A stretch of DNA of 64,000 bases from Tepidanaerobacteraceae bacterium. Lineage in GTDB: Bacteria; Bacillota; Thermosediminibacteria; Thermosediminibacterales; Tepidanaerobacteraceae. Below the pieces are notes generated by a model that was not told the DNA's origin, did no database searches, and was given only the letters and a program-made list of their open reading frames with translations. Shown one piece after another: positions 1-64,000 of this stretch (positions are counted from its first letter, which is position 1; the number at the start of each line of letters is the position of its first letter). The stretch covers positions 62,001-126,000 of the forward strand of contig JANLFP010000003.1 of assembly GCA_024655905.1 (NCBI GenBank), given 5' to 3'. A program made the translations under genes and the position numbers.

Positions 1-797
1 AAGGGTATTGAAGCCTCCATAAAATGCACCGGCTGCTGCGGTTCGCCCTGGGGAACGGAAGCCACGTAAAGAACTCCTACATCAAGGGTGCCCTCGATGA
101 TGACCTTATCGCGAATCACTTTTGTATCGGTATCCTCAACTTTGCCTTCGACTCTCACGATTTCAAGAATATCCGGCTTTGCCTCTGGCACAGACACATC
201 GCTTTTTACTATGGCCTGGTCCCGGCCTTCACCTACCACATCATCGATGCTCAGAGACTTCTTTAATACCTGCAGATCCTCGGGGCCGGTGGCATCAACC
301 ACTATTTCGATCTTCTCCCTTTTGGTAACCTTTACAAAAAATTCCACTATGATTCTTACCTTTATCTCTCTCGGCCTGTTGGGATCAAAGCTGACCATTA
401 CGAAACGATCGTGATGGTCGTGATGATCATGATGGTCGTGATGGTCATGCTCGATTTTGGCCTTTACTCTGACATCCATGTCCTTCCTTGCTCCGGGAAT
501 CTTTACGAAAAAGCTGAAATCCACGCTGCTTTCCACGAAGTGGACCGGTTGCGTGCCTTCCGGCACCGCTCCAACATACATGACATTTACATCAAGTTTT
601 CCTTCTACTATGACCTTGTTTTCTATTATGTCGGTTTCGAGGCTCTCGGTGTCCAAAGTGGCATGAGCAGAAATGACCTGTTCTATATCCGGCTTACCAT
701 TCGGCAGTGTAATAGTTCCTTCAACAATGGTCTGAGTCTTGTCTTCTCCAATTACCTGGTCGACTCTCACCAGCTCTTTTGTGAGTTGTACGCCCAT
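1..797 (-). CDS. SPOCS/DUF3794-domain protein, SipL-like, C-terminus cut by window edge
   Basis: An open frame starts at ATG 797 behind AAAGGAGG (about 804-811) and runs 265 codons to the edge without a stop. The protein contains repeats of the type found in spore-coat-associated SipL/DUF3794 proteins: paired beta-rich stretches such as VIVEGKLDVNVMYVG and VIIEGTLDVGVLYVA, each followed by PVHF. In clostridia, SipL anchors the coat morphogenetic protein SpoIVA to the forespore surface; that role is inferred from the family. The carboxy-terminal LysM domain expected of SipL would lie outside the window, so SipL itself cannot be confirmed. Odd feature: residues about 117-131 form a His/Asp-rich run (nine His, five Asp) between the repeats. 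A nearby spore protease gene (yabG) fits a spore-coat role. Confidence 0.8.
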   Translation of the reverse strand, partial: MGVQLTKELVRVDQVIGEDKTQTIVEGTITLPNGKPDIEQVISAHATLDTESLETDIIENKVIVEGKLDVNVMYVGAVPEGTQPVHFVESSVDFSFFVKIPGARKDMDVRVKAKIEHDHHDHHDHHDHHDRFVMVSFDPNRPREIKVRIIVEFFVKVTKREKIEIVVDATGPEDLQVLKKSLSIDDVVGEGRDQAIVKSDVSVPEAKPDILEIVRVEGKVEDTDTKVIRDKVIIEGTLDVGVLYVASVPQGEPQQPVHFMEASIP

Positions 798-880
798 TTA
801 CATCCTCCTTTCTCAGAAAAGTGCATATTCATGCTTATATCCTTACTCTTATATAATATATGTGAAGCTTGCCAAATATG

Positions 881-1210
881 TTACATTTTTATTTCTTGGG
901 ATTGCTCAGGCGACTGTTTTTCTTTTTCATCGACATCCCTTGCAGCATCATCTTTCTCATCTTTCTCATCTTTTTCTTTCGTATATTCTTCAGACTTTTC
1001 AACGGGTTCTGGCTGATCAGGCTGCACGTTCCCGGGATCCTGGGGCCCTTCTTCCGGAGGCGATTTTTCAGCCTCATCATGTTGTTTTTCTTCAAAGTGC
1101 GATTTTTCTCCAGGAAATATTAACCGGTCTTCATTGAAAAGTTTCCTTAAAAAAAGATAGAAGACTATCAGGGCTATTCCTGCAATCACTATAAAACTCA
1201 AAATCTGCAT
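881..1210 (-). CDS. Small membrane-anchored protein with acidic/lysine-rich tail, unknown function
   Basis: The protein is 109 residues. The start was placed at ATG 1210 because AAAGGAGG lies seven bases upstream; an in-frame TTG at 1231 has no such site. Residues about 2-22 are a single hydrophobic segment (ILSFIVIAGIALIVFYLFL). The remainder is a highly charged, low-complexity tail rich in Glu, Asp, Lys, Pro and Gln, likely disordered and either cytoplasmic or exposed. No domain is recognised. It is transcribed toward the SPOCS gene 83 bases further on, so the two might be co-expressed. A membrane tether or scaffold is possible, but nothing in the sequence assigns a function. Confidence 0.6.
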   Translation of the reverse strand: MQILSFIVIAGIALIVFYLFLRKLFNEDRLIFPGEKSHFEEKQHDEAEKSPPEEGPQDPGNVQPDQPEPVEKSEEYTKEKDEKDEKDDAARDVDEKEKQSPEQSQEIKM

Positions 1211-1320
1211 GATACCCCTCCTTTCCCTCAATGTCTAGATGGATCGTTCCCCCTCAAGCATAAACATTGCAACCAGTCTCAATATTATAATATGAATTGA
1301 TCGCTCGGGAAGTTCGGAAT

Positions 1321-1350
1321 AAAATAAAAAAAAAGAGGCTTATAGCCTCT
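1321..1350 (-). terminator. Intrinsic terminator after the CAP-domain gene
   Basis: On the minus strand AGAGGCT and AGCCTCT pair (1344-1350 with 1334-1340) around a three-base loop, followed by nine T and further AT-rich sequence. It lies 65 bases beyond the CAP gene stop. Confidence 0.85.
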
Positions 1351-1414
1351 CGACTTATCCACATTATGAACATGTTATCAACAGGAAATTCACAAACCAT
1401 GCCGCTGAAGAAGA

Positions 1415-2143
1415 CTATTTTATTCCTATGAATGTCTGGGTGAACATCTTGCCGTAAGGTCCTCCGTCAATTATGCCGATGCCCACATAATTATAATTCG
1501 GATTCAATATATTGGCCCTGTGCCCCGGACTCGCCATTAATGCCTTGTGGGCTTCTTCCACGGTGGCGGCGCCCGCCAGATTCTCCCCCGCATATCTGTA
1601 GCTTATGCCGTTCGCTTTCAGGGCATCAAACGGGGTGCCGTATGTAGGCGATGTATGACTGAAATAATTTTTATCTATCATATCTTGGCTCTTCTTTCGT
1701 GAAATTTCTACCAGCCTCATGTCGATTTTCAGCGGTTCGACGCCGGCTTTTTTCCTCTCGGCATTTACCAGGTCCAGCATTTTCTGCTCGTCAGCGGTAA
1801 GTCCTTGTACGGATATCTGGTCCGCAGTTCTGCCTGCATTGTCTGCAAGAGCCGACGTCCCCTTTGCAGAATCATTATCAGAAGGGGCTGCATTGCTATT
1901 GTATTGGCCGCCCTGGAAAGTCAAGACCCACTTGCCGTCTTTATAAGTGTAAACATACCTGTAAGTCTTCGCGGAATCCGGGGTGGCGTTATTGCTTGCG
2001 GGAATCTGAATCGTCTGAGTATTGCCGTTGATGGTGAGCGTCACATGATAATATGAAGCGGCGCTGGCGATTGCGGGTATGGCGAGGATAAACACCAGCA
2101 GAATTGCTGTAAAGATGTTTTTGCGATTTAAAAACACGTTCAT
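1415..2143 (-). CDS. Secreted CAP/SCP domain protein (YkwD family)
   Basis: The protein is 242 residues. Residues 1-28 form a signal peptide (MNVFLNRKNIF, then a hydrophobic core ending AIASA). A linker rich in Thr, Asn and Ser follows. The C-terminal half (about 113-242) is a CAP domain: it has ML.LVN.ERKKAGV, the SHTSP loop, YRYAGENLA and MASPGHRANILNP, the usual bacterial YkwD signature. CAP proteins of spore formers are extracytoplasmic; some are found in spores, but their chemistry is not settled. ATG 2143 is preceded by GGGAGGT. The gene is a single unit between its own promoter (2192-2220) and terminator (1321-1350). Assignment to the family is sure; the role is not. Confidence 0.88.
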   Translation of the reverse strand: MNVFLNRKNIFTAILLVFILAIPAIASAASYYHVTLTINGNTQTIQIPASNNATPDSAKTYRYVYTYKDGKWVLTFQGGQYNSNAAPSDNDSAKGTSALADNAGRTADQISVQGLTADEQKMLDLVNAERKKAGVEPLKIDMRLVEISRKKSQDMIDKNYFSHTSPTYGTPFDALKANGISYRYAGENLAGAATVEEAHKALMASPGHRANILNPNYNYVGIGIIDGGPYGKMFTQTFIGIK

Positions 2144-2191
2144 TACCTCCCTGGTTTTTTTAATTTGGGCGTAGACGGAAATGCTGGTATG

Positions 2192-2220
2192 ATTATAACA
2201 AAATCGACAAAATTCGACAA
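2192..2220 (-). promoter_or_regulatory. Sigma-A type promoter for the CAP-domain gene
   Basis: On the minus strand TTGTCG (2220-2215) and TATAAT (2197-2192) are separated by 17 bases. The CAP start is 49 bases downstream. Confidence 0.65.
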
Positions 2221-2249
2221 TTGCTGAGTCCGCAAAAATGCTTCAATTT

Positions 2250-2283
2250 AAAAAGCAGGGCCATTTTAAATAGAAATCCCTGC
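2250..2283 (-). terminator. Intrinsic terminator downstream of the trypsin-like protein gene
   Basis: On the minus strand GCAGGG (2283-2278) pairs with CCCTGC (2260-2255), followed by TTTTT. It stands about 190 bases after the stop at 2471, beyond repeat copy A. Confidence 0.7.
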
Positions 2284-2426
2284 CTTTTATCATAATAATT
2301 TTCTATTATGTTTAAAAAATTGCCATCATGGTTAATTTATCCTAAAGTGACATTTTCCCCGGCGTCAAGCGATCACGGCTCATGCTCTTGGGTTTTTTAC
2401 AATGAACAATCCCTAAAACATGAAGT

Positions 2427-2476
2427 AATATTTTGGTTATCTGTTGGTGATGCACTTGCATCATGCATGTTTAAAA
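2427..2476 (+). repeat. Intergenic hairpin repeat, copy A
   Basis: This is one of four copies in the window (others at 45412-45474, 47343-47410 and 50407-50460). The shared core is GGTGATG, a short loop, then GCATCATGNATG. Here TGATGC (2448-2453) pairs with GCATCA (2458-2463). The right end overlaps the stop codon of the trypsin-like gene (2471-2473): the position that reads TAG in the other copies reads TAA here. Confidence 0.8.
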
Positions 2477-3475
2477 AGTTATTTTCAATAATTTCATCAC
2501 GTTTGCTATGGGGTTTATGATGGTGGCCTGATCGGAGCCTGCAAACAGCAGCCCCACGGCGTTCATGTTTTCGTCCACCACAATTGACCCGCTGTCCCCC
2601 GGCTGCGCCATAGGGCCGGTGAGTATCTGCTCGCAAAATGCGGCTTCCTCGGAAGGCCCCAGCATGACTTTTAGCCGCACATCCAGGGCTTTTATGCTGC
2701 TTTCTGTTATACCGCTGGTGCGCCCGCTCTTTTTTACAGTCATGCCTATTCGCGGCTCCACGGTCCCCTTTATCTTCCCCAAATCGAATATATCCTGCAG
2801 AATGTATTCGGGCTTTACGGGTTTGGCCACCGCCGCATCTATGAGATTATATGAATTGTTGTTTTTTACAAAATGCATCCGGTAATTGGGTTTCACCATT
2901 TTCAATACGGCATTGGCCGCCTTCTCAACTCCCCTTGCTATGGGACAGCGGTCCTGGCCGCTGCTCTTTGTAATCGGCACAAATCGCTCAAGGCTGGCTA
3001 TCACATCGGACATGCTTCCACCATCGTACGTCCCGGGCTGCAGGATGGGATCGCCAACGGCGGACTTGCCGTCTTTTCCGTCGGTGGCATTGGCCAGCAC
3101 GTGGTTATTGGAAAGAATAAGGGGTTCCCCGGTTTTCTCATCCCTTACCACGGCTCCAAAAGTTCCTGCAGTAACTTTGAAGTGCCCTATGCTCATGCCT
3201 GGGCGTGCGGGTCTTGCCTTTTCAGTCCTGGATGAAAGCAGGCGGATTTCGCCCACTTCAATCACGTCGGTGGGCACTTCATTCAACGCTTTGGGCACCA
3301 CATGCTTTGATTTCAACTGACCTTCAGGATATTTCCTCTTTACCAGCACCATCACAGCCGGTTTGTTTGTAGTCCTGCCCCGCACAATTTTGTATCCCAT
3401 CCCGATGCCCACAACATTGTCTAGGCTCATGAGCTTTTTCTCATACTGTCTCAGCAGTCTCTGGATTCTTTCCAC
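2471..3475 (-). CDS. Trypsin-fold serine protease-like protein, Nal1-type, no signal peptide
   Basis: The protein is 334 residues, with a GTG start at 3475 behind GGGGGAAG. A plausible catalytic triad is visible: His125 in LSNNHVLA, Asp213 in LIDAAVA, and Ser295 in PGDSGS. Residues 1-60 form a separate N-terminal region (VVGIGMGYKIV, then VMVLVKRK) typical of the Nal1-like family of bacterial trypsin-fold proteins. There is no signal peptide or membrane segment, so the protein is predicted to be cytoplasmic (or inside the spore), unlike HtrA-type proteases. It lies downstream of veg, separated by the veg terminator. Substrate and biological role are unknown. Its stop codon lies within repeat copy A. 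Confidence 0.8.
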   Translation of the reverse strand: MERIQRLLRQYEKKLMSLDNVVGIGMGYKIVRGRTTNKPAVMVLVKRKYPEGQLKSKHVVPKALNEVPTDVIEVGEIRLLSSRTEKARPARPGMSIGHFKVTAGTFGAVVRDEKTGEPLILSNNHVLANATDGKDGKSAVGDPILQPGTYDGGSMSDVIASLERFVPITKSSGQDRCPIARGVEKAANAVLKMVKPNYRMHFVKNNNSYNLIDAAVAKPVKPEYILQDIFDLGKIKGTVEPRIGMTVKKSGRTSGITESSIKALDVRLKVMLGPSEEAAFCEQILTGPMAQPGDSGSIVVDENMNAVGLLFAGSDQATIINPIANVMKLLKITF

Positions 3476-3540
3476 TCAGCTTCCCCCTCTCCGTATTAGC
3501 CGCTACTATATATATATTTGAGAAGGGGGGAAATTGTGTA

Positions 3541-3569
3541 AAAAAAAAATAGCCCTTTTTCAGGACTAT
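3541..3569 (-). terminator. Intrinsic terminator of veg
   Basis: On the minus strand ATAGTCC (3569-3563) pairs with GGGCTAT (3555-3549), with one G-T pair, and is followed by a run of T. The stem overlaps the veg stop codon. Confidence 0.85.
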
Positions 3570-3841
3570 GCCGAGCCGAACTTGATTTTTTGTTCACCTT
3601 TGGAACATACGGTGAGTTCCACCGTGTCCGTCAATATATCCGAATAACTGTATGAGATGCGCCTCACAAAATCCGGAGATTCTGTCACCTTAACCACGAA
3701 GATGTTCGGATATACTTTTTCCAGTATGCCTTCCTTTTCAAAGGTCTTTTTACGGCCACGGTTCGCTTTGAGTTTTACCTTCTTGCCCACGCAGGATTCA
3801 ACGCTCTTTCTGATTCTGCCCAGTGCATCCGCCGAAGCCAT
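3566..3841 (-). CDS. veg: Veg family protein
   Basis: The protein is 91 residues, starting at ATG 3841 behind GAGGTGAG. An upstream in-frame start would add 21 residues overlapping the promoter and was rejected. The sequence matches the small Veg/DUF1021 family: an N-terminal helix (ALGRIRKSVESCVGKKVKLKA), a basic GRKK stretch, then a compact beta region with FVVKV and SYSYSDILT. In Bacillus subtilis, Veg stimulates biofilm matrix gene expression and is expressed from a very strong promoter next to the yabG region; both the context and tandem promoters recur here. The molecular mechanism is not well defined. Confidence 0.93.
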   Translation of the reverse strand: MASADALGRIRKSVESCVGKKVKLKANRGRKKTFEKEGILEKVYPNIFVVKVTESPDFVRRISYSYSDILTDTVELTVCSKGEQKIKFGSA

Positions 3842-3875
3842 AACCTCACCTCTCAAAATACAAAATACAATGTAT

Positions 3876-3904
3876 ATTATAACATCAGCAAAGCCCTTTG
3901 TCAA
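3876..3904 (-). promoter_or_regulatory. veg promoter, proximal copy
   Basis: On the minus strand TTGACA (3904-3899), exactly 17 bases, then TATAAT (3881-3876): a perfect sigma-A consensus, 35 bases before the veg start. Confidence 0.9.
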
Positions 3905-3914
3905 ATATTATAAT

Positions 3915-3943
3915 ATTTTAGCAAACAAAATGTTTTTTGTCAA
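3915..3943 (-). promoter_or_regulatory. veg promoter, distal copy
   Basis: On the minus strand TTGACA (3943-3938), 17 bases, then TAAAAT (3920-3915). It lies in tandem with the proximal promoter, the two -10 elements 39 bases apart. Confidence 0.8.
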
Positions 3944-3964
3944 TCAATCAAATACATTAAATAT

Positions 3965-3995
3965 GGGTCTTCCAACGGGAAGACCCTGTTTTTTT
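3965..3995 (+). terminator. Strong hairpin with plus-strand T-run between the SpoIID fusion and veg
   Basis: GGGTCTTCC (3965-3973) and GGAAGACCC (3978-3986) pair perfectly around AACG, with seven T at 3989-3995 on the plus strand. All neighbouring genes are on the minus strand, where the hairpin is followed only by ATATTTAATG, a poor U-tract. It may act in both directions, or it may stop antisense transcription. Confidence 0.6.
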
Positions 3996-3999
3996 GCCA

Positions 4000-5451
4000 T
4001 TAATCCTGGTAATATGACAGTATGCCTTCGATTATTGCTGCGGCAGCCTTCTGCCTGAAATCGGGCTCCGAAAGCAGCCTTTCTTCTTCGGGATTGCTCA
4101 AGAAAGCCACATTTATCATAACTGAAGGATTGTTGGTTTCCCTAAGCACATACAGGTCCGCTTCCTTGGCTCCCAAGTCGCGGAGCATCAGCGCCAGCAC
4201 CAGGTTTTTCTGGATGTGCTCCGCAAGCCTCTTTCCTTCCGCATCTCCGGGATAATAGAAAGTTTCGGTTCCGCCCATCTTATCATCGCTAAAAATATTC
4301 TGATGTATGCTGATGGTAATATCGGGCTTGACATCATTGGAAAACCTTACTCTTTCCGCCAGACTTTTAAACTCGTTCTTATCCCTGGTGAGATATGCTG
4401 TCGCTCCTTCCTGCTCAAGGCAATCAGCCAAAACCCTTGCTATTTCCAGATTCACATATCCTTCTGAAAGCCCCATTGGGCCGGTGCTGCCGCTGTCCCC
4501 GCCATGCCCCGGGTCCAGTACGATGATTTTTCCCTTTAGGGGCTTAGATGATGTGGGTTTTTCTAGGGTTCGAATTTCGGCCCCAGTAAAGTAAAATTTG
4601 AGTATTTCATCAACAGGAAAGCCCAGAAGAGCCATGCCCCTTGCGCCGTACTGGCACATGCCAAGGCCGTGTCCCATGCCCATGACCTGAAAAGAGACGC
4701 TGGATACTTTCCATGCAAAGCGGGTTGACGGCAGGTTCAACAGGTTTCTGACTTCATCTCCGTCAAAAAGCATATCGCCTATTTTCACGCTTTTTATGCG
4801 GCCTGCCGCAGTGCTGCTTATTTTGTGTATCAACCCCGGAATCTCTATTTTATCCACCTGATGGTCGTCAAAATTGATGCCCAGTCTTTTTTTGAGCTCC
4901 CTGATCGAGAAAGTCCTGGTGGTCTTCCAGTAGGGAGAATCCTTGCAGTATATGCATTCCACCCGGCGGAGATAGCTTACCCTGTTTCCCCAAACGTTTT
5001 CGGAATCCTCTGTATACCCCCCGCAGGCGGGATGAAAAACGGCTTCAATCGGATTGTCATTATACACCAGCACCATTCCCCGGGTCTCGTCTACAGCCTG
5101 CCGTATTTTTTCGGTATACTCTTCATAGCAGCTATGCCAGATCTTCTGCCGTTCATCCTCATCCAGAAAACCCTGGCAGTGATCGGGATCGCTGCACACG
5201 TCAAATTCCTGCTGCCTCCTGCATCCGCTGCCCCCGAATATTCGCGCGCGCTTTGCCGCCAATGTGCGGCAGCAGATAGCCTGAGCCTTCAGGGCTTCCC
5301 TGGGGAATTCCGGGGGCATGCTCGCCGCCACTGCACCAACCACGTATTCTTCCATGTCCACGATGCGGGCTTCCTGCTTCTGGCAATTAAACAATTTTAT
5401 TCTCAACATCTCGGATTCCTGTATCATGAAGACCACCACCCGATTTATCAT
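4000..5451 (-). CDS. SpoIID/LytB domain fused to N-acetylmuramoyl-L-alanine amidase domain, both lacking a catalytic Glu
   Basis: The protein is 483 residues. Residues about 15-290 are a SpoIID/LytB lytic-transglycosylase domain (EEYVVGAV, EALKAQA, HPACGGYTE, GMGHGLGMCQYGA). Residues about 305-483 are an Amidase_3 domain with zinc ligands His316 (DPGHGG), Glu330 and His383 (SIHQN). Family knowledge places a catalytic Glu in the EMP motif of SpoIID; here the residue is Ser44 (AASMP). It places the amidase catalytic Glu before GFLSN; here it is Asn447 (VMINVAFLSN). Zinc-binding residues are kept, so binding without cleavage is plausible. No signal peptide is seen. The ATG at 5451 overlaps the yabG stop by four bases; ATG 5427 or 5409 are alternatives and keep both domains. 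Confidence 0.85.
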   Translation of the reverse strand: MINRVVVFMIQESEMLRIKLFNCQKQEARIVDMEEYVVGAVAASMPPEFPREALKAQAICCRTLAAKRARIFGGSGCRRQQEFDVCSDPDHCQGFLDEDERQKIWHSCYEEYTEKIRQAVDETRGMVLVYNDNPIEAVFHPACGGYTEDSENVWGNRVSYLRRVECIYCKDSPYWKTTRTFSIRELKKRLGINFDDHQVDKIEIPGLIHKISSTAAGRIKSVKIGDMLFDGDEVRNLLNLPSTRFAWKVSSVSFQVMGMGHGLGMCQYGARGMALLGFPVDEILKFYFTGAEIRTLEKPTSSKPLKGKIIVLDPGHGGDSGSTGPMGLSEGYVNLEIARVLADCLEQEGATAYLTRDKNEFKSLAERVRFSNDVKPDITISIHQNIFSDDKMGGTETFYYPGDAEGKRLAEHIQKNLVLALMLRDLGAKEADLYVLRETNNPSVMINVAFLSNPEEERLLSEPDFRQKAAAAIIEGILSYYQD

Positions 5452-6311
5452 TCATATGGAGAACGGGGCAGACCCTCCCGGAACTTTCCCCGGGTCTCAA
5501 CCCCTCCGATGCCTTTTATTCCCGTTATAGTGGCATCTATGACATCTTTGGCGGAAATTATTTTGTTGATGGGAGTATATGCCACTTTCTCTATTATAAA
5601 CACCGGATCCAGGGCATGTATGAAAACTCGGTGGGGAGAGCTTGCAAAATTGGCCCCCGCGCGCAGTATGCCTTCATAATGGGATTGGCACGCACCTGCA
5701 AATATTACAAGGTCATCCAGGGACGGTTCAAATCTTCTAGCCACTTTCACCGATTCTATAAAATATTTGGAATGCCTGTAACTGTCTATATCGTTGAAAT
5801 TCCTGTTGTTCCTGATAAGACCATCGTGTCCGGTAATAACCAGGATGTCGGGGTTATATTCTATCAAAAGTTGGGCGAGCTTCCTGTGCTGTTCCTTTTC
5901 CTGGATGCAAACGCCATGCGCTGGGATTCCAAGCTGCCTGTAAGTGGTCATGCACAGCTCCAGGTATTCCTCATCGCCATCAATGTGAAGAACCGTCCCC
6001 GGAACATCAAAAAAACCGTTGTTATCGATGCTCTCACCCCGGGAAAAGCGCTGCTGCTTCTCCAGTTCCCTTCTGTAAAAAATGCGCTCCATGGACTCGT
6101 TGCTTTTTTTTATATATTCCCTCTTGTAATCCCTGATTTCGGCAGAAGACGGCAGGATCAGATCATCTATGGGTGCGTCTGCGAGCACTCTAACGTTTAA
6201 TCCTTTCAATGCCGCATATTTTCCATCCGGATGAATCTCCACCACCTTGAAAAAGACATCCCTGCCGTAAGACAGCCGGGTGACCACGTCGCCTATCTTG
6301 ATATCCGCCAA
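5448..6311 (-). CDS. yabG: Sporulation-specific cysteine protease YabG
   Basis: The protein is 287 residues from a TTG start at 6311, chosen because a GGGGGG ribosome site lies about six bases upstream and the family begins ADIKIGDVV; the open frame extends further without homology. YabG processes coat and cortex proteins during spore maturation, and in Clostridioides difficile it trims CspBA and SipL. The expected dyad is visible: His162 in ITGHDGL and Cys208 in FAGACQSHYEG. The N-terminal 55 residues form a small SH3-like barrel. It is translationally coupled (ATGA) to the SpoIID-amidase fusion, suggesting expression in the mother cell. A divergent glycosyltransferase gene begins 98 bases upstream. 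Confidence 0.95.
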   Translation of the reverse strand: MADIKIGDVVTRLSYGRDVFFKVVEIHPDGKYAALKGLNVRVLADAPIDDLILPSSAEIRDYKREYIKKSNESMERIFYRRELEKQQRFSRGESIDNNGFFDVPGTVLHIDGDEEYLELCMTTYRQLGIPAHGVCIQEKEQHRKLAQLLIEYNPDILVITGHDGLIRNNRNFNDIDSYRHSKYFIESVKVARRFEPSLDDLVIFAGACQSHYEGILRAGANFASSPHRVFIHALDPVFIIEKVAYTPINKIISAKDVIDATITGIKGIGGVETRGKFREGLPRSPYE

Positions 6312-6409
6312 GATTATCCCCCCTTTTAAATATTTCACAGCATCCGGCTTTATTACATAATATGAAATTATCAGGGGGGATGTGAGCAACAAAAATGGGG
6401 TGAAAAAAA

Positions 6410-7198
6410 ATGAATATAGCCGTGGTTCCTGCAAAGAACGAGCAGGGAAGAATTGGAAAAGCGCTTGCAATGCTCGGAAAATCAAAAATCGATAGAATAA
6501 TCGCGGTAGTCAACGGCTCAAGAGACAATACAATGCGCGAAATTAAATCATTAAAAATGCCCAATGTGGAAATAATCTATTTTAAACCCGAACTCGGCAT
6601 AGATATCCCCCGGGCCATTGGCGCTTACAGGGCTTTTAAGGATGGGGCGCGTTCCGTAGTGTTTGTGGATGGAGACATGATAGGAAATATACCGGACCAT
6701 ATTGACAAACTCATATCTGCAGTAGTGGACGGCGGGGTGGATCTGGCCATGGCCGACTGCTATCCGGAGAATATTCGCGGCAATGAGCTCGCCCATCAAC
6801 TGCTGATATTCCGCAAACTGCTGAATGTAAACCTCGGAATATACCGGAAAGTGGGGGTGGCCACCCCTTCCCATGGCCCTCATGCGGTATCCCGCAAATT
6901 GCTTGAGAAAGCCGATTTCAGGGACTTCGCAGTGCCTCCCGTTATTCTGGCTTTCGCAGTAAAGCACGCCCTCACCGTGAAAACAGCCACCAGCCTGCCT
7001 CAAAACAAGATGGGTTCCAAATCCAGAGGCTTTTACCACGCTGCCATGATAGCCGAAACCATCATTGGCGATTCCCTGGAGGCCCTGAATTATTTCAACG
7101 GCAGGCCCAGAAAGCGCATATATCTTTCCAGGGAGTTCCAGGGATACAATCCGGAAAGGCGCTTCGACATTCTCGAAAGATACCTTGAAAAAAATTAA
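6410..7198 (+). CDS. Family 2-like glycosyltransferase
   Basis: The protein is 262 residues, ATG 6410 behind GGGGTGA. The fold signature is a GT-A nucleotide-diphospho-sugar transferase: an N-terminal beta strand with PAKNEQGRIGKAL, VNGSRDNT, then FVDGDM with the metal/nucleotide-binding D87-G-D89 motif. No membrane segment is visible, so it is probably cytosolic. Sugar donor and acceptor cannot be read from the sequence. Transcribed divergently from yabG and closed by a terminator at 7200-7221, it is a single-gene unit. A role in spore-surface glycosylation is possible from context only. Confidence 0.82.
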   Translation: MNIAVVPAKNEQGRIGKALAMLGKSKIDRIIAVVNGSRDNTMREIKSLKMPNVEIIYFKPELGIDIPRAIGAYRAFKDGARSVVFVDGDMIGNIPDHIDKLISAVVDGGVDLAMADCYPENIRGNELAHQLLIFRKLLNVNLGIYRKVGVATPSHGPHAVSRKLLEKADFRDFAVPPVILAFAVKHALTVKTATSLPQNKMGSKSRGFYHAAMIAETIIGDSLEALNYFNGRPRKRIYLSREFQGYNPERRFDILERYLEKN

Positions 7199-7199
7199 A

Positions 7200-7221
7200 G
7201 CCGGAGATAATCCGGCTTTTT
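7200..7221 (+). terminator. Intrinsic terminator of the glycosyltransferase gene
   Basis: GCCGGA (7200-7205) and TCCGGC (7211-7216) pair around GATAA and are followed by TTTTT; the stop codon is two bases upstream. Confidence 0.9.
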
Positions 7222-7231
7222 ATATCATAAT

Positions 7232-7322
7232 GGATTTGCTTTTGGGGCAAATCCTACCTAATCTGATCTCAGACCTCTTCGGTGTTCAAGATTCCATATG
7301 GAATTTGCGAATCGCAAATTCC
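7232..7322. repeat. Two inverted repeats between convergent genes
   Basis: GGATTTGC (7232-7239) pairs with GCAAATCC (7247-7254). A perfect 23-base palindrome follows, GGAATTTGCGA (7300-7310) and TCGCAAATTCC (7312-7322) about a single central A. Neither has a T-run. They lie between the glycosyltransferase terminator and the ykuK stop. Function unknown. Confidence 0.6.
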
Positions 7323-7352
7323 TGCTTAATCCGATTTCCGACATCTGACATC

Positions 7353-7823
7353 CTACTTGGTGTATTTGTCCGCAACCTTCGTGGCTCCGCACGCATTAGG
7401 CTTTATTTTAATTTTAAAACCGCTGCCCATGACCCACCCCACCACTTCCCGGATGAGCTCTTTTGTCTCTCCGTTCTGGCCGATATCCACATGGACTTCC
7501 ACATCCATGTCCTTATAGCGGGTTTTGCCGAGTTCCTCCTTGAGCTGGGTTACCGCTTCCAGGGACAGCGATGTTTCCGTGAATATTTTATGGCGAAGAT
7601 TCCTAACAGCAGACATGAACTTGCGCCTGTAATAGTAGCGCGCTCCCTTGCCAACCCGGTGCACTATGATGGCGGTGACAAAACACACATTGTCGCGCGC
7701 CTGGGAGTCGGTGCCTATTATCAATTTATATGAGGCAGAAGGCTCCTCTTCCATAAAAGCTATCATATCCCTGACCACTTCGGAAAGGGGGAGTCTCCCT
7801 TTTGTGGGGCTTACGAAATGCAT
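7353..7823 (-). CDS. RNase H-like YkuK family protein (DUF458)
   Basis: The protein is 156 residues, ATG 7823 with GGATGGG upstream. It matches the YkuK/DUF458 family, an RNase H-like fold: LIIGTDSQ near residue 35 holds the first acidic residue, followed by FVTAIIVHR, EVHVDIGQNGETKELI and a C-terminal GFKIKIKPNACGATKVADKYTK-type ending. No biochemical activity is established for the family, although a role in sporulating Firmicutes is often noted. It is separated from rsmA upstream by 176 bases with no recognisable gene. Single-gene unit, convergent with the glycosyltransferase gene. Confidence 0.88.
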   Translation of the reverse strand: MHFVSPTKGRLPLSEVVRDMIAFMEEEPSASYKLIIGTDSQARDNVCFVTAIIVHRVGKGARYYYRRKFMSAVRNLRHKIFTETSLSLEAVTQLKEELGKTRYKDMDVEVHVDIGQNGETKELIREVVGWVMGSGFKIKIKPNACGATKVADKYTK

Positions 7824-7999
7824 GGAAATCCCATCCTTAAAACAGCAAAAGTTATTATATGTATAAAACCCCTTCTACCCCTTAATTAGAAGTGAGAGGC
7901 GGGAAATCATCCTCGCGCTTCATCTTCCATATTCTTATTATCTTTAATCTCGATTAAAGGCACACCAACATCGCCAAGGCCTGATTGCAGCCTGGCTGC

Positions 8000-8839
8000 T
8001 TAATTGCGGAGCAATGCCGCGAGTCTTGCGAATTCTTCGATGGATAATGTCTCGCCGCGGCGCGCAGGGTCGATGCCCGCTTTTTCAAGGGCATCGTCAA
8101 TTTTATCAAGGGATATGCCGCAAAGCGCAAGCCTGTCTTTCAGAGAATTTCTCAAAATCTTTCGTCGATGGCCGAAAGCCGCCTCCACCACTTCGAAAAA
8201 CACAGCCTCGTCTTCCAGTTTCACCCGGGGCTCATGCCTAAATATAATCCTCACCACGGCCGAATCCACCTTCGGCGGAGGAACAAAAGCTTCACTGCCC
8301 ACTTCGCATACGATGTCCACATCGGCATGAAGTTGCACCGCGACGGATAAAATGCCGTAATCTTTTCCCCCCGGGAGCGCCGTGAGCCGCCGTGCCACCT
8401 CTTTTTGCACCATGATCACCGCTAGCTTCACCAAACAGCGGCTTTCCACCAGCTTCATTATGATGGGGCTGGTTATATAATACGGAAGGTTTGCCACCAC
8501 CTTGAAATCCGACATAAAATATCTATTCTTCAACAGCTCTAAATCTAATTTTAGCACATCTTCTTCAATAATACAAATATTTTCGAAAACGCCGACCCTG
8601 TTTTTCAAAGCGGGGATTAAGTCCCCGTCCTTTTCTACGGCAGCAACTTTTTTTGCCCGCCGGCACAGCTTCTCCGTAAGCGCGCCGAGCCCTGGCCCTA
8701 TCTCCAGCACGCAATCCTCGGAGGACAGTTCCGCAGCTTCAAGAATAGCGGCAATCGGCCTTTCATCCATCAAGAAATGCTGCCCGAGGCGTTTATCAGC
8801 TTTTATGCCGTATTTTCTCATTATCGATTTAATATCCAT
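8000..8839 (-). CDS. rsmA: 16S rRNA dimethyladenosine transferase RsmA (KsgA)
   Basis: The protein is 279 residues, starting at ATG 8839 behind AAGGGGTAG; a longer frame to 8905 overlaps the upstream gene and lacks a ribosome site. RsmA dimethylates two adjacent adenines in the 3' hairpin of 16S rRNA, a late 30S assembly checkpoint. Visible motifs: KRLGQHFL at the N-terminus, the SAM-binding LEIGPGLGALT, EKDGDLIP, EEDVLKLDL and the NLPYYITSPI motif that contacts the target adenine, with a C-terminal four-helix region. It follows the radical-SAM gene (stop at 8842) almost directly. Loss of this enzyme usually gives kasugamycin resistance. Confidence 0.97.
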   Translation of the reverse strand: MDIKSIMRKYGIKADKRLGQHFLMDERPIAAILEAAELSSEDCVLEIGPGLGALTEKLCRRAKKVAAVEKDGDLIPALKNRVGVFENICIIEEDVLKLDLELLKNRYFMSDFKVVANLPYYITSPIIMKLVESRCLVKLAVIMVQKEVARRLTALPGGKDYGILSVAVQLHADVDIVCEVGSEAFVPPPKVDSAVVRIIFRHEPRVKLEDEAVFFEVVEAAFGHRRKILRNSLKDRLALCGISLDKIDDALEKAGIDPARRGETLSIEEFARLAALLRN

Positions 8840-8841
8840 CT

Positions 8842-9432
8842 CTACCCCTTGATGTAATGCCTCACTCTGAACTCCACCCCGAGTTCTTCGGCCAGTCTGC
8901 GGCATTTTCCCACATCGATGTAAGGAAGGTCCACCACTGATAAAACCACCCGCGGAACATGACTTTTACATTTCCGGGCAAATTCCAAAATGGAATAATA
9001 TGCCTCCTCGCCGTAGTCCGAATGGCACAACTCCTGATACTTTTCGGCATTCTCGGCATTCAGGCTTATGGAGATTGTATCTATCAACCCCTTGAACTGG
9101 GGAGTCACATCTTCGCCGTATATCAGGTTTGCCTGTCCGTTGGTGTCTACGCGTATTTTCACATCCGGATAATTCTTTTTAATGTGCATGGCCACATCCA
9201 GTACGGTCTGAAGCCGCATGAGGGGCTCTCCGTATCCGCAAAAGACCACCTCTTTATACCCCGAAGGATCTCCGATGGCCTCGATTATTTCTCTTGAAGT
9301 GGGTTCCTTTTCCAGCCATAGATTATATCCCCCCACTCCCGGTCCGTTCTGCCTTATGCAGAAGCCGCACCTGTTCGTGCACCTGTTTGTAATGTTGAGG
9401 TATAGGGAATCGCCCAATCTGTATGCTATCAT
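8842..9432 (-). CDS. TatD-associated radical SAM protein
   Basis: The protein is 196 residues. ATG 9432 sits behind GGACGG; a GTG three codons earlier is too close to that site. The CxxxCxxC cluster motif is Cys18, Cys22, Cys25 (RCTNRCGFC), followed by the GYGEP motif and VDTNGQA, as in elongating-pyruvate-lyase/activase-like radical SAM enzymes. The family is known for linkage or fusion with TatD nuclease, and tatD is the next gene upstream here. Its reaction is not established. It is short, lacking a long C-terminal extension, and is followed directly by rsmA, suggesting one transcript tatD-rSAM-rsmA. Confidence 0.88.
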   Translation of the reverse strand: MIAYRLGDSLYLNITNRCTNRCGFCIRQNGPGVGGYNLWLEKEPTSREIIEAIGDPSGYKEVVFCGYGEPLMRLQTVLDVAMHIKKNYPDVKIRVDTNGQANLIYGEDVTPQFKGLIDTISISLNAENAEKYQELCHSDYGEEAYYSILEFARKCKSHVPRVVLSVVDLPYIDVGKCRRLAEELGVEFRVRHYIKG

Positions 9433-9454
9433 TTTTTGCACCGTCCATATTTTT

Positions 9455-9476
9455 TAAAATAACAACTGTTATTTTA
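9455..9476. promoter_or_regulatory. 22-base palindrome upstream of the radical SAM gene
   Basis: TAAAATAACA (9455-9464), AC, TGTTATTTTA (9467-9476): perfect ten-base arms. It lies 23 bases upstream of the radical SAM start and 78 bases after tatD. It does not match an operator I can name; it may be a regulator site or a weak hairpin. Confidence 0.5.
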
Positions 9477-9553
9477 GCATAAATAGCGGAAAATCACAAC
9501 TTCGGCCTCGGCTTGCCGCTGTTTCGTGCTGATTTATAAGTTTTTTCGAGCTG

Positions 9554-10336
9554 TCAACGATTCCGCCCCCCGGTCAATGTCAACCTGCCGAACAGGTTCC
9601 GAACGTTCGATGCGGTAGCCCGCTCTATTTCTTCTATTGAAACGCCCCTCAGCTTCGCCAGTGCGGAGGCTATTGTCTCTATCTCTGTGGGGTCGTTCCT
9701 TTTTCCCCTACGAGGTTCCGGCGAAAGATAGGGGCAGTCGGTCTCCAGCAGGATTTTATCAAGTGGCAGTTTGGATGCCGCTTGTTTGGGTCTGCTTGCG
9801 TTTTTGAATGTAATTGTTCCTCCGAAGGAAAAATAAAACCCAATCTTCATGAATTCTTCCGCCATCTCGAGGCTTGCTGAATAGCAGTGCATCAGGCCTT
9901 TTTTTACGCCGGACTTCTGCAATATCTCCAGCGTATCCCTGTGGGCTTCCCTGTCGTGGACCACTACTGGAAGGCCCAGTTCCTTAGCCAGCTCCAGCTG
10001 CTCAGCGAACACCTTTTTTTGAATCTCTCTATCGCAGAAGTCATAGTGGTAATCCAGGCCTATTTCACCTATTGCCAAAACTCTTTCATATTCTGCCAGT
10101 TGTTTTAATGTTTCAAGATAATTTTGTCCCGCTTTCGCGGCTTCATGCGGATGTATCCCTACGCAGGCGTATATGAAATCATGCTTTTGAGAAAGTTCCA
10201 CCGAAAATTTGCTGGTTTCAATGTTGGAGCCCGCATTGATTACAATCATACCCTTTTCCCGAATTTTCTTCATCACGCTTTCCCTATCGCCGTCAAACGC
10301 TTCGTCATCCAGATGGGCATGGGCATCGATGAGCAT
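9554..10336 (-). CDS. tatD: TatD family metal-dependent DNase
   Basis: The protein is 260 residues, ATG 10336 behind GGAGGAG. TatD/YabD nucleases are TIM-barrel hydrolases with 3'-5' exonuclease activity on DNA and RNA, acting in repair and RNA turnover. The metal ligands appear in order: the N-terminal DAHAHLD, AIGEIGLDYHYD (Glu and Asp), VVHDREAH (His), MHCYSAS (His) and LETDCPYLSP (Asp). The length is typical. Its place directly downstream of metG is the same as in Bacillus subtilis (metS-yabD). Confidence 0.95.
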   Translation of the reverse strand: MLIDAHAHLDDEAFDGDRESVMKKIREKGMIVINAGSNIETSKFSVELSQKHDFIYACVGIHPHEAAKAGQNYLETLKQLAEYERVLAIGEIGLDYHYDFCDREIQKKVFAEQLELAKELGLPVVVHDREAHRDTLEILQKSGVKKGLMHCYSASLEMAEEFMKIGFYFSFGGTITFKNASRPKQAASKLPLDKILLETDCPYLSPEPRRGKRNDPTEIETIASALAKLRGVSIEEIERATASNVRNLFGRLTLTGGRNR

Positions 10337-10425
10337 CGCTATCTCCTCCATTGCGCGCAGGAATCATTTTTATAAAGCCGGCGAATTTGCTGATCCGTTC
10401 GGCTTTTGATTTTATAGAGCGTTTG

Positions 10426-12435
10426 TCATTTTATCCTCGCGCCTGATTCTATGTCTTTATCGACCGTGAGCAGAGCAAGCTTTTCTCCATTTGATGCGGC
10501 CAGCAGCATGCCCTGGGACTCTATGCCGCGGAGCTTTGCGGGCTTGAGGTTGGCCACAACCACTATCTTTTTCCCCACAAGCTGATCCGGAGCATAATGC
10601 TTGGCTATGCCCGCCACTATCTGGCGGATTTCTTCGCCGATTTTTATGCTTAGCTTCAGCAATTTGTCCGCTCCCTGCACTTTTTCGGCTTCCAGCACCT
10701 CCGCCACCCGAAGCTGAACCCGGGCAAATTCATCTATAGAAATCAGGTTCGCTCCATCTTCCTTGGTCCCATCCACCGCCTTGTCGGTGCTCGACCGTGC
10801 ATCTTCGGATGCTTTTCCGGTTTCCTCAGATGACTTGCCGGATTCGCTTGGGGTTTTGATTTCCCCATCCTTGCTTTCCTCGCCGCCGATTTGGGCAGAA
10901 CCTTCAATCCGCGGGAATATGATTTCTTTTCTGGATACCGAAAGCCCCGCCGGGAGTCTGCCCCAGGTTTTTATGCTTTCCCAGGCGGCGAGATTTTCGT
11001 CCTCTATGCCAAGCTGCTCCCTTATCTTTGCGGGAGTGTGCGGCATGAACGGGGAAATATGAACCGATATGATGCGCAGGGCCTCGGCCAGATTGTACAG
11101 CACCGTAGCCAGACGCTGCTCTTTGCCCGAATCCTTGGCCAGGCTCCAGGGCATTGTCTCGTCGATATATTTGTTGGCGCGGCCTATAAATTTCCATATT
11201 TCCTGGAGCGCTCCGGAAAATTCCAGGCCGTCCATGAGTTTTTCCACCTTATCGGGCAGGTCTTCCGCCATGGTTTTAAGCTCATCGTCTATGGCATCGC
11301 CAATTCCCGGGGCGGGAATCTTTCCGCCGAAGTATTTTTCTATCATGGTGACGGTGCGGGAGAGCAAATTGCCCAGGTCATTGGCCAGATCAAAGTTTAT
11401 CCTGTCCACCAAAGCCCTATTCGAAAAAACGCCGTCCGCCCCGAAGGGAATCTCCCGAAGCAGGAAATACCTGACGGCATCAACCCCGTATAAATCGACA
11501 AGAACCCTGGGGTCCACCACATTGCCCTTGGATTTGGACATTTTGCCGCCTTCCAGGATGAGCCAGCCGTGGCCGAACACCTTTTTCGGAATGGGAAGGC
11601 CCAGCGCCATGAGCATGATGGGCCATATGATGGTGTGGAACCTCACTATCTCTTTTCCCACCAGGTGCACATCCGCCGGCCAGTATTTGTTATAAAGGCC
11701 GTCGTTTTCCAGGGAATATCCCAGAGCGGTGATGTAGTTGGAAAGGGCGTCTATCCATACATAAACCACATGCTTTTCGTCAAAGGGCACCGGAATGCCC
11801 CAGTCGAAGCTTGTCCTGGAAACGCAAAGGTCCTCCAGGCCGGGCTTCAGGAAATTGTTTATCATCTCATTCCGCCTGGAAGGGGGCTGTATGAAGTCCG
11901 GATGACTTTCGATATATTCTATCATCTTGTCCTGATATTTGGAAAGCCTGAAGAAATACGCTTCTTCCTTGATGAGCTCCACCGGCCTTCCGCAGTCGGG
12001 ACATTTGCCGTCCGCCAGCTGATGTTCGGTGAAAAAGGTCTCACAGGGCGTGCAGTACCATCCCTCATACGCGCCCTTGTAAATATCTCCCTGGTCATAT
12101 AGCTTCCTGAATATGTTCTGCACAGCTTTTACATGATATTCGTCCGTGGTGCGGATAAATTTATCGTATGATACATCCAGCGTTTTCCACAGCTCCTTTA
12201 TCCACGCCACAATTTCATCCACATATTCCTTCGGGGTCTTGCCGTGTTCTTCAGCCTTGCGCTGAATCTTCTGGCCGTGTTCATCGGTCCCGGTGAGAAA
12301 AAATACATCATAGCCTGTAAGCCGCTTGAACCGTGCCATAGCATCTGCCGCTACGGTGGTGTAGGAATGGCCGATGTGAAGCTTGTCACTTGGATAATAA
12401 ATTGGAGTAGTGATATAAAAGGTTTTTTTGTCCAT
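10426..12435 (-). CDS. metG: Methionyl-tRNA synthetase with C-terminal tRNA-binding domain
   Basis: The protein is 669 residues, ATG 12435 eight bases after AGGAGG. It charges tRNA-Met and the initiator tRNA. Class I motifs: HIGH at residues 20-23 and KMSKSKGN in the second half; a zinc knuckle (CTPC...CPDC) lies near 126-147. A Ser/Glu/Lys-rich disordered linker (about residues 510-555) joins the core to an EMAP/Arc1p-like tRNA-binding domain (FARVQLRVAEVLEAEKV to the end), which aids dimerisation and tRNA capture. The linker is longer than usual. Expression is predicted to be controlled by the methionine T-box leader upstream. Confidence 0.97.
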   Translation of the reverse strand: MDKKTFYITTPIYYPSDKLHIGHSYTTVAADAMARFKRLTGYDVFFLTGTDEHGQKIQRKAEEHGKTPKEYVDEIVAWIKELWKTLDVSYDKFIRTTDEYHVKAVQNIFRKLYDQGDIYKGAYEGWYCTPCETFFTEHQLADGKCPDCGRPVELIKEEAYFFRLSKYQDKMIEYIESHPDFIQPPSRRNEMINNFLKPGLEDLCVSRTSFDWGIPVPFDEKHVVYVWIDALSNYITALGYSLENDGLYNKYWPADVHLVGKEIVRFHTIIWPIMLMALGLPIPKKVFGHGWLILEGGKMSKSKGNVVDPRVLVDLYGVDAVRYFLLREIPFGADGVFSNRALVDRINFDLANDLGNLLSRTVTMIEKYFGGKIPAPGIGDAIDDELKTMAEDLPDKVEKLMDGLEFSGALQEIWKFIGRANKYIDETMPWSLAKDSGKEQRLATVLYNLAEALRIISVHISPFMPHTPAKIREQLGIEDENLAAWESIKTWGRLPAGLSVSRKEIIFPRIEGSAQIGGEESKDGEIKTPSESGKSSEETGKASEDARSSTDKAVDGTKEDGANLISIDEFARVQLRVAEVLEAEKVQGADKLLKLSIKIGEEIRQIVAGIAKHYAPDQLVGKKIVVVANLKPAKLRGIESQGMLLAASNGEKLALLTVDKDIESGARIK

Positions 12436-12638
12436 ATCGGATTCCTCCTTCAAATTTCTTCTGTATTAGCGCACCTAAATTGGTTCCAATGCAAAAAACG
12501 ACTTTGATTGTCGCGACGGTCTGGCACCCAAGCGTTCAGCCCGGCGTTGAATTCCGAACCTGAATCCCCGCTTCGGAGAATTTGGCGGGCAATTCTACAC
12601 GCTTCCTGCGGCAGCCGGCGCGCATTCGTACAAGAATC
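12436..12638 (-). other. Untranslated segment between the metG T-box and the metG start
   Basis: About 200 bases separate the T-box terminator from metG with no supported reading frame. The segment contains an AGGAGG ribosome site directly before metG and, at 12498-12540, a stretch resembling one at 22929-22971 upstream of hyuA (both read G-N-GACGG, then GGCACC, then CGTTC on the plus strand). It may be a long leader or a degenerate inserted element. Confidence 0.4.
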
Positions 12639-12972
12639 CAAAAACCCCCGCCCCGTTAAAGGGGCGAGGGTTTCTCGCGGTACCACCCAATTTCGCCTTT
12701 GAAAAAAGGCCTCTTTCAGATGCAGGAGCCGTCTTTCATGCGTCCATAGCGGCAATATTCGTCTTCTGCCGCAAGGTGAGGGGATCTGCCGACTTCGTTA
12801 TAAAAAACGTCTCCGATATCTGAAGGCTTCTAACGGGCCTTGACCGTCGCCGCCTACTTTGCTTCAGCGGCTCGACTCCGGGGCCATGTTCGGCAGAGTC
12901 TTCGGCGCCGGCTTTCACCTTTCCCGGCTCTCTTTTGCCTATCCCTCCGCTTACTCTTCCCTTCACAGTCTT
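12639..12972 (-). ncRNA. T-box riboswitch, methionine (AUG specifier), upstream of metG
   Basis: The minus-strand leader carries the conserved T-box UGGUACCGCG (12685-12676) followed by a terminator stem CCCTCGCCCC/GGGGCGGGGG (about 12670-12642) and a T-run. Upstream is a long Stem I with GAAGAGUAAGCGG, the AGAGAGCCGGG / GGUGAAAGCCGG distal arm and a specifier loop reading GAACAUGG, which places AUG at 12887-12885 as the specifier. Uncharged tRNA-Met should stabilise the antiterminator and raise metG expression. The stem boundaries are estimated. Confidence 0.93.
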
Positions 12973-13087
12973 TAAAGCAATTTAACTCTTTTAAATGCAC
13001 AAAAAAGCAAAAACATTCCTAAATGCGTGCTATTTATTCCATGCGCTTCAAAAAGCCAATAGATGAAATCCTTTTGATGATAGCTTT

Positions 13088-13116
13088 TTTATATCATATA
13101 AAAATCAAAAAGTCAA
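13088..13116 (-). promoter_or_regulatory. Promoter of the metG T-box leader
   Basis: On the minus strand TTGACT (13116-13111), 17 bases, TATAAA (13093-13088). It begins only 47 bases after the oppF stop, so metG is an independent unit with a leader of roughly 640 bases. Confidence 0.75.
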
Positions 13117-13162
13117 GGATTGGACAGATACTAATCGGGACTCTCTGCCGGTATTCGAAATG

Positions 13163-14137
13163 TCATTTTTTGTATAAATGGCATCGCACGAAGTGATCCT
13201 CTGAAACCTGATGCATAATGGGTTCTTCGGAACGGCAAATGTCCGTGCTCAGCATACACCTTGTATGAAAACTGCAGCCTTTTGGTACATTTACAGGTGA
13301 CGGTATCTCGCCTGTTGAAACAACTTTCTTGGGTTTTAATGCTTCCTCTTCTTCAGAAATCACCGGAATGGAGGACAACAGCATTTGTGTGTAAGGATGC
13401 ATGGGGGTTTTGTAAAAATCCTCCGTTGGGGCCACCTCGCACATCTTGCCCAGATACATGATGGCCACCTTGGTGGAGATATTTCTCATAAGGCTGAGGT
13501 CATGCGTTATAAACAGGTAGGTAAGCTTTTGTTCTCTATGGAGCTTCAAGAGCATATTAATAATTTTTGCCTGTATGGAAACATCCAGTGAAGATGTGGG
13601 TTCATCAAGAATAATAAACTTCGGATTGCTGCACAAAGCCCGCGCAATAGACACCAGCTGTTTTTCTCCTCCTCCGATTGATGTGGGCGATTTATACATA
13701 AAGTCTGCTGGCAGTTCTACCATTTCAAGGATTTCGGCAATCTTTTCTTCTATCTTCCCCCTAGGCACAATCTTATGCACCTTTAGCGGCAGGCTCAGTA
13801 TCTGACGGACGTCCTGGTAGGGGTTTAGAGAGGACCCTGGGTCCTGAAAAACTATCTGCACATTTTTTTTAAAGCTCATTGATCGCCTGTTGTTTTTATT
13901 TATGATGTTTTCTCCGTTAAAAATTATTTCCCCTTCTACAGGCTTATACATGCCCATAATTGTATAGGCTATCGTGCTCTTCCCCGACCCGGATTCCCCC
14001 ACCAGCCCCATAATCTCTCCTTCTTTCACGCTGAAGCTTACACCGTCCACCGCCCTTACGTAATTGGCCTTATCCCTCGATTTGTTTATTAAAAAATACG
14101 TCTTTAAATTTTTAACATCCAGTATATGCTTGTCCAT
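13163..14137 (-). CDS. oppF: Oligopeptide-type ABC transporter ATPase (OppF/DppF)
   Basis: The protein is 324 residues, last gene of the hyuAB-opp operon. It is a peptide/nickel-type ATPase energising uptake: Walker A GESGSGKST, Walker B FIILDEPTSSLD, the H-loop ITHDLS, and the C-terminal oligopeptide/dipeptide ABC region with a Cys cluster (CSFHTRCMLSTDIC) that in several homologues binds an Fe-S cluster. The signature motif reads IGGGEKQ rather than the usual LSGGQ, so this may be the less active half of an OppD/OppF pair. ATG 14137 follows AGGAGG with a rather long spacing. The substrate is inferred from neighbouring hydantoinase genes, not from this protein. Confidence 0.93.
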   Translation of the reverse strand: MDKHILDVKNLKTYFLINKSRDKANYVRAVDGVSFSVKEGEIMGLVGESGSGKSTIAYTIMGMYKPVEGEIIFNGENIINKNNRRSMSFKKNVQIVFQDPGSSLNPYQDVRQILSLPLKVHKIVPRGKIEEKIAEILEMVELPADFMYKSPTSIGGGEKQLVSIARALCSNPKFIILDEPTSSLDVSIQAKIINMLLKLHREQKLTYLFITHDLSLMRNISTKVAIMYLGKMCEVAPTEDFYKTPMHPYTQMLLSSIPVISEEEEALKPKKVVSTGEIPSPVNVPKGCSFHTRCMLSTDICRSEEPIMHQVSEDHFVRCHLYKK

Positions 14138-14191
14138 GAAAAAACTTTCCTCCTCGCTAAAAGCGCTATGTGTCTGACGGAAAAAATCTTT

Positions 14192-15166
14192 CTAATTATA
14201 CTTAAAACATGCTACCAGGTGATTTTCAGTTGCCACCGTCGCAGGCGGTTTCTGTCTGCTGCAAACCTCCTTTGCATCGGGGCAGCGCGGGTAAAATCGG
14301 CATCCCGGTGTAGGATTTATATAATCGGGAATGTAACCGTATATGCCTTCGGATACGCCTCCGCCAGACAATCTGGGCACGCAATCCATTAAGCCGCGCG
14401 TATAGGGATGCAGCGGATTTTTAAACAAATCTTTTGTTTTAGCCGCCTCAACGATATTTCCGGCATACATAACGTAAATCCTGTCCACTAGCTCTCTTGC
14501 AACACCCAATGAATGTGTAATCATGATGAGCGACATATGCTTCTCCTCGACTAAAGACCTCAGCAATCTGTGTATCTGGTCCTGTATCGTCACATCCAGG
14601 GCGGTGCCTGGTTCATCGGCTATAAGCAGTTCCCGTGGTGTCACCAGGGCCATCACTATGCATATGCGCTGTTTCATGCCGCCGCTTAATTGGTGAGGAT
14701 ATGAATCGAAAATCCTCTCGGGGTCCGATATCAATACATCCCTTATCGCCTTTATTGCTAGAGATTTCATGTCTTTTTTGCTGAAGTTTTTATCGAATTG
14801 CCCGGAATGCCTGATAACTTCCATTATCTGGTCTCCTACTGTAAAAACTGGATTTAATGCTGCGGATGGCTCCTGAGAAATCATCGATATGCTCCTGCGT
14901 CTCACCTGCTGTATCTCATTATAATTCATCCTCAATATATCGCTGCCTTTAAAAATGATTTCTCCTTCCGGTATATGCACTTTTCTGCTGTCGAGCACCC
15001 TCAAAATCGACTTCATCGTAGTTGTTTTTCCGCAGCCCGATTCTCCCACAAGACCAACTTTCTCACCTTTGCCGACATGCATGTTTATTCCATCTACTAC
15101 CTTTGCAAATCCTCGGTATGTGCTGTACCAGACTTTAAGATTCCTTATATCCAACAATCGTTCCAT
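14192..15166 (-). CDS. oppD: Oligopeptide-type ABC transporter ATPase (OppD/DppD)
   Basis: The protein is 324 residues, ATG 15166 behind GGGGGAG. Walker A is GESGCGKTT, the signature LSGGMKQRI, Walker B LLIADEPGTALD and the switch His in ITHSLG. The C-terminal extension (PTPGCRFYPRCPDAKEVC) is the cysteine-bearing segment of OppD/DppD proteins. It pairs with the OppF-type ATPase 54 bases downstream to drive the two permeases. It begins five bases after oppC. Confidence 0.95.
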   Translation of the reverse strand: MERLLDIRNLKVWYSTYRGFAKVVDGINMHVGKGEKVGLVGESGCGKTTTMKSILRVLDSRKVHIPEGEIIFKGSDILRMNYNEIQQVRRRSISMISQEPSAALNPVFTVGDQIMEVIRHSGQFDKNFSKKDMKSLAIKAIRDVLISDPERIFDSYPHQLSGGMKQRICIVMALVTPRELLIADEPGTALDVTIQDQIHRLLRSLVEEKHMSLIMITHSLGVARELVDRIYVMYAGNIVEAAKTKDLFKNPLHPYTRGLMDCVPRLSGGGVSEGIYGYIPDYINPTPGCRFYPRCPDAKEVCSRQKPPATVATENHLVACFKYN

Positions 15167-15171
15167 ATTAT

Positions 15172-16089
15172 TTATCTCCCCCTGTCAAGCATATCCCTTA
15201 TGCCATCGCCGAAAAAATTAAAACCCAAAATAATAAAGGCTATGGCAAGGGCCGGAAAAATCGTCATCCACCACAGGTCGGGCATATAGCGGGCACCGTC
15301 AGAAATCATTTGCCCAAAAGCAGGTGTGGGGGGCTGTTCGCCGAGACCCACAAAGCTCAGCGACGCACCTATCAGTATTACCCATCCTACATCCAATGCC
15401 ATTTTTGTAAATATCGGAGATAAGCAGTTTGGCAATATTTCGTTAAATAGTATATGGAATCTGGATGCTCCTATGAGTTCCGCATTTTTAACGAAGTATT
15501 CCTTGCTCAAGGCGGTGGCCATTCCGTATACCAATCTCGTATACCAGGGCCACCACATTGCAGTGACTGCTATCATTGAGCTGGTGAGGTTGGGTTTCAA
15601 TACTGCGGCTATTGCCAGCGCCAGAATAAGCGGTGGAAGGGCTAAAAACACATCGGTAAGCCTCATGATGATTATATCTATCCAGGTACCATTGTAATAT
15701 CCCGCAATCAGCCCGAGCAGCACTCCTATCGGAACGGCTATGGACAATACTATTACCGACATCAGGAGGGCGCCCCGAAATGAAAAAATCACACGGGTAA
15801 ATATATCTCTGCCGAATATATCCGTGCCGAAAAAGTATGAAGCGCTGGGAGGGAGATTGGCTTTTTCATAGTCCACAAATTCCTTTACATGCTGTGGATA
15901 CCGAGACACGACAGGAGCAAAAATAGCCAGAAAAATGGATATCAAGACTATGAAAAGCCCTAATACAGAAAGCTTGTTTCGCGAGAATTTATACCAATAT
16001 ATGCGAAGGTTTTCCTTTGCAGAGGGTGACAGCAGCCCTTTTTTCCTACATCGATTCAGCTCATTTTTTGCAATCGGCTCTTTGTTCAT
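15172..16089 (-). CDS. oppC: Oligopeptide-type ABC transporter permease (OppC/DppC)
   Basis: The protein is 305 residues. ATG 16089 sits nine bases after GGAGG; a GTG two codons earlier is too close. An N-terminal cytoplasmic tail precedes the first membrane helix (about 36-58), followed by the OppC extracellular loop (TDIFGRDIFTRVIF) and five more helices. The binding-protein-dependent transport signature is in the ELIGASRFHILFNEILPN stretch, which contacts the ATPase. Forms the membrane channel with OppB. The start overlaps the end of oppB by a few bases in the reading of the ribosome site, indicating translational coupling. Confidence 0.95.
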   Translation of the reverse strand: MNKEPIAKNELNRCRKKGLLSPSAKENLRIYWYKFSRNKLSVLGLFIVLISIFLAIFAPVVSRYPQHVKEFVDYEKANLPPSASYFFGTDIFGRDIFTRVIFSFRGALLMSVIVLSIAVPIGVLLGLIAGYYNGTWIDIIIMRLTDVFLALPPLILALAIAAVLKPNLTSSMIAVTAMWWPWYTRLVYGMATALSKEYFVKNAELIGASRFHILFNEILPNCLSPIFTKMALDVGWVILIGASLSFVGLGEQPPTPAFGQMISDGARYMPDLWWMTIFPALAIAFIILGFNFFGDGIRDMLDRGR

Positions 16090-16091
16090 AA

Positions 16092-17105
16092 TCACTTACC
16101 TCCTAACCTTATGCGCGGATCAAGAGAAGCTACAATAAGGTCTACGATTATATTTACTACAATGAATATCGCTCCAAAAATTACAATTACCGCAGAAATT
16201 GCATTTAGGTCCTTATTGAGCATTGCATTGATGCCATACCTGGAGATGCCGGGCCAGTTGAAAATTCTCTCTACCAAAAATGCGTTGCCCATCAGCGAAG
16301 CAAAATCCAGGCCCATTACAGAAACTACGGGGATGAATGAAGGCTTTAACAAGTATTTTCTCATTATTACACTGCCGGATATCCCGTATCCGGTGGCCAC
16401 AGAAATATATTCTTTGCCCATATTGTCCGTGAGAGAGGACCTCAGTATCCTTGCCTCCTGGAACAAAGGCCCTACTGCCAGGGCCAGCGAAGGAAGCAGC
16501 AAATGCTTTAAGGCATCAAAAAAGGCTGTAAAATTGCCTGTTGCCAAGCTGTCTACGGTAATAAGGCCCGTAATAACCGGTGGAGCGGTTATATCGGAAC
16601 TTAACCTTCCCAAAACCGGAATTATCGGCCATACATACCCAAAAAGCAGCATTAAAATCACGGCTACAACAAATGCCGGCACAGCTATGCCCGTATACGA
16701 TAAAGCCCTTATAATGCCGTCAACCCATGTATCCCTATATCTCGCAGCCAAAAGTCCCAGGATTATAGAAAAAAATATGAACAGGAACCCTGAAAACAAA
16801 GCCAGTTCAATTGTCGCCGGCAAAAATTCCTTTACGTCAGCCATTACCGGTCTCTTGGTGTTTATGGATTTGCCAAAGTCTCCCCTTATCACGCCTGAAA
16901 ACCAGTAGCAATACTGGACTGGCAAGGGCTTATCCAGATGCATTTCCCTTCTCAACTCGTCCACCGCATACTGTGGAGCCCGCGGTCCCAATGCCATTCT
17001 GGCAGGGTCACCCGGTACAACGCGGGATATTATAAAAATCAGAATCGATATGCCTACAACTACAAAAACCCCTTGAAAAAGTCTCTTTGATATGTATAGC
17101 AGCAT
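16092..17105 (-). CDS. oppB: Oligopeptide-type ABC transporter permease (OppB/DppB)
   Basis: The protein is 337 residues with six predicted membrane helices. The first helix is at residues 9-29, followed by VPGDPARMALGPRAP, a hallmark of OppB/DppB permeases. The ATPase-contact region is near EYISVATGYGISGSVIMRKYLLK. ATG 17105 has only a weak ribosome site (GAGAG). A long hairpin (17147-17195) stands between this gene and the binding-protein gene upstream, a common arrangement that lets the binding protein be made in excess over the channel. Confidence 0.95.
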   Translation of the reverse strand: MLLYISKRLFQGVFVVVGISILIFIISRVVPGDPARMALGPRAPQYAVDELRREMHLDKPLPVQYCYWFSGVIRGDFGKSINTKRPVMADVKEFLPATIELALFSGFLFIFFSIILGLLAARYRDTWVDGIIRALSYTGIAVPAFVVAVILMLLFGYVWPIIPVLGRLSSDITAPPVITGLITVDSLATGNFTAFFDALKHLLLPSLALAVGPLFQEARILRSSLTDNMGKEYISVATGYGISGSVIMRKYLLKPSFIPVVSVMGLDFASLMGNAFLVERIFNWPGISRYGINAMLNKDLNAISAVIVIFGAIFIVVNIIVDLIVASLDPRIRLGGK

Positions 17106-17146
17106 CTCTCACACACCCTTCAGATTTTTCCCATAATAATAGCACT

Positions 17147-17195
17147 TATGGATATTTACCCTCGCGGCCTTGCGCCCCGGGGGTAAATATCCATA
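17147..17195 (-). other. Long intra-operon hairpin between oppA and oppB
   Basis: TATGGATATTTACCC (17147-17161) and GGGTAAATATCCATA (17181-17195) form a perfect 15-base stem with a GC-rich loop. There is no T-run on the minus strand, so it looks like an mRNA-stabilising or processing hairpin, not a terminator. Confidence 0.75.
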
Positions 17196-17258
17196 TATTT
17201 TCAGATGTTGGATGATATTTTTAAATAAACTTCATTTACCCGCTTTTTAATCGCAAAT

Positions 17259-18944
17259 TTATTTCTTCATCTTTTCGGGATAAATCTTGAAATCATGGAA
17301 ATAGAAGTTGTAACCCATAATAGTCGTTATGGGCTTGCCCTGTTTTGCCAGTTCAGCGCCGGGCCAATAGACATAATCGCTCTGGTATGCCCTTCTCTCG
17401 GCCTGGTCTAAAACCCATATCGTCGGAGTTATATCGTTTACAATCACGTTTTGTATTTTCTTGTACTTTTCAAATCTCTGCTTTTTGTCAATCGTGGATA
17501 AAGCATCCTCTATCATCGCATCTATTTCTTTGTTCTGCAGCCATTCGGCCTGTTCCCACGTCCCCGTAGATTTTGAATGGTAGCGCGACTCCAGCATGGA
17601 GCCTGCTTCATTATAATGAGGCGAAACGAATATTATTGTACCATTCGGTGTAGATTCGATTTTTGACAGCATATCGACTACCGAAATCCACGGCGCCTTG
17701 ACGATGTTGATTTTTATACCAACCTGCTGAGCTGCAGCCTGAAAGGAAAGAGCGATTTTTTCCTCATCCGGCACATCGGAAACCCACAGCAGATCCACAG
17801 GGTATTGGTCAAGGCTGTCAGCATACTTGGATTTCTGCAGGTATTCCTTGGCTTTTTCAAAATCCTGCTTATACTGATATACTTCAGGATCGAAGCCGGG
17901 CAAATCATGAGGCACCGGGCCCTTGGCCTGTATGGAATCCGGGAATAGTTTTATAATCGAATCGTAATCGAATACGCAGCTTAAGGCCTTGCGGAAATTG
18001 ACATCATCTGTGGGAGCTTTTTTAGTATTAAGCATTATGTTAAGCATTGTGCCGGAGAAGTTAGAGCAGATAGAGACACCCGGAATTTTTGACATGGCAT
18101 TTATATTTTCGGTTGTCTGCCACTGGTCTGTGATTTCCAGCTCCCTGTTGTTCATAAGGGTGCGAACGGTGGCTCCTTCGGTTGTATCGATAAGTTTAAA
18201 GGCATCAGGAGCGTCATTGTCCCATCCGCCCCAATAGTCATCGAAGCGTACAGCATATAGATATCCCTGCTGCTTCAGTTCCTTCACCATGTACGGACCG
18301 CTTCCTGCATCATGGGTGATGAGCCATTCTCTGCCGTAATCGCCCATTTCGCCGTACTGGCCGTTTTTATTGATGTTTTGCATGACCTGGTCTTTATTGA
18401 GGATATAAAGCCGCACCAGCGTCTCTACAAAAGGGCCGAACGGCTTGTTCAAAGTAAATTTCACGGTGTATTGATCGACCGCAGTCACATCCTTTACCAC
18501 GTCCGCAAAAAGATAAGCAAACCCTTCGCCTATTGCCAGAAGCCTTTTCATTGAAAACACCACATCATCTGCAGTCAGCTCGTCGCCGTTATGAAATTTT
18601 ACCCCCTTCCTCAGGTAGAATGTGTAGGTTAAATTATCGCTCCCCACATCCCATTTCTCAGCGAGCAACGGCTTGAGCGTCCCGTCGTTTTGTGGAAAAA
18701 CCAGTGAATCATAGATATTCGCCAGAGCCGTGCTGCTGCCGTAATCCTGCCCTACCCCCGGGTCAAGGTTCGGGGTGCCGGAAACCGTCACCCTTATTAT
18801 CTTTTCTTTAGGAGCGGTATTTTGCTGATTCTGATTCGAAGAATTCTGATTGCCTTTTTGACCGCATCCAGACAAGAGTAAAGATACGGCCAAAACAAAC
18901 ACCAGCATTAATACGGTTAACCTTACGAGCGGATTTTTTCTCAC
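17259..18944 (-). CDS. oppA: Peptide/nickel-type ABC substrate-binding lipoprotein (SBP_bac_5)
   Basis: The protein is 561 residues from a GTG at 18944. Residues 1-27 are a lipoprotein signal ending LLLSGC, with Cys27 as the lipidated residue, then an Asn/Gln-rich linker. The rest is a family 5 solute-binding protein (LAEKWDVGSDNLTYTFYLRKG, KFHNGDELTADDVVFS), the extracellular receptor of the OppBCDF transporter. Ligand specificity cannot be read from the sequence. Because hyuA and hyuB lie directly upstream in the same operon, a hydantoin, oxoproline or related cyclic amide, or a peptide releasing it, is a reasonable inference. Confidence 0.93.
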   Translation of the reverse strand: MRKNPLVRLTVLMLVFVLAVSLLLSGCGQKGNQNSSNQNQQNTAPKEKIIRVTVSGTPNLDPGVGQDYGSSTALANIYDSLVFPQNDGTLKPLLAEKWDVGSDNLTYTFYLRKGVKFHNGDELTADDVVFSMKRLLAIGEGFAYLFADVVKDVTAVDQYTVKFTLNKPFGPFVETLVRLYILNKDQVMQNINKNGQYGEMGDYGREWLITHDAGSGPYMVKELKQQGYLYAVRFDDYWGGWDNDAPDAFKLIDTTEGATVRTLMNNRELEITDQWQTTENINAMSKIPGVSICSNFSGTMLNIMLNTKKAPTDDVNFRKALSCVFDYDSIIKLFPDSIQAKGPVPHDLPGFDPEVYQYKQDFEKAKEYLQKSKYADSLDQYPVDLLWVSDVPDEEKIALSFQAAAQQVGIKINIVKAPWISVVDMLSKIESTPNGTIIFVSPHYNEAGSMLESRYHSKSTGTWEQAEWLQNKEIDAMIEDALSTIDKKQRFEKYKKIQNVIVNDITPTIWVLDQAERRAYQSDYVYWPGAELAKQGKPITTIMGYNFYFHDFKIYPEKMKK

Positions 18945-19006
18945 TTTAAAAGCATCTCCCTTCTTTTAATGAATTTATGTTTAATTCTATTGAGAAAGTC
19001 ACTTTC

Positions 19007-19036
19007 TTGCCGGAGATGGCTCGACATCTCCGGCAA
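19007..19036 (-). other. Hairpin between hyuB and oppA
   Basis: TTGCCGGAGATG (19007-19018) and CATCTCCGGCAA (19025-19036) form a perfect 12-base stem with a six-base loop. On the minus strand it is followed by GAAAGTGAC with no T-run. It probably tunes the ratio of enzyme to transporter mRNA. Confidence 0.65.
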
Positions 19037-19082
19037 CGGACTTGGTTTTTACACTCAAATCATTTTTTATATCATAAGGTTT

Positions 19083-20825
19083 TTAATTCACCTGTTTCCT
19101 ATTTTGCCTGAGTTTATTCGTTTCGTCGATATTAATTGCAAGTTCTCCATCTCTGTCTTCAATGACCACACCGTACACATCTCTTGCTTTTTCGAGAGTA
19201 ATATATTCGTTTAACACATCTTCAAGCACCCTTTGGGCATCCCTCTCATAGGGGTCTCCATACCCTCCGCCGCCACCGGAAATAAATCTGACAAGGTCGT
19301 TGCGTTTCATGAAATAATTGGAAAATGTTGCCTTTTCAGCCATTTTTCCGTCGGAAAAAACCTGGATTTTGTTGCAAGACCCGTCCGTCCCTCCGTTAAT
19401 CCCCCATGGGCAGTATCTGTATCTGCTGGCAATGGTGGTCAGTTCCGCACTGGAATTTAGTATGCGGTAATCCCTCATGAGGCCGAATCCTCCCCTGAAC
19501 TTGCCGTCCCCGCTGGCGAGATTCAGAGAATACTGTTCCACGATTATGGGGTAGCGGGTTTCGGCCACTTCCACGGGCATTATATATGTTTCTCCGTCGC
19601 CGATAGCCACAAGCCCGCTTTCACCATCCTTATCCCGGCCCGCTCCCCAACCGCCTGCCTGAGGTTCGCACAGCACGAAAGGCTCTCTTGTCCTGTCATC
19701 AATGCCTCCGACGATAGTCCCTATTATGCTCAGGAAATGCCCGGCTGTCATTCTGTCGGGAATATGCGGCGCCAGAGCTTTGGCAACAAGGTCCGTAATA
19801 CGGGCCGTAGCTTCCCAGTTGCATGATACCGGCGCCGGTCTTACAGCCGAAAAAATTGTCCCCTCAGGCACTATCAGTTTTAGCGGCTTGTAAAAACCCT
19901 CATTGGCCTCGGCGTGCGGGCAGACAATAGCCCTGTATATCACACGCGCTGCGGAATATGCTCCGTATATGGAGCAATTTATGGGCGCCGCCACCTGCGG
20001 ACCCGAGCCGGTCAAATCAATTATAAAGTTTTCATCATCTATCGTAACTTTAACCCTCACATAGACATCCTCGATGCCGTTGGATTCAGTATCTATGAAG
20101 TCCTCCGCTTCAAACACGCCATGCGGCAGCCTGCCAAGCTCAAGCTTCGCAAGCTTTTCACCGTTCACCATCATCATCTGTATGCTTTCAAGTACAGAGT
20201 CTTTGCCGTACCTTTCGACCAGTTCGAGAATCCTTTTTTCGGCAACTCTCAATGAAGCGGTCTGGGCGTACAAGTCTCCCAGAGTCATCTCGGGCGTCCT
20301 CACATTTGCCTTTATCATGTCTTTGACGGCCTCATTCAATCTGCCCTGTTCATAAACCTTGATTATCGGGAACTGCAGGCCTTCCTGATATATTTCCGTT
20401 GCATTGGTGGACCAGCTTCCCAGCGATTTTCCACCGATTTCATTCCAGTGACCCTTGTTGGCGGCGAAGGCTATGATCTCATCCTTATAAAATATGGGCA
20501 TTACCGCTGACACATCGCATAGATGGGTCCCGCTGCCGTTATAAGGATCATTGGTCAAAATAATATCACCAGGCTTCAATCCATCATAGCCAAACTTGTC
20601 AATCACGGATTTTACAGAATACGTAATAGTCCCCAAAAATGCCGTAACACCGTTGGCCTGCCCAATCAGATTTCCCCTGGCATCCGTAAGCCCTGCAGCA
20701 TAGTCCAGCACTTCGTATATAATTGTGCTCTGGCTGGTCCTTCCCCAGCTCAAAAACATCTCTTCAGCAGCGGCCACCAACCCGTCCGCAATATTTTCCA
20801 GAGTAAACTTGTCCACATTGCCCAT
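19083..20825 (-). CDS. hyuB: Hydantoinase/oxoprolinase subunit B
   Basis: The protein is 580 residues, the HyuB/Hydantoinase_B family (LTNDPYNGSGTHLCDVSAVMPIFY, then GHWNEIGG, and a Gly-rich ISGGGGGYGDPYERD near the C-terminus). With HyuA it forms ATP-dependent amidohydrolases that open five-membered cyclic imides or amides: N-methylhydantoin, 5-oxoproline, or carboxylation relatives such as acetone carboxylase. Which substrate applies cannot be decided here. ATG 20825 is behind GGAGG, and the gene follows hyuA by three bases. The length is typical for the family. Confidence 0.92.
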   Translation of the reverse strand: MGNVDKFTLENIADGLVAAAEEMFLSWGRTSQSTIIYEVLDYAAGLTDARGNLIGQANGVTAFLGTITYSVKSVIDKFGYDGLKPGDIILTNDPYNGSGTHLCDVSAVMPIFYKDEIIAFAANKGHWNEIGGKSLGSWSTNATEIYQEGLQFPIIKVYEQGRLNEAVKDMIKANVRTPEMTLGDLYAQTASLRVAEKRILELVERYGKDSVLESIQMMMVNGEKLAKLELGRLPHGVFEAEDFIDTESNGIEDVYVRVKVTIDDENFIIDLTGSGPQVAAPINCSIYGAYSAARVIYRAIVCPHAEANEGFYKPLKLIVPEGTIFSAVRPAPVSCNWEATARITDLVAKALAPHIPDRMTAGHFLSIIGTIVGGIDDRTREPFVLCEPQAGGWGAGRDKDGESGLVAIGDGETYIMPVEVAETRYPIIVEQYSLNLASGDGKFRGGFGLMRDYRILNSSAELTTIASRYRYCPWGINGGTDGSCNKIQVFSDGKMAEKATFSNYFMKRNDLVRFISGGGGGYGDPYERDAQRVLEDVLNEYITLEKARDVYGVVIEDRDGELAINIDETNKLRQNRKQVN

Positions 20826-20828
20826 TTG

Positions 20829-22880
20829 TCAGGCCTCCTCGATTATCAGATTTCCATAATCATCCACATGCAGTTTCTGATCTGGATAAAGGACTGTCAC
20901 TGAAGTTTCTTCTTCAATAATGGCAGGGCCTTTGATTGTGCTGTCAGTCCCAAGTTTCTCTCTGATGTATACGGGAACCTCCAGCTTGCCATCTTCATCG
21001 TAATCAACAATATTCCTGCCCCTCATGGCATCTTCGGGTTTGCCGGAAATCCTGAACGGCTTTATCTCCGACTTTTTAACCTTTCCGAAGGCAGTTATGC
21101 TGAAATTCACAAATTCTATCGGAGCTTCCGGCAGTTTAAAGGCGTAATACTGTTCGTGCAGAGTCTCAAAATTGTGCCGAATGACATCTATATCCTTCTC
21201 GGTCAGTTCATCGGAAGGCACCGCGGCCCTGACGGCGTGCTCCTGGCCGATGTATCTGATATCCGCCGATTTGACCACAAACAAATCCTGCCTGCGAAAT
21301 CCGAAATCCGTGTATAACTTTACGGCTTTTTCAATCATTTCATTGTAAATTTCATTTACATCAGCCATATTTTCTTTGCATACTTTGGTTATCCTTGTCT
21401 GGATAAAATCCTGTCTCGAATCCGTCATAAGCATTCCCCATGCAGAAAACACGGCGGGATGCCTGGGAATCACAATCTTCTTGACTTTTAACTCCCTGCC
21501 GAGTGCGGGGCTGTGTATGGCTCCGTTCCCGCCCATGGCCACCATGATGAAATTCCTGGGGTCGTATCCCTTTCTGACCGATACGAGCTTTAGCGCGTGC
21601 ATCATATTATTGTTGGCAATCCTTATTATGCCTCTTGCCGCTTCTTCAACGCTTATCCTGTAATAATCGGATATTTTCTTTATGGCTTCATAAGACTTTT
21701 GAATATTGACTTTGAATCTTCCTCCCAGGAATCTTACAGGGTCTATCCTCCCGGCTATCATGTTGGCATCCGTGAGAGTCGGCTGCATCCCTCCCCTGTC
21801 ATAGCAGGCAGGCCCCGGATCCGCTCCCGCGCTTTCAGGCCCTACTTTCAAGTTGCCCACGGAATCTATCCAGGCTATGCTTCCGCCTCCCGCACCAATC
21901 TCGATAATATCCACAACAGGGGCTTTAACAGGGTAGCCGGCATAAATTGGAGTATTCTCCAGCTTGTAATCAGTGGTTATCCTAATTTCGTTGTTATGTA
22001 TCAGAGAGGTCTTTGCGGTAGTTCCCCCTATGTCAAATGTTATTATGTTTTTTTCTTTCAATATCTTCCCGATTTCATTGGCCCCAATGACACCGCCCAC
22101 CGGTCCGGATTCTATCATGTTTATCGGGTTGATCTTGATCATTTCAAAAGTGGCCGTTCCGCCATTTGATTGCATGGCGTAAGGCTCGACCTTCAGACCC
22201 TGTTCTTTCATTCTCGATTTCAACGCATCCAGGTATTTGCTGGCCGCCGGTTTAACATAAGCATTAAAGACGGTGGTATTCGTCCTTTCGTATTCACGCC
22301 ATTCCTTGATAACTTCCGATGAAATGCTGATTTCCACGCCCGGCAACTCTTCCTGCAATATCTCCTTTATCCTTTCTTCATGGATGGAATTGGCATAAGA
22401 ATGGATGAGGCAAACCGCAACGGCTTCTATCTGCTCCTGTCTGCATTTCAGTGCTATTTTTCTAACCCCTTCTTCGTCGAGGGGGATGATTACCTCTCCG
22501 TCTTTATTCAACCTTTCTTCTACTTCAAATCTATGCATCCTGGGCACAAAAGCTCTGGGCTTTGTATAATAATAATTGTAAAGGTCGGTCCTGTTGGCCC
22601 TTCCTATTTCAAGCACATCCCTGAACCCCATGGTGGTAATCAGGGCGGTCCTGGCGCCCTTCCTTTCAGTCAGGGCATTTATTACTATTGTGCTGCCGTG
22701 GACGATATAGGCTGCTTCCTCCAATGCCACCCCGCCCTTTTTAACAGCCTCCAGTACGCCGTCGGCAAAATTTTTGGGCGTGCTGGACGCCTTTGTTACA
22801 ATTAATTCCCCCGTTTCTTCATTCATTGCAACATAATCGGTAAACGTTCCTCCGATATCTATTGCTATCCTGTAACTCAA
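20829..22880 (-). CDS. hyuA: Hydantoinase/oxoprolinase subunit A (ATP-binding)
   Basis: The protein is 683 residues from a TTG at 22880, seven bases after GGGGG. N-terminal actin-like ATP-binding fold: AIDIGGTFTDYVA at residues 5-17, then a second phosphate-binding strand ITFDIGGTTAKTSLI and the adenosine motif IEIGAGGGSIAW; the C-terminal region is the usual hydantoinase A tail. It supplies ATP-driven activation of the substrate that HyuB then cleaves. First gene of a seven-gene operon hyuA-hyuB-oppABCDF, divergent from a PucR-type activator gene. A TTGACT (22933-22928) upstream has no good -10 partner, consistent with activator-dependent transcription. Confidence 0.93.
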   Translation of the reverse strand: MSYRIAIDIGGTFTDYVAMNEETGELIVTKASSTPKNFADGVLEAVKKGGVALEEAAYIVHGSTIVINALTERKGARTALITTMGFRDVLEIGRANRTDLYNYYYTKPRAFVPRMHRFEVEERLNKDGEVIIPLDEEGVRKIALKCRQEQIEAVAVCLIHSYANSIHEERIKEILQEELPGVEISISSEVIKEWREYERTNTTVFNAYVKPAASKYLDALKSRMKEQGLKVEPYAMQSNGGTATFEMIKINPINMIESGPVGGVIGANEIGKILKEKNIITFDIGGTTAKTSLIHNNEIRITTDYKLENTPIYAGYPVKAPVVDIIEIGAGGGSIAWIDSVGNLKVGPESAGADPGPACYDRGGMQPTLTDANMIAGRIDPVRFLGGRFKVNIQKSYEAIKKISDYYRISVEEAARGIIRIANNNMMHALKLVSVRKGYDPRNFIMVAMGGNGAIHSPALGRELKVKKIVIPRHPAVFSAWGMLMTDSRQDFIQTRITKVCKENMADVNEIYNEMIEKAVKLYTDFGFRRQDLFVVKSADIRYIGQEHAVRAAVPSDELTEKDIDVIRHNFETLHEQYYAFKLPEAPIEFVNFSITAFGKVKKSEIKPFRISGKPEDAMRGRNIVDYDEDGKLEVPVYIREKLGTDSTIKGPAIIEEETSVTVLYPDQKLHVDDYGNLIIEEA

Positions 22881-23232
22881 TCTTAAACCCCCTCAATGTT
22901 TTTTATCAAATGGATTTCACTGTAGAAAGTCAATTTTGGTGGTAGTGACGGCCCCGGCACCGGGTCGTTCGGTAAACCGCTCTAAAGTCTGGCCCTACGG
23001 AAATTATGGCGATATGATAATTGCTGATTTAAAACCATTAATTACATTTTAATTTTTATACATTTCACTTCAACATTTTTCAAAAACAAATCTTTTTTAT
23101 TTTTTTGTATTTTAAAGACTAATATAGACAAACCGTGTTAATGTGTTTACAATTAAAGAATAATAACAGCAAATGCCGGCAAGGCATGTTGTATATCAAA
23201 TTTGCAAATTTATTCAGGGGAAGTGTTTAAAG
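22881..23232. promoter_or_regulatory. Divergent control region between hyuA and the PucR-type regulator
   Basis: This 352-base gap holds no gene. It contains TTGACT on the minus strand at 22933-22928 (with only TTTGAT at the -10 distance), a palindrome CCCGG-CA-CCGGG at 22953-22964, and a very AT-rich segment from about 23028 to 23165. Binding sites for the regulator are expected here but cannot be defined from one sequence. Confidence 0.5.
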
Positions 23233-24681
23233 TTGAATATAATAGACCTGCTAAAAATGCCGTCCATGGAATTCAGCTATATAGTCGCCGGTCTCAACGG
23301 GGTATTTAACGAAGTGAAGAGAATAGATATCCTTGAAACTTCTTATCCCGAAGTGGAAAAATATCTGGAGCCCTTTGAATTTGTTTTTACTTCTTTTTGG
23401 AATTTGAAAGACGATAAGCAAAACAGGGTAAATCTCGTAAGGGCCATGATACGGCACAAGTGCGCAGGCATAGGAATAATGCCCGATACAAACCTGAAAG
23501 GCGAAATTGATGAGGAGATAATTGACCTGGGCAACAAGCACTCGTTTCCTGTCGTTTATATTCCGCCGCATGTGCGCTGGAGCGATATAATTTCAGAGTT
23601 TTCGCTCCTGACAAATTCAATAAATCATTCCGCGCTGGATTCTCATCTGGTCGATATTTTGATGGCCTTCAGCGAGCTGCATGCAGAAAAAAACGTCAAG
23701 AAGCTTTGCATCCAATTGAACCAGTTTTTATCACTTCCCATAATCATAAGTGCAGACAACACCTGTTTTGAGGGGTTGGAAAACAAAGCAGCCTTCACGG
23801 TAATATCAAAAATTCATTCAATAAGGATGCAAAACTTCCACAGGCTGAATGTTCCCATATCATTGCAGATAAGCGACCATTATCTGGCTATCGTCTACTA
23901 CGGGGAGACTTCCACATTTGCCACTTATATATCGAGCCAGAATATCACCAGCCCAAAATTGCAGACCTTCCATAAAATCGCCCCGTTCATCGTCAGAGAA
24001 CTGGACAACTTGTTCGGCAACGCCGCAAAAACTGCTTTGAACAAAATCGATTTGAAGTACGATACGCCCTATTATCTGGTGCTGTTGAGAAAGGAAAATA
24101 TAAATTCGGCCCTTGAACATATCAATGCGAAATATTTCATCTACGAAAAAAATGAATTTTACAACTATGTCATTTTTTTAATTCCCAAAGAGAGTATTAA
24201 AGAAAATAAAATTTATGGCGAATACTATAAGATTATTGACAATATTAAGCCATTGCTGTTTATTTTTTCCAGAGAATGCTCTTCCGTCAAAGAGGTGTTC
24301 AGTCAGATAAAAATGCTTAAAATCTCGGTAAATTCGCTGTTATTCCTGGATGGCATTTTTTCCATAGACGAACTCCCCCTTTTGTACATGATTCTTTATT
24401 CGCCATATGAATATAAACAAACTGTCTTTCGGGTAAACAACACAAATATAAACCTTGATATCGAACCTTCTTTTTTTGATACGCTGCGGTTATATCTAGT
24501 ATTGAGAAATATAAGCGATGTCTCAAGCCTGCTCGGAATGCATCCAAATTCGGTAAAATACAGGATAAGCAAATGCCTCAAAACAGATGAAGGCGAGACG
24601 CTGAAAGCTCTTGGAGAACTGCCGTATATAAAACTCTTGCTGCTGCTTGAAATTCTCAAGGTAGAAAACACCTTCATTTGA
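23233..24681 (+). CDS. PucR-family transcriptional regulator
   Basis: The protein is 482 residues. A TTG at 23233 was chosen: it follows AGGGGAAG by about nine bases and gives LNIIDLLKMPS, the usual PucR-domain start; the ATG at 23173 has no ribosome site. The N-terminal PucR-like sensor domain spans about residues 1-125, a GGDEF-like middle region lies at about 250-380, and the C-terminal HTH_30 helix-turn-helix holds SSLLGMHPNSVKYRISKCL. PucR proteins sense purine breakdown products and other amides. Divergent from hyuA, it is the probable activator of the hyu-opp operon. Confidence 0.88.
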   Translation: MNIIDLLKMPSMEFSYIVAGLNGVFNEVKRIDILETSYPEVEKYLEPFEFVFTSFWNLKDDKQNRVNLVRAMIRHKCAGIGIMPDTNLKGEIDEEIIDLGNKHSFPVVYIPPHVRWSDIISEFSLLTNSINHSALDSHLVDILMAFSELHAEKNVKKLCIQLNQFLSLPIIISADNTCFEGLENKAAFTVISKIHSIRMQNFHRLNVPISLQISDHYLAIVYYGETSTFATYISSQNITSPKLQTFHKIAPFIVRELDNLFGNAAKTALNKIDLKYDTPYYLVLLRKENINSALEHINAKYFIYEKNEFYNYVIFLIPKESIKENKIYGEYYKIIDNIKPLLFIFSRECSSVKEVFSQIKMLKISVNSLLFLDGIFSIDELPLLYMILYSPYEYKQTVFRVNNTNINLDIEPSFFDTLRLYLVLRNISDVSSLLGMHPNSVKYRISKCLKTDEGETLKALGELPYIKLLLLLEILKVENTFI

Positions 24682-24700
24682 GCAATATCCGACTTATGGT

Positions 24701-24729
24701 CAAAAAAATGTTTCGGCAGCCCGAGACAT
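24701..24729 (-). terminator. Intrinsic terminator of nurA-herA
   Basis: On the minus strand ATGTCTCGG (24729-24721) pairs with CCGAAACAT (24716-24708), one G-T pair, followed by TTTTTTT (24707-24701). The same stem could weakly end the convergent PucR-type gene. Confidence 0.75.
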
Positions 24730-24799
24730 CTCTTATTTCCTTCAGGTCGCGCTTTTTTTCTTCATGCCTTTCGCAGATTTAAACGCCTGATATATATAT

Positions 24800-26629
24800 C
24801 TATACGATATATATATCCCCAAGGGGACTTGGCTGTCTTTTTAGCCTGCCTTTCTCCACAAGGGCGTCAAGGGCTTCCTTCAGCGTCCGCACCTCGTATT
24901 TTTCATCGGAACGCCTGTTTATATCCTCCACGGCCCGGGCAAAACTCGCCGCATATATGGGCAGGTGCGGGCTTATGAGGGAGAGCAGTTTCTCGTCGGA
25001 ATCCAGCCTGCGATTTTTTATCTCGTCAATAGGATTTACCGTATGGGGGCTTGCTGTATAAGGGAATCTAACCCGTATGGCCACCGTCCTGCCGAACAGC
25101 GGCGATGATACAAAGGCATCCCCCGAAGGCAGGTACGGCAGCCGCCGGGCTTCTTCGGGCTTTATATCCGTTTCTTCCGCAATGGTGGCTATGTCTGAAC
25201 CTCTGACGGTCCTGAATATTATCTTTGTGTTAAGCTGGGCTGTGACCGTTTCATCAAGCAATGTGGGCCGCTGGGTGGCCAACACCAGAAAAACTCCGTA
25301 TTTTCTTCCCTCCTGGGCTATTTCTGTAATAATGCCCTTGGGGGCGGCATCCCGCCCCTTGGGGGCGAAATTATGCGCCTCATCTGTAGCTATGACGAAA
25401 GGCGGAAAATAATCCCCCGGAGTCTGGCCTCTCAGTTCGCCGTCCTTGTAGTCTCTCCTCTGGCGGTATATATTGGACAAAAGATACGTGGAAAACACCT
25501 GCAGAAGCCATATGGGGCCCTGAACCACCGCCAGCTTGCCCTGTAGCATGGCCTCCTTGACAGGCTTTATATCATGGCTGAAAAGCCCGGATACCTGAAG
25601 TCGCCTGAGCCTCCAGCTTATGCCCTGCACCGAGGGCAGCGGTATGTTCTGATAATTCTCCAGAAGCTCCTTCATTTTCTTGAACCTTTCCATCTCCTGA
25701 GGCTCCATGCCCTGCCGCAGGGCGCTGTCTATCCTCGCCCTGCCGATTTCCAATGCCTGAGCCAGATCCTCCAGCCTGGAAGAAAAGGAAAGGTAAGTAT
25801 CCCCGCGGCGGTGAAGCACTTCCACCGCACTGCTCATTGCTTCCGAAAGAGGGCTGACCGCCGAAAGCAGCGAAAGAAGGTCCCTTTTGGAAAGGTTCAG
25901 AAATTCCACGCCGATGTGCTCCCCTATCTGATATCTTGAAAAATGCCTTTTAAAGTTTTCATCTTCCGGAATCCCCTCCTGGCTTGCGGAAAAGTCCATT
26001 TCATAATGGGGATCGAGCACTACGGTGGGTATGCGATGCTTCATGAGCTCTTCCAGGATGACCCTCATGCCGAAGGACTTTCCCGAGCCTGAGCCGCCGA
26101 AGATTCCTATGTGCGGGTACTGGTGAAAGGATTTCAAATCCAGGATGAAAGGCACATTCTCCGTCCTTTTCGGCTTTCCTGCGGAATATATGTAAAAAAG
26201 CCCCTTAAGTTCCCTGTCCATGGTTTTCGCAGTCTCTTCGGTGTTCTTTATTTCTCCCAGCAGCAGCCCGTCTTCCCGCAATCCCCTCATCAAAAATGAT
26301 TTCACCTCGCCAAAGCCGGGCAGGCGCACGGGAGAACCGGTGGTCACGGGGAAACTGGTTTCGCTCATTAGCTTTACCTTTGCTATGTTTATTTCATCCT
26401 CATCTATGGAATAGCCCAAATGCTTGAGGGATTCCACCACATGGGCATCGCTGAAGGCATGTTCAACGGAAAGCGGTATAAAGCGGTTGTAAGAACTGGC
26501 ATCAACAACTTCGCCCACCAGGGGCCCCTGGTTCGGATCGTCAATTATCAGAAGCTCGTTTATGCGAAACCTTCTTTCTCTGGAAGCCACGAAAACCTCT
26601 ATCGGTGTGGTTATTCCGGCCACCTGCAT
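24800..26629 (-). CDS. herA: HerA-type DNA translocase/helicase ATPase
   Basis: The protein is 609 residues, ATG 26629 about ten bases after AGGAGGAGG; an open frame to 26710 overlaps nurA and was rejected. Residues 1-95 form the HAS-barrel (ELLIIDDPNQGPLVGEVVD). The FtsK/HerA-like ATPase follows: Walker A GIFGGSGSGKSFGM near 175, Walker B FVIATDEAHNFAP, and the sensor LATQRPTLLD. HerA is a hexameric translocase that works with the nuclease NurA to resect DNA ends. The two are adjacent here, 16 bases apart. Better known from archaea, the pair also occurs in several bacterial lineages. Confidence 0.9.
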   Translation of the reverse strand: MQVAGITTPIEVFVASRERRFRINELLIIDDPNQGPLVGEVVDASSYNRFIPLSVEHAFSDAHVVESLKHLGYSIDEDEINIAKVKLMSETSFPVTTGSPVRLPGFGEVKSFLMRGLREDGLLLGEIKNTEETAKTMDRELKGLFYIYSAGKPKRTENVPFILDLKSFHQYPHIGIFGGSGSGKSFGMRVILEELMKHRIPTVVLDPHYEMDFSASQEGIPEDENFKRHFSRYQIGEHIGVEFLNLSKRDLLSLLSAVSPLSEAMSSAVEVLHRRGDTYLSFSSRLEDLAQALEIGRARIDSALRQGMEPQEMERFKKMKELLENYQNIPLPSVQGISWRLRRLQVSGLFSHDIKPVKEAMLQGKLAVVQGPIWLLQVFSTYLLSNIYRQRRDYKDGELRGQTPGDYFPPFVIATDEAHNFAPKGRDAAPKGIITEIAQEGRKYGVFLVLATQRPTLLDETVTAQLNTKIIFRTVRGSDIATIAEETDIKPEEARRLPYLPSGDAFVSSPLFGRTVAIRVRFPYTASPHTVNPIDEIKNRRLDSDEKLLSLISPHLPIYAASFARAVEDINRRSDEKYEVRTLKEALDALVEKGRLKRQPSPLGDIYIV

Positions 26630-26645
26630 TGTCTCATTCCTCCTC

Positions 26646-27602
26646 CTATATCGCTCTTTTGCTCCTCTTGGCCAAAATATATTCGGCATAATCTTCGCCC
26701 AGGCATGCATTCAGCAGCCCTTCCATCATCGCATCAGTAATTCTAACCTTGTTGTCTATGATATCCAGCCACAAAGGTATCCCCCGCCCATTTTTCGGCG
26801 TCAGGGCAAAAAGCAGATCCTTTATTTGATTTAAAAAAGCATACTGCTCCTCCGGCATATCAATTCCTATGGGCTTCGGATCAAGAGAAAACCTGGCAAA
26901 GCACGTGCGCAGGCCTTCTTTAAAAAGATCCGGCGCCATCTCCAGCACTTCGCCCATTTCGAGAAGCCCGAAAAGCACCTCCCAGTCCATCGCCCGGTAT
27001 GAAAGTTGCGGCATCACGTCATCCAGGACCGAACTTATAATGCCGGTAGAAATTCCTTCCACCACTCCCACTAGAATGGTACCATTATCCAGGGCTTTTT
27101 GCTTCAATTTTTCCCAAAGGCTGGAGGTCTCTATCTTGAACCTAACCAGCGATCCGTCTATTAAAAGCACCGCCGGCTTGAATTCTTCCACTGCCAGTAT
27201 TGCGGCATTCGCTTCCAGAATGGACAGGTTTTTTTTAATGTGCTGCCTGTAATCATCCTCGCTCAAATCCTCCTCAAAAAGCAGGGGGGAAAACGCATCC
27301 GAAAGCATCAGCTCCTGCCCGCTGCCTGCATGCTTTGCCAGAGCCTGCTGGAGCGTTATTATATACGGAAATATCCCTCCTTTGCTGTTTGTCGAACCGT
27401 CCACTCCCGCTATGCCGCCTTTTTCGACAATGCTCGCCAACATATCTGAATCCATCTCTTTGCATTTCAAAAAACTCCCTGCTCCCCTCTCAGCTATGAT
27501 TTTTCGGAGAAAATCCCTATCAAGCTTTTTTTCAAGCCTCGTCTTTAAAGCGGCAGCCGCTTCTTCAAACCTTTTCTTAAGGGAAATATCCATCTCCAAC
27601 AA
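26646..27602 (-). CDS. nurA: NurA-domain nuclease partner of HerA
   Basis: The protein is 318 residues if started at TTG 27602, eight bases after GGAGG; ATG 27593 is the alternative but is too far from that site. A 474-residue open frame reaches 28070 but would run antisense through abrB, so it was rejected. NurA is an RNase H-fold 5'-3' exo/endonuclease: the two metal-binding Asp motifs are IAGVDGSTN and VLLIDGSLV. The C-terminal part (GIDMPEEQYAFLNQI, then GRGIPLWLDI) is as in NurA. Co-transcribed with herA, predicted to form a DNA end-resection complex; an anti-phage role is possible but not shown. Confidence 0.85.
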   Translation of the reverse strand: MLEMDISLKKRFEEAAAALKTRLEKKLDRDFLRKIIAERGAGSFLKCKEMDSDMLASIVEKGGIAGVDGSTNSKGGIFPYIITLQQALAKHAGSGQELMLSDAFSPLLFEEDLSEDDYRQHIKKNLSILEANAAILAVEEFKPAVLLIDGSLVRFKIETSSLWEKLKQKALDNGTILVGVVEGISTGIISSVLDDVMPQLSYRAMDWEVLFGLLEMGEVLEMAPDLFKEGLRTCFARFSLDPKPIGIDMPEEQYAFLNQIKDLLFALTPKNGRGIPLWLDIIDNKVRITDAMMEGLLNACLGEDYAEYILAKRSKRAI

Positions 27603-27655
27603 TTTCAACGCCTCCGGAATAAATTTGATAAAAAGGAAAAATTTTAAATTTATTA

Positions 27656-27684
27656 TTGACTTATATTGGCATTTCTGGTATTCT
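27656..27684 (+). promoter_or_regulatory. Sigma-A promoter of abrB
   Basis: TTGACT (27656-27661), 17 bases, TATTCT (27679-27684), 47 bases before the abrB ATG. It lies between the divergent nurA and abrB starts. Confidence 0.75.
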
Positions 27685-27731
27685 CTACTTAAGGGGTAAA
27701 TGTCGAAAGTTGAAATTAGGGGGCGAAACAA

Positions 27732-27977
27732 ATGAAATCTACAGGAATTGTCCGTAAAGTTGACGAACTGGGGCGCGTTGTCATCCCCATAGAACTCAGG
27801 CGCACCATGGGAATAGGCGAGAGGGACGCACTGGAGATTTATGTGGATGCCGATAGAATCGTGCTCAAGAAGTACATGCCGGCCTGTATTTTTTGCGGCA
27901 GCGCCGAAGACATAGTAAACTTCAAGGGCAAAAACATCTGTTCCGGCTGCCTCGAAGATATAGAAAACATGCGGTGA
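27732..27977 (+). CDS. abrB: AbrB-type transition-state regulator
   Basis: The protein is 81 residues, ATG 27732 behind AGGGGGC. Residues 1-47 are the swapped-hairpin DNA-binding domain (STGIVRKVDELGRVVIPIELRR, with the GERDALEIYVD strand pair) shared with MazE and SpoVT. The C-terminal half carries two CxxC pairs (CIFCG and CSGC), a probable zinc-binding multimerisation module. AbrB represses stationary-phase and sporulation genes. Its position opposite in strand to metG and rsmI is the same as in Bacillus subtilis. No Spo0A box was identified with confidence in its promoter. Confidence 0.95.
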   Translation: MKSTGIVRKVDELGRVVIPIELRRTMGIGERDALEIYVDADRIVLKKYMPACIFCGSAEDIVNFKGKNICSGCLEDIENMR

Positions 27978-28015
27978 TGGCCGGCAAAAACGGTTGAAAA
28001 AGCTTCTCTGCAAAA

Positions 28016-28039
28016 AAGAAGAGACGATGGTCTCTTCTT
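28016..28039. terminator. Bidirectional terminator between abrB and proC
   Basis: AAGAAGAGAC (28016-28025) and GTCTCTTCTT (28030-28039) pair around GATG. T-rich sequence follows on the plus strand and a T-run follows on the minus strand, so the hairpin can end both convergent genes. Confidence 0.9.
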
Positions 28040-28079
28040 TTATTATATATTTATTTTGCTTCCAACTCAATGTGTTTTT

Positions 28080-28901
28080 TCATTTGCAGTTTTCCATGAG
28101 CAGCTGCCGCGACCTTTCTGCAGCGTTTCTGACGGCTTCCACAATGGAAGCGGTGAATCCCATCTGCTGAAGAGTTTTGATTCCCGCCATGGTGGTGCCG
28201 CCGGGAGAGGTTACCTTCCTTCTCAGGTGGACCGGTGCCTCACCGCTCTCCAGAGCCATCTTTGCCGCACCGAAAACCGTCTGTACGGCCAGCTGCTCGG
28301 AAATCTCCTTGGCGAGACCCGCACTTATACCGGCTTCGGTAAGTGCCTCCAGCATCAGGTAGACATAGGCAGGACCGCTGCCGGAAAGGCCCGTTACGGC
28401 ATCCAGCGCTTTCTCATCAACAATTACCACCTTTCCCACAGAAGAAAACAACTCCCGTGCTACGCTTATGGAATGCTCGTCAGAATATGCTCCCTGAGCA
28501 ATGGCCGTAGCTGAAGCTTTTACCTGGCAAGAGGTGTTGGGCATTGCTCTGACAACCCTAATCTTTTTTTCAAGGCGGCTTTCGATAAATGAAGTGCTTA
28601 TGCCAGCAGCCACAGAGATGATGATGTGTTTCTCGCTCACAAATTCACGGATTTTTCCAATCAAATCCGCCATATCTTTTGGTTTCACTGCTATAATAAT
28701 ATTATCGCAGCAGGAAAACACTTCAGAGTATTGCCGGGTGACATTTACTCCGTAAGTTTCTTTCAGGAATTTTAACCTTTCGTCATTTTTTCTATTTATT
28801 ACATAAACATTTTCGGGATAAAGCAAACCGCAGCTCAGTACGCCCGCAAGCAGCGCCTCCGCCATGGCTCCTGCTCCTATGATTCCAAGACTTGCCTCCA
28901 T
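28080..28901 (-). CDS. proC: Pyrroline-5-carboxylate reductase
   Basis: The protein is 273 residues, ATG 28901 behind AGGAGG. It catalyses the last step of proline synthesis, NAD(P)H-dependent reduction of pyrroline-5-carboxylate. The N-terminal Rossmann fold has GIIGAGAMAEALL, then IIAVKPKDM; the C-terminal dimerisation domain has the proC signature ALDAVTGLSGSGPAYVYLMLEAL and SPGGTTMAGI. No other proline-synthesis genes are adjacent. It is preceded by a proline T-box leader, so it should be induced when tRNA-Pro is uncharged. Confidence 0.97.
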   Translation of the reverse strand: MEASLGIIGAGAMAEALLAGVLSCGLLYPENVYVINRKNDERLKFLKETYGVNVTRQYSEVFSCCDNIIIAVKPKDMADLIGKIREFVSEKHIIISVAAGISTSFIESRLEKKIRVVRAMPNTSCQVKASATAIAQGAYSDEHSISVARELFSSVGKVVIVDEKALDAVTGLSGSGPAYVYLMLEALTEAGISAGLAKEISEQLAVQTVFGAAKMALESGEAPVHLRRKVTSPGGTTMAGIKTLQQMGFTASIVEAVRNAAERSRQLLMENCK

Positions 28902-28942
28902 GATGGATTACCTCCTGAAAGATTTATGAATGATTCTTAATA

Positions 28943-29215
28943 AACAAAAAACCTTTCATCCGATAAAGGACGAAAGGTTTGCTTCCGCGGTGCCACCTTT
29001 TTTGGATCTCATGATCCCGGCTCTACAGGTACGCTCCGGTTCTACGGAGTTATACCCTCCCCTTTTTAACGGAAGGGAAACCCGTTCAGGCTCATCGCCA
29101 AAAGCTCCGGGGCGGGTTCGGAACGCCGTTTGCGCGGGAAACCTCTCAGCCGGTGAGTCTCCCTCTCTTTTCGCCGTGGCAGTTCTTACTCTTCCCCATC
29201 ACAGCTTTTATTCCG
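28943..29215 (-). ncRNA. T-box riboswitch, proline specifier, upstream of proC
   Basis: On the minus strand the T-box reads UGGCACCGCG (28995-28986), followed by a terminator stem AAACCTTTCGTCC/GGATGAAAGGTTT (28980-28949) and a T-run. Upstream lies Stem I with GAAGAGUAAG, and a specifier loop GAACCCGCCCCGGAG that aligns with the metG leader's GAACAUGGCCCCGGAG. The specifier is therefore CCG (about 29115-29113) or CCC one base earlier, both proline codons, in agreement with the proC gene downstream. Boundaries are approximate. Confidence 0.93.
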
Positions 29216-29238
29216 TGAAATAATTTATATTGTTTATT

Positions 29239-29266
29239 ATTATACCATCATATTTTGAAATGTCAA
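29239..29266 (-). promoter_or_regulatory. Promoter of the proC T-box leader
   Basis: On the minus strand TTGACA (29266-29261), 16 bases, TATAAT (29244-29239). Both hexamers are perfect. Confidence 0.85.
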
Positions 29267-29680
29267 CGAAATATTCGTTAAAAACTTTTTTAATCCTTAC
29301 TTCCATTTGAAGCACAGCCCCCGGGCAGCATTTTCGGGTCTTTGACGCAGCTCAAATACAGTTTCGATAGACATCTGTTATATGACTATGATTTTATTCT
29401 TCTTTATATATACAAATTCTCCTGTTATTTCAATGGCTGCAGGAGATTTTTGCCCTTCTGAACTGTTAAACTTGGGGCAAAAAATCGCTATTTTTCGCGG
29501 CTTTTGAAAAATTTTTTTCGAAAATCAAACTAACTTCCTGTTAAACTCGGAGGAAAATTTCCTCATAATTTAGCCTGAAATTCCAACTTCTCATTAAAAT
29601 ACTCTATAAGCATGTTATAATATAAAAAACAGCAGTTAAGAAGGCTATACAAGCATATATTGAAAGGAGAACACCGCTAT
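29267..29680. other. Divergent intergenic region between proC leader and the YczE-type gene
   Basis: About 400 bases without a supported gene. It is AT-rich and contains an extended -10 promoter on the plus strand (TG-T-TATAAT, 29613-29621) for the membrane-protein gene. Two similar short stretches, CTGTTAAACTTGG near 29462-29474 and CTGTTAAACTCGG near 29538-29550, form an imperfect direct repeat. Nothing else is recognised. Confidence 0.5.
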
Positions 29681-30358
29681 ATGACTTATGCGCTTTTTCG
29701 CGTTGCGAGGCTGTTTCTCGGTCTTTTTTTATACGCCGTGGGAATTGTAATGACGATAAACGCCAATCTCGGGCTGGCACCCTGGGATGTTTTTCATCAG
29801 GGCCTGGCAAAAATGTTTCATATCACGATGGGCCAGGCAAGTATTTCGGTAGGAATAATACTGGTCCTGCTCAATTCATTCCTTTCGGAGAAACTGGGCT
29901 GGGGAACCCTGGGCAATATGCTGTTCGTGGGGCTTTTCATAGACTTTCTTATGTTCAACAATCTCATTCCCATTTTTCAGGATGTATTACCCCGTTTCAT
30001 CATGATGTTCCTGGGCATGTTCATAATCGGCATAGCGAGCTGTTTATATATGGGCGCCGGTCTGGGATCGGGGCCAAGGGATGGGCTTATGGTCGTAATT
30101 GCCAAGAGGACTGGCAAGTCGGTAGGCTTGGTGAGAAATGCAATTGAAATCAGCGTTCTTATGTTGGGGTGTGTTTTGGGAGGCTTTGTAGGCATTGGTA
30201 CGCCCATAATGGCTTTTACAGTGGGGTTTTTTGTGCAACTTGCCTTCAAGCTTTTCAAGTTCGATGTCAGCGCTGTACAGCACAGATTTATTGACGAAGA
30301 TATAAAGCACCTCGGAAAGCTGCTTTCAAAATCAGATAGTAATGCCGGCACGGAATAA
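29681..30358 (+). CDS. YczE/YyaS/YitT-type integral membrane protein
   Basis: The protein is 225 residues. ATG 29681 follows GAAAGGAG by 11 bases; the in-frame TTG at 29660 precedes that site. Five hydrophobic segments are visible (about residues 7-27, 48-66, 73-92, 106-125 and 150-180), with the family motifs NLGLAPWDVFHQGL, GAGLGSGPRDGLMV and the VGIGTPI loop. Proteins of this group are widespread in Firmicutes and are sometimes annotated as transporters, but no substrate is known. It is a single-gene unit; the nearest hairpin (30369-30409) has its T-run on the other strand. Confidence 0.85.
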   Translation: MTYALFRVARLFLGLFLYAVGIVMTINANLGLAPWDVFHQGLAKMFHITMGQASISVGIILVLLNSFLSEKLGWGTLGNMLFVGLFIDFLMFNNLIPIFQDVLPRFIMMFLGMFIIGIASCLYMGAGLGSGPRDGLMVVIAKRTGKSVGLVRNAIEISVLMLGCVLGGFVGIGTPIMAFTVGFFVQLAFKLFKFDVSAVQHRFIDEDIKHLGKLLSKSDSNAGTE

Positions 30359-30364
30359 GGATAT

Positions 30365-30409
30365 AAAAAGTAGAGAAAAGCTATTAAGTCCGCAAGGCTT
30401 TTCCCTACT
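30365..30409 (-). terminator. Intrinsic terminator for the leftward deacylase transcript
   Basis: On the minus strand a 13-base stem, AGTAGGGAAAAGC (30409-30397) with GCTTTTCTCTACT (30381-30369) and one mismatch, is followed by TTTTTAT. It lies downstream of the deacylase gene and the broken remnant and may also pause the convergent membrane-protein transcript. Confidence 0.75.
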
Positions 30410-30431
30410 CAAATTGAAAGTATATTAAAAT

Positions 30432-30552
30432 CTATTTTTTGAATTCCCTGTAACTTTTAGCAACCTTGCCGTTCGGGAGCACTATGGGTTCAACGACGGG
30501 ATATGTTCTCTTATCTTATCCTTGTCATATCCCGCGTTAGCTAGCATCTTGG
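30432..30552 (-). pseudogene. Short frameshifted coding remnant, possibly from a transposase
   Basis: Two minus-strand frames abut: one encodes LANAGYDKDKIREHIP (30552-30494), the other continues VVEPIVLPNGKVAKSYREFKK to a TAG at 30434-30432. Joined by one frameshift they read like the tail of one protein. The phrase LANAGYDKDKIRE resembles the A-D-K/A-GYD motif of DDE transposases, but the fragment is too short to be sure. It overlaps the last codons of the deacylase gene, so that gene's C-terminus may have been altered at the junction. Confidence 0.35.
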
Positions 30553-32145
30553 CATGGAATCATAATGCCTCCTCAGCGCTTTCCCGGGGCGCTCGCCGGT
30601 GTGTTCGCCATCCCTGATGACCGTGATACCATTCACGATGACATATTTTATACCGTCGGGGTAAGAATGGGGATTTTCATAAGTGGCGGTGTCTCTTATA
30701 TTTTCAAAATCGAATATGGCGATGTCCGCTGCCATGCCCTCTTTTAAAAGTCCGCGATCGGAAAGGCCCATGCGGCAGGCCGGAAGGTACGTCATCTTTT
30801 TTACCGCATCTTCCAGGGAAATTGCTTTAAATTCCCGGCAGTACCGGGATATTACTCTGGGGAAGGTGCCGTAATTCCTGGGATGGGGATGGCCTTTCCC
30901 CAGCATTCCGTAGGGCGCCAGGGCGCTTCCGTCGGAGCCTATCATGGATAGGCGGTGGGACAAGACCATTTTTACGTCTGCCTCATCCATGGCAAAACGT
31001 ATCATGCCCACCTCCCCCTTTTCCTCCAGAATGAGGTCAAGGGCTGCATCAAGGGGGTCTTTTCCCAGTTGCCGGCCTATGTCGGCAAGGCTTGCGCCCT
31101 GGTATTTCCTGTTCTCTTCGCTGCCCACATAGGATACATGTATATTTTCATAGCCGCTCAATGCCATCTGCACCGGATGAGTCTCTTCCTTGATTTTTTC
31201 GCGAAGGGTTTTATCCTGAATCCTATCCAGGAGCTTTTCCATGCCGCCTTCATGGGCCCAGTCCGGGATGATGGAAGCAAGACCTGTAGCGGTGGCGGTA
31301 TAGGGATATACGTCGCAGGTCACATCGATGCCCTCCACCCGGGCTTCCTCCATCATCTTCAGGGTCTTTTCCACCCTGCCGAAATAGCTCCTGCCGCAGG
31401 CCTTGTGGTGGGAAATCTCCACCGGGACGCCCGCCTTTCTGCCTATTTCTATGGCTTCAGCTACGGCCTCCTCCAGTTTTTCTCCCTCGTCCCTCATATG
31501 GGTGGCATATATGCCGCCCTCTTCGGCCATCACTTTGGAAATCTCTATGAGCTCCCCGGTGTCGGCAAAACAGCCCGGTGGATATATGAGCCCTGTACTC
31601 ATGCCGAAGGCTCCCTGCCGCAGAGCTTCCCTCAGGAGGTCTTTCATCCGGCACAGCTCCTCCTTTGTCGCAGGCCTGCGCTCATATCCCATCACCGTTT
31701 TTCGCAGCGTGCCGTGGCCTACCAACGTGGCGTAATTTATGCTGGGCTTTGCCCTGTCCATCTTTGAAAGGTATTCGTCCACGGTGTGCCAGTTGGAGGT
31801 GATGTCATAATGTCCATCTATATATTCCTTCTGCTGGTCGTAGGACATGCCGAAAACCGGTGCCGCCGAGTCTCCGCAGTTTCCCACCAGTTCAGTGGTA
31901 ACCCCCTGGCGCGCCTTGCTCTCGCACCGGAAATTCACCATGGGCTCCAGATCCGAATGGGAATGAATGTCTATAAACCCCGGCGAAACCACCAGCCACT
32001 TTGCATCAATGACTTCCCGGGCTTCGGCTTCTTCCATTTTCCCCACGGCGGCTATTTTGCCGTCCTTTACGGCAATATCCGCATAAAACCAGGGATTCCC
32101 GGTGCCGTCTACGATTTTTCCGTTTTTGATAATGATATCGAGCAT
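30541..32145 (-). CDS. N-acyl-D-amino-acid deacylase (D-aminoacylase family)
   Basis: The protein is 534 residues, ATG 32145 after ATGGGGG. It belongs to the amidohydrolase superfamily: N-terminal beta-sandwich (LDIIIKNGKIVDGTGNPW), then the barrel with metal-binding GFIDIHSHSD, Cys in VGNCGDS, His in YATHMRDE and EISHHKACG, and the catalytic Asp in IGSDGSALAP. D-aminoacylases release D-amino acids from N-acyl forms, for example during peptidoglycan or antibiotic turnover; some relatives use dihydroorotate-like substrates. The last residues (DSMPRC) overlap a broken gene remnant. Divergent from a beta-lactamase-fold hydrolase gene, which could also act on wall-derived substrates. Confidence 0.9.
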   Translation of the reverse strand: MLDIIIKNGKIVDGTGNPWFYADIAVKDGKIAAVGKMEEAEAREVIDAKWLVVSPGFIDIHSHSDLEPMVNFRCESKARQGVTTELVGNCGDSAAPVFGMSYDQQKEYIDGHYDITSNWHTVDEYLSKMDRAKPSINYATLVGHGTLRKTVMGYERRPATKEELCRMKDLLREALRQGAFGMSTGLIYPPGCFADTGELIEISKVMAEEGGIYATHMRDEGEKLEEAVAEAIEIGRKAGVPVEISHHKACGRSYFGRVEKTLKMMEEARVEGIDVTCDVYPYTATATGLASIIPDWAHEGGMEKLLDRIQDKTLREKIKEETHPVQMALSGYENIHVSYVGSEENRKYQGASLADIGRQLGKDPLDAALDLILEEKGEVGMIRFAMDEADVKMVLSHRLSMIGSDGSALAPYGMLGKGHPHPRNYGTFPRVISRYCREFKAISLEDAVKKMTYLPACRMGLSDRGLLKEGMAADIAIFDFENIRDTATYENPHSYPDGIKYVIVNGITVIRDGEHTGERPGKALRRHYDSMPRC

Positions 32146-32436
32146 GTTAACCCCCATTCCACCGCTACCGCTTGCGGCACAAATAGTAATGAAAAATTGT
32201 TCTTCAAGCTATCCTCTCCTCCATAATATTGGCCATATATTGTCATAAATTATATTGTTCTGCTTTTTTTCCGAAAATGCTTTGCATTTCCTCAAATTAC
32301 TTGTGGAACAAGCCTCCATTTTGCTTTATAATACTTCAGAGGGTGCGTCCGGCCTTCAACGGCATCCCTCAGGGCAGGCGCAAGCAGGCTTCCAGCAATG
32401 TAAAATTCACTGCCTAAACGTGAGGAGGAGGAAAGC

Positions 32437-33348
32437 ATGAAACGAATATTAAAAGCAAGTGTACTGCTTATGATTGTCATATTGTTAACAATATCGGCTG
32501 TGGCATCAACTCAGGCTGATCCGTCCGCCACTGCCTCTTATGCTGCAAATGCCAGCAGCGTCGACGGCAGGTCAGTGTCAGGAAACATCAGCCCGGATTA
32601 TGAAAGCCTAAAAGACGCACTGCAAAAATATATCAGCGGCAGGCCCGGAAAAATAAGCCTATATGTAAAGGACCTCGGTTCAGGCAAAACCCTGGAAATC
32701 GGCTCTGATTACATTTATGCAGCAGCCAGCACCATTAAACTGCCCCTGGTGCTGTATCTTTACGAACTTGCAGCCGAGGGAAAAGTGGATTTGAATACAA
32801 CCCTGACTTATACTCAGAAGTATTACACTCAGGGCACGGGCATCCTCCAGGGTAAACCCTTTGGAGGCAGTTACACCCTCAGGGAACTTTCGCGCCTTTG
32901 CATTGAATACAGCGACAATGTAGCCTGGAAAATGCTTCTTGATTTTATTGACCATGATGGGCTGACTGCCTTTGAAAAATCCCTGGGAGCTTCCGCCACC
33001 GGCAAGATAGACGGCCTGTATATTACCACTCCAAAAGATATGGGCAGATACCTGGAGGAGCTGCTGTCCTTCAGTAAAAAATATCCTGATTACGGAAACG
33101 AGCTGCTTTATTTCATGGAACATTCCATTTTCAAAGAAGGCATTCCCCAGGATTTGCCCGACAGCACCGTGGTAGCCCACAAGATGGGAGCTCTGGATGA
33201 CAAGTTTCACGATGCGGGTATAGTTTTTGGAAAACGCCCTTATATTATTGCCATATTCACCCAGGATGGATGGGAAGCGGCATCTTTGCAGACCCTGGCC
33301 GATATCTCCCGGATAGTTTATGACTTCCAGCAAAACATTGATAACTAG
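32437..33348 (+). CDS. Secreted class A beta-lactamase-fold serine hydrolase
   Basis: The protein is 303 residues, ATG 32437 behind GAGGAGGAGG. Residues 1-28 are a signal peptide (AVASTQA cleavage region), followed by a Ser/Ala-rich linker. The penicillin-binding fold motifs are present: Ser98-T-I-Lys101, Ser159-Asp160-Asn161, and Lys249-Met250-Gly251 in the KTG position. The omega-loop Glu166 motif (ExxLN) of true class A beta-lactamases is not visible; the region after SDN reads FEKSLGASATGK. The protein may therefore be a wall peptidase or acylase rather than a drug-degrading enzyme. It has its own unit, convergent with rsmI. Confidence 0.85.
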   Translation: MKRILKASVLLMIVILLTISAVASTQADPSATASYAANASSVDGRSVSGNISPDYESLKDALQKYISGRPGKISLYVKDLGSGKTLEIGSDYIYAAASTIKLPLVLYLYELAAEGKVDLNTTLTYTQKYYTQGTGILQGKPFGGSYTLRELSRLCIEYSDNVAWKMLLDFIDHDGLTAFEKSLGASATGKIDGLYITTPKDMGRYLEELLSFSKKYPDYGNELLYFMEHSIFKEGIPQDLPDSTVVAHKMGALDDKFHDAGIVFGKRPYIIAIFTQDGWEAASLQTLADISRIVYDFQQNIDN

Positions 33349-33388
33349 TAAAACTCCGATTTGTGCATATGGCCATCTCCGTCTAAGT

Positions 33389-34357
33389 TTAGTTCCAACG
33401 CTTGAACTGATTATCAATTGGCTGAGTGGGCTTTTCCTCTGATTTTTCTCGAAACAGTATATCGTAAGCCTCGTTTCTGGAGATGCCTGCCTCGTCAGCG
33501 GCATTTCTCAGGGATTCGTTTCGGGAATATCCCATGGAAGCGTAATATTCGAATCTCTCTTTCAAGGACCTTTTGACATCATCAATATCATGCTCGGCTC
33601 CGGCCGGGCTTTGTTTTTGCTTTTCCTCAGGGCGCGGGGCCTCGCCCGCCAGTAAAACTGCGGATTTGGCTTTTTCACGGGACTTTTTGCCTTCCATAAC
33701 CAGCACCAGCTCTCCCCGGGGCGGAGTTGAGGCAAAGTTTGCCAATGCATCGGAGATAGCGCCCCGGAAGAATTCTTCGTGGATTTTCGTCATCTCCCGG
33801 GCTACGACAATATTGCGGTCCCCCAGGGCCTGCCGCAGTTCCTCAAGAGTCTTTATCAGCCGATGGGGAGCCTCATAAAGCACCATGGTGCGGGATTCTG
33901 CCGCAAGCTCCCTGAGCCTTTCAGCCCTTTCCTTGTTTTTTCGGGGTAAAAATCCTTCAAAAACAAACCTTTCGGTGGAAAGACCCGAAGCCGCCAGAGC
34001 ACAAATCACAGCTGCTGCACCGGGAAGGGGTACCACAGAAATCCCGGCATCCACAGCCATCCTCACCAGGTCCTCTCCCGGGTCCGATATGCCCGGCGTG
34101 CCCGCGTCGGTGACCAGGGCGATGCTTTTGCCTTGCTGAAGCATGGAAATTATCTCCGGTCCCTTTTTTTGCTTGTTATGCTCGTGGTAACTTGCGAGAG
34201 GTGTCTTGATATTATAATGGTTCAGCAGCTTGCGGGTAATTCTGGTGTCCTCGGCAGCAATGAAATCCACTTCTTTTAAAATCCGGAGCGCCCTCAATGT
34301 AATATCCTCAAGATTGCCTATGGGCGTGGGGCAGAGGTATAATGTTCCCCTTTCCAT
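33389..34357 (-). CDS. rsmI: 16S rRNA (cytidine1402-2'-O)-methyltransferase
   Basis: The protein is 322 residues, ATG 34357 ten bases after AGGGGA. RsmI 2'-O-methylates C1402 in the P site of 16S rRNA. The family motifs are LYLCPTPIGNLEDITLRAL at the start, EDTR, SYHEHN, LVTDAGTPGISDPGEDLV, PLPGAAAVICALAASGL and VLYEAPHRLIKTL. The C-terminal extension (about residues 230-322) is longer than in most homologues and contains a charged linker and a helical segment (GYSRNESLRNAADEAGISRNEAYDIL) resembling the C-terminal RsmI helix domain. Its place next to trmN6 is as in Bacillus subtilis (yabB-yabC). Confidence 0.95.
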   Translation of the reverse strand: MERGTLYLCPTPIGNLEDITLRALRILKEVDFIAAEDTRITRKLLNHYNIKTPLASYHEHNKQKKGPEIISMLQQGKSIALVTDAGTPGISDPGEDLVRMAVDAGISVVPLPGAAAVICALAASGLSTERFVFEGFLPRKNKERAERLRELAAESRTMVLYEAPHRLIKTLEELRQALGDRNIVVAREMTKIHEEFFRGAISDALANFASTPPRGELVLVMEGKKSREKAKSAVLLAGEAPRPEEKQKQSPAGAEHDIDDVKRSLKERFEYYASMGYSRNESLRNAADEAGISRNEAYDILFREKSEEKPTQPIDNQFKRWN

Positions 34358-34470
34358 CAAAACAATTCCCCTAGCTATCAAATTTTATTGCTCAGCATCA
34401 TTTGCCGGTGCGGAATTCATTTTTAGATTCACCTTTTCGCCAAGCTCCCGCTGGTCTTCCAGAGTATCAA

Positions 34471-35229
34471 TCAGCCGATGGCGCTGAAGTAAATCCTATT
34501 TATTTCATCCGTATAGCTTCCATCCTCATTATATATCACCAGCGGAGGCAGAATGCGCAGGCCGGGGCCGCCACCCTTTTGCGCCATCAGCAAAAAAAGG
34601 TTGGGGCCTTCGCATGCTTTGGGCTGGATATATCTCATCAATTTAGGCTCCAGGGAATTCCTCCTGAATTCGAATATGGCATCCGCCATGCGCCAGGTCC
34701 TGTATACCATATAAAATCTCCCCTTAAAGCCGAGAAGCGCCGCAGCGCTGCCTATCACATCCGGCAATGCGGCTGCCACTTCGTGGCGGGCAAGGGCCAA
34801 ATCCCTTTTGGAACTTATCTTCCCCTCATTCACCTTCATATACGGCGGATTCGTCACCACCACAGTAAAGCTTTCCCTCCCAAAAATCCGCGCAGCCTCT
34901 TTAAGGTCGCCGCAAATTATCTTCACCCTATCCCCGAGGCTGTTCATTTCCACGCTGCGCCTTGCCCTTTCCGCCGCTTCTTCCAATATCTCGATGCCCA
35001 CGATATCGCGGGCCTCCGTTTTTGCCGAAAGCAGTATGGGTATTACCCCGCTGCCTGTACCCAGGTCTATTATGCGGTCTTTTTTGCCCGCCCTCACGAA
35101 ATTGGAAAGCAACACCGCATCTATGGCAAAGCAGTATGAATTATTATCCTGTATTATTTTCAAACCTTTGCACAAGAGGTCGTCCACACGCTCGGTGGGT
35201 GATTTAAGAAAACCTTCAACATCGGTCAT
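34471..35229 (-). CDS. trmN6: tRNA1(Val) (adenine37-N6)-methyltransferase family protein
   Basis: The protein is 252 residues, ATG 35229 behind AGGATAAAC; a longer frame to 35271 lacks a ribosome site. The SAM-dependent fold has RIIDLGTGSGVIPILLS as motif I, VGIEILEEAA as the acidic strand and the N6-adenine methyltransferase motif TNPPYMK. In Escherichia coli TrmN6 (YfiC) methylates A37 of tRNA1-Val; YabB of Bacillus subtilis is the orthologue. The ring-closure residues are present. rsmI lies 113 bases downstream. Confidence 0.9.
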   Translation of the reverse strand: MTDVEGFLKSPTERVDDLLCKGLKIIQDNNSYCFAIDAVLLSNFVRAGKKDRIIDLGTGSGVIPILLSAKTEARDIVGIEILEEAAERARRSVEMNSLGDRVKIICGDLKEAARIFGRESFTVVVTNPPYMKVNEGKISSKRDLALARHEVAAALPDVIGSAAALLGFKGRFYMVYRTWRMADAIFEFRRNSLEPKLMRYIQPKACEGPNLFLLMAQKGGGPGLRILPPLVIYNEDGSYTDEINRIYFSAIG

Positions 35230-35468
35230 GTTTATCCTGCCTCTGCCTATATTTCCCAAGACAGGCTGCATCAGGCTTTTATGCCCTGCACCACAGCACC
35301 TCCAGTGGGTCAGTTCGTGGTGGATGTGTCCTTTTTATTGTATCATATTATTGGTATAATCAACAAGGGCGAAAGATTCATAAAATAATTGTGGCCGATT
35401 TATGATAATGCTGTAGGGATGCATTATAATTTTGGCTGACTCTTTGAAAAACACCGGCTGCTTTTAAT

Positions 35469-36494
35469 CTAGCATATCCTTGGCAGAGGGTCAGCCTCAA
35501 GCATATGCAGAAATCTCAATGTCCCCAGCTCTGTCTCCATAACCACCTTTCCGGCATGCTCGCCCACCACTTCCCCGATTATGCAGGCCCCTCTGCCCGC
35601 ATAGTGTTTTTGAATCTCTTGAAGCGCATCCCGGGCATCCGTGCTTTCCACAATGAAGACTATTCTGCCCTCATTGGCCATGTATAGGGGGTCCAGGCCC
35701 AGCATGAAACAGGCTGCTTTCACCGCCGGGTCCACCGGAACATCCTTCTCGAACACCCTGATTCCCAATCCCGACTGCTCAGCCAGTTCGGCAAGGGCTG
35801 TGGCCAGCCCTCCCCGGGTGGGGTCCCGCATGCATTTTACAGAGGCACCGCCGGAAATGACCCCATCCACGAGATCGTTCAAACATGCGCAGTCGCTGAC
35901 CGGAGGCGGTGAAAAATTCAATCCTTCCCTGGCTGCCAGAACTGCCATGCCGTGATTGCCCACCGGACCGCTGACAATTATCTTATCTCCGGGAGCCATT
36001 CGCCGGGGAGAAATATCCAGTTCCGGGGGAACTGATCCCACTCCCGAAGTATTAATATAAATTTTATCACATGCACCATGTTCCACCACCTTCGTATCAC
36101 CGGCCACGATCTGAACTTTTGCCTTAATGGCAGTCTGCCCTATGGAATATGCCAGATGCTCCAGTGTTTTTATAGGCAACCCTTCCTCGATTATTAACCC
36201 CAGTGTTAGATAGAGGGGCTTTGCGCCCATCACCGCCAGATCGTTTACCGTTCCGCAAACGGCCAGTTTCCCTATATCTCCGCCGGGAAAGAAAATGGGC
36301 TTTGCCACGAAGGAATCTGTGGAAAAGGCCAGCTTGTGTGTTGAAACCTCGATCAGGGCCGCATCCAGTTCCTGTTGAAGGCATGGATTGCCCAGATGTT
36401 TATGAAAAATCTCTCTGATTAATCGTTGGGTCTTGAGGCCTCCAGCCCCATGGGACAAAAGAATTTTTTCATCATTCAACAGTTCTTCCCCCAT
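35469..36494 (-). CDS. hypE: Hydrogenase maturation carbamoyl dehydratase HypE
   Basis: The protein is 341 residues and ends PRIC; the C-terminal Cys accepts the carbamoyl group from HypF, and HypE dehydrates it to the thiocyanate that becomes the cyanide ligand of [NiFe] hydrogenase. The N-terminal PurM-like ATP-binding domain has LSHGAGGLKTQRLI and STDSFVAKPIFFPGGDIGKLAV, followed by AVCGTVNDLAVMGA; the C-terminal part has CMRDPTRGGLATAL. ATG 36494 has a weak ribosome site. It is the last gene of hypA-B-F-C-D-E, 85 bases after hypD. No hydrogenase structural genes are in the window. Confidence 0.97.
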   Translation of the reverse strand: MGEELLNDEKILLSHGAGGLKTQRLIREIFHKHLGNPCLQQELDAALIEVSTHKLAFSTDSFVAKPIFFPGGDIGKLAVCGTVNDLAVMGAKPLYLTLGLIIEEGLPIKTLEHLAYSIGQTAIKAKVQIVAGDTKVVEHGACDKIYINTSGVGSVPPELDISPRRMAPGDKIIVSGPVGNHGMAVLAAREGLNFSPPPVSDCACLNDLVDGVISGGASVKCMRDPTRGGLATALAELAEQSGLGIRVFEKDVPVDPAVKAACFMLGLDPLYMANEGRIVFIVESTDARDALQEIQKHYAGRGACIIGEVVGEHAGKVVMETELGTLRFLHMLEADPLPRIC

Positions 36495-36579
36495 TGAGAG
36501 CCATTATTTCATGCCATTTGTGACAGCTTTCTTGAGATGGATTGCGGAAAGCAATAATGCAAGGCGCATTTTTGCTTTG

Positions 36580-37650
36580 CTATGCATTATAAAACTCTGC
36601 TGCACATGTTCCTTCCGACGACACCATGCACGGACCCTGCGGTGAATCAGGATCACATGATCTGCCGAACAGCGGGCATTGATCCGGCCTTTTTTTGCCT
36701 TTCAAAATCTGATCGCAAATGCATTCAGCGCGTGATGGCTTTGCTTCAACTTCACTAATGCCAAACTTCTCTTTTGCATCATATTTTGCAAAATGGGGCT
36801 TAAGCTTCAAGCCGCTTTTTTCGATTGGCCCGAGACCCCGCCAGAGGACGGAATGTGGTTCAAAAAATTTTTCCATCAAAGCCAGAGCGGTTCTGTTGCC
36901 TTCCTTCCTAACTCCCCTCGTGTACTGATTTTCCACTTTATATTCTTCTTTTTTGATTTGCTTCGCCAGCAGGTGGATGCTTTCTAATATATCCTCCGGC
37001 TCGAAACCTGAAACCACACACCCTTTGCCGTATTTCTCAGGTATAAATGAATACGGTTCGGTGCCGATTATGGCGCTCACATGGCCCGGACACAAAAAGC
37101 CATCCGCCTTGATCTCGGGATCGTTCAGCAGGGCGGCCATTGCCGGGATTATAAGCTTGAGCATGCAGAGGATGCTGAAATTTTTTGCATTCGATTGAAC
37201 AGCCTGCAGAACTGCTGCTGCAACGGCAGGCGCGGTAGTTTCAAAGCCAACTGCCAGAAACACCACTTCCCTGTCCGGATTTTGCCGTGCAATGCTCACC
37301 GCATCAATCGGAGAATATACCACCCGAATATCGGCGCCCCCGGCTCGGATTTCGCGAAGACTCCCCGTGGAGCCCGGCACCTTCATCATATCGCCAAAAG
37401 TGGCAATGGTGACTCGGGGTTCTAAAGCCAGCTGCAGAACTTTTTCTATGTCCTGCTGGTGGGTAACGCACACGGGACAGCCCGGACCGGATATCAACTC
37501 GATGCAGGGGGGCAATAATTGTTTAATGCCCGATTTTGCGATGGCCCTGGTATGAGTCCCGCAGACCTCCATTATGCGGACGGTCTTTCCAATATCCATT
37601 TTTTTCAGCGAATCCAGTACAGTCGCCTCGCTAATCCGGGGCTTCAGCAT
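36580..37650 (-). CDS. hypD: Hydrogenase maturation protein HypD
   Basis: The protein is 356 residues, ATG 37650 behind GGAGGG, overlapping the end of hypC by seven bases. HypD carries a [4Fe-4S] cluster and, with HypC, holds the Fe(CN)2CO moiety during assembly. Conserved Cys motifs are visible: MEVCGTHT, GPGCPVCVTH, and the C-terminal cluster region CICDQILKGKKRPDQCPLFGRSC. GFETTAPA is also present. The length is normal. Confidence 0.97.
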   Translation of the reverse strand: MLKPRISEATVLDSLKKMDIGKTVRIMEVCGTHTRAIAKSGIKQLLPPCIELISGPGCPVCVTHQQDIEKVLQLALEPRVTIATFGDMMKVPGSTGSLREIRAGGADIRVVYSPIDAVSIARQNPDREVVFLAVGFETTAPAVAAAVLQAVQSNAKNFSILCMLKLIIPAMAALLNDPEIKADGFLCPGHVSAIIGTEPYSFIPEKYGKGCVVSGFEPEDILESIHLLAKQIKKEEYKVENQYTRGVRKEGNRTALALMEKFFEPHSVLWRGLGPIEKSGLKLKPHFAKYDAKEKFGISEVEAKPSRAECICDQILKGKKRPDQCPLFGRSCDPDSPQGPCMVSSEGTCAAEFYNA

Positions 37651-37856
37651 AATATTCCCTCCAAGATTTTCAAGGTTTCCTGCCCTTTTTGCTCATCCAT
37701 GCGCTCAATGGAAAAACCGGCGTGCACAAGCACATAATCCCCAACGCACAAACCCGGAGTTAGCATTATATTAATCTTAAAAGAAGTACCTCCCAGATCC
37801 GCCTGAGCCCATTCATCTTCAATCTTAAGAATTCTGGCCGGAACCGCTACGCACAT
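37644..37856 (-). CDS. hypC: Hydrogenase maturation chaperone HypC
   Basis: The protein is 70 residues starting MCVAVPARIL; Cys2, exposed after Met removal, is the ligand for the iron centre, and HypC escorts HypD and the hydrogenase large-subunit precursor. The family ending GDYVLVHAGFSIERMDE is intact. ATG 37856 lies 11 bases after GGAGG and within the 3' end of hypF (32-base overlap), indicating coupled translation. Confidence 0.97.
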   Translation of the reverse strand: MCVAVPARILKIEDEWAQADLGGTSFKINIMLTPGLCVGDYVLVHAGFSIERMDEQKGQETLKILEGILC

Positions 37857-40101
37857 TTGCCAATCTGCCTCCTATCACCGCCTGGCCCAAACTCAATCCT
37901 CCGTCATTGGCCGGGACCCGAGAATGGACAAGTGGTGTAAAACTCTCCATTTCCAACAATCCTGCAACATTTTCCACAAGCAACTTGTTTTGCATTGCTC
38001 CGCCGGATAATGCCACTTTTTTTGAGGGCAGCCGGTCCTTGAGGGCCCGGCAGGTGGCTGCAATCATTTCTGCCACGGTCCTGTGGAAACGTGCGGAGAT
38101 TTGCCCCGCGGGAATGCCCTTTGAAATATCGGCGATACACTCCCGCCACATTTTTTTGGTGGATATAATCAGCACTCCGCCGCTCGCTTCCAGGTCAAAT
38201 GGGTAGCCTGCACCGTTGAAATCAGCATCAGCAATTTCTTCCAGTTCGATTGCCGCCTGACCTTCATAGAGCACCCGGGTGCATACGCCGAGCAGCGCGC
38301 TCACCGCATCAAACAGCCGGCCGCAGCTTGAAGTAAGCGGTGTATTGATGCCGGCCTCTATCTGCCCGATGATAACTTCCAGCTCTTTTCGGCTTAAGCC
38401 GAAAAAAAGGTGAGATGCTTTCAACAGATAATCTTTTCCAAAATGCTTATGCAAATAGCTTGCCGCCATTCGGAGGGGCTCGCTTACAGCCCGCTCTCCG
38501 CCGGGCATGGGCACATACTCCAGATGGGCCAGGCGTTCAAAAGCGGCAAAATCCCCCAGCAGGAACTCCATTCCCCAGATGTGCCCGTCGGTCCCCATAC
38601 CGGTGCCGTCACATATGACGCCCAGAGCCTTTTCGCAAAGTCCGTTGTCAGCCAGGCAAGAAGCCAGATGGGCGTGATGATGCTGCACTTGGATAACTGG
38701 CATGCCCTGCTCCAGCCCCCACCTTCGGGAAGAATACCCGGGATGAAGATCCACCACCACGGCCTCGGGATGTATATCCAGATACTCCTTCATTCTCTGC
38801 GCGGTCTGGACATACTCGTTAAAATTTTTGCAATTATCCAGATCCCCCATATGCTGGCTTAAAAAAGCCCTGCCCCCTTTTGTCAGGCAAAAGGTGCCTT
38901 TCAGGTCCCCTCCGCATGCCAAAACAGACGGCTGTCTGGGTATTTCCACGGGCAGCGGCACATATCCGCGGGCCCTCCGAAAAATCTGCGCCTTATTATT
39001 TATTACCCTGACGACCGAGTCGTCGCATCGGTTGTAAATCTCGCGGTTATGTACCAGAAAATAGTCGGCAATATCCCTAAGCTCCGAGAAGGCATCTTCA
39101 TCCCTGTAGACTAAGGGGTTGCTGCTTATGTTTCCGCTGGTCATTACCAAAAGTTCCATCCCCTCTTTAAACAACAGAAGATGGAGGGGTGTATACGGAA
39201 GCATGACACCGAGGGTTTTTACGCCGGGAGCAAGGTCCAAAGGCAAATTCTCCTGTATTCGGGGCAGAATCACTATGGGAGCCTGGGCGCTTTTCAAGAT
39301 TTTTTCTTCCTCCGGGGAAATGCGGCAGTATTTTCTAGCGGTTTTTATATCTTTTGCCATTACGGCGAAGGGTTTGGCTTCCCGCTTTTTCCCGCTGCGA
39401 AGCCGTTTAACCGCAACTGGATTCAAAGCGTCGCAAACCAGGTGATAACCTCCCAATGATTTCACGGCCAGAATATTCCCGCCAGCCAACAATTCCGGCG
39501 CGCTGACGCCGGATACGGCGCGCCCGCAGCCATCATGGATTTTCAGTTGGGGGCCGCATTCCGGGCATGCATTGGGCTGTGCGTGGAACCTGCGGTTCAA
39601 CGGATCATGGTATTCCCGGTCGCATTCCGGACACATGGGAAAGTTCGCCATGGTCGTTTTGGGTCGGTCATAAGGGACACCCTTAATGATGGTAAACCGG
39701 GGACCGCAGCCGGTGCAATTTGTAAAGGCATACCCGAAACGCCGATTGCCTTCTTCCAAAACTTCCCGACGGCATTTTGGACACATAGCCGCATCGGGAG
39801 GAATTAAAACCTCGCGCTCTCCATCATCTTCGCTTTCCACAATGCGAAAATCGCCAAATCCCTTTACATCTCCCCTCTCAATCCGCTGCTCCATTATCGA
39901 TGCCTGCCCGGGAGGGCGGGCCATCAATTCCTCTATAAACATCCTCAGCGCATCACTTTCGCCCTCGGCGTGGATGGAAACCCCCCGGGCATTATTTAAC
40001 ACCCAGCCCTTTATTTTATTTTTCTTCGCCAGGCGGTAAACAAAGGGGCGAAATCCTACGCCCTGGACGACTCCTTTGATTTCAATTCTCCTTGCCTCCA
40101 T
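37825..40101 (-). CDS. hypF: Carbamoyltransferase HypF
   Basis: The protein is 758 residues, ATG 40101 chosen because it begins the acylphosphatase-like domain (IEIKGVVQGVGFRPFVYRLA); the open frame continues upstream inside hypB without homology. Domains in order: acylphosphatase (1-90), two zinc fingers (CPKC...CTGC and CPEC...CPEC, about 105-185), a YrdC-like domain (about 200-380) and a Kae1-like carbamoyltransferase (about 400-758; VQHHHAHLASCL and SGGAMQNKLL). HypF converts carbamoyl phosphate to carbamoyl adenylate and passes it to HypE. Overlaps the hypB end by 20 bases. Confidence 0.97.
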   Translation of the reverse strand: MEARRIEIKGVVQGVGFRPFVYRLAKKNKIKGWVLNNARGVSIHAEGESDALRMFIEELMARPPGQASIMEQRIERGDVKGFGDFRIVESEDDGEREVLIPPDAAMCPKCRREVLEEGNRRFGYAFTNCTGCGPRFTIIKGVPYDRPKTTMANFPMCPECDREYHDPLNRRFHAQPNACPECGPQLKIHDGCGRAVSGVSAPELLAGGNILAVKSLGGYHLVCDALNPVAVKRLRSGKKREAKPFAVMAKDIKTARKYCRISPEEEKILKSAQAPIVILPRIQENLPLDLAPGVKTLGVMLPYTPLHLLLFKEGMELLVMTSGNISSNPLVYRDEDAFSELRDIADYFLVHNREIYNRCDDSVVRVINNKAQIFRRARGYVPLPVEIPRQPSVLACGGDLKGTFCLTKGGRAFLSQHMGDLDNCKNFNEYVQTAQRMKEYLDIHPEAVVVDLHPGYSSRRWGLEQGMPVIQVQHHHAHLASCLADNGLCEKALGVICDGTGMGTDGHIWGMEFLLGDFAAFERLAHLEYVPMPGGERAVSEPLRMAASYLHKHFGKDYLLKASHLFFGLSRKELEVIIGQIEAGINTPLTSSCGRLFDAVSALLGVCTRVLYEGQAAIELEEIADADFNGAGYPFDLEASGGVLIISTKKMWRECIADISKGIPAGQISARFHRTVAEMIAATCRALKDRLPSKKVALSGGAMQNKLLVENVAGLLEMESFTPLVHSRVPANDGGLSLGQAVIGGRLANVRSGSGQNS

Positions 40102-40747
40102 CGGCAACAAGTCCCTCCAGCCATTCCAGCCATCCGCCGAGCCCCTGTTCTTTGAGAGAGGATACTTCAAAAACCCTGAGCCCGGGATTAACATGTTTTA
40201 TATCTTTGTAAAACTCATCGAGTGAAAAATTGCTGTAAGGCAAAAGATCCATCTTATTCAGGATGCAAACCTTCGCCCTGTTGAAAATCACGGGATATTT
40301 GGCAGGCTTATCGCTTCCTTCGGCGACGCTTGCCACAACCACCTTTGCATCTTCGCCCAAATCAAAGCAAGCAGGGCAAACAAGATTCCCCACGTTTTCA
40401 ATGATTATCAAATCGAGCCGGGATAGCTCCACTTTCCCCAGGGCTCTGCCGACCATCCCGGCATCCAGGTGACAGCTGCCTCCGGTTTGAATCTGAACCG
40501 CGGGCACGTTCAATCTTTTTATGCGGTCTGCATCCCGCGATGTCAATATGTCCCCTTCGATTACGGCTACATTGAATTTCTTTGATATCTCGGGCAAAGT
40601 GCGCTCCAAAATAGAGGTTTTGCCGGAGCCGGGAGAACCGATCAAGTTTATGACCTTTATATTATGTTTTTTATATTGCTCTTTCAGCTTCCCGGCCATA
40701 TCATCATTAGCCTCAAGCACATTTTTTCCAAGTTTAACTCGAATCAT
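40082..40747 (-). CDS. hypB: Hydrogenase nickel incorporation GTPase HypB
   Basis: The protein is 221 residues if started at ATG 40747 (MIRVKLGKNVLEAND, the usual start); ATG 40768 is possible. HypB is a SIMIBI GTPase delivering nickel to [NiFe] hydrogenase. Motifs: P-loop GSPGSGKTS, switch IEGDI, IQTGGSCHLDA, the metal-binding NLVCPACFDLGED and the guanine motif NKMD. The N-terminal His-rich stretch and CxxCGC motif of some HypBs are missing, so nickel storage is unlikely and the protein probably depends on HypA. It overlaps hypA by 14 bases. Confidence 0.96.
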   Translation of the reverse strand: MIRVKLGKNVLEANDDMAGKLKEQYKKHNIKVINLIGSPGSGKTSILERTLPEISKKFNVAVIEGDILTSRDADRIKRLNVPAVQIQTGGSCHLDAGMVGRALGKVELSRLDLIIIENVGNLVCPACFDLGEDAKVVVASVAEGSDKPAKYPVIFNRAKVCILNKMDLLPYSNFSLDEFYKDIKHVNPGLRVFEVSSLKEQGLGGWLEWLEGLVADGGKEN

Positions 40748-41105
40748 TTTGCTGATATTCCCTTTCATCTCCCTCTATATAGTCGATGTAGAATTCCTTC
40801 CCCTGAACCATTTCTCCTCCCGAATGAAAGCACTCCGGGCATTTAAATCCGTGAGCTTTCCAGGGGTAGCGGCAGCCGCAGGCATCGCACCTGATAATCG
40901 CCGCAAGCCGGCGAAGATTCAAGCGTGCCCCGGCTGCCAGCGTGTTTTTGCTCGCTATTTCAAAACCGAATTCCAGGGCTTCGGAAGCAACACCCGTCAT
41001 TTCTCCACTGACCACCCATATATCGGTCACACGCTTGAGATTGTGCTGCCTGGCGGTCTTGCACACGATTTCCAAAATTTCCATCGCCAGATTCAGTTCA
41101 TGCAA
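40734..41105 (-). CDS. hypA: Hydrogenase nickel incorporation protein HypA
   Basis: The protein is 123 residues from a TTG at 41105, which follows GGAGGTGAAAGT and yields the essential Met-His-Glu N-terminus (His2 binds nickel). An upstream open frame to 41174 would bury this end and was rejected. The C-terminal zinc ribbon is CDACG...CPECF, giving four Cys ligands. First gene of hypABFCDE. A TATAAA-type -10 element lies in the AT-rich sequence upstream (about 41180), without a clear -35. Confidence 0.95.
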   Translation of the reverse strand: MHELNLAMEILEIVCKTARQHNLKRVTDIWVVSGEMTGVASEALEFGFEIASKNTLAAGARLNLRRLAAIIRCDACGCRYPWKAHGFKCPECFHSGGEMVQGKEFYIDYIEGDEREYQQNDSS

Positions 41106-41243
41106 ACTTTCACCTCCGGGAGTCGCATAAAGGCAAACTTTCACCGTACTATATACTTTAACAAATATTAACATATTTTATACAAGATTACAGATGATTC
41201 CATGGTATAAAGCATCGAAATTTTTGAGACTCAAAGACAAATA

Positions 41244-41280
41244 AAAAAAGCCGGAGGAAATCTCTCCCTCGGCTTGCTTT
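41244..41280 (-). terminator. Intrinsic terminator of the symporter gene
   Basis: On the minus strand AGCCGAGGG pairs with CCTCCGGCT (one bulge/mismatch) across about 41274-41250, followed by TTTTTTTATTTG. Confidence 0.8.
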
Positions 41281-41334
41281 TCGCACTGATGATGAAAGAC
41301 CGCATCCCTCTTAGCGGTATTCTTGTCTTGAGTG

Positions 41335-42774
41335 CTAAGCTGTTCTATTCTTTGGAGATACGGGCTCCGGGAAATCGGGAGTAAGAAGCGAAACAACAAC
41401 GGTCACTGCAGCTGAGATGACGACGCCCCAGAGTATGCCGTATTTCGACAGGGATATAACTGAACCCGCGATAATGCCCAGGCGGGCGCCCCATGGGGTA
41501 ATGCGGCTGTTTTTTACGCCCATTGTGAACGGTTCGCCGGTCTTCTTCCAAAGCAACCCTACCAGAAGCACCGGCACTATGCCGCCTCCGGCCATGGTGT
41601 ACGCCTTGGAGAAAAGGCTTATGATGCTGGAAGCGTATATGGCCGCCAGTGTGGAGAATATGCCCACCACAATGGTCAATATTTTGGCGTAATTTACCAG
41701 TTCTTTATCGGTTTTATTGGGAGCAAACGGTTTTATAAGGTCGTTTACCAGAATCACCGCCGCGGAGTTCAAATTGGAGTCGGCGCTGGACATGGCAGCC
41801 GCCAGTATCAGCGTAAACACCACTGCCAGAACCCAGGTGGGTGTATAGTGCATCATGAGCCACGGCATGGCCTGATTGGCATTTTCCAGGTTCGGGTTCA
41901 AAACTTTGGTAACGAGACCGACCATAGCGGTCATGCTAACAAAGACCACGGCGGCAATGCCGCTGACCAGCATGCCATTTCTAGCGGTGCCCGAATCCTT
42001 GGCTGCAAAGCACCTCTGCCAGTATATCTGTGCCGCCAGGATGCCGAAACAGCCGGTAACAAAGTTTTTAAGAATCACAGCAAAGGGCACGTTGCTCAGG
42101 GTCCCAAGGTTTGCAGCCCCCACTTCCGCGAGCTTCTGCTGGAGAACTCCCAGGGAAAAGTTCACCGGAGCAAATGCGTATCCGTAGAATATAAAGGCAA
42201 ATACTACAACGATAATGCCCTGCAGAAGGTCCGTCCACACCACAGAGTAAATGCCGCCCAGAAAGGTATAGATTATGAATACCGCATTAAAAAGCATTAT
42301 GATGGGGATGGGATTGGCACCGGTGAAAGTGGCGAATATATCGCCCAGACCCTTGCCCTGCCCTCCCACCCAGGCAATCATTATGCAGGCGGTGAGCACC
42401 CCCACTATGGCTCTCGTGGTTTTATCCCGGACCAGAAGGTCATCCATCATCTCCGAAAGAGTATTGTAGGTGAATCTTCCGGCAAGGCCTGCAAAAACCA
42501 GGGCAAAGATTATCTTGGACCCCTGCTCGCCGAAAACGAAGGGTATGTCCACAAGCCCTATCTTATATCCCTGCGCCGCATGGCCTATAAAGTTTCCGGC
42601 TCCCATGATGGTGGCTATGTCCGTGAAAAGGATGAGGTATAATGGCAGCGTTCCTCCTGCAATGGCATAGTTGGAAAAACTCTGACCGGCCGAGTCCTGG
42701 ACTCTTAAAGAAATCCACAGGAATATGCCGCAAAACACAACGGTAATGATCCATACAATGGCGGTAAGACTCAT
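41335..42774 (-). CDS. Sodium:solute symporter family transporter
   Basis: The protein is 479 residues, ATG 42774 behind AAGGAGG, with about 13 hydrophobic segments. SSS-family signs: an N-terminal helix, FSNYAIAGGTLPLYL (the broken first core helix with its Na+ site), MGAGNFIGHA, the central GGIYSVVWTDLLQGIIV and AAAMSSADSNLNSAAV with the Ser/Asp pair of the second sodium site. Members carry proline, pantothenate, sugars or other organic anions; this one cannot be assigned. It is adjacent to dapA and the FAD oxidase gene (309-base gap) and may import their substrate. Confidence 0.92.
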   Translation of the reverse strand: MSLTAIVWIITVVFCGIFLWISLRVQDSAGQSFSNYAIAGGTLPLYLILFTDIATIMGAGNFIGHAAQGYKIGLVDIPFVFGEQGSKIIFALVFAGLAGRFTYNTLSEMMDDLLVRDKTTRAIVGVLTACIMIAWVGGQGKGLGDIFATFTGANPIPIIMLFNAVFIIYTFLGGIYSVVWTDLLQGIIVVVFAFIFYGYAFAPVNFSLGVLQQKLAEVGAANLGTLSNVPFAVILKNFVTGCFGILAAQIYWQRCFAAKDSGTARNGMLVSGIAAVVFVSMTAMVGLVTKVLNPNLENANQAMPWLMMHYTPTWVLAVVFTLILAAAMSSADSNLNSAAVILVNDLIKPFAPNKTDKELVNYAKILTIVVGIFSTLAAIYASSIISLFSKAYTMAGGGIVPVLLVGLLWKKTGEPFTMGVKNSRITPWGARLGIIAGSVISLSKYGILWGVVISAAVTVVVSLLTPDFPEPVSPKNRTA

Positions 42775-43083
42775 GAAAATTCCTCCTTTTTGTAATCTTC
42801 AAGAAAATTAAAATATGATATTATATTTTTTAAACACCCCCTTTAATTTTGATATAGAAACCCCACCGCTGCCGGAGGCCTGCGGCGGCGGAACGGATTT
42901 CCGCCGCTCGCGAGTTCGGGACACGCCTCCTTCCAACGGTTATCCTGCGGAGGCAGCAGACATGAGTCATGCGGTGGGAATGAAAAGCGCATCGAATTGC
43001 CTGCTAACCCCTCGGATCAGATGCGGAATGTCATACCATTCAACATGGATTTTATCCAGATGCAACGGTTGTTCCAATGCCTT
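42775..43083 (-). other. Intergenic region between the DapA-family gene and the symporter gene
   Basis: These 309 bases hold no supported gene. The left end carries the symporter ribosome site and an AT-rich stretch with a TATAAT-like -10 on the minus strand (about 42828). The centre is unusually GC-rich, with an inverted repeat GCGGCGGAA/TTCCGCCGC (about 42890-42912), possibly a terminator-like or regulatory RNA structure. I could not match it to a riboswitch class. Confidence 0.45.
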
Positions 43084-43959
43084 TCAGCAAAGCTTCAGTT
43101 CGCTCAAAACCTTCTCCAGCACCTTTTTCGTCTTTTCATCTGCGCAGACAAGCGGCGGGCGCAAGCCACCCACTTTTATCCCAATCATGTTGAGGGCTTC
43201 CTTTACGGGAATGGGGTTTGAGATGACAAACAGCGCCTTAAAAAGGTCAAAGAGTTTCAAATGTATTTCTTCAGCCTTAATATTATCTCCCCTTTCAAAG
43301 GCCTCTATCATCTCTTTTATATCCCGCCCCACTATGTGAGAGGCCACGCTTATGACGCCTCTGGCTCCAACGGCAAGCATGGGAAGCGTCAGGCTGTCGT
43401 CGCCGCTGTAAACTGCAAGGTGCGGAGCAAGGACTCTGGTTTTGCTTGTTTTATCAAGATTTCCTCCAGCATCTTTTACCGCCGCTATATTTTTCACTTC
43501 AGAAAGCTTGGCAAGGGTTTCCGGTTCTATGGTAACGGCGGTCCTTCCTGGCACGTTGTATAAAATCACGGGAATATCAACCGATTCGGCTATCATTTTA
43601 AAATGCATGTAAAGCCCTTCCTGGGTGGGCTTGTTGTAATATGGCGCCACCAGCAGCAGGCCGTCCACGCCGATATCCTGAGCCCTTTCGGAAAGTTCAA
43701 TGCTGTGGCGGGTGGAATTCGACCCCGTCCCCGCTATAACCTTAGCCCTTTTTCCGGCTATGCTTTTTGCCGCTTTGAAAAGCTCCAGCTTCTCCTCATC
43801 GGAAAGGGTGGGCGATTCTCCGGTGGTGCCGGTGACCAGGAGTGTATCGGTGCCGGTATTTATGAGGTGCTCTATGAGATTTTCAAAAGCCGCAAAATCC
43901 ACTTCCAGATTGTCGTCAAACGGCGTTACCATGGCGGTTATTACTTTCCCAAAATCCAT
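43084..43959 (-). CDS. dapA: DapA-family aldolase, probable 4-hydroxy-tetrahydrodipicolinate synthase
   Basis: The protein is 291 residues, ATG 43959 behind GGAGGATTT. The TIM barrel has the family residues: TGTTGE (45-48), Tyr134 in LYNVPGRT, Arg139 and the Schiff-base Lys162 in AAVKDAGG. These match dihydrodipicolinate synthase, the first step of the diaminopimelate/lysine and dipicolinate route. However, its start overlaps the FAD oxidase gene by 44 bases and follows a sigma-54 promoter, an unusual setting for a biosynthetic gene; a related aldolase acting on an oxidised amino acid in a catabolic pathway is an alternative. Confidence 0.85.
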   Translation of the reverse strand: MDFGKVITAMVTPFDDNLEVDFAAFENLIEHLINTGTDTLLVTGTTGESPTLSDEEKLELFKAAKSIAGKRAKVIAGTGSNSTRHSIELSERAQDIGVDGLLLVAPYYNKPTQEGLYMHFKMIAESVDIPVILYNVPGRTAVTIEPETLAKLSEVKNIAAVKDAGGNLDKTSKTRVLAPHLAVYSGDDSLTLPMLAVGARGVISVASHIVGRDIKEMIEAFERGDNIKAEEIHLKLFDLFKALFVISNPIPVKEALNMIGIKVGGLRPPLVCADEKTKKVLEKVLSELKLC

Positions 43960-45133
43960 TTAAATCCTCCTTCCTAAACCTCGAAAGAGACAATTTCTCC
44001 ATGTCAATATTCAGCGATGTGCGGCCACAGGCAATGATTTCTGAAATTATCCTGCCGGTTATGGCCGAAAGAGCTATGCCGTCTCCTTCATGTCCCGCAG
44101 CCATTATGAAACCCTTGAGGTTTTCCGCCTCTCCCAATATGGGCAGGCCATCGGGCGTATATGGCCGGAGACCGGCAAAGCTGCGTATTATGCTGATATC
44201 CTTCAAAACCGGCACCAGGCTTGCCGCATGCTTCAATATGGCTCTGAGTGCCCTGTGGGTGGTTCTCGTGTCATATCCCGCAAACTCCCTGGTGCCTCCG
44301 ATGAGCAAATTGCCGTTTTCTGTCTGCCCCAGTGAAAGCCCGATGCCCAGTCTGGCATTGTCATCGTTGCCAAGGAGCTCGGGTTTGAACTTGGCGGTAA
44401 TATACCTGGCACAGTTCACATCTCCGCGGATGAGAGGGGGAACCGGCTCGGTAACTATTATCTGGCCCCTCCTGGGGATGATGGGAATATCTATTCCAGC
44501 CATTCTTCCCACAATTGGAGCATAAACGCCGCAGGCATTCACCACAAATCTTGTCAATATTTCTCCATCGGTGGTCAGCACGGCGCTGACCTTGCCTTTT
44601 TCCGCTTTTATACCCTTAACTTCCGTAGAAAGCAGCGGTCTTGCCCCATATTTTTTGGCCCCGCGAAAAAATCCCAGCGTCAGGTTGATGGGGTTCACTT
44701 CGCCATCCATCGGGCTGTAAGTTGCGCCCAAAATGTCCCGTGCAAATGCCGGCTGCCTCTCGAGTGCCTGTTCCCTGCCCAGAAGTTCCACCTTGAGACC
44801 TGTTTTCCTCTGCCTTTCCACAAACCCTTGCATGACCTGCCACTGTTCATCAGTTTTTATGACTATCATTCCGCCGTTATTTTTGAATTCTATATCGGTA
44901 TCCAGCTCCCTCTGAAGTTCGGGAAAAAGCTTGACGCTTTCAAGGGCCATTTCCAGGTGAAGCCCCGGGTTTTTAGACTGCAGCAGGGCAGCCTTATCGC
45001 ACGCTCCTGATGTTCCGGAAGCGATATCATCCTTTTCAATGAGTATGACATCGATTCCCCTTTTTGCGAGGTGATATGCTACTGAACAGCCAATGACCCC
45101 TCCCCCGATCACCACTGCATCGCTTGATTTCAT
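43916..45133 (-). CDS. FAD-dependent amino acid/amine oxidoreductase (DAO family)
   Basis: The protein is 405 residues, ATG 45133 behind GAGAGGAG. N-terminal FAD-binding: VVIGGGVIGCSVAYHLAKRG, then VILIEKDDIASGTSGA; the C-terminal GLRPYTPDGLPILGEAENLKGFIMAAGHEGDGIALS completes the DAO signature. Relatives include glycine oxidase, sarcosine oxidase beta and D-proline/hydroxyproline dehydrogenases. It lacks the extra cysteines or domains that would settle the substrate. Translationally overlapped with the DapA-family gene; a -24/-12 promoter lies about 85 bases upstream. Together they look like an inducible amino acid catabolic pair. Confidence 0.88.
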   Translation of the reverse strand: MKSSDAVVIGGGVIGCSVAYHLAKRGIDVILIEKDDIASGTSGACDKAALLQSKNPGLHLEMALESVKLFPELQRELDTDIEFKNNGGMIVIKTDEQWQVMQGFVERQRKTGLKVELLGREQALERQPAFARDILGATYSPMDGEVNPINLTLGFFRGAKKYGARPLLSTEVKGIKAEKGKVSAVLTTDGEILTRFVVNACGVYAPIVGRMAGIDIPIIPRRGQIIVTEPVPPLIRGDVNCARYITAKFKPELLGNDDNARLGIGLSLGQTENGNLLIGGTREFAGYDTRTTHRALRAILKHAASLVPVLKDISIIRSFAGLRPYTPDGLPILGEAENLKGFIMAAGHEGDGIALSAITGRIISEIIACGRTSLNIDMEKLSLSRFRKEDLNGFWESNNRHGNAV

Positions 45134-45468
45134 CGAAATACTCCTCTCTTTGGCTCAAAAAAAGCTGCCTCTGATGCGCAAATTAATTGCAGAAGCTCTC
45201 TCAATGGCTAATATTCGTTGCAAATTCGATGCCAAAAGCATGGGAACAATTCCTCAAGCCGGAGCGAAAACATCCTGAGCCGGATTTTCTATTTTTTATA
45301 AATATTGCTGAGCAATAGCAGCGGAATATTTAGAAAAATAAGGGCAGAAGGGTTTCAAAAAATTAAAATCGTGTTTCTAAAAGTTATATGTCGAATGCTC
45401 GATAATATCACGAAAATATAAAGAAATATTTTCATCGTCTATCGGTGATGATTTTGCATCATGAATGT
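45134..45468 (-). promoter_or_regulatory. Control region of the FAD oxidase-DapA operon
   Basis: This 335-base gap has a -24/-12 promoter at 45219-45234, a short inverted repeat TTGCT-GA-GCAA near 45305-45316 that could be an activator site, and repeat copy B at its right end. No gene is supported. Confidence 0.55.
45219..45234 (-). promoter_or_regulatory. Sigma-54 (-24/-12) promoter upstream of the FAD oxidase gene
   Basis: On the minus strand TGGCAT (45234-45229), five bases, TTGCA (45223-45219). The invariant GG and GC dinucleotides are ten bases apart, as the sigma-54 consensus requires. The gene for a sigma-54 activator is the next gene upstream. Confidence 0.75.
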
Positions 45469-45474
45469 CTAGAT
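45412..45474 (+). repeat. Intergenic hairpin repeat, copy B
   Basis: Same orientation as copy A. It aligns over about 60 bases with copy C (both have GAAAATATA then AAATATTTTCATC). Hairpin TGATG (45446-45450) and CATCA (45457-45461). The TAG stop of the sigma-54 activator gene (45471-45469) lies within its right end. Confidence 0.8.
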
Positions 45475-47166
45475 TTGAATTTCATACTTTTTTATTTTAT
45501 TGTAAAGAGTTGCCAGAGATATCTTCAGCGATTCAGCAGCTTTCCGCTTGCCTTCCACGCTTGTGCCGTATTCCTCAAGGGCCCTTTTTATCATGCGCTT
45601 CTCCATTTCTTCCAGGGGCATGATGCTTCCGCGCGTCTTTTCCCTGCCCTTGAATTGTTCAAAGTAGGGCAATAAAAGATCCTCCGTGATCCATTCTCCT
45701 TCTGCCATCAGAATGGTCCTCTCCAGAATGTTCATGAGCTCCCTCACATTGCCGGGCCAGTTATAGGACATCAGCATTTCTTTTGCTTTATTGGTTATTC
45801 CTCTTACATTTTTATAAAATTTGCGGTTGAAATAATTAATATATACTTCCGTCAGCGCCTGTATATCCTCCTTTCTCTCCCTCAGAGGGGGTATATGAAT
45901 GTTTATAACATTCAGCCGGAAGTAAAGGTCTTCGCGAAAGCGGCCGCGGCGGATGAGGTCCACCAGATCCCTGTTTGTGGCTGAAATAATCCTGACATCG
46001 ATTTTTATCGGGTGCGTGCCGCCGATGCGCTCGATTTCCTGCCCCTGCAATACTCTGAGGAGCTTCGCCTGCAGCGCCGGACTCATGTCCCCTATTTCAT
46101 CCAGGAATATACTGCCGCCGGAAGCCAGTTCGAACTTCCCCAGTTTAAGCTTTCCGGCCCCCGTAAAAGCTCCGGCTTCATGGCCGAAAAGCTCGCTTTC
46201 CAGAAGATTCTCCGGTATGGCGGCGCAATTGACCTTGATGAACGGTTTTCCGTTTCTGGGGCTGGCAGCATGTATGGCATTGGCGAAGATTTCTTTGCCG
46301 GTTCCGCTTTCTCCGGTAATCAATATGGTGGTATTTTCCCTGGCGGCTTTTTGTGCTAGATTTATAATATTCTTCATCTTCTGGCTGTGACACACAATAT
46401 CTTCAAATCTGCCCCGGCCCTCGCTCAATTTTTTTATTTCGGCTTTAAGACCATTAATAACCGAATTGGAGCGCTTGAGTTCCTCGGTCAGCCGGATGAT
46501 TTCGGTAATGTCCTGAAACACCACCATGGCTCCCACCATCTCCCCGTTTACAATGATGGGAGAAGCATTGGAAATCACCTCGGCATTTGACCCTACCGCC
46601 CTGTTCCTCTTTCCCAGGCAGGGCTTGCCGGTCTTAAGCACCTCCACCAGGGCACCGTCCGGAGATACATCGAACACATTTGTGCCTATGCGCTGCTCGG
46701 CAGGGATACCGGTAATCCTTGTATATCCCTGATTTACATATTTTATAATACCGTAGCGATCCACCATCTGAATGCCTTCCTGGGCGGAATTGAGTATTAC
46801 GGACAACTGCTCTTTTATCTCTTTTATCTCCAGCAGTTCTTTTCTCTCCCTGATAATGGTGAGCATAATGTTCACAGCCCTGGATTCCACCAGAGTTGTG
46901 TCTTCCGGTATTATGCTGCGCAACCTTCTCACCAGGTCACGGTCTCCGGTCACTTCGAAAACTACATCCAGCTGGCATTCCCTTAAAAGGTCCTCAGCGC
47001 TTGCAAAGCATCGTATTCCCCGCTGCAAGGCGATCTCTACCCCTGCAGCATTGCTGTCGATGTCCGCCACGCCAGCAACCTGTATATTGTCGAAATCCCT
47101 GAGGGTTTCCAGCAGTGCGCTGCCGCCCCTTCCCGCACCGATAATGCCGACTTTTATTTTGTGCAT
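45469..47166 (-). CDS. Sigma-54-dependent activator with N-terminal Rossmann domain and PAS domain
   Basis: The protein is 565 residues, ATG 47166 behind GGAGGGG. Order: a Rossmann-like NAD(P)-binding domain at about 1-115 (VGIIGAGRGGSALLETL, then VAGVADID), a PAS domain at about 120-235, the AAA+ sigma-54-interaction domain at about 255-480 (Walker A GESGTGKE, GAFTGAGKLKLG for contact with sigma-54, Walker B GGSIFLDEIG) and a Fis-type helix-turn-helix at about 525-565. The dehydrogenase-like N-terminus is unusual for this class and may sense a cofactor or metabolite. Likely target: the divergent-free downstream oxidase-dapA operon with its -24/-12 promoter. Flanked by inverted repeat copies B and C. 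Confidence 0.92.
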   Translation of the reverse strand: MHKIKVGIIGAGRGGSALLETLRDFDNIQVAGVADIDSNAAGVEIALQRGIRCFASAEDLLRECQLDVVFEVTGDRDLVRRLRSIIPEDTTLVESRAVNIMLTIIRERKELLEIKEIKEQLSVILNSAQEGIQMVDRYGIIKYVNQGYTRITGIPAEQRIGTNVFDVSPDGALVEVLKTGKPCLGKRNRAVGSNAEVISNASPIIVNGEMVGAMVVFQDITEIIRLTEELKRSNSVINGLKAEIKKLSEGRGRFEDIVCHSQKMKNIINLAQKAARENTTILITGESGTGKEIFANAIHAASPRNGKPFIKVNCAAIPENLLESELFGHEAGAFTGAGKLKLGKFELASGGSIFLDEIGDMSPALQAKLLRVLQGQEIERIGGTHPIKIDVRIISATNRDLVDLIRRGRFREDLYFRLNVINIHIPPLRERKEDIQALTEVYINYFNRKFYKNVRGITNKAKEMLMSYNWPGNVRELMNILERTILMAEGEWITEDLLLPYFEQFKGREKTRGSIMPLEEMEKRMIKRALEEYGTSVEGKRKAAESLKISLATLYNKIKKYEIQI

Positions 47167-47342
47167 ACGCCCCTCCGAAAACGAATATTAAATTTAAGTT
47201 ATTCTATATGTTTTTAATAATTCCTGCTTTGCATAAAAAATATTTGTTATGTTTTTCATCCATCTTCTTGAGAGTCCTGACGCCACTCCCTCCGCAATAA
47301 GGGGCACCGAGGGCTGCGGGCATAATAAACATTTGCATATTT

Positions 47343-47410
47343 AATTTAGACATACATGATGCAAAACGCATCACCATCAGATGATGAAAATATTTATCTA
47401 TATTTTCGGG
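47343..47410 (-). repeat. Intergenic hairpin repeat, copy C
   Basis: Opposite orientation to copies A and B. On the plus strand it reads TTTAGACATACATGATGC, AAAAC, then GCATCACC; hairpin arms 47357-47362 and 47368-47373. It lies upstream of the sigma-54 activator and just beyond the NHL-gene terminator. Confidence 0.85.
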
Positions 47411-47419
47411 ATAATAGAT

Positions 47420-47450
47420 AAAAAAAGAGGAGGATACCCGCGCCTCCTCT
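47420..47450 (-). terminator. Intrinsic terminator of the NHL-repeat lipoprotein gene
   Basis: On the minus strand AGAGGAGG (47450-47443) pairs with CCTCCTCT (47433-47426), followed by a run of T. Confidence 0.9.
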
Positions 47451-47463
47451 CAAAATTTTATTT

Positions 47464-49371
47464 TTATCTTGCATCCAGCCGCACGACCCTATGGTTGCCG
47501 GAGTCCGCCACCCAGAGAAACCCGTCTTTATCCAGAGCCAGGTCCCTCGGATAATATAAGCCGTTTTCTTTCGTGCCGAAACCGCCTATGGATTTTATGA
47601 AATTTCCCCGGCTGTCAAAAATTTCGATTCGGTGGGCTGCGGTATCGGATACGAATATCCTGCCGCTCTTTTCATCCACCGCTATGCCATCCGGGCCCTG
47701 CATTTCCCCTTCTCCGCTTTCCAGGAAAAATTCACCATCACCCGTTCCCGGCCCGCCGAATTCCAGGAGTTTTTTGCCTTCGCCTGAAAATTTGACAACT
47801 TTGGCCTGTTCAGGCAGCAAAACGTAAATATTGCCATCGCTGTCCGAAATTGCAGGACCGGGGGCGCTCACCTCAAATCCGCCTTCATATCTGCCGCTGA
47901 CGGACAGCTTTTGAATGCGGTCGTTATAAGTGTCGCTCACCAGTATACCGCCGGCGGCATTTGCAGCAATCCCCGCAGGCCCCTGTTCCTGCCCGTAATT
48001 GTCATAAACCCCGAAATCTCCGGGTTTGTCTCCCCTGCCTCCAAAGCTTGTGATAAAATTGCCCTTCCTGTCAAACACAGATATTATATCGAGGTCCAGC
48101 AGGTAAAGATTATCTTTCACAAATGCCGCATCCCTTGGTCCAAAATATTTTCCCCCGCTGTAGCCCGGAATGATTTCACTCAAAAAAGTCCCCTTTTCAT
48201 CAAACATCAATACCCTGTTGTTCAAATCATCGGAGGAATACGAATCTCCCGCTATTATTACCAGGCGGCCGCTTCCCATGGCGATATTGTGAGGATAGAT
48301 AAAGCCGCCCGACATATCCCCTTTTATGGCATAAACCTGTTTGTCTCCGGACATCACCCTTACCATGTGCTGCCCCGGAAGCGCTATAAGTATGGTGTTC
48401 TCCCTTCCATCTGCAATTCCCCCGACTGCCCATCCGTTCATTGAAGGAGTTGAAAGTTCAATGGTTTTTGAAATCCTTCCATCGGAACCCAGCAAAACGA
48501 GACTGCCTGAGGAATTAAGCACAAATAGGCTTCCATCCGCTCCCACTGCCACATCCTGAGGGCTTTCCATGTCTTGAAGCGGATATGCTTTTAAAAATTT
48601 CCCTTCGGAGCTGAATTTTTGAATACGGTTGTTCAGTGTATCGGCCACATAAATGTTGTCGTCTTTATCAACGCAGATACCGCTGGGGCCGTTATAAAAT
48701 TCGGATCCGGCAGCGCCGAACTGCCCTTCTTTCTCGCCGCTTTCACCGAATGAAAAGACCCGGCCCGACGGAGAAAACTTATATACCCTGTCAAAGCTTA
48801 AGACCAGGAGATTCCCTTCGGAATCCACAGCCACGCTTCTTGGATAAAAATCTTCCTGCGGCTGGATTTTCTCAATCTGCTCTTCGCCGCTGTATTTAAA
48901 CACAGTCCTTAGTCCCAGGTCCGCCAAATACACATTGCCCTCGGCATTCACCGCCACATCAACGGGCTGGGATTCGGCGGCCTGCAGGGGGGCCACTTTC
49001 ATCCGATATTTGCCCTGGTAGTCGAATACCTTCACCAAGCCATCTGTGGAATACAAGTCCAGCACATATGTATTTCCGTCCTTATCCTGGCACACCGAAA
49101 CAGGCAGCCCCAGCCCGTCATCCTTTATTCCCCGTATAACCGCATCGGCGAAAGGCTCCTTTGGGGGTTCTGGATTTGGAGGGTTTTGCTGATGTGCCTG
49201 CGAATCTCCGACCGGCTGCTCCTGAGGGGCATCGACTCCCGTTTTTGTGGCATCGGTGGATTTTTTGTGAAAACACCCCGTTGCCAGCAATATGATTATC
49301 AGAACAACAAGTGCAGCTTTTAAAAATACCTTCAACTCTCCGTCCCGATAAGGCCGCTTTTGAAGCCGCAT
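47464..49371 (-). CDS. NHL-repeat beta-propeller lipoprotein
   Basis: The protein is 635 residues. Residues 14-33 form a hydrophobic signal ending LLATGC, a lipobox with Cys33, followed by a Pro/Gln/Glu-rich linker (about 36-70). The rest is a series of NHL repeats (GNTYVLDLYSTDGLVKVFD, DNIYVADTLNNRIQKF, GRIFVSDTAAHRIEIFD, FLWVADSGNHRVVRLD), enough for a six-bladed or double propeller. It is predicted to be anchored to the outer face of the cell membrane; a ligand or partner is unknown. ATG 49371 lies about 20 bases after the best ribosome site, so the exact start is uncertain. Confidence 0.88.
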   Translation of the reverse strand: MRLQKRPYRDGELKVFLKAALVVLIIILLATGCFHKKSTDATKTGVDAPQEQPVGDSQAHQQNPPNPEPPKEPFADAVIRGIKDDGLGLPVSVCQDKDGNTYVLDLYSTDGLVKVFDYQGKYRMKVAPLQAAESQPVDVAVNAEGNVYLADLGLRTVFKYSGEEQIEKIQPQEDFYPRSVAVDSEGNLLVLSFDRVYKFSPSGRVFSFGESGEKEGQFGAAGSEFYNGPSGICVDKDDNIYVADTLNNRIQKFSSEGKFLKAYPLQDMESPQDVAVGADGSLFVLNSSGSLVLLGSDGRISKTIELSTPSMNGWAVGGIADGRENTILIALPGQHMVRVMSGDKQVYAIKGDMSGGFIYPHNIAMGSGRLVIIAGDSYSSDDLNNRVLMFDEKGTFLSEIIPGYSGGKYFGPRDAAFVKDNLYLLDLDIISVFDRKGNFITSFGGRGDKPGDFGVYDNYGQEQGPAGIAANAAGGILVSDTYNDRIQKLSVSGRYEGGFEVSAPGPAISDSDGNIYVLLPEQAKVVKFSGEGKKLLEFGGPGTGDGEFFLESGEGEMQGPDGIAVDEKSGRIFVSDTAAHRIEIFDSRGNFIKSIGGFGTKENGLYYPRDLALDKDGFLWVADSGNHRVVRLDAR

Positions 49372-49527
49372 AATCTTACCGGGCGCTTCCCTCCTCTCTA
49401 CTAACGTTCCTTTTTATCACACGGTGTATTATACCACATCTCATTAAAAATAGTTTTTTAAAATGAAAATATATTTTTCTTCCTGATAATATGGACGAAA
49501 AAAACGAGAAAAAGTTCCATATTTTTT

Positions 49528-49559
49528 AAAAAATGGGGACATCCTGTTCAGAAGTCCCC
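49528..49559 (-). terminator. Intrinsic terminator of yugP
   Basis: On the minus strand GGGGAC (49559-49554) pairs with GTCCCC (49540-49535), followed by ATTTTTT. Confidence 0.75.
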
Positions 49560-49633
49560 TTTGAAACAACATTGCAAATATATTAAACTAAAGTCGGCAT
49601 TAAATCCTTTCAAAAATCCTGCAAATCCCCATA

Positions 49634-50329
49634 TTACCTGTCATCCCTGTAGATGCCGGCCAGGGCAAGCAATCTCAAAAGCTGCATTACAGCCATGAGA
49701 GTTGCAGCAACATAGGTCAGGGCTGCAGCCCCCAGCACCTTTCGCACTGGGACGGCCTCATCCCTTCCTATAAAGCCATGGCTTTCAAGCACCGCCACCG
49801 CTCTGCCGCTGGCATTGTACTCCACCGGCAGGGTTATGAACTGAAACAGCACGGCTGCGCTGAAAAGAAGTATCCCGAGGGTCATAAGAAATTCCCCTCT
49901 TAGAAACAGACCGAGGAAAAAGAGCGGGAATGCCAGCTGCGAGCCGAAATTGGCCAACGGCACTATGGAGTTTCTCAGTGCGAGGGGAGCATAACCCACA
50001 TCATGCTGTATGGCATGGCCGCATTCGTGAGCCGCAACACCCTGAGCGGCTAGGGAACGCCCGTTGTAAACATCGGAGGATAGCTTCAATACTTTTCTTC
50101 TAGGGTCATAATAATCCGAAAGCCTTCCTCCCTGGATTTCCACCGCCACGTCATGGATACCGCTAAGCCTCAGTATTTCCCGCGCCACCTCGGCGCCGGT
50201 AAGGCCGTTTCGGGCAGGGACCCGGAGATACCTTTCGAAAGTGGTACTTACTTTCGCTTGAGCATAAAATGCCAGCACCAGGGCCGGCAGAAGAATAATC
50301 ATGGTTGGATCCCAGAAAAACGGGAACAT
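49634..50329 (-). CDS. YugP-type zinc metallopeptidase, membrane-associated
   Basis: The protein is 231 residues with ATG 50329, eight bases from AAAGGGG; two earlier in-frame starts (50335 and a GTG at 50338) crowd that site. The zinc motif HECGH (in GVAAHECGHAIQHD) and the later Glu-bearing stretch LPVEYNASGRAVAVLE define the DUF/YugP peptidase family. Hydrophobic segments lie near the N-terminus, at about 130-165 and near the C-terminus, so the enzyme is embedded in the membrane. The physiological substrate is unknown. Confidence 0.9.
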   Translation of the reverse strand: MFPFFWDPTMIILLPALVLAFYAQAKVSTTFERYLRVPARNGLTGAEVAREILRLSGIHDVAVEIQGGRLSDYYDPRRKVLKLSSDVYNGRSLAAQGVAAHECGHAIQHDVGYAPLALRNSIVPLANFGSQLAFPLFFLGLFLRGEFLMTLGILLFSAAVLFQFITLPVEYNASGRAVAVLESHGFIGRDEAVPVRKVLGAAALTYVAATLMAVMQLLRLLALAGIYRDDR

Positions 50330-50406
50330 TGCCATCACCCCTTTTAAAGGTTATGTGACATTCCTACCGATGTTCTTATTGAACTCGATTCGAAGGTTTG
50401 GTGCGT

Positions 50407-50460
50407 AATTTAGACATACATGATGCAAAATGCATCACCAACAGATAATCATATTTTGGT
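50407..50460 (-). repeat. Intergenic hairpin repeat, copy D
   Basis: Same orientation as copy C. Hairpin TGATGC (50421-50426), AAAAT, GCATCA (50432-50437). It is about 14 bases shorter than copy C on the far side. It lies between ricT and yugP, at the left edge of the conserved ricT-tmk block. Confidence 0.85.
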
Positions 50461-50503
50461 GAGGATAGATTAATATATATGATAAATCTTTGCGCCTGCT
50501 CAG

Positions 50504-51310
50504 TCAAGACTCTTTAATCGCCACTTCCTCCACGGGATACTCCTCCACTTCCTTGCTCTCGTCCATCTGCACTCTTACCGTGCCTTTGGGTTTGAACACG
50601 GCCACGACAACACCTTCGCCTCCGGGAGCTATAACCCTGGCTCCGATATCCGGATACTTCATTTCGACTTCCTCATAAGAATCGCACTCGAATTTCAGGC
50701 AGCACATCAATCTTCCGCATAACCCGGATATCTTTACGGGATTCAATGAGAGATTCTGCTGTTTTGCCATTTTTATGGATACCGGGTCAAAGTCACCGAG
50801 AAAAGTGTTGCAGCAAGCGATCCTGCCGCACGGGCCTATGCCGCCAAGCATCTTGGCCTCATCTCTCACGCCTATCTGGCGGAGTTCGATTCTGGTACGG
50901 AATACTGAAGCCAGGTCTTTCACTAGCTCCCTGAAATCCACCCGACCGTCGGCAGTAAAATAAAATATAAGCTTGCTGTTGTCAAAGGTGTATTCCACAT
51001 CAATCAGTTTCATGTCGAGGCCATGCTTTTCTATTTTCTTCAGCGCTATTTCTTCCGCCTCCCTGGCCTTTTTCCTGTTTTCCTCCACCCGGGCATCGTC
51101 TTCCGGCGTTGCCTTGCGGATAACATCCTTTAAGGGAGATATCAGATCTTCTTCCTTCACATCCTTCGGCTTTGTGACAACTTCTCCGTATTCAATTCCC
51201 CTGCTGGTCTCAACAATGACTTTATCCGAAGGGGCCAGTTCCAGATTGCCGGGATTGAAGTAATACACCTTGCCGGCTTTTTTGAATCTTACTCCTACCA
51301 CTGTCACCAT
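50504..51310 (-). CDS. ricT: RicT (YaaT), PSP1-domain regulator
   Basis: The protein is 268 residues, ATG 51310 behind GGGAGGTGG. RicT, with RicA (YmcA) and RicF (YlbF), forms an Fe-S complex that promotes RNase Y-dependent mRNA maturation and influences sporulation and competence. The PSP1 C-terminal domain carries the cysteines GPCGRIACCNTF and GLCGRLMCCLKFEC. It immediately follows holB with no spacing, as in Bacillus subtilis. No yabA homologue follows it here. Confidence 0.95.
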   Translation of the reverse strand: MVTVVGVRFKKAGKVYYFNPGNLELAPSDKVIVETSRGIEYGEVVTKPKDVKEEDLISPLKDVIRKATPEDDARVEENRKKAREAEEIALKKIEKHGLDMKLIDVEYTFDNSKLIFYFTADGRVDFRELVKDLASVFRTRIELRQIGVRDEAKMLGGIGPCGRIACCNTFLGDFDPVSIKMAKQQNLSLNPVKISGLCGRLMCCLKFECDSYEEVEMKYPDIGARVIAPGGEGVVVAVFKPKGTVRVQMDESKEVEEYPVEEVAIKES

Positions 51311-52147
51311 TTATACCACCTCCCGGAGTTTCAGGAAAATATTATACCATATCAAATTTTGATTACCCTTCGATTTTGCGGCTCCGTTCTGATACAATAT
51401 GCTTTCCAGCATTTTCGCCGCAGATTTTGCCGATATTTTTTCAGCGCATTGGCCGATGATGTCAGCCAGGTCACCGTTTATCAAATTGGCCCCGCTTTTA
51501 GTTTTCACCGCAAGAATATCCCTATACAGGCTAGCGAGAAAATCCAGCAATTTTTCGGAATCTTCTCTTATGCCGGTTACCTGATTGACGCCGGCACCCG
51601 GCTCAAACCCAGGATTTTTTATGGCATGAAGCACCATCTCGGCCATCATTTTGCGCATATCGGGAGAAATTGATGAGCCACCGGCCATGCCGGAGCCGAA
51701 ATCAAGCACCTGGCATCGTGATATGATTGTGGGAAGAAGCATTTTGAGATTATCGGTCAGCAGCACCACGGCGCTTCGGGTAGGAGGATCTTCCAGTGTC
51801 TTAAGCAGGGCATTTTGAGCCTCCGGGGTCATCGTGTGCGCTTCACGGATGACGCATATCCTCATGGAAGCTTCGACGGGCATGCCGGCAAAAATCTGTA
51901 TCAAGCTTCGCACCTGATCTATCTTGATGGAAGACCCGATGGCAGAGATTTCTATGAAATCCGGGTGAGTGCCGCTCGATATCATGCGGCAGTTTTTGCA
52001 GAAACCGCAGGGAGCAAGCTCGGAGTTTTCACAGTTGACCGTTTTGGCGAAAATTTTTGCCTTTCCGTATGTTGCTTCTTCGCAACCGAGAAAGATATAG
52101 GCATGGGAAACAAATCCCGCCTTTACCGAATCAAAAAAATCTTCCAA
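51311..52147 (-). CDS. holB: DNA polymerase III subunit delta-prime
   Basis: The protein is 278 residues from a TTG at 52147, five to six bases after GAGGTGAT. Delta-prime is the stator of the clamp loader. It shows the AAA+ fold and a zinc module (CGFCKNC), the VIREAHTMTPEAQNALLKTLEDPP stretch (SRC motif region TIISRCQVLDF) but no functional P-loop: the Walker A position reads GCEEATYGK. This is normal for the family. Located between yaaR and ricT as in Bacillus subtilis. Confidence 0.93.
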   Translation of the reverse strand: MEDFFDSVKAGFVSHAYIFLGCEEATYGKAKIFAKTVNCENSELAPCGFCKNCRMISSGTHPDFIEISAIGSSIKIDQVRSLIQIFAGMPVEASMRICVIREAHTMTPEAQNALLKTLEDPPTRSAVVLLTDNLKMLLPTIISRCQVLDFGSGMAGGSSISPDMRKMMAEMVLHAIKNPGFEPGAGVNQVTGIREDSEKLLDFLASLYRDILAVKTKSGANLINGDLADIIGQCAEKISAKSAAKMLESILYQNGAAKSKGNQNLIWYNIFLKLREVV

Positions 52148-52156
52148 GATATCACC

Positions 52157-52591
52157 TCATGCATACAGGTCCAGCAAAAGCCCTCGGATTTCATCCGTCA
52201 GAGCCAGGATTTTTATGGAATCTTTGTTTTCGGAAAGCAGGGCTTCGGCAAGGGCCAGCAGCTTCTGATTAACCGTTTTTATGATGGTGAGCGCCTTTGA
52301 TCTGCCGAAGCGCGGGGAAAGCCTTTCTTCTTTGCAGCTCAATCCCTGAGCTATGCAGAGTTTCAGGAAATTTGCCACCATGTTGCGGTATTTTTTCAAA
52401 TCAGAAAGGCTCATGCTTTTGGCAATCCTTCTGCCCTGCTCAAGAATGGCTGCCAGCTCCCCATCCATCCGCTCTTTCAAATTCGATTCCGCAATCTGCA
52501 TTAGGTGTTCTTCGAAAGACCGCGAAACTCCTCTGGCGCCGGATTGAACATCCCGTGGCAGGGTAAATTCCGGAGAAAGACTCACCTTCAT
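52157..52591 (-). CDS. yaaR: YaaR family protein (DUF327)
   Basis: The protein is 144 residues, a mostly helical DUF327 protein with SFEEHLMQIAESNLKERMDGELAAILEQG and DLKKYRNMVANFLKLC. The function in Bacillus subtilis is unknown. The start at 52591 overlaps the darA stop by four bases (ATGA), so translation is coupled. It is followed after nine bases by holB. Confidence 0.9.
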   Translation of the reverse strand: MKVSLSPEFTLPRDVQSGARGVSRSFEEHLMQIAESNLKERMDGELAAILEQGRRIAKSMSLSDLKKYRNMVANFLKLCIAQGLSCKEERLSPRFGRSKALTIIKTVNQKLLALAEALLSENKDSIKILALTDEIRGLLLDLYA

Positions 52592-52911
52592 ATTTTCTCA
52601 AACCTTTCTATGTTGAGCACAAAAATGGCTGCGCCCCCCACCCTGACCTCAATGGGATTGGGCACATAGGTATCCACAGGCCCGCCGGGGAAAGGCGTTA
52701 CCACCTGCTTTCTGGGGCGGCATACTTTCTTTGTGAGTTCTATAAGCTCTTCAATACGTTCTTCTTCCACCCCTATCATCAGAGTTGTATTTCCGCTCTT
52801 CAAGAATCCCCCGGTGCTGGCCAGCTTCGTGACTCCGAATTTCTTATCCGTGAGCTCCTCTATCAGCCTGGCCGCATCGCTGTTCTGGACCACAGCCATA
52901 ACCATTTTCAT
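52588..52911 (-). CDS. darA: Cyclic di-AMP receptor DarA (PstA, YaaQ), PII-like
   Basis: The protein is 107 residues, ATG 52911 behind GGGGGAG. The PII-like fold binds c-di-AMP in the trimer interface: the conserved N-terminal MVMAVVQNSDAARLIEELT, the STGGFLKSGNTTLMIGV loop and the C-terminal VRVGGAAIFVLNIERFEKI are all typical. It senses the second messenger that controls potassium and wall homeostasis, but its output partner is not known. Placed directly before yaaR as in Bacillus subtilis. Confidence 0.95.
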   Translation of the reverse strand: MKMVMAVVQNSDAARLIEELTDKKFGVTKLASTGGFLKSGNTTLMIGVEEERIEELIELTKKVCRPRKQVVTPFPGGPVDTYVPNPIEVRVGGAAIFVLNIERFEKI

Positions 52912-53026
52912 ACAGATCTCCCCCTTTCGAACTGCGTGTTGACTTTGCTCAAAAATCTGCCCTTCAAGCCATTGTTCACGGCTTCAAAAGGTCCACAAAT
53001 GAATATGCTCCCCCTATCCGGCTTGT

Positions 53027-53638
53027 TCATAATATTTTTCGAATACTGGATATTATTCTGTTGAAAACTTCTTCGGGGCTTTCAGAGGCGTCCACTGTCA
53101 TAATCCTTTCAGGGAACATGTCTTGAACTTTAAGAAAACCCTCCCGAACTCTTTTGTGAAATTCCATTGTCTCCCTTTCAAGGCGGTCCTTCGCCCTGTC
53201 GAGCCTTGCGATGGTCAGCGCAGGGTCAGCGTCTAGAAGTACGGTGATATCCGGCCAGAAATCATTTATAAACCACCGGTTTATATCCAGTATCGTCTGA
53301 ATTCCCAAACCCCTGGCCCATCCCTGATAAGCCAGGCTGGAATCCACAAAACGGTCGCACAGTACATGAATACCTTCCGACAGCGCCGGAGCAATGACCT
53401 TTTTTACAAGCTGGGCCCTGGATGCGGCATATACAAGGGCTTCCGCCTCGGGCACGGGGCTTTCGCCGCCGGGCGAAAGCAGCACCTCTCTCAGTTTCTC
53501 CCCGAAGGCGGTGCCGCCGGGCTCCCTTGCAACCATCACATTTTTTCCCGATGATTTCAGGTATTGAGCTATTTTTTTAATCTGGGTTGTTTTTCCAGCG
53601 CCGTCAGGACCTTCGATCGTTATGAATTTCCCTCTCAT
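53027..53638 (-). CDS. tmk: Thymidylate kinase
   Basis: The protein is 203 residues, ATG 53638 behind AGAGGT. It phosphorylates dTMP to dTDP. P-loop GPDGAGKTT at residues 10-18, the DRF motif in LCDRFVDSSLAYQG that binds the base and the LID region RLDRAKDRLERE are present. Operon position between the yaaO-type gene and darA is conserved. The 115-base gap to darA has no gene. Confidence 0.97.
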   Translation of the reverse strand: MRGKFITIEGPDGAGKTTQIKKIAQYLKSSGKNVMVAREPGGTAFGEKLREVLLSPGGESPVPEAEALVYAASRAQLVKKVIAPALSEGIHVLCDRFVDSSLAYQGWARGLGIQTILDINRWFINDFWPDITVLLDADPALTIARLDRAKDRLERETMEFHKRVREGFLKVQDMFPERIMTVDASESPEEVFNRIISSIRKIL

Positions 53639-53748
53639 AAAATACCTCTTTCAAATGACAATTGGCTGGCATGGAATTTTTCACGGTGCAGATTTTATTT
53701 CCGCTTTTGCCTTTTTCGCGTCACGGACATTTATATGCAAAAGAGAGC

Positions 53749-55248
53749 TCATATGATTGCCGCAAATATTTGATCACAATCCATTCCATGAATCGAGCAA
53801 CCCTCTTTTCGAAGTCTTTCAATCACAGCTATGTGTTCTTTTTCCAAAATTTCCCCCGGCATGAGTAAAGGCACTCCCGGCGGGTAGGGCACCAGTGCTT
53901 TTTTTACAATTCGCCCTACGGCATGATTCAGGGTTATCCACTCTCCTGCGGAAAAAAATGCGTCTTTCGGTTCCATAGCTTTTTGCGGAAGCCGTTTCAT
54001 GACGGCGGAAAGTTCCTTGAACAACTCGCGGGCATTTGCGGTGTTTTTGCCGAATGCAGTTTTTTTGTTTTCATATTTTTTTCTGCGATTGGATATATCC
54101 ATTAAGGCGGTCATCAATCTTGCGATGTCTTTTTTGGTGTTGCCCGATGTCACCAGAAAATAAACATTGCACAAATCCGCATATTCGGCATATATGCTGT
54201 ATTTTCGCCTCAGCAGATGCTCCACTTCGAAGCCGGTAAAGCCTGTTTCCGATACATTTATCATCAGGCGCGAAAGGTCTATATCGAAAATTCCCTCCTT
54301 GCCCTTCAATTCATCCCCGATACAGTAAAAACAGGTGTTTCTGTTTATGAAATCTCTGGCTTTTTCAGCCAGGTTCAGCGCTTTTTCCACTATATGCTTG
54401 CCGCGGCTTTCCATCAGAGCAGCCGTATAATCCAGTGAAGCCATCAGAATATAGGAAGGGCTGGTACTGGTCACCATGCCGATGTATGTAGAAAGCTTTT
54501 CTTTATCCATCCCGGCGCCCTTAACATGCAGCCATGCGCTCTGGGTCAGGGAAAAAAGCATCTTGTGAGGGCTCTGTACCCAGGCATCCGCACCGCAATC
54601 ACCGGCCGAAGAAGGCAGATGCGGACTGAAAGCCAGGTGCGGCCCGTGGGCTTCATCCGCCAGAACCAGCATTTTGTTTTTTCGGGCCGTTTCGCATATC
54701 GCCTTTAAATCCGGGCAGAACCCCTGATATGTGGGATTGGCAATCACAATGGCCTTTGCCTCCCGGTTTTGATTTATCAATCCGCATAATGCTTCTGGCG
54801 TAATTTGCGTGTATACCCCGAGGCCCTCATGCCATTCAGGCATCAGGTATACCGGTTTTGCCCCGGTCAAAATCAGCCCCGAAAGCACCGAACGGTGGCT
54901 GGCCCTGGACACTATAACGCTGTCGCCCGGATTCAGAGCCGCCCCCATCATGGCCAGCATCCCTGAGGTAGAGCCGTTCACCAGGAAAAATGATTTATCC
55001 GCGCCATAAATTCTCGCCAGCCTTTCTTCCGCCTTTTTAATGGCTCCATCGGGCTCGTGAAGATTATCCAGCCCGGCGAGCTCCGTCACGTCCCACTTAA
55101 ACAGGTTCTTTTTGAAAGGTTCCCCGAAATCTTCATAAAATCTTCCGCTGCCTTTGTGCCCCGGCATGTGAAACCTGGCCGGGTCTTTCCGCACATAGCG
55201 TCTGAGCGCCCTCACCAGAGGCATATCCAAATTTCGTTTCAATGCCAT
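53749..55248 (-). CDS. yaaO: PLP-dependent Orn/Lys/Arg decarboxylase-family protein (YaaO type)
   Basis: The protein is 499 residues. The PLP-binding lysine is in VQSPHKMLFSLTQSAWL, after LVLADEAHGPHL; N-terminal FHMPGHKG and the aspartate of DVTELAGLDNLHEP are typical of group III pyridoxal decarboxylases. Bacillus subtilis YaaO sits next to tmk in the same place; it may be an arginine, lysine or ornithine decarboxylase, unassigned. ATG 55248 has a weak ribosome site; TTG 55263 is an alternative start. Confidence 0.9.
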   Translation of the reverse strand: MALKRNLDMPLVRALRRYVRKDPARFHMPGHKGSGRFYEDFGEPFKKNLFKWDVTELAGLDNLHEPDGAIKKAEERLARIYGADKSFFLVNGSTSGMLAMMGAALNPGDSVIVSRASHRSVLSGLILTGAKPVYLMPEWHEGLGVYTQITPEALCGLINQNREAKAIVIANPTYQGFCPDLKAICETARKNKMLVLADEAHGPHLAFSPHLPSSAGDCGADAWVQSPHKMLFSLTQSAWLHVKGAGMDKEKLSTYIGMVTSTSPSYILMASLDYTAALMESRGKHIVEKALNLAEKARDFINRNTCFYCIGDELKGKEGIFDIDLSRLMINVSETGFTGFEVEHLLRRKYSIYAEYADLCNVYFLVTSGNTKKDIARLMTALMDISNRRKKYENKKTAFGKNTANARELFKELSAVMKRLPQKAMEPKDAFFSAGEWITLNHAVGRIVKKALVPYPPGVPLLMPGEILEKEHIAVIERLRKEGCSIHGMDCDQIFAAII

Positions 55249-55460
55249 CCATCCATCATTCAATTTATTTTTTTTTCATTATATCATAAACCTCATCATT
55301 GCGCTAATTTATATTTGATTTTATCTTTTATCATTCTTCCCGCCTTTTGCGGAAATTAAAGCCGAGGCGCCATTTTTTGAAAAAACAAACTGCAGTATCA
55401 GCATTCAATATATAAAGCGGCAGCCATGCCGCAATTTCAATCGTTGAGATGGCAATGTTG

Positions 55461-55487
55461 AAAAAAAACGAGACCTTCCGGCCTCGT
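55461..55487 (-). terminator. Intrinsic terminator on the minus strand beyond gyrA
   Basis: On the minus strand ACGAGGCC pairs with GGTCTCGT (55487-55468, one mismatch), followed by eight T. The small zinc-ribbon gene on the opposite strand lies between it and gyrA. Confidence 0.85.
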
Positions 55488-55544
55488 CGTGTATGTGAAG
55501 TATTAATTCCTTCAAATCAGGCATGCTAATAATGAGGTGGTCTT

Positions 55545-55781
55545 ATGGAATTCGAGTGCCCTCTTTGCAATTCCCTGATAAGCGTGAGTGAGTCATGCCC
55601 CAAATGCGGCGGCGAAATGGAGGACTTGGGGAGGGTCGAGGATTATTTCGACCCTTATAATCCGTATCTAGATAAAGATTATGTTTCCATGGGAGAATCC
55701 TCCCATGAATGCATTCATTTGTTTTCATGCCCCGTATGCGGGTATGACACGCGCATAGTGGTAAACCAGATTCCCCATTGA
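55545..55781 (+). CDS. Small protein with two zinc-ribbon motifs, unknown function
   Basis: The protein is 78 residues, ATG 55545 behind AGGTGG. Two CxxC pairs near the N-terminus (CPLC at 5-8 and CPKC at 18-21) make a compact zinc knuckle, and a second site combines Cys56, a His and CPVC at 62-65. The middle is acidic and aromatic (EDYFDPYNPYLD). It resembles small clostridial zinc-ribbon proteins of unknown role. It is convergent with gyrA, the two stops 28 bases apart. A minus-strand terminator lies upstream of its start. Confidence 0.7.
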   Translation: MEFECPLCNSLISVSESCPKCGGEMEDLGRVEDYFDPYNPYLDKDYVSMGESSHECIHLFSCPVCGYDTRIVVNQIPH

Positions 55782-55809
55782 AATAATGCCTCCATGTTAT
55801 TTATCTTTT

Positions 55810-58239
55810 TCACTTGTCTTCTTCGTAAATAACAGCCACCGACGCAAGGTAATCATCTTTTTCCAGTTTGATAAGTGTGACGCCGCGGGTGTTGCGGCTC
55901 ATCCTGGATATTCCCGAAGCCTCCATGCGTATTACCACGCCGGAAGCGGTGCACAGCATCACATCGTCTTTTTCTCCCACCACTCTCACCGCTTCCAGCT
56001 CTCCTGTCTTTTCGGTTACCTTCTGAATGATGATGCCCTTCCCGCCCCGAGACTGCAGGCGGAATTCTTCCTCGCCCGTCCGTTTTCCAAAACCTTTTCT
56101 GGTTGCAACCATCACATCGCAGCCTGCTTTGATTATATCCACCGAAGCTACTTTGTCATCATCCTTCAAAGATATGCCCTTTACCCCGTGGGCGGTGCGT
56201 CCCATGGCTCCGACATCATCCACCGAAAATCTAATGCCCATTCCCTTCATAGTCCCCAGCAAAACCTGATCCTCTTTATCCACAATCCTAACCGCAATGA
56301 GCTCATCCTGCTCTTTCAACCCTATGGCTATAAGCCCTGTCTTCCTCGAGCTTTCATACTCAGAAAGCAGAGTCTTTTTCACCAGGCCATTTCTGGTAGT
56401 GAAAAGCAGATATTTTGCCTCGGCAAAATCCTTTATGGGTATTACGGCTTTCACTTTCTCTTCAGGTTTCAGCGGCAAAAGGTTCACTATTGCAGTGCCT
56501 CTGGCCGTCCTGCCTGCCTCAGGAATTTCATGGGCTTTTAACTTGTATACATTGCCTTTGTTTGTGAAGAAAAGTACAACATGGTGGGTAGTGGCTACAA
56601 ATATGCGCTCCACAAAATCTTCTTCCCTGGTTGTAATTCCTGTAATGCCTTTGCCGCCGCGCTTTTGATTTTTATATGTGGAAAGGGGCAGGCGTTTAAT
56701 ATATCCGAGATGCGTCAATGTAATAACAACATCTTCTTCGGCAATTAAATCCTCATCATCCATATCATCCACTGCAGCCATTATTTTTGTGCGGCGCTCG
56801 TCCCCAAATTTTTCCTTGATATAAAGAATTTCCTGCTTTATAATACCAAGTACCATTTTTTCATCATCGAGCACCTTTTTAAAGTATTCGATCTTTTCCA
56901 GAATCTCCTTGTATTCGTCTTCAATTTTCTGCCGCTCCAGAGCCGTCAGCCTCTGCAGCCTCATGTCGAGAATTACCTGCGCTTGTTTTTCGGACAGGTT
57001 AAATGCAGTCATGAGGCCATTCCGAGCGGTTGGCACGTCTTTTGACCTCCTGATAAGGCTTATCACCTCGTCCAGCCGGGAAAGCGCTATCCTGAGTCCT
57101 TCAAGAATATGGCGCCTTTCTTCGGCTCTAGCCAAATCGAATTTCGTCCTGCGTATGATGACATTTTTCTGATGCTCCAGATAGTAATATATCAAATCCC
57201 TGAGGTTCAGCACCCTTGGCTTGTTGTCCACCAGCGCCAGCATAATGGCTCCAAAAGTGTCCTGCAGCTGCGTATGTTTGAAGAGCTGATTTAAAATGAC
57301 ACGGGGATTTGCATCCCTTTTCAATTCTATGACGATGCGTATTCCCGATCTGTCGCTTTCATCCCTCAAATCAGATATTCCTTCAATATTCTTATCCCGC
57401 ACCAGTTCAGCAATCTTTTCAACCAGCCGCGCTTTGTTGACCATGTACGGAATTTCGGTCACTATTATCCTCTGGCGCCCCCCTTCCATGGGCTCTATGG
57501 CGGTTTTTGCTCTTACGGTCACTGAGCCCCGGCCGGTCCTATACATGTCCTTGATGCCATCCCTGCCGAGAATAAATGCTCCAGTAGGAAAGTCAGGCCC
57601 TTTTATTGCCTGCATCAAATCGTCCACAGTGGCATCCGGGTTATCTATCATCATCACGACGCCATCTATGACTTCCGAAAGGTTATGGGGAGGAATATTA
57701 GTGGCCATGCCCACCGCGATGCCCGATGAGCCGTTGACCAGCAGGTTGGGGAATCGGGCAGGCAGAACGCTGGGCTCCTTCAACCGTTCATCGAAATTGG
57801 GCACGAAATCCACCGTGTCCTTATTGATATCAGACAGCATCTCGAGAGCTATCTTTGAAAGCCTGGCTTCGGTATACCTCATGGCAGCAGGAGGGTCGCC
57901 GTCAATGGAACCGAAGTTGCCGTGGCTGTCCACCAGCATATAGCGCATAGAAAAATCCTGTGCCATGCGCACCATTGCATCGTATATGGCTGCATCCCCG
58001 TGAGGGTGGTATTTTCCCATGACTTCCCCCACTATCGTTGCAGATTTTCTGAATGGTTTGTCAGGGGTAAGCCCGATGTCGTTCATGGCAAAAAGAATCC
58101 TGCGGTGAATGGGTTTGAGACCGTCCCTCACATCCGGCAGAGCCCTGCCTACTATGACGCTCATGGAATAATCTATATAAGATTTTTTCATCTCCTCTTC
58201 TATATTGACGGGAACTATCTTTTCCGCTGATTCAGCCAT
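55810..58239 (-). CDS. gyrA: DNA gyrase subunit A
   Basis: The protein is 809 residues, ATG 58239 behind GGAGG. It cuts and rejoins DNA; the catalytic Tyr122 is in AMRYTEARL. The winged-helix domain and coiled tower (to about 490) are followed by the C-terminal beta-pinwheel, with the GyrA box near [10 protein letters not shown]. The quinolone-interaction stretch reads [10 protein letters not shown]: Ala83 stands where Escherichia coli and many clostridia have Ser83, while the acidic residue at 87 is Asp. Follows gyrB by 53 bases. The length is normal. Confidence 0.98.
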
Positions 58240-58292
58240 TCAAAAACCTCCATAAATTTAAATTGACATTCCACAATTAGATCGATTCAATA

Positions 58293-60221
<1,929 letters not shown>

Positions 60222-60242
60222 TCATGACCTCTCAAAAAAGTA

Positions 60243-60488
60243 TTAAAGTTTTTTTAAGTAATTTGATCTTTTTAATAAAGTAACGGAGGATATGGGTGAG
60301 AAAAATATCTTTTTATCGCATATTATTATGGATTTTTTATCCATGCCGTCTTCGCCCTGAAAAAACCCCTCCTCTTTTGCCACCTGCAAAAAATCGGAAG
60401 TATCCTTTGAAACCAGGGCGTATTTGTCAAGTATCATGATTACATCCTTTTTAAGCACCACTTCATCACTTCCTATATGGATGAACAC
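60243..60488 (-). CDS. remB: RemB-type extracellular matrix regulator (DUF370)
   Basis: The protein is 81 residues from a GTG at 60488 after GGAGGAG. The DUF370 fold begins MFIHIGSDEVVLKKDVIMILD. In Bacillus subtilis, RemB (YaaB), encoded between recF and gyrB, helps activate biofilm matrix genes with RemA, and may bind DNA. It overlaps the end of the DUF721 gene by 16 bases. The same position and length support the assignment. Confidence 0.93.
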   Translation of the reverse strand: MFIHIGSDEVVLKKDVIMILDKYALVSKDTSDFLQVAKEEGFFQGEDGMDKKSIIICDKKIFFSPISSVTLLKRSNYLKKL

Positions 60489-60955
60489 CTGATCTCCTCC
60501 TTCTTTATCCTGTACTTGAAGTCTTTAATCATGAGTTCAGAAAACTTTCTTCGAAGCTCCGGGTCTTGTATTTCTGAACTTATATTATATATCATTTTGA
60601 CTGTTTTGTCAGGAAGTTCCACGATTTTATCTCTTTTTATTCCAGTGGGAAGCTCTTGATTCAAGCACTCGAAGCTGCAAATTTGAAACTTTATATCTCG
60701 AACGATGGGTTCGCTGAAAACGGAATTCAATTTTTCGATTATTTCTCTTTTTAAAAAATGAAGCTGCTGAGACCAGATTGGATTTTCCACTCCTATAAAA
60801 ATGGTGTCGTTTCTAAAAAAAACCGGCCTCGACACCTTCGCTATGCTCTCACCCACCAGCTTTTCATAATTTAAAAAAATCTGGAATTGCATCAACTTTT
60901 TTTCCAAGCCGCTTTTTTTTAAAGTATCTTTTAATATTATACCTATTTTTTCCAT
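60473..60955 (-). CDS. DUF721 (DciA-like) protein
   Basis: The protein is 160 residues, ATG 60955 eight bases after GGAG; a GTG three codons earlier overlaps that site. DUF721 proteins include DciA, the ancestral replicative-helicase loader, whose N-terminal KH-like fold is seen as LNYEKLVGESIAKVSRPVFFRNDTIFIGVENPIWSQQLHFLK. The C-terminal third is less conserved and basic. In this operon (recF, then remB and gyrB) it could aid DnaB loading, although Firmicutes have their own loader proteins; the role here is unproven. Confidence 0.85.
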   Translation of the reverse strand: MEKIGIILKDTLKKSGLEKKLMQFQIFLNYEKLVGESIAKVSRPVFFRNDTIFIGVENPIWSQQLHFLKREIIEKLNSVFSEPIVRDIKFQICSFECLNQELPTGIKRDKIVELPDKTVKMIYNISSEIQDPELRRKFSELMIKDFKYRIKKEEIRCSSI

Positions 60956-60957
60956 AA

Positions 60958-62055
60958 TTACCACTCCAGAGAGCCTGATATTACTCTGTAAACATTGCTT
61001 CTCGACAAAATCTCATCGGGTATAAAATTTAAATCAGCGGTAGTGATAAAAACCTGTGAATCATTGTTTTCCAATATGAGTCTCCTTTTTGCAAAATCAA
61101 GCTCGGACATTACATCATCCAGCAAAAGGATAGGGGACTCGCCTTTTTCATTTGCAAGGATGCCTGCCTGCGCCATTTTAAGGCAAAGCGCAAGAATCCT
61201 CTGCTGCCCCTGAGAGCCGAAAAATCTGGCATCATGGCCATCAAGAAAAAAAAGTATGTCATCCCTGTGAGGACCGTTCAGGGTGAAAGCCCTTGAAATT
61301 TCCTTTTCTCTGGCATGCTTCAGCGCTATTAAAAAATCGCGCTTTATGGTTTCACGGGTACCGATGCGTACGCTGCTGAAATATTTCACGTTCAATTCAG
61401 GGCTTCCACCGCAGAATGAATCGAAAAGTTCATGCACATATTTATCTATAACTTCAATATAATTTAATCTTTCCGCCAGTATTCTGGAACCCGCGTCACA
61501 AAGCTGCAAATCCCACGGCTCTATGCTGTCGGAAAGCGAAGGATTTTTTTTCAATGATTTCAACAGCACATTCCTTTGAGAAATAATCCTGTAGTATGCC
61601 TGCAGATTCCTGATGTACCCCGGTTTAAGCTGATAAATGAGATAATCAAGATATTTTCTTCGGATAGATGGGCTTCCCTTTATTAGCAAAAGATCATCAG
61701 GGGAAAAAAATACCGCGCTGATGTCTTCACATAATTCCGACCAGCGGTTTTTTTGGTATCCACCTTCTTTTACTACTTTTTTCCTATCAGTATAAAGAAT
61801 TATTTCCCTTTCCACCGGTCCCGATCTTGTATCGAATACACCCTTAACGTACGCCATCGGTTTATTATGCATTATGAGCTGCTGGTCCTTTGCTGATTTT
61901 TCAGACCTTAGGTTTGACAGATAAAAAATGGACTCAAGAAGATTTGTTTTCCCCTGGGCATTGTCGCCGTAAAATATGTTGATTCCACTGGAGAAGGAAA
62001 CTTCCAGTTCTTTAAAATTTCTAAAATCCACAAGCCTGAGATTGCTGAGAAACAT
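60958..62055 (-). CDS. recF: Recombination mediator RecF
   Basis: The protein is 365 residues, ATG 62055, overlapping the rlbA stop by one base (TGATG). An ABC/SMC-like ATPase that loads RecA at gaps with RecO and RecR. Walker A is GDNAQGKTN near 33-41, the signature FFGSQGQQRIL and Walker B PILLLDDVMSELD (with the SELD Asp). The YYRIISQRNVLLK region is the characteristic arm. Position after rlbA is conserved. Confidence 0.97.
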   Translation of the reverse strand: MFLSNLRLVDFRNFKELEVSFSSGINIFYGDNAQGKTNLLESIFYLSNLRSEKSAKDQQLIMHNKPMAYVKGVFDTRSGPVEREIILYTDRKKVVKEGGYQKNRWSELCEDISAVFFSPDDLLLIKGSPSIRRKYLDYLIYQLKPGYIRNLQAYYRIISQRNVLLKSLKKNPSLSDSIEPWDLQLCDAGSRILAERLNYIEVIDKYVHELFDSFCGGSPELNVKYFSSVRIGTRETIKRDFLIALKHAREKEISRAFTLNGPHRDDILFFLDGHDARFFGSQGQQRILALCLKMAQAGILANEKGESPILLLDDVMSELDFAKRRLILENNDSQVFITTADLNFIPDEILSRSNVYRVISGSLEW

Positions 62056-62276
62056 CACGTTTCACGCCCTCCGGCCACTTCAAAACATTGGCCTTCAAGC
62101 TCTACCACATCGCCAAAAGTAAGTTTTCTTGACCTCGCGGTCTCCACACGGCCGTTTACTTTTACATTCCCATCTTTAATCAATATTTTGGCTTCGCCGC
62201 CCGTGGATACTGCTCCGGCCCATTTTAAAAATTTATCAAGGTTTATGTTCGGAGTATATATGCTGACTTTTTTCAA
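62055..62276 (-). CDS. rlbA: S4-domain protein RlbA (YaaA)
   Basis: The protein is 73 residues from a TTG at 62276 behind GAGAGGTGAAG. A bare S4 RNA-binding domain (INLDKFLKWAGAVSTGGEAKILIKDGNVKVNGRVET) as in YaaA/RlbA, which is associated with 50S ribosome biogenesis. It overlaps dnaN by four bases. A standard member of the dnaN-rlbA-recF operon. Confidence 0.95.
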   Translation of the reverse strand: MKKVSIYTPNINLDKFLKWAGAVSTGGEAKILIKDGNVKVNGRVETARSRKLTFGDVVELEGQCFEVAGGRET

Positions 62277-63424
62277 TAATCTTCACCTCTCAATCTTACG
62301 GGCAAAACCAAATTCACTTGGTTATCCATCCCAACCGGCTCTATAATGCACGGGCCAGATTCTCCGGAAAATAAAAGCTTCACCTCCGGCGTCTCGACTG
62401 AGCGCAGGGCATCCATAACAAACCTGGCATTGAACGCAATGACTAGGTCATCGCCTTTTGTTTTGCAGGGCAATCTATCGACCAGACTTCCCATTTCGGT
62501 ATCCGCACTGACTTCAAAAACATCTGAAGAAATTTTGAACTTTACGAGATTGTTTTTACTTCCCTCCCTCGCCATTATAAGCCCTCTGTCTATTGCCGAA
62601 AAAATGCTTTCCGCATCTATATGTACCTCGGTTTTGGCTTCAACCCTTGTAACCTGCTCATAGTCGATGAAACTGCCATCAAGCAATCTCGATGATATTA
62701 CCGTGTTGTTGCTTCTAAATTCAACCCGATTTTTGCCTGCATACAAATCGAATCTTTCTTCAGTATCTCCAAATATTCTAAAAATTTCTAAAAGTGTTTT
62801 GCCCGGAATTATAAAGCTGAAATCCTTGCCTTCTTCTATGGGATTTTCATCGAGATTTTCCTTCCGCCATGCAATTCGAAATCCATCGAGGGCCACCATA
62901 TTGAGCGCATCCCGCCGGCGTTCAAGCAGGATTCCGGTGAATTGCGGCCTTGAAGTGGATTCATCGGCCCTTGCGTAAGCGGTCTGTTTTATCATATTTT
63001 TGAACAATTTTTGAGAAAAATTCATGGTGGGCAAAAGTTCTTCCCTGGTTATTTCAGGAAAATCCTGAGCATCGTAGCATGGAAGATTCATTTTAAAATT
63101 TTTCGCAGATATTTCTACATGACTATCGGAAACAGAAAATGAAACTTCGCCCGAAGGTGATTTTCTGATAATTTCTGAAAAAATTTTGACTGGGATCACG
63201 CAGGAACCCTCTTCTATGATTTTTAAAGAGTATTCTTCAACATCTTTCATAAAAACCTTATGTTCAATTCCCATATCGAGGTCTGTGGCGGAAAGAGAAA
63301 GAGAATCTCCTGAGGCAAAAAATCTTATTCCGGAAAGAAGAGCTAAGGGAGATTTAGAAGGCACAAATTTTTCAACGAGATATAGGGAAGAAATGAGAAT
63401 ATCCCTGTCTATAAAAAATTTCAA
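62273..63424 (-). CDS. dnaN: DNA polymerase III beta sliding clamp
   Basis: The protein is 383 residues from a TTG at 63424, seven bases after GGAGG; the family start MKFFIDRDIL fits. Forms the ring clamp that holds the replicative polymerase. Three domains of equal size are visible; conserved stretches include LALLSGIRF, SATDLDMGIE, AYARADESTSRPQFTGILLE and the C-terminal VLPVRLR that forms the partner-binding pocket. Downstream genes rlbA and recF are coupled. Confidence 0.97.
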   Translation of the reverse strand: MKFFIDRDILISSLYLVEKFVPSKSPLALLSGIRFFASGDSLSLSATDLDMGIEHKVFMKDVEEYSLKIIEEGSCVIPVKIFSEIIRKSPSGEVSFSVSDSHVEISAKNFKMNLPCYDAQDFPEITREELLPTMNFSQKLFKNMIKQTAYARADESTSRPQFTGILLERRRDALNMVALDGFRIAWRKENLDENPIEEGKDFSFIIPGKTLLEIFRIFGDTEERFDLYAGKNRVEFRSNNTVISSRLLDGSFIDYEQVTRVEAKTEVHIDAESIFSAIDRGLIMAREGSKNNLVKFKISSDVFEVSADTEMGSLVDRLPCKTKGDDLVIAFNARFVMDALRSVETPEVKLLFSGESGPCIIEPVGMDNQVNLVLPVRLRGEDY

Positions 63425-63682
63425 ATCTGACACCTCCAAAAAAATTTTAAAAAACAGTCATAAAAATAAACTAAAACTCATAAAATTTTAAAATAGTAAG
63501 AGTAGTAGTAAGCGCTGTGGATATGTGGATAAATTGTGTGAATAAGTGTTAAATCGGTCTTGTCCCTGTGAATAACCTGTGGAAAATGTATATAACTTTA
63601 TCAACATTTTCCACTGAAAAAATAAAAGTCGAAATTTGTCCACTTTTTATAAACAGGATATCAAGCGCTTTTTCACACTTTA
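63425..63682. other. Replication origin region (oriC unwinding module) between dnaA and dnaN
   Basis: DnaA-box-like nonamers: TGTGGATAT 63516-63524, TGTGGATAA 63524-63532 (perfect), TGTGAATAA 63537-63545 and 63567-63575, TGTGGAAAA 63578-63586, and TTATCAACA 63598-63606. Left of them, after GCGC, lies TAG/TAA-type triplets (63494-63511), then a very AT-rich stretch (63435-63493). The order boxes-GC-trinucleotides-AT-rich DNA is that of the basal unwinding system known from Bacillus subtilis. A second box cluster may lie beyond dnaA. Confidence 0.87.
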
Positions 63683-64000
63683 TCAACCCTGAACGAGTTT
63701 TTTCTTAAGACCGTCTATCAGTATGGCCAGTTGAGGGTCGCGGGTGATGTCTTCAGCAATTTTATTCCTTGCATGTATGACTGTGGTATGGTCGCGGCCT
63801 CCAAATTCTTCGCCAATTTTCGGCAGAGACAAATCGGTGAGTTCGCTGCACAGATACATGGCTATCTGCCGTGCAAAAGCCAAATCTTTAGTCCTTTTTT
63901 TGGCCTTGAAATCTTCAGGTTTTAAAGAAAATTGTCGGCCAACCTCTCTGAAAATATCCGAAACCGATATGGTTTTGGTTTTTTGCTCGGGCAGAATATC
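63683..64000 (-). CDS. dnaA: Chromosomal replication initiator DnaA, C-terminal part
   Basis: The last 105 residues; the gene continues past the window. It contains domain IV, the helix-turn-helix that reads DnaA boxes: [39 protein letters not shown] (the DnaA signature) and a C-terminal helix ending LKKKLVQG. The part upstream ([11 protein letters not shown], then a basic linker) joins domain III. Transcribed first in the dnaA-dnaN operon, with the origin elements between the two genes. Confidence 0.97.

Follow-up and report, generated by a model that had tools for sequence, protein, structure and literature searches.

A yabG-adjacent SpoIID–Amidase_3 fusion lacking both catalytic glutamates: a candidate double pseudoenzyme of the spore envelope

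The open reading frame at 4000..5451 (−) of the window (the whole 64 000-nucleotide stretch of the Tepidanaerobacteraceae bacterium genome analysed here) encodes a SpoIID domain fused to an Amidase_3 domain, each with another residue at the position of its family's catalytic Glu. On balance we favour reading this protein as a conserved double pseudoenzyme of a late mother-cell yabG operon, a former amidase plus lytic transglycosylase that would now serve as a non-cleaving binder or scaffold of the spore envelope. The frame is 483 amino acids long and residues are numbered here from the ATG at 5451. A GGTGGTG-like ribosome-binding site precedes codon 9 (ATG 5427) in most members of family f1 and some of family f2, which together form the order containing the window, and in-frame stops lie just upstream of this ATG in some orthologues; translation therefore probably starts at 5427, so that the likely gene (4000–5427) would encode about 475 amino acids and the true numbering would be Ser36 and Asn439 for the residues called Ser44 and Asn447 below.

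Pfam matched SpoIID at residues 27–130 of the frame (PF08486, above cut-off) and Amidase_3 at residues 310–478 (PF01520, 161 bits). The SpoIID half spans residues 17–297 (4561..5403, −), with a TIGR02870 match (the NCBIfam SpoIID equivalog) at residues 11–294 that scores above its cut-off (289.3 bits) and an alignment to solved SpoIIDs from about residue 18. The amidase half spans residues 308–481 (4009..4530, −), as delimited by the Pfam match, a structural model and a fold match to CwlD (7rag_B), and at 145.7 bits it does not reach the cut-off of the CwlD equivalog TIGR02883 (221.55). An Rfam scan of positions 1–10000 of the window returned no RNA family match.

Both substitutions named in the preliminary description were confirmed by alignment. 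Ser44 (codon 5320..5322, −), said to occupy the place of the catalytic Glu of the EMP motif, aligns without gaps with that Glu in the solved SpoIIDs 4rwr and 5i1t (E101 in Clostridioides difficile), and Asn447 (codon 4111..4113, −) aligns with the Glu that precedes GF(I/L)(S/T)N in solved amidases (E199 in C. difficile CwlD), within an ungapped conserved motif that reads GFLSN in the window protein. The catalytic Glu is kept in all three other SpoIID proteins and all four other Amidase_3 proteins of the same genome, as well as in 80 of 80 related phage amidases (51 by pattern, 29 by eye), and on these alignments the losses in the fusion exceed what chance would give. Short SpoIID-like proteins were also seen in viral contigs (L045–L062), several of which keep the catalytic Glu and lack the middle of the domain; no SpoIID–Amidase_3 fusion was found in the viral contigs at the sensitivity used.

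The zinc sites of the window protein are largely intact. The amidase ligands His316 (4504..4506, −), Glu330 (4462..4464, −) and His383 (4303..4305, −) are all present, as the preliminary description had it, although this holds for the window protein and not across the order. The same description had the SpoIID Cys/His residues remaining, which is correct for C86, H91 and C92 (5176..5196, −), the counterparts by alignment of the C. difficile zinc residues C140, H145 and C146 (roles from PMC6221140), but not for the position of C. difficile H134, which is Gln80 here. The fusion thus resembles SpoIID in its whole SpoIID/LytB domain and in these three zinc residues, and differs from it in the replaced Glu, the missing anchor and the fused amidase. 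The canonical SpoIID of this genome is a separate gene (L002) with both anchor and Glu, which scores 382.9 bits with TIGR02870; judged by score, anchor and Glu, the fusion is not the spoIID orthologue.

The predicted structure of the amidase half (pLDDT 95.6) matches CwlD 7rag_B with Z 29.1 and rmsd 1.1 over 177 residues, and solved amidases generally with Z 29–31, so that a complete Amidase_3 fold is predicted, with Asn447 in a strand at residues 443–450. The structural model covers the amidase half only, and phage SpoIID homologues were placed by MAFFT on the amidase half; a full-length AlphaFold2 model built from two sequences was discarded (pLDDT 34.7). In its predicted fold and three zinc ligands the window protein is like CwlD, CwlV and AmiC, from which it differs in having Asn for Glu and in the erosion of the zinc ligands in sister lineages. 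Mutants of the same residues indicate what such replacements cost: in C. difficile SpoIID, E101A abolishes activity, although the protein keeps its zinc and gains heat stability (PMC6221140); CwlD E199A fails to sustain germination but remains in spores, where it binds GerS (PMC8496864); and CwlE E151A has no activity (PMC10565116). The window protein is thus very likely not a wall hydrolase, an estimate and not a measurement.

A full or partial fusion was found in 25 of the 26 genomes of the class, where families f3, f4 and f5 bear it besides f1 and f2, and outside the class it is borne by f72; the loci compared include DUMA01000028.1 ('Thermoanaerobacterales bacterium'). Outside the class, a sample of 398 genomes of the phylum yielded a full-length fusion in G253 alone, and a search of its order added G422, of the same genus (distant family f72). 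Both Glu are intact in five members (G253 and G422 of f72, G022 and G023 of f3 and G025 of f5), of which G023 has Tyr for the amidase ligand H316. Both are absent in every readable member of f1 and f2. What is fixed across the order is the loss of the two acids and not the residues Ser44 and Asn447 themselves: position 44 is Ser in f1, except for Ala in the partial G002, and Ala in f2, while position 447 is Asn except for His in G011 and Phe in G014 (unreadable in G002). Among the fusion members C86 and C92 never vary, and H91 is replaced by Cys in f3 alone. The inactive clade also has a set of new and fixed residues, including two acids in the SpoIID half, E48 and E111.

Several members show further variation. 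G024 (L029, family f4) is a separate second degeneration, with Gln at 44, all three amidase zinc ligands lost and Glu kept at 447, and G021 (L030) carries an in-frame internal deletion by which residue 147 is followed by about residue 264, either a real one or an assembly artefact. At the N-terminus, an AMIN domain is present in G253 (L036, 1713–3482, −) and absent in G422 (L038) of the same genus, and Cu_amine_oxidN1 is found there in other families; by this comparison of domains the N-terminus of the fusion is a swappable site.

In the IQ-TREE tree, f1 and f2 form one clade (support 100/100, branch length 0.53), and the minimum number of changes is one at position 447, two at 44, five at H316 and three at H383; several terminal branches are long and placements within f2 are less sure. 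On this tree both Glu losses map to the stem branch of f1 and f2. The losses had been described as independent, and while both acids are indeed gone, their position on one branch means that they need not be unrelated. The amidase zinc ligands H316 and H383 were, by the same mapping, eroded afterwards and repeatedly in sister lineages, which argues that catalysis is not being selected; within the order, only the genus of the window and a near relative (g5) keep the full zinc triad. Values of dN/dS were 0.04–0.18 for either half in seven inactive pairs and 0.12–0.13 in an intact f72 pair, with dS near saturation in some pairs, and divergence of the fusion relative to YabG was about 1.2–1.7 times in inactive pairs and 1.1–1.8 times among members with both Glu. 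By these ratios both halves of the fusion are under strong purifying selection.

The preliminary description had also pointed to the missing transmembrane anchor. Its absence is real (maximum 19-residue hydropathy 0.98, vs 3.04 in the canonical SpoIID), but hydropathy showed no transmembrane segment in any fusion member tested, and G025 and G022, which keep both Glu, are among these. An anchor is thus missing from active-looking members too, and its absence is uninformative on activity.

The fusion adjoins yabG, encoding a sporulation protease (5448..6311, −; TTG start at 6311; identified by Pfam and NCBIfam), whose stop overlaps the ATG at 5451. This adjacency holds in every fusion locus examined, and veg (3566..3904, − in the window) then follows wherever the locus reaches, giving a conserved yabG–fusion–veg order. 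In C. difficile and Bacillus subtilis yabG is followed by veg (PMC10681294), so that the fusion gene lies between the two members of a conserved sporulation pair. Genomes throughout the class carry, downstream of veg, a gene with a weak NAL1_N match (2471–3475, − in the window); in the loci of G253 and G422 this gene was not found, and its place is taken by a SipL/SPOCS-domain protein.

Upstream of yabG we found a candidate sigma-K-type promoter element, CACA-N16-CATATTATG (6356..6384, −), and every f1 and f2 genome has CACA or AACA-N16-CATATTATG about 53–59 bases ahead of yabG. Shuffles of single sequences match the score of the element in 0.5–11% of trials, and its weight therefore rests on this conservation; in the whole genome there is a single match to CACA-N16-CATATTATG. 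The element fits a −35 AC and a CATA-type −10 (consensus from PMC3789822), the −35 AC being a feature of sigma-K and not of sigma-E promoters (PMC3789822). This promoter, the gene order and the overlap or close spacing with yabG would place expression of the fusion late in the mother cell, as part of the yabG operon. G012 lacks the fusion together with YabG, SpoIIP and SpoIVA, a single co-loss event. On both strands of 6336–6384, two back-to-back sigma-K-like elements share a palindromic −10 (CATATTATG / CATAATATG) and point to yabG and to the gene at 6410; the pattern searched, picked after the yabG site had been seen, has two matches in the window vs 0.07 expected. The divergent gene (6410–7198, +) is a glycosyltransferase-like ORF, a guess from its sequence, and L036 and L038 of the distant family have a similar ORF in the corresponding position.

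A two-step wall enzyme in a single chain accounts well for the ancestral fusion, since SpoIID requires glycan that an amidase has already stripped (PMC6221140). The ancestor was probably an active enzyme of the yabG operon, without a membrane anchor, whose amidase half would strip stem peptides and whose SpoIID half would then cut the denuded glycan. In the ancestor of the order both catalytic Glu were lost and both domains kept, and the placement of both losses on one branch could be because, once one step had gone, selection on the remaining one would be relaxed. Today the protein would most likely bind peptidoglycan or act as a scaffold in the spore envelope, in coat or cortex, without cleaving the wall, with selection most simply read as keeping the glycan- or partner-binding capacity of two folded domains. 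The complete zinc triad in the window's genus and g5, and a sporulation co-loss with n = 1, count against this explanation. A further step, in which the pseudoenzyme reads or clamps amidase-processed cortex glycan and so controls YabG-dependent coat assembly or germination, is put forward only tentatively and we regard it as rather unlikely.

The intact His316, Glu330 and His383 could point instead to a surviving enzyme, in which slow amidase activity comes from the zinc site by itself or another acid replaces one or both Glu, and the newly fixed E48 and E111 might seem suited to the latter. E48 was rejected as a substitute acid, the aligned residue being already Glu in C. difficile SpoIID, whose E101A form is inactive; CwlD and CwlE mutants in the Glu are likewise non-functional, and sister lineages have lost zinc ligands while conserving the gene, so we consider residual catalysis improbable. 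The continuing change of those ligands, the one genome without the gene and the in-frame deletion in G021 might be taken for decay or for faulty assembly. Full-length open frames persist across the order, however, at the low dN/dS given above in both halves, the promoter element and ribosome-binding site are conserved and the same losses recur in about 20 separate assemblies, which makes a decaying gene or an artefact very improbable indeed.

A regulator or adaptor deserves more weight, though we would still bet against it: the inactive domains might bind another protein, be it SpoIIP, YabG, a coat protein or a spore amidase that is active, and switch it on, inhibit it or position it with no need for peptidoglycan, and residues newly fixed in the inactive clade could form the interface. 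Precedents exist in the Amidase_3 homologue CwlM, which is cytoplasmic and activates MurA when phosphorylated (PMC4946905), in SpoIIQ of B. subtilis, which binds SpoIIIAH through an inactive LytM domain (PMC4982068), and in the reported stimulation of SpoIIP by inactive SpoIID (Morlot et al., as cited in PMC6934232). Conservation after the losses fits such a role equally well, but glycan binding predicts the same conservation. The earlier suggestion of a wall-binding structural or regulatory protein in place of a hydrolase thus stands in its non-hydrolytic part, the best reading with both halves under selection, while the role itself may be structural or regulatory.

The non-cleaving binder or scaffold that we favour has partial parallels among known systems. 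Mycobacterial CwlM (PMC4946905) is similarly an Amidase_3 homologue with degenerate zinc residues, no secretion signal and a non-enzymatic role, but it has no SpoIID half, acts on MurA in growing cells and is not a sporulation gene. SpoIIQ (PMC4982068) is likewise a sporulation protein, with a catalytic His of its wall-hydrolase domain replaced by Ser in one lineage and with clostridial orthologues that are intact; unlike the fusion, it is a membrane protein with a LytM domain and acts in engulfment. TftA of Nostoc punctiforme (PMC10710843) combines two wall-hydrolase domains, with His and Glu of its Amidase_3 site replaced, whereas its other domain, a glucosaminidase, retains the Glu and its role is in cyanobacterial filament shape. 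Among the matches listed in the open-access literature on SpoIID and spores, no mention of Amidase_3 was found.

For annotation the fusion is a trap, as the NCBIfam SpoIID equivalog model matches every fusion member tested and the genuine SpoIID here is another gene. The intact orthologues in sister families provide natural controls for the inactive fusion, and one syntenic gene with apparently active and apparently dead versions lets the question be put directly of what selection keeps after catalysis goes. If our reading is true, it would add to the pseudoenzymes of sporulation a case where two wall-hydrolase domains were both inactivated along one branch, as would be expected if SpoIID depended on the product of the amidase.
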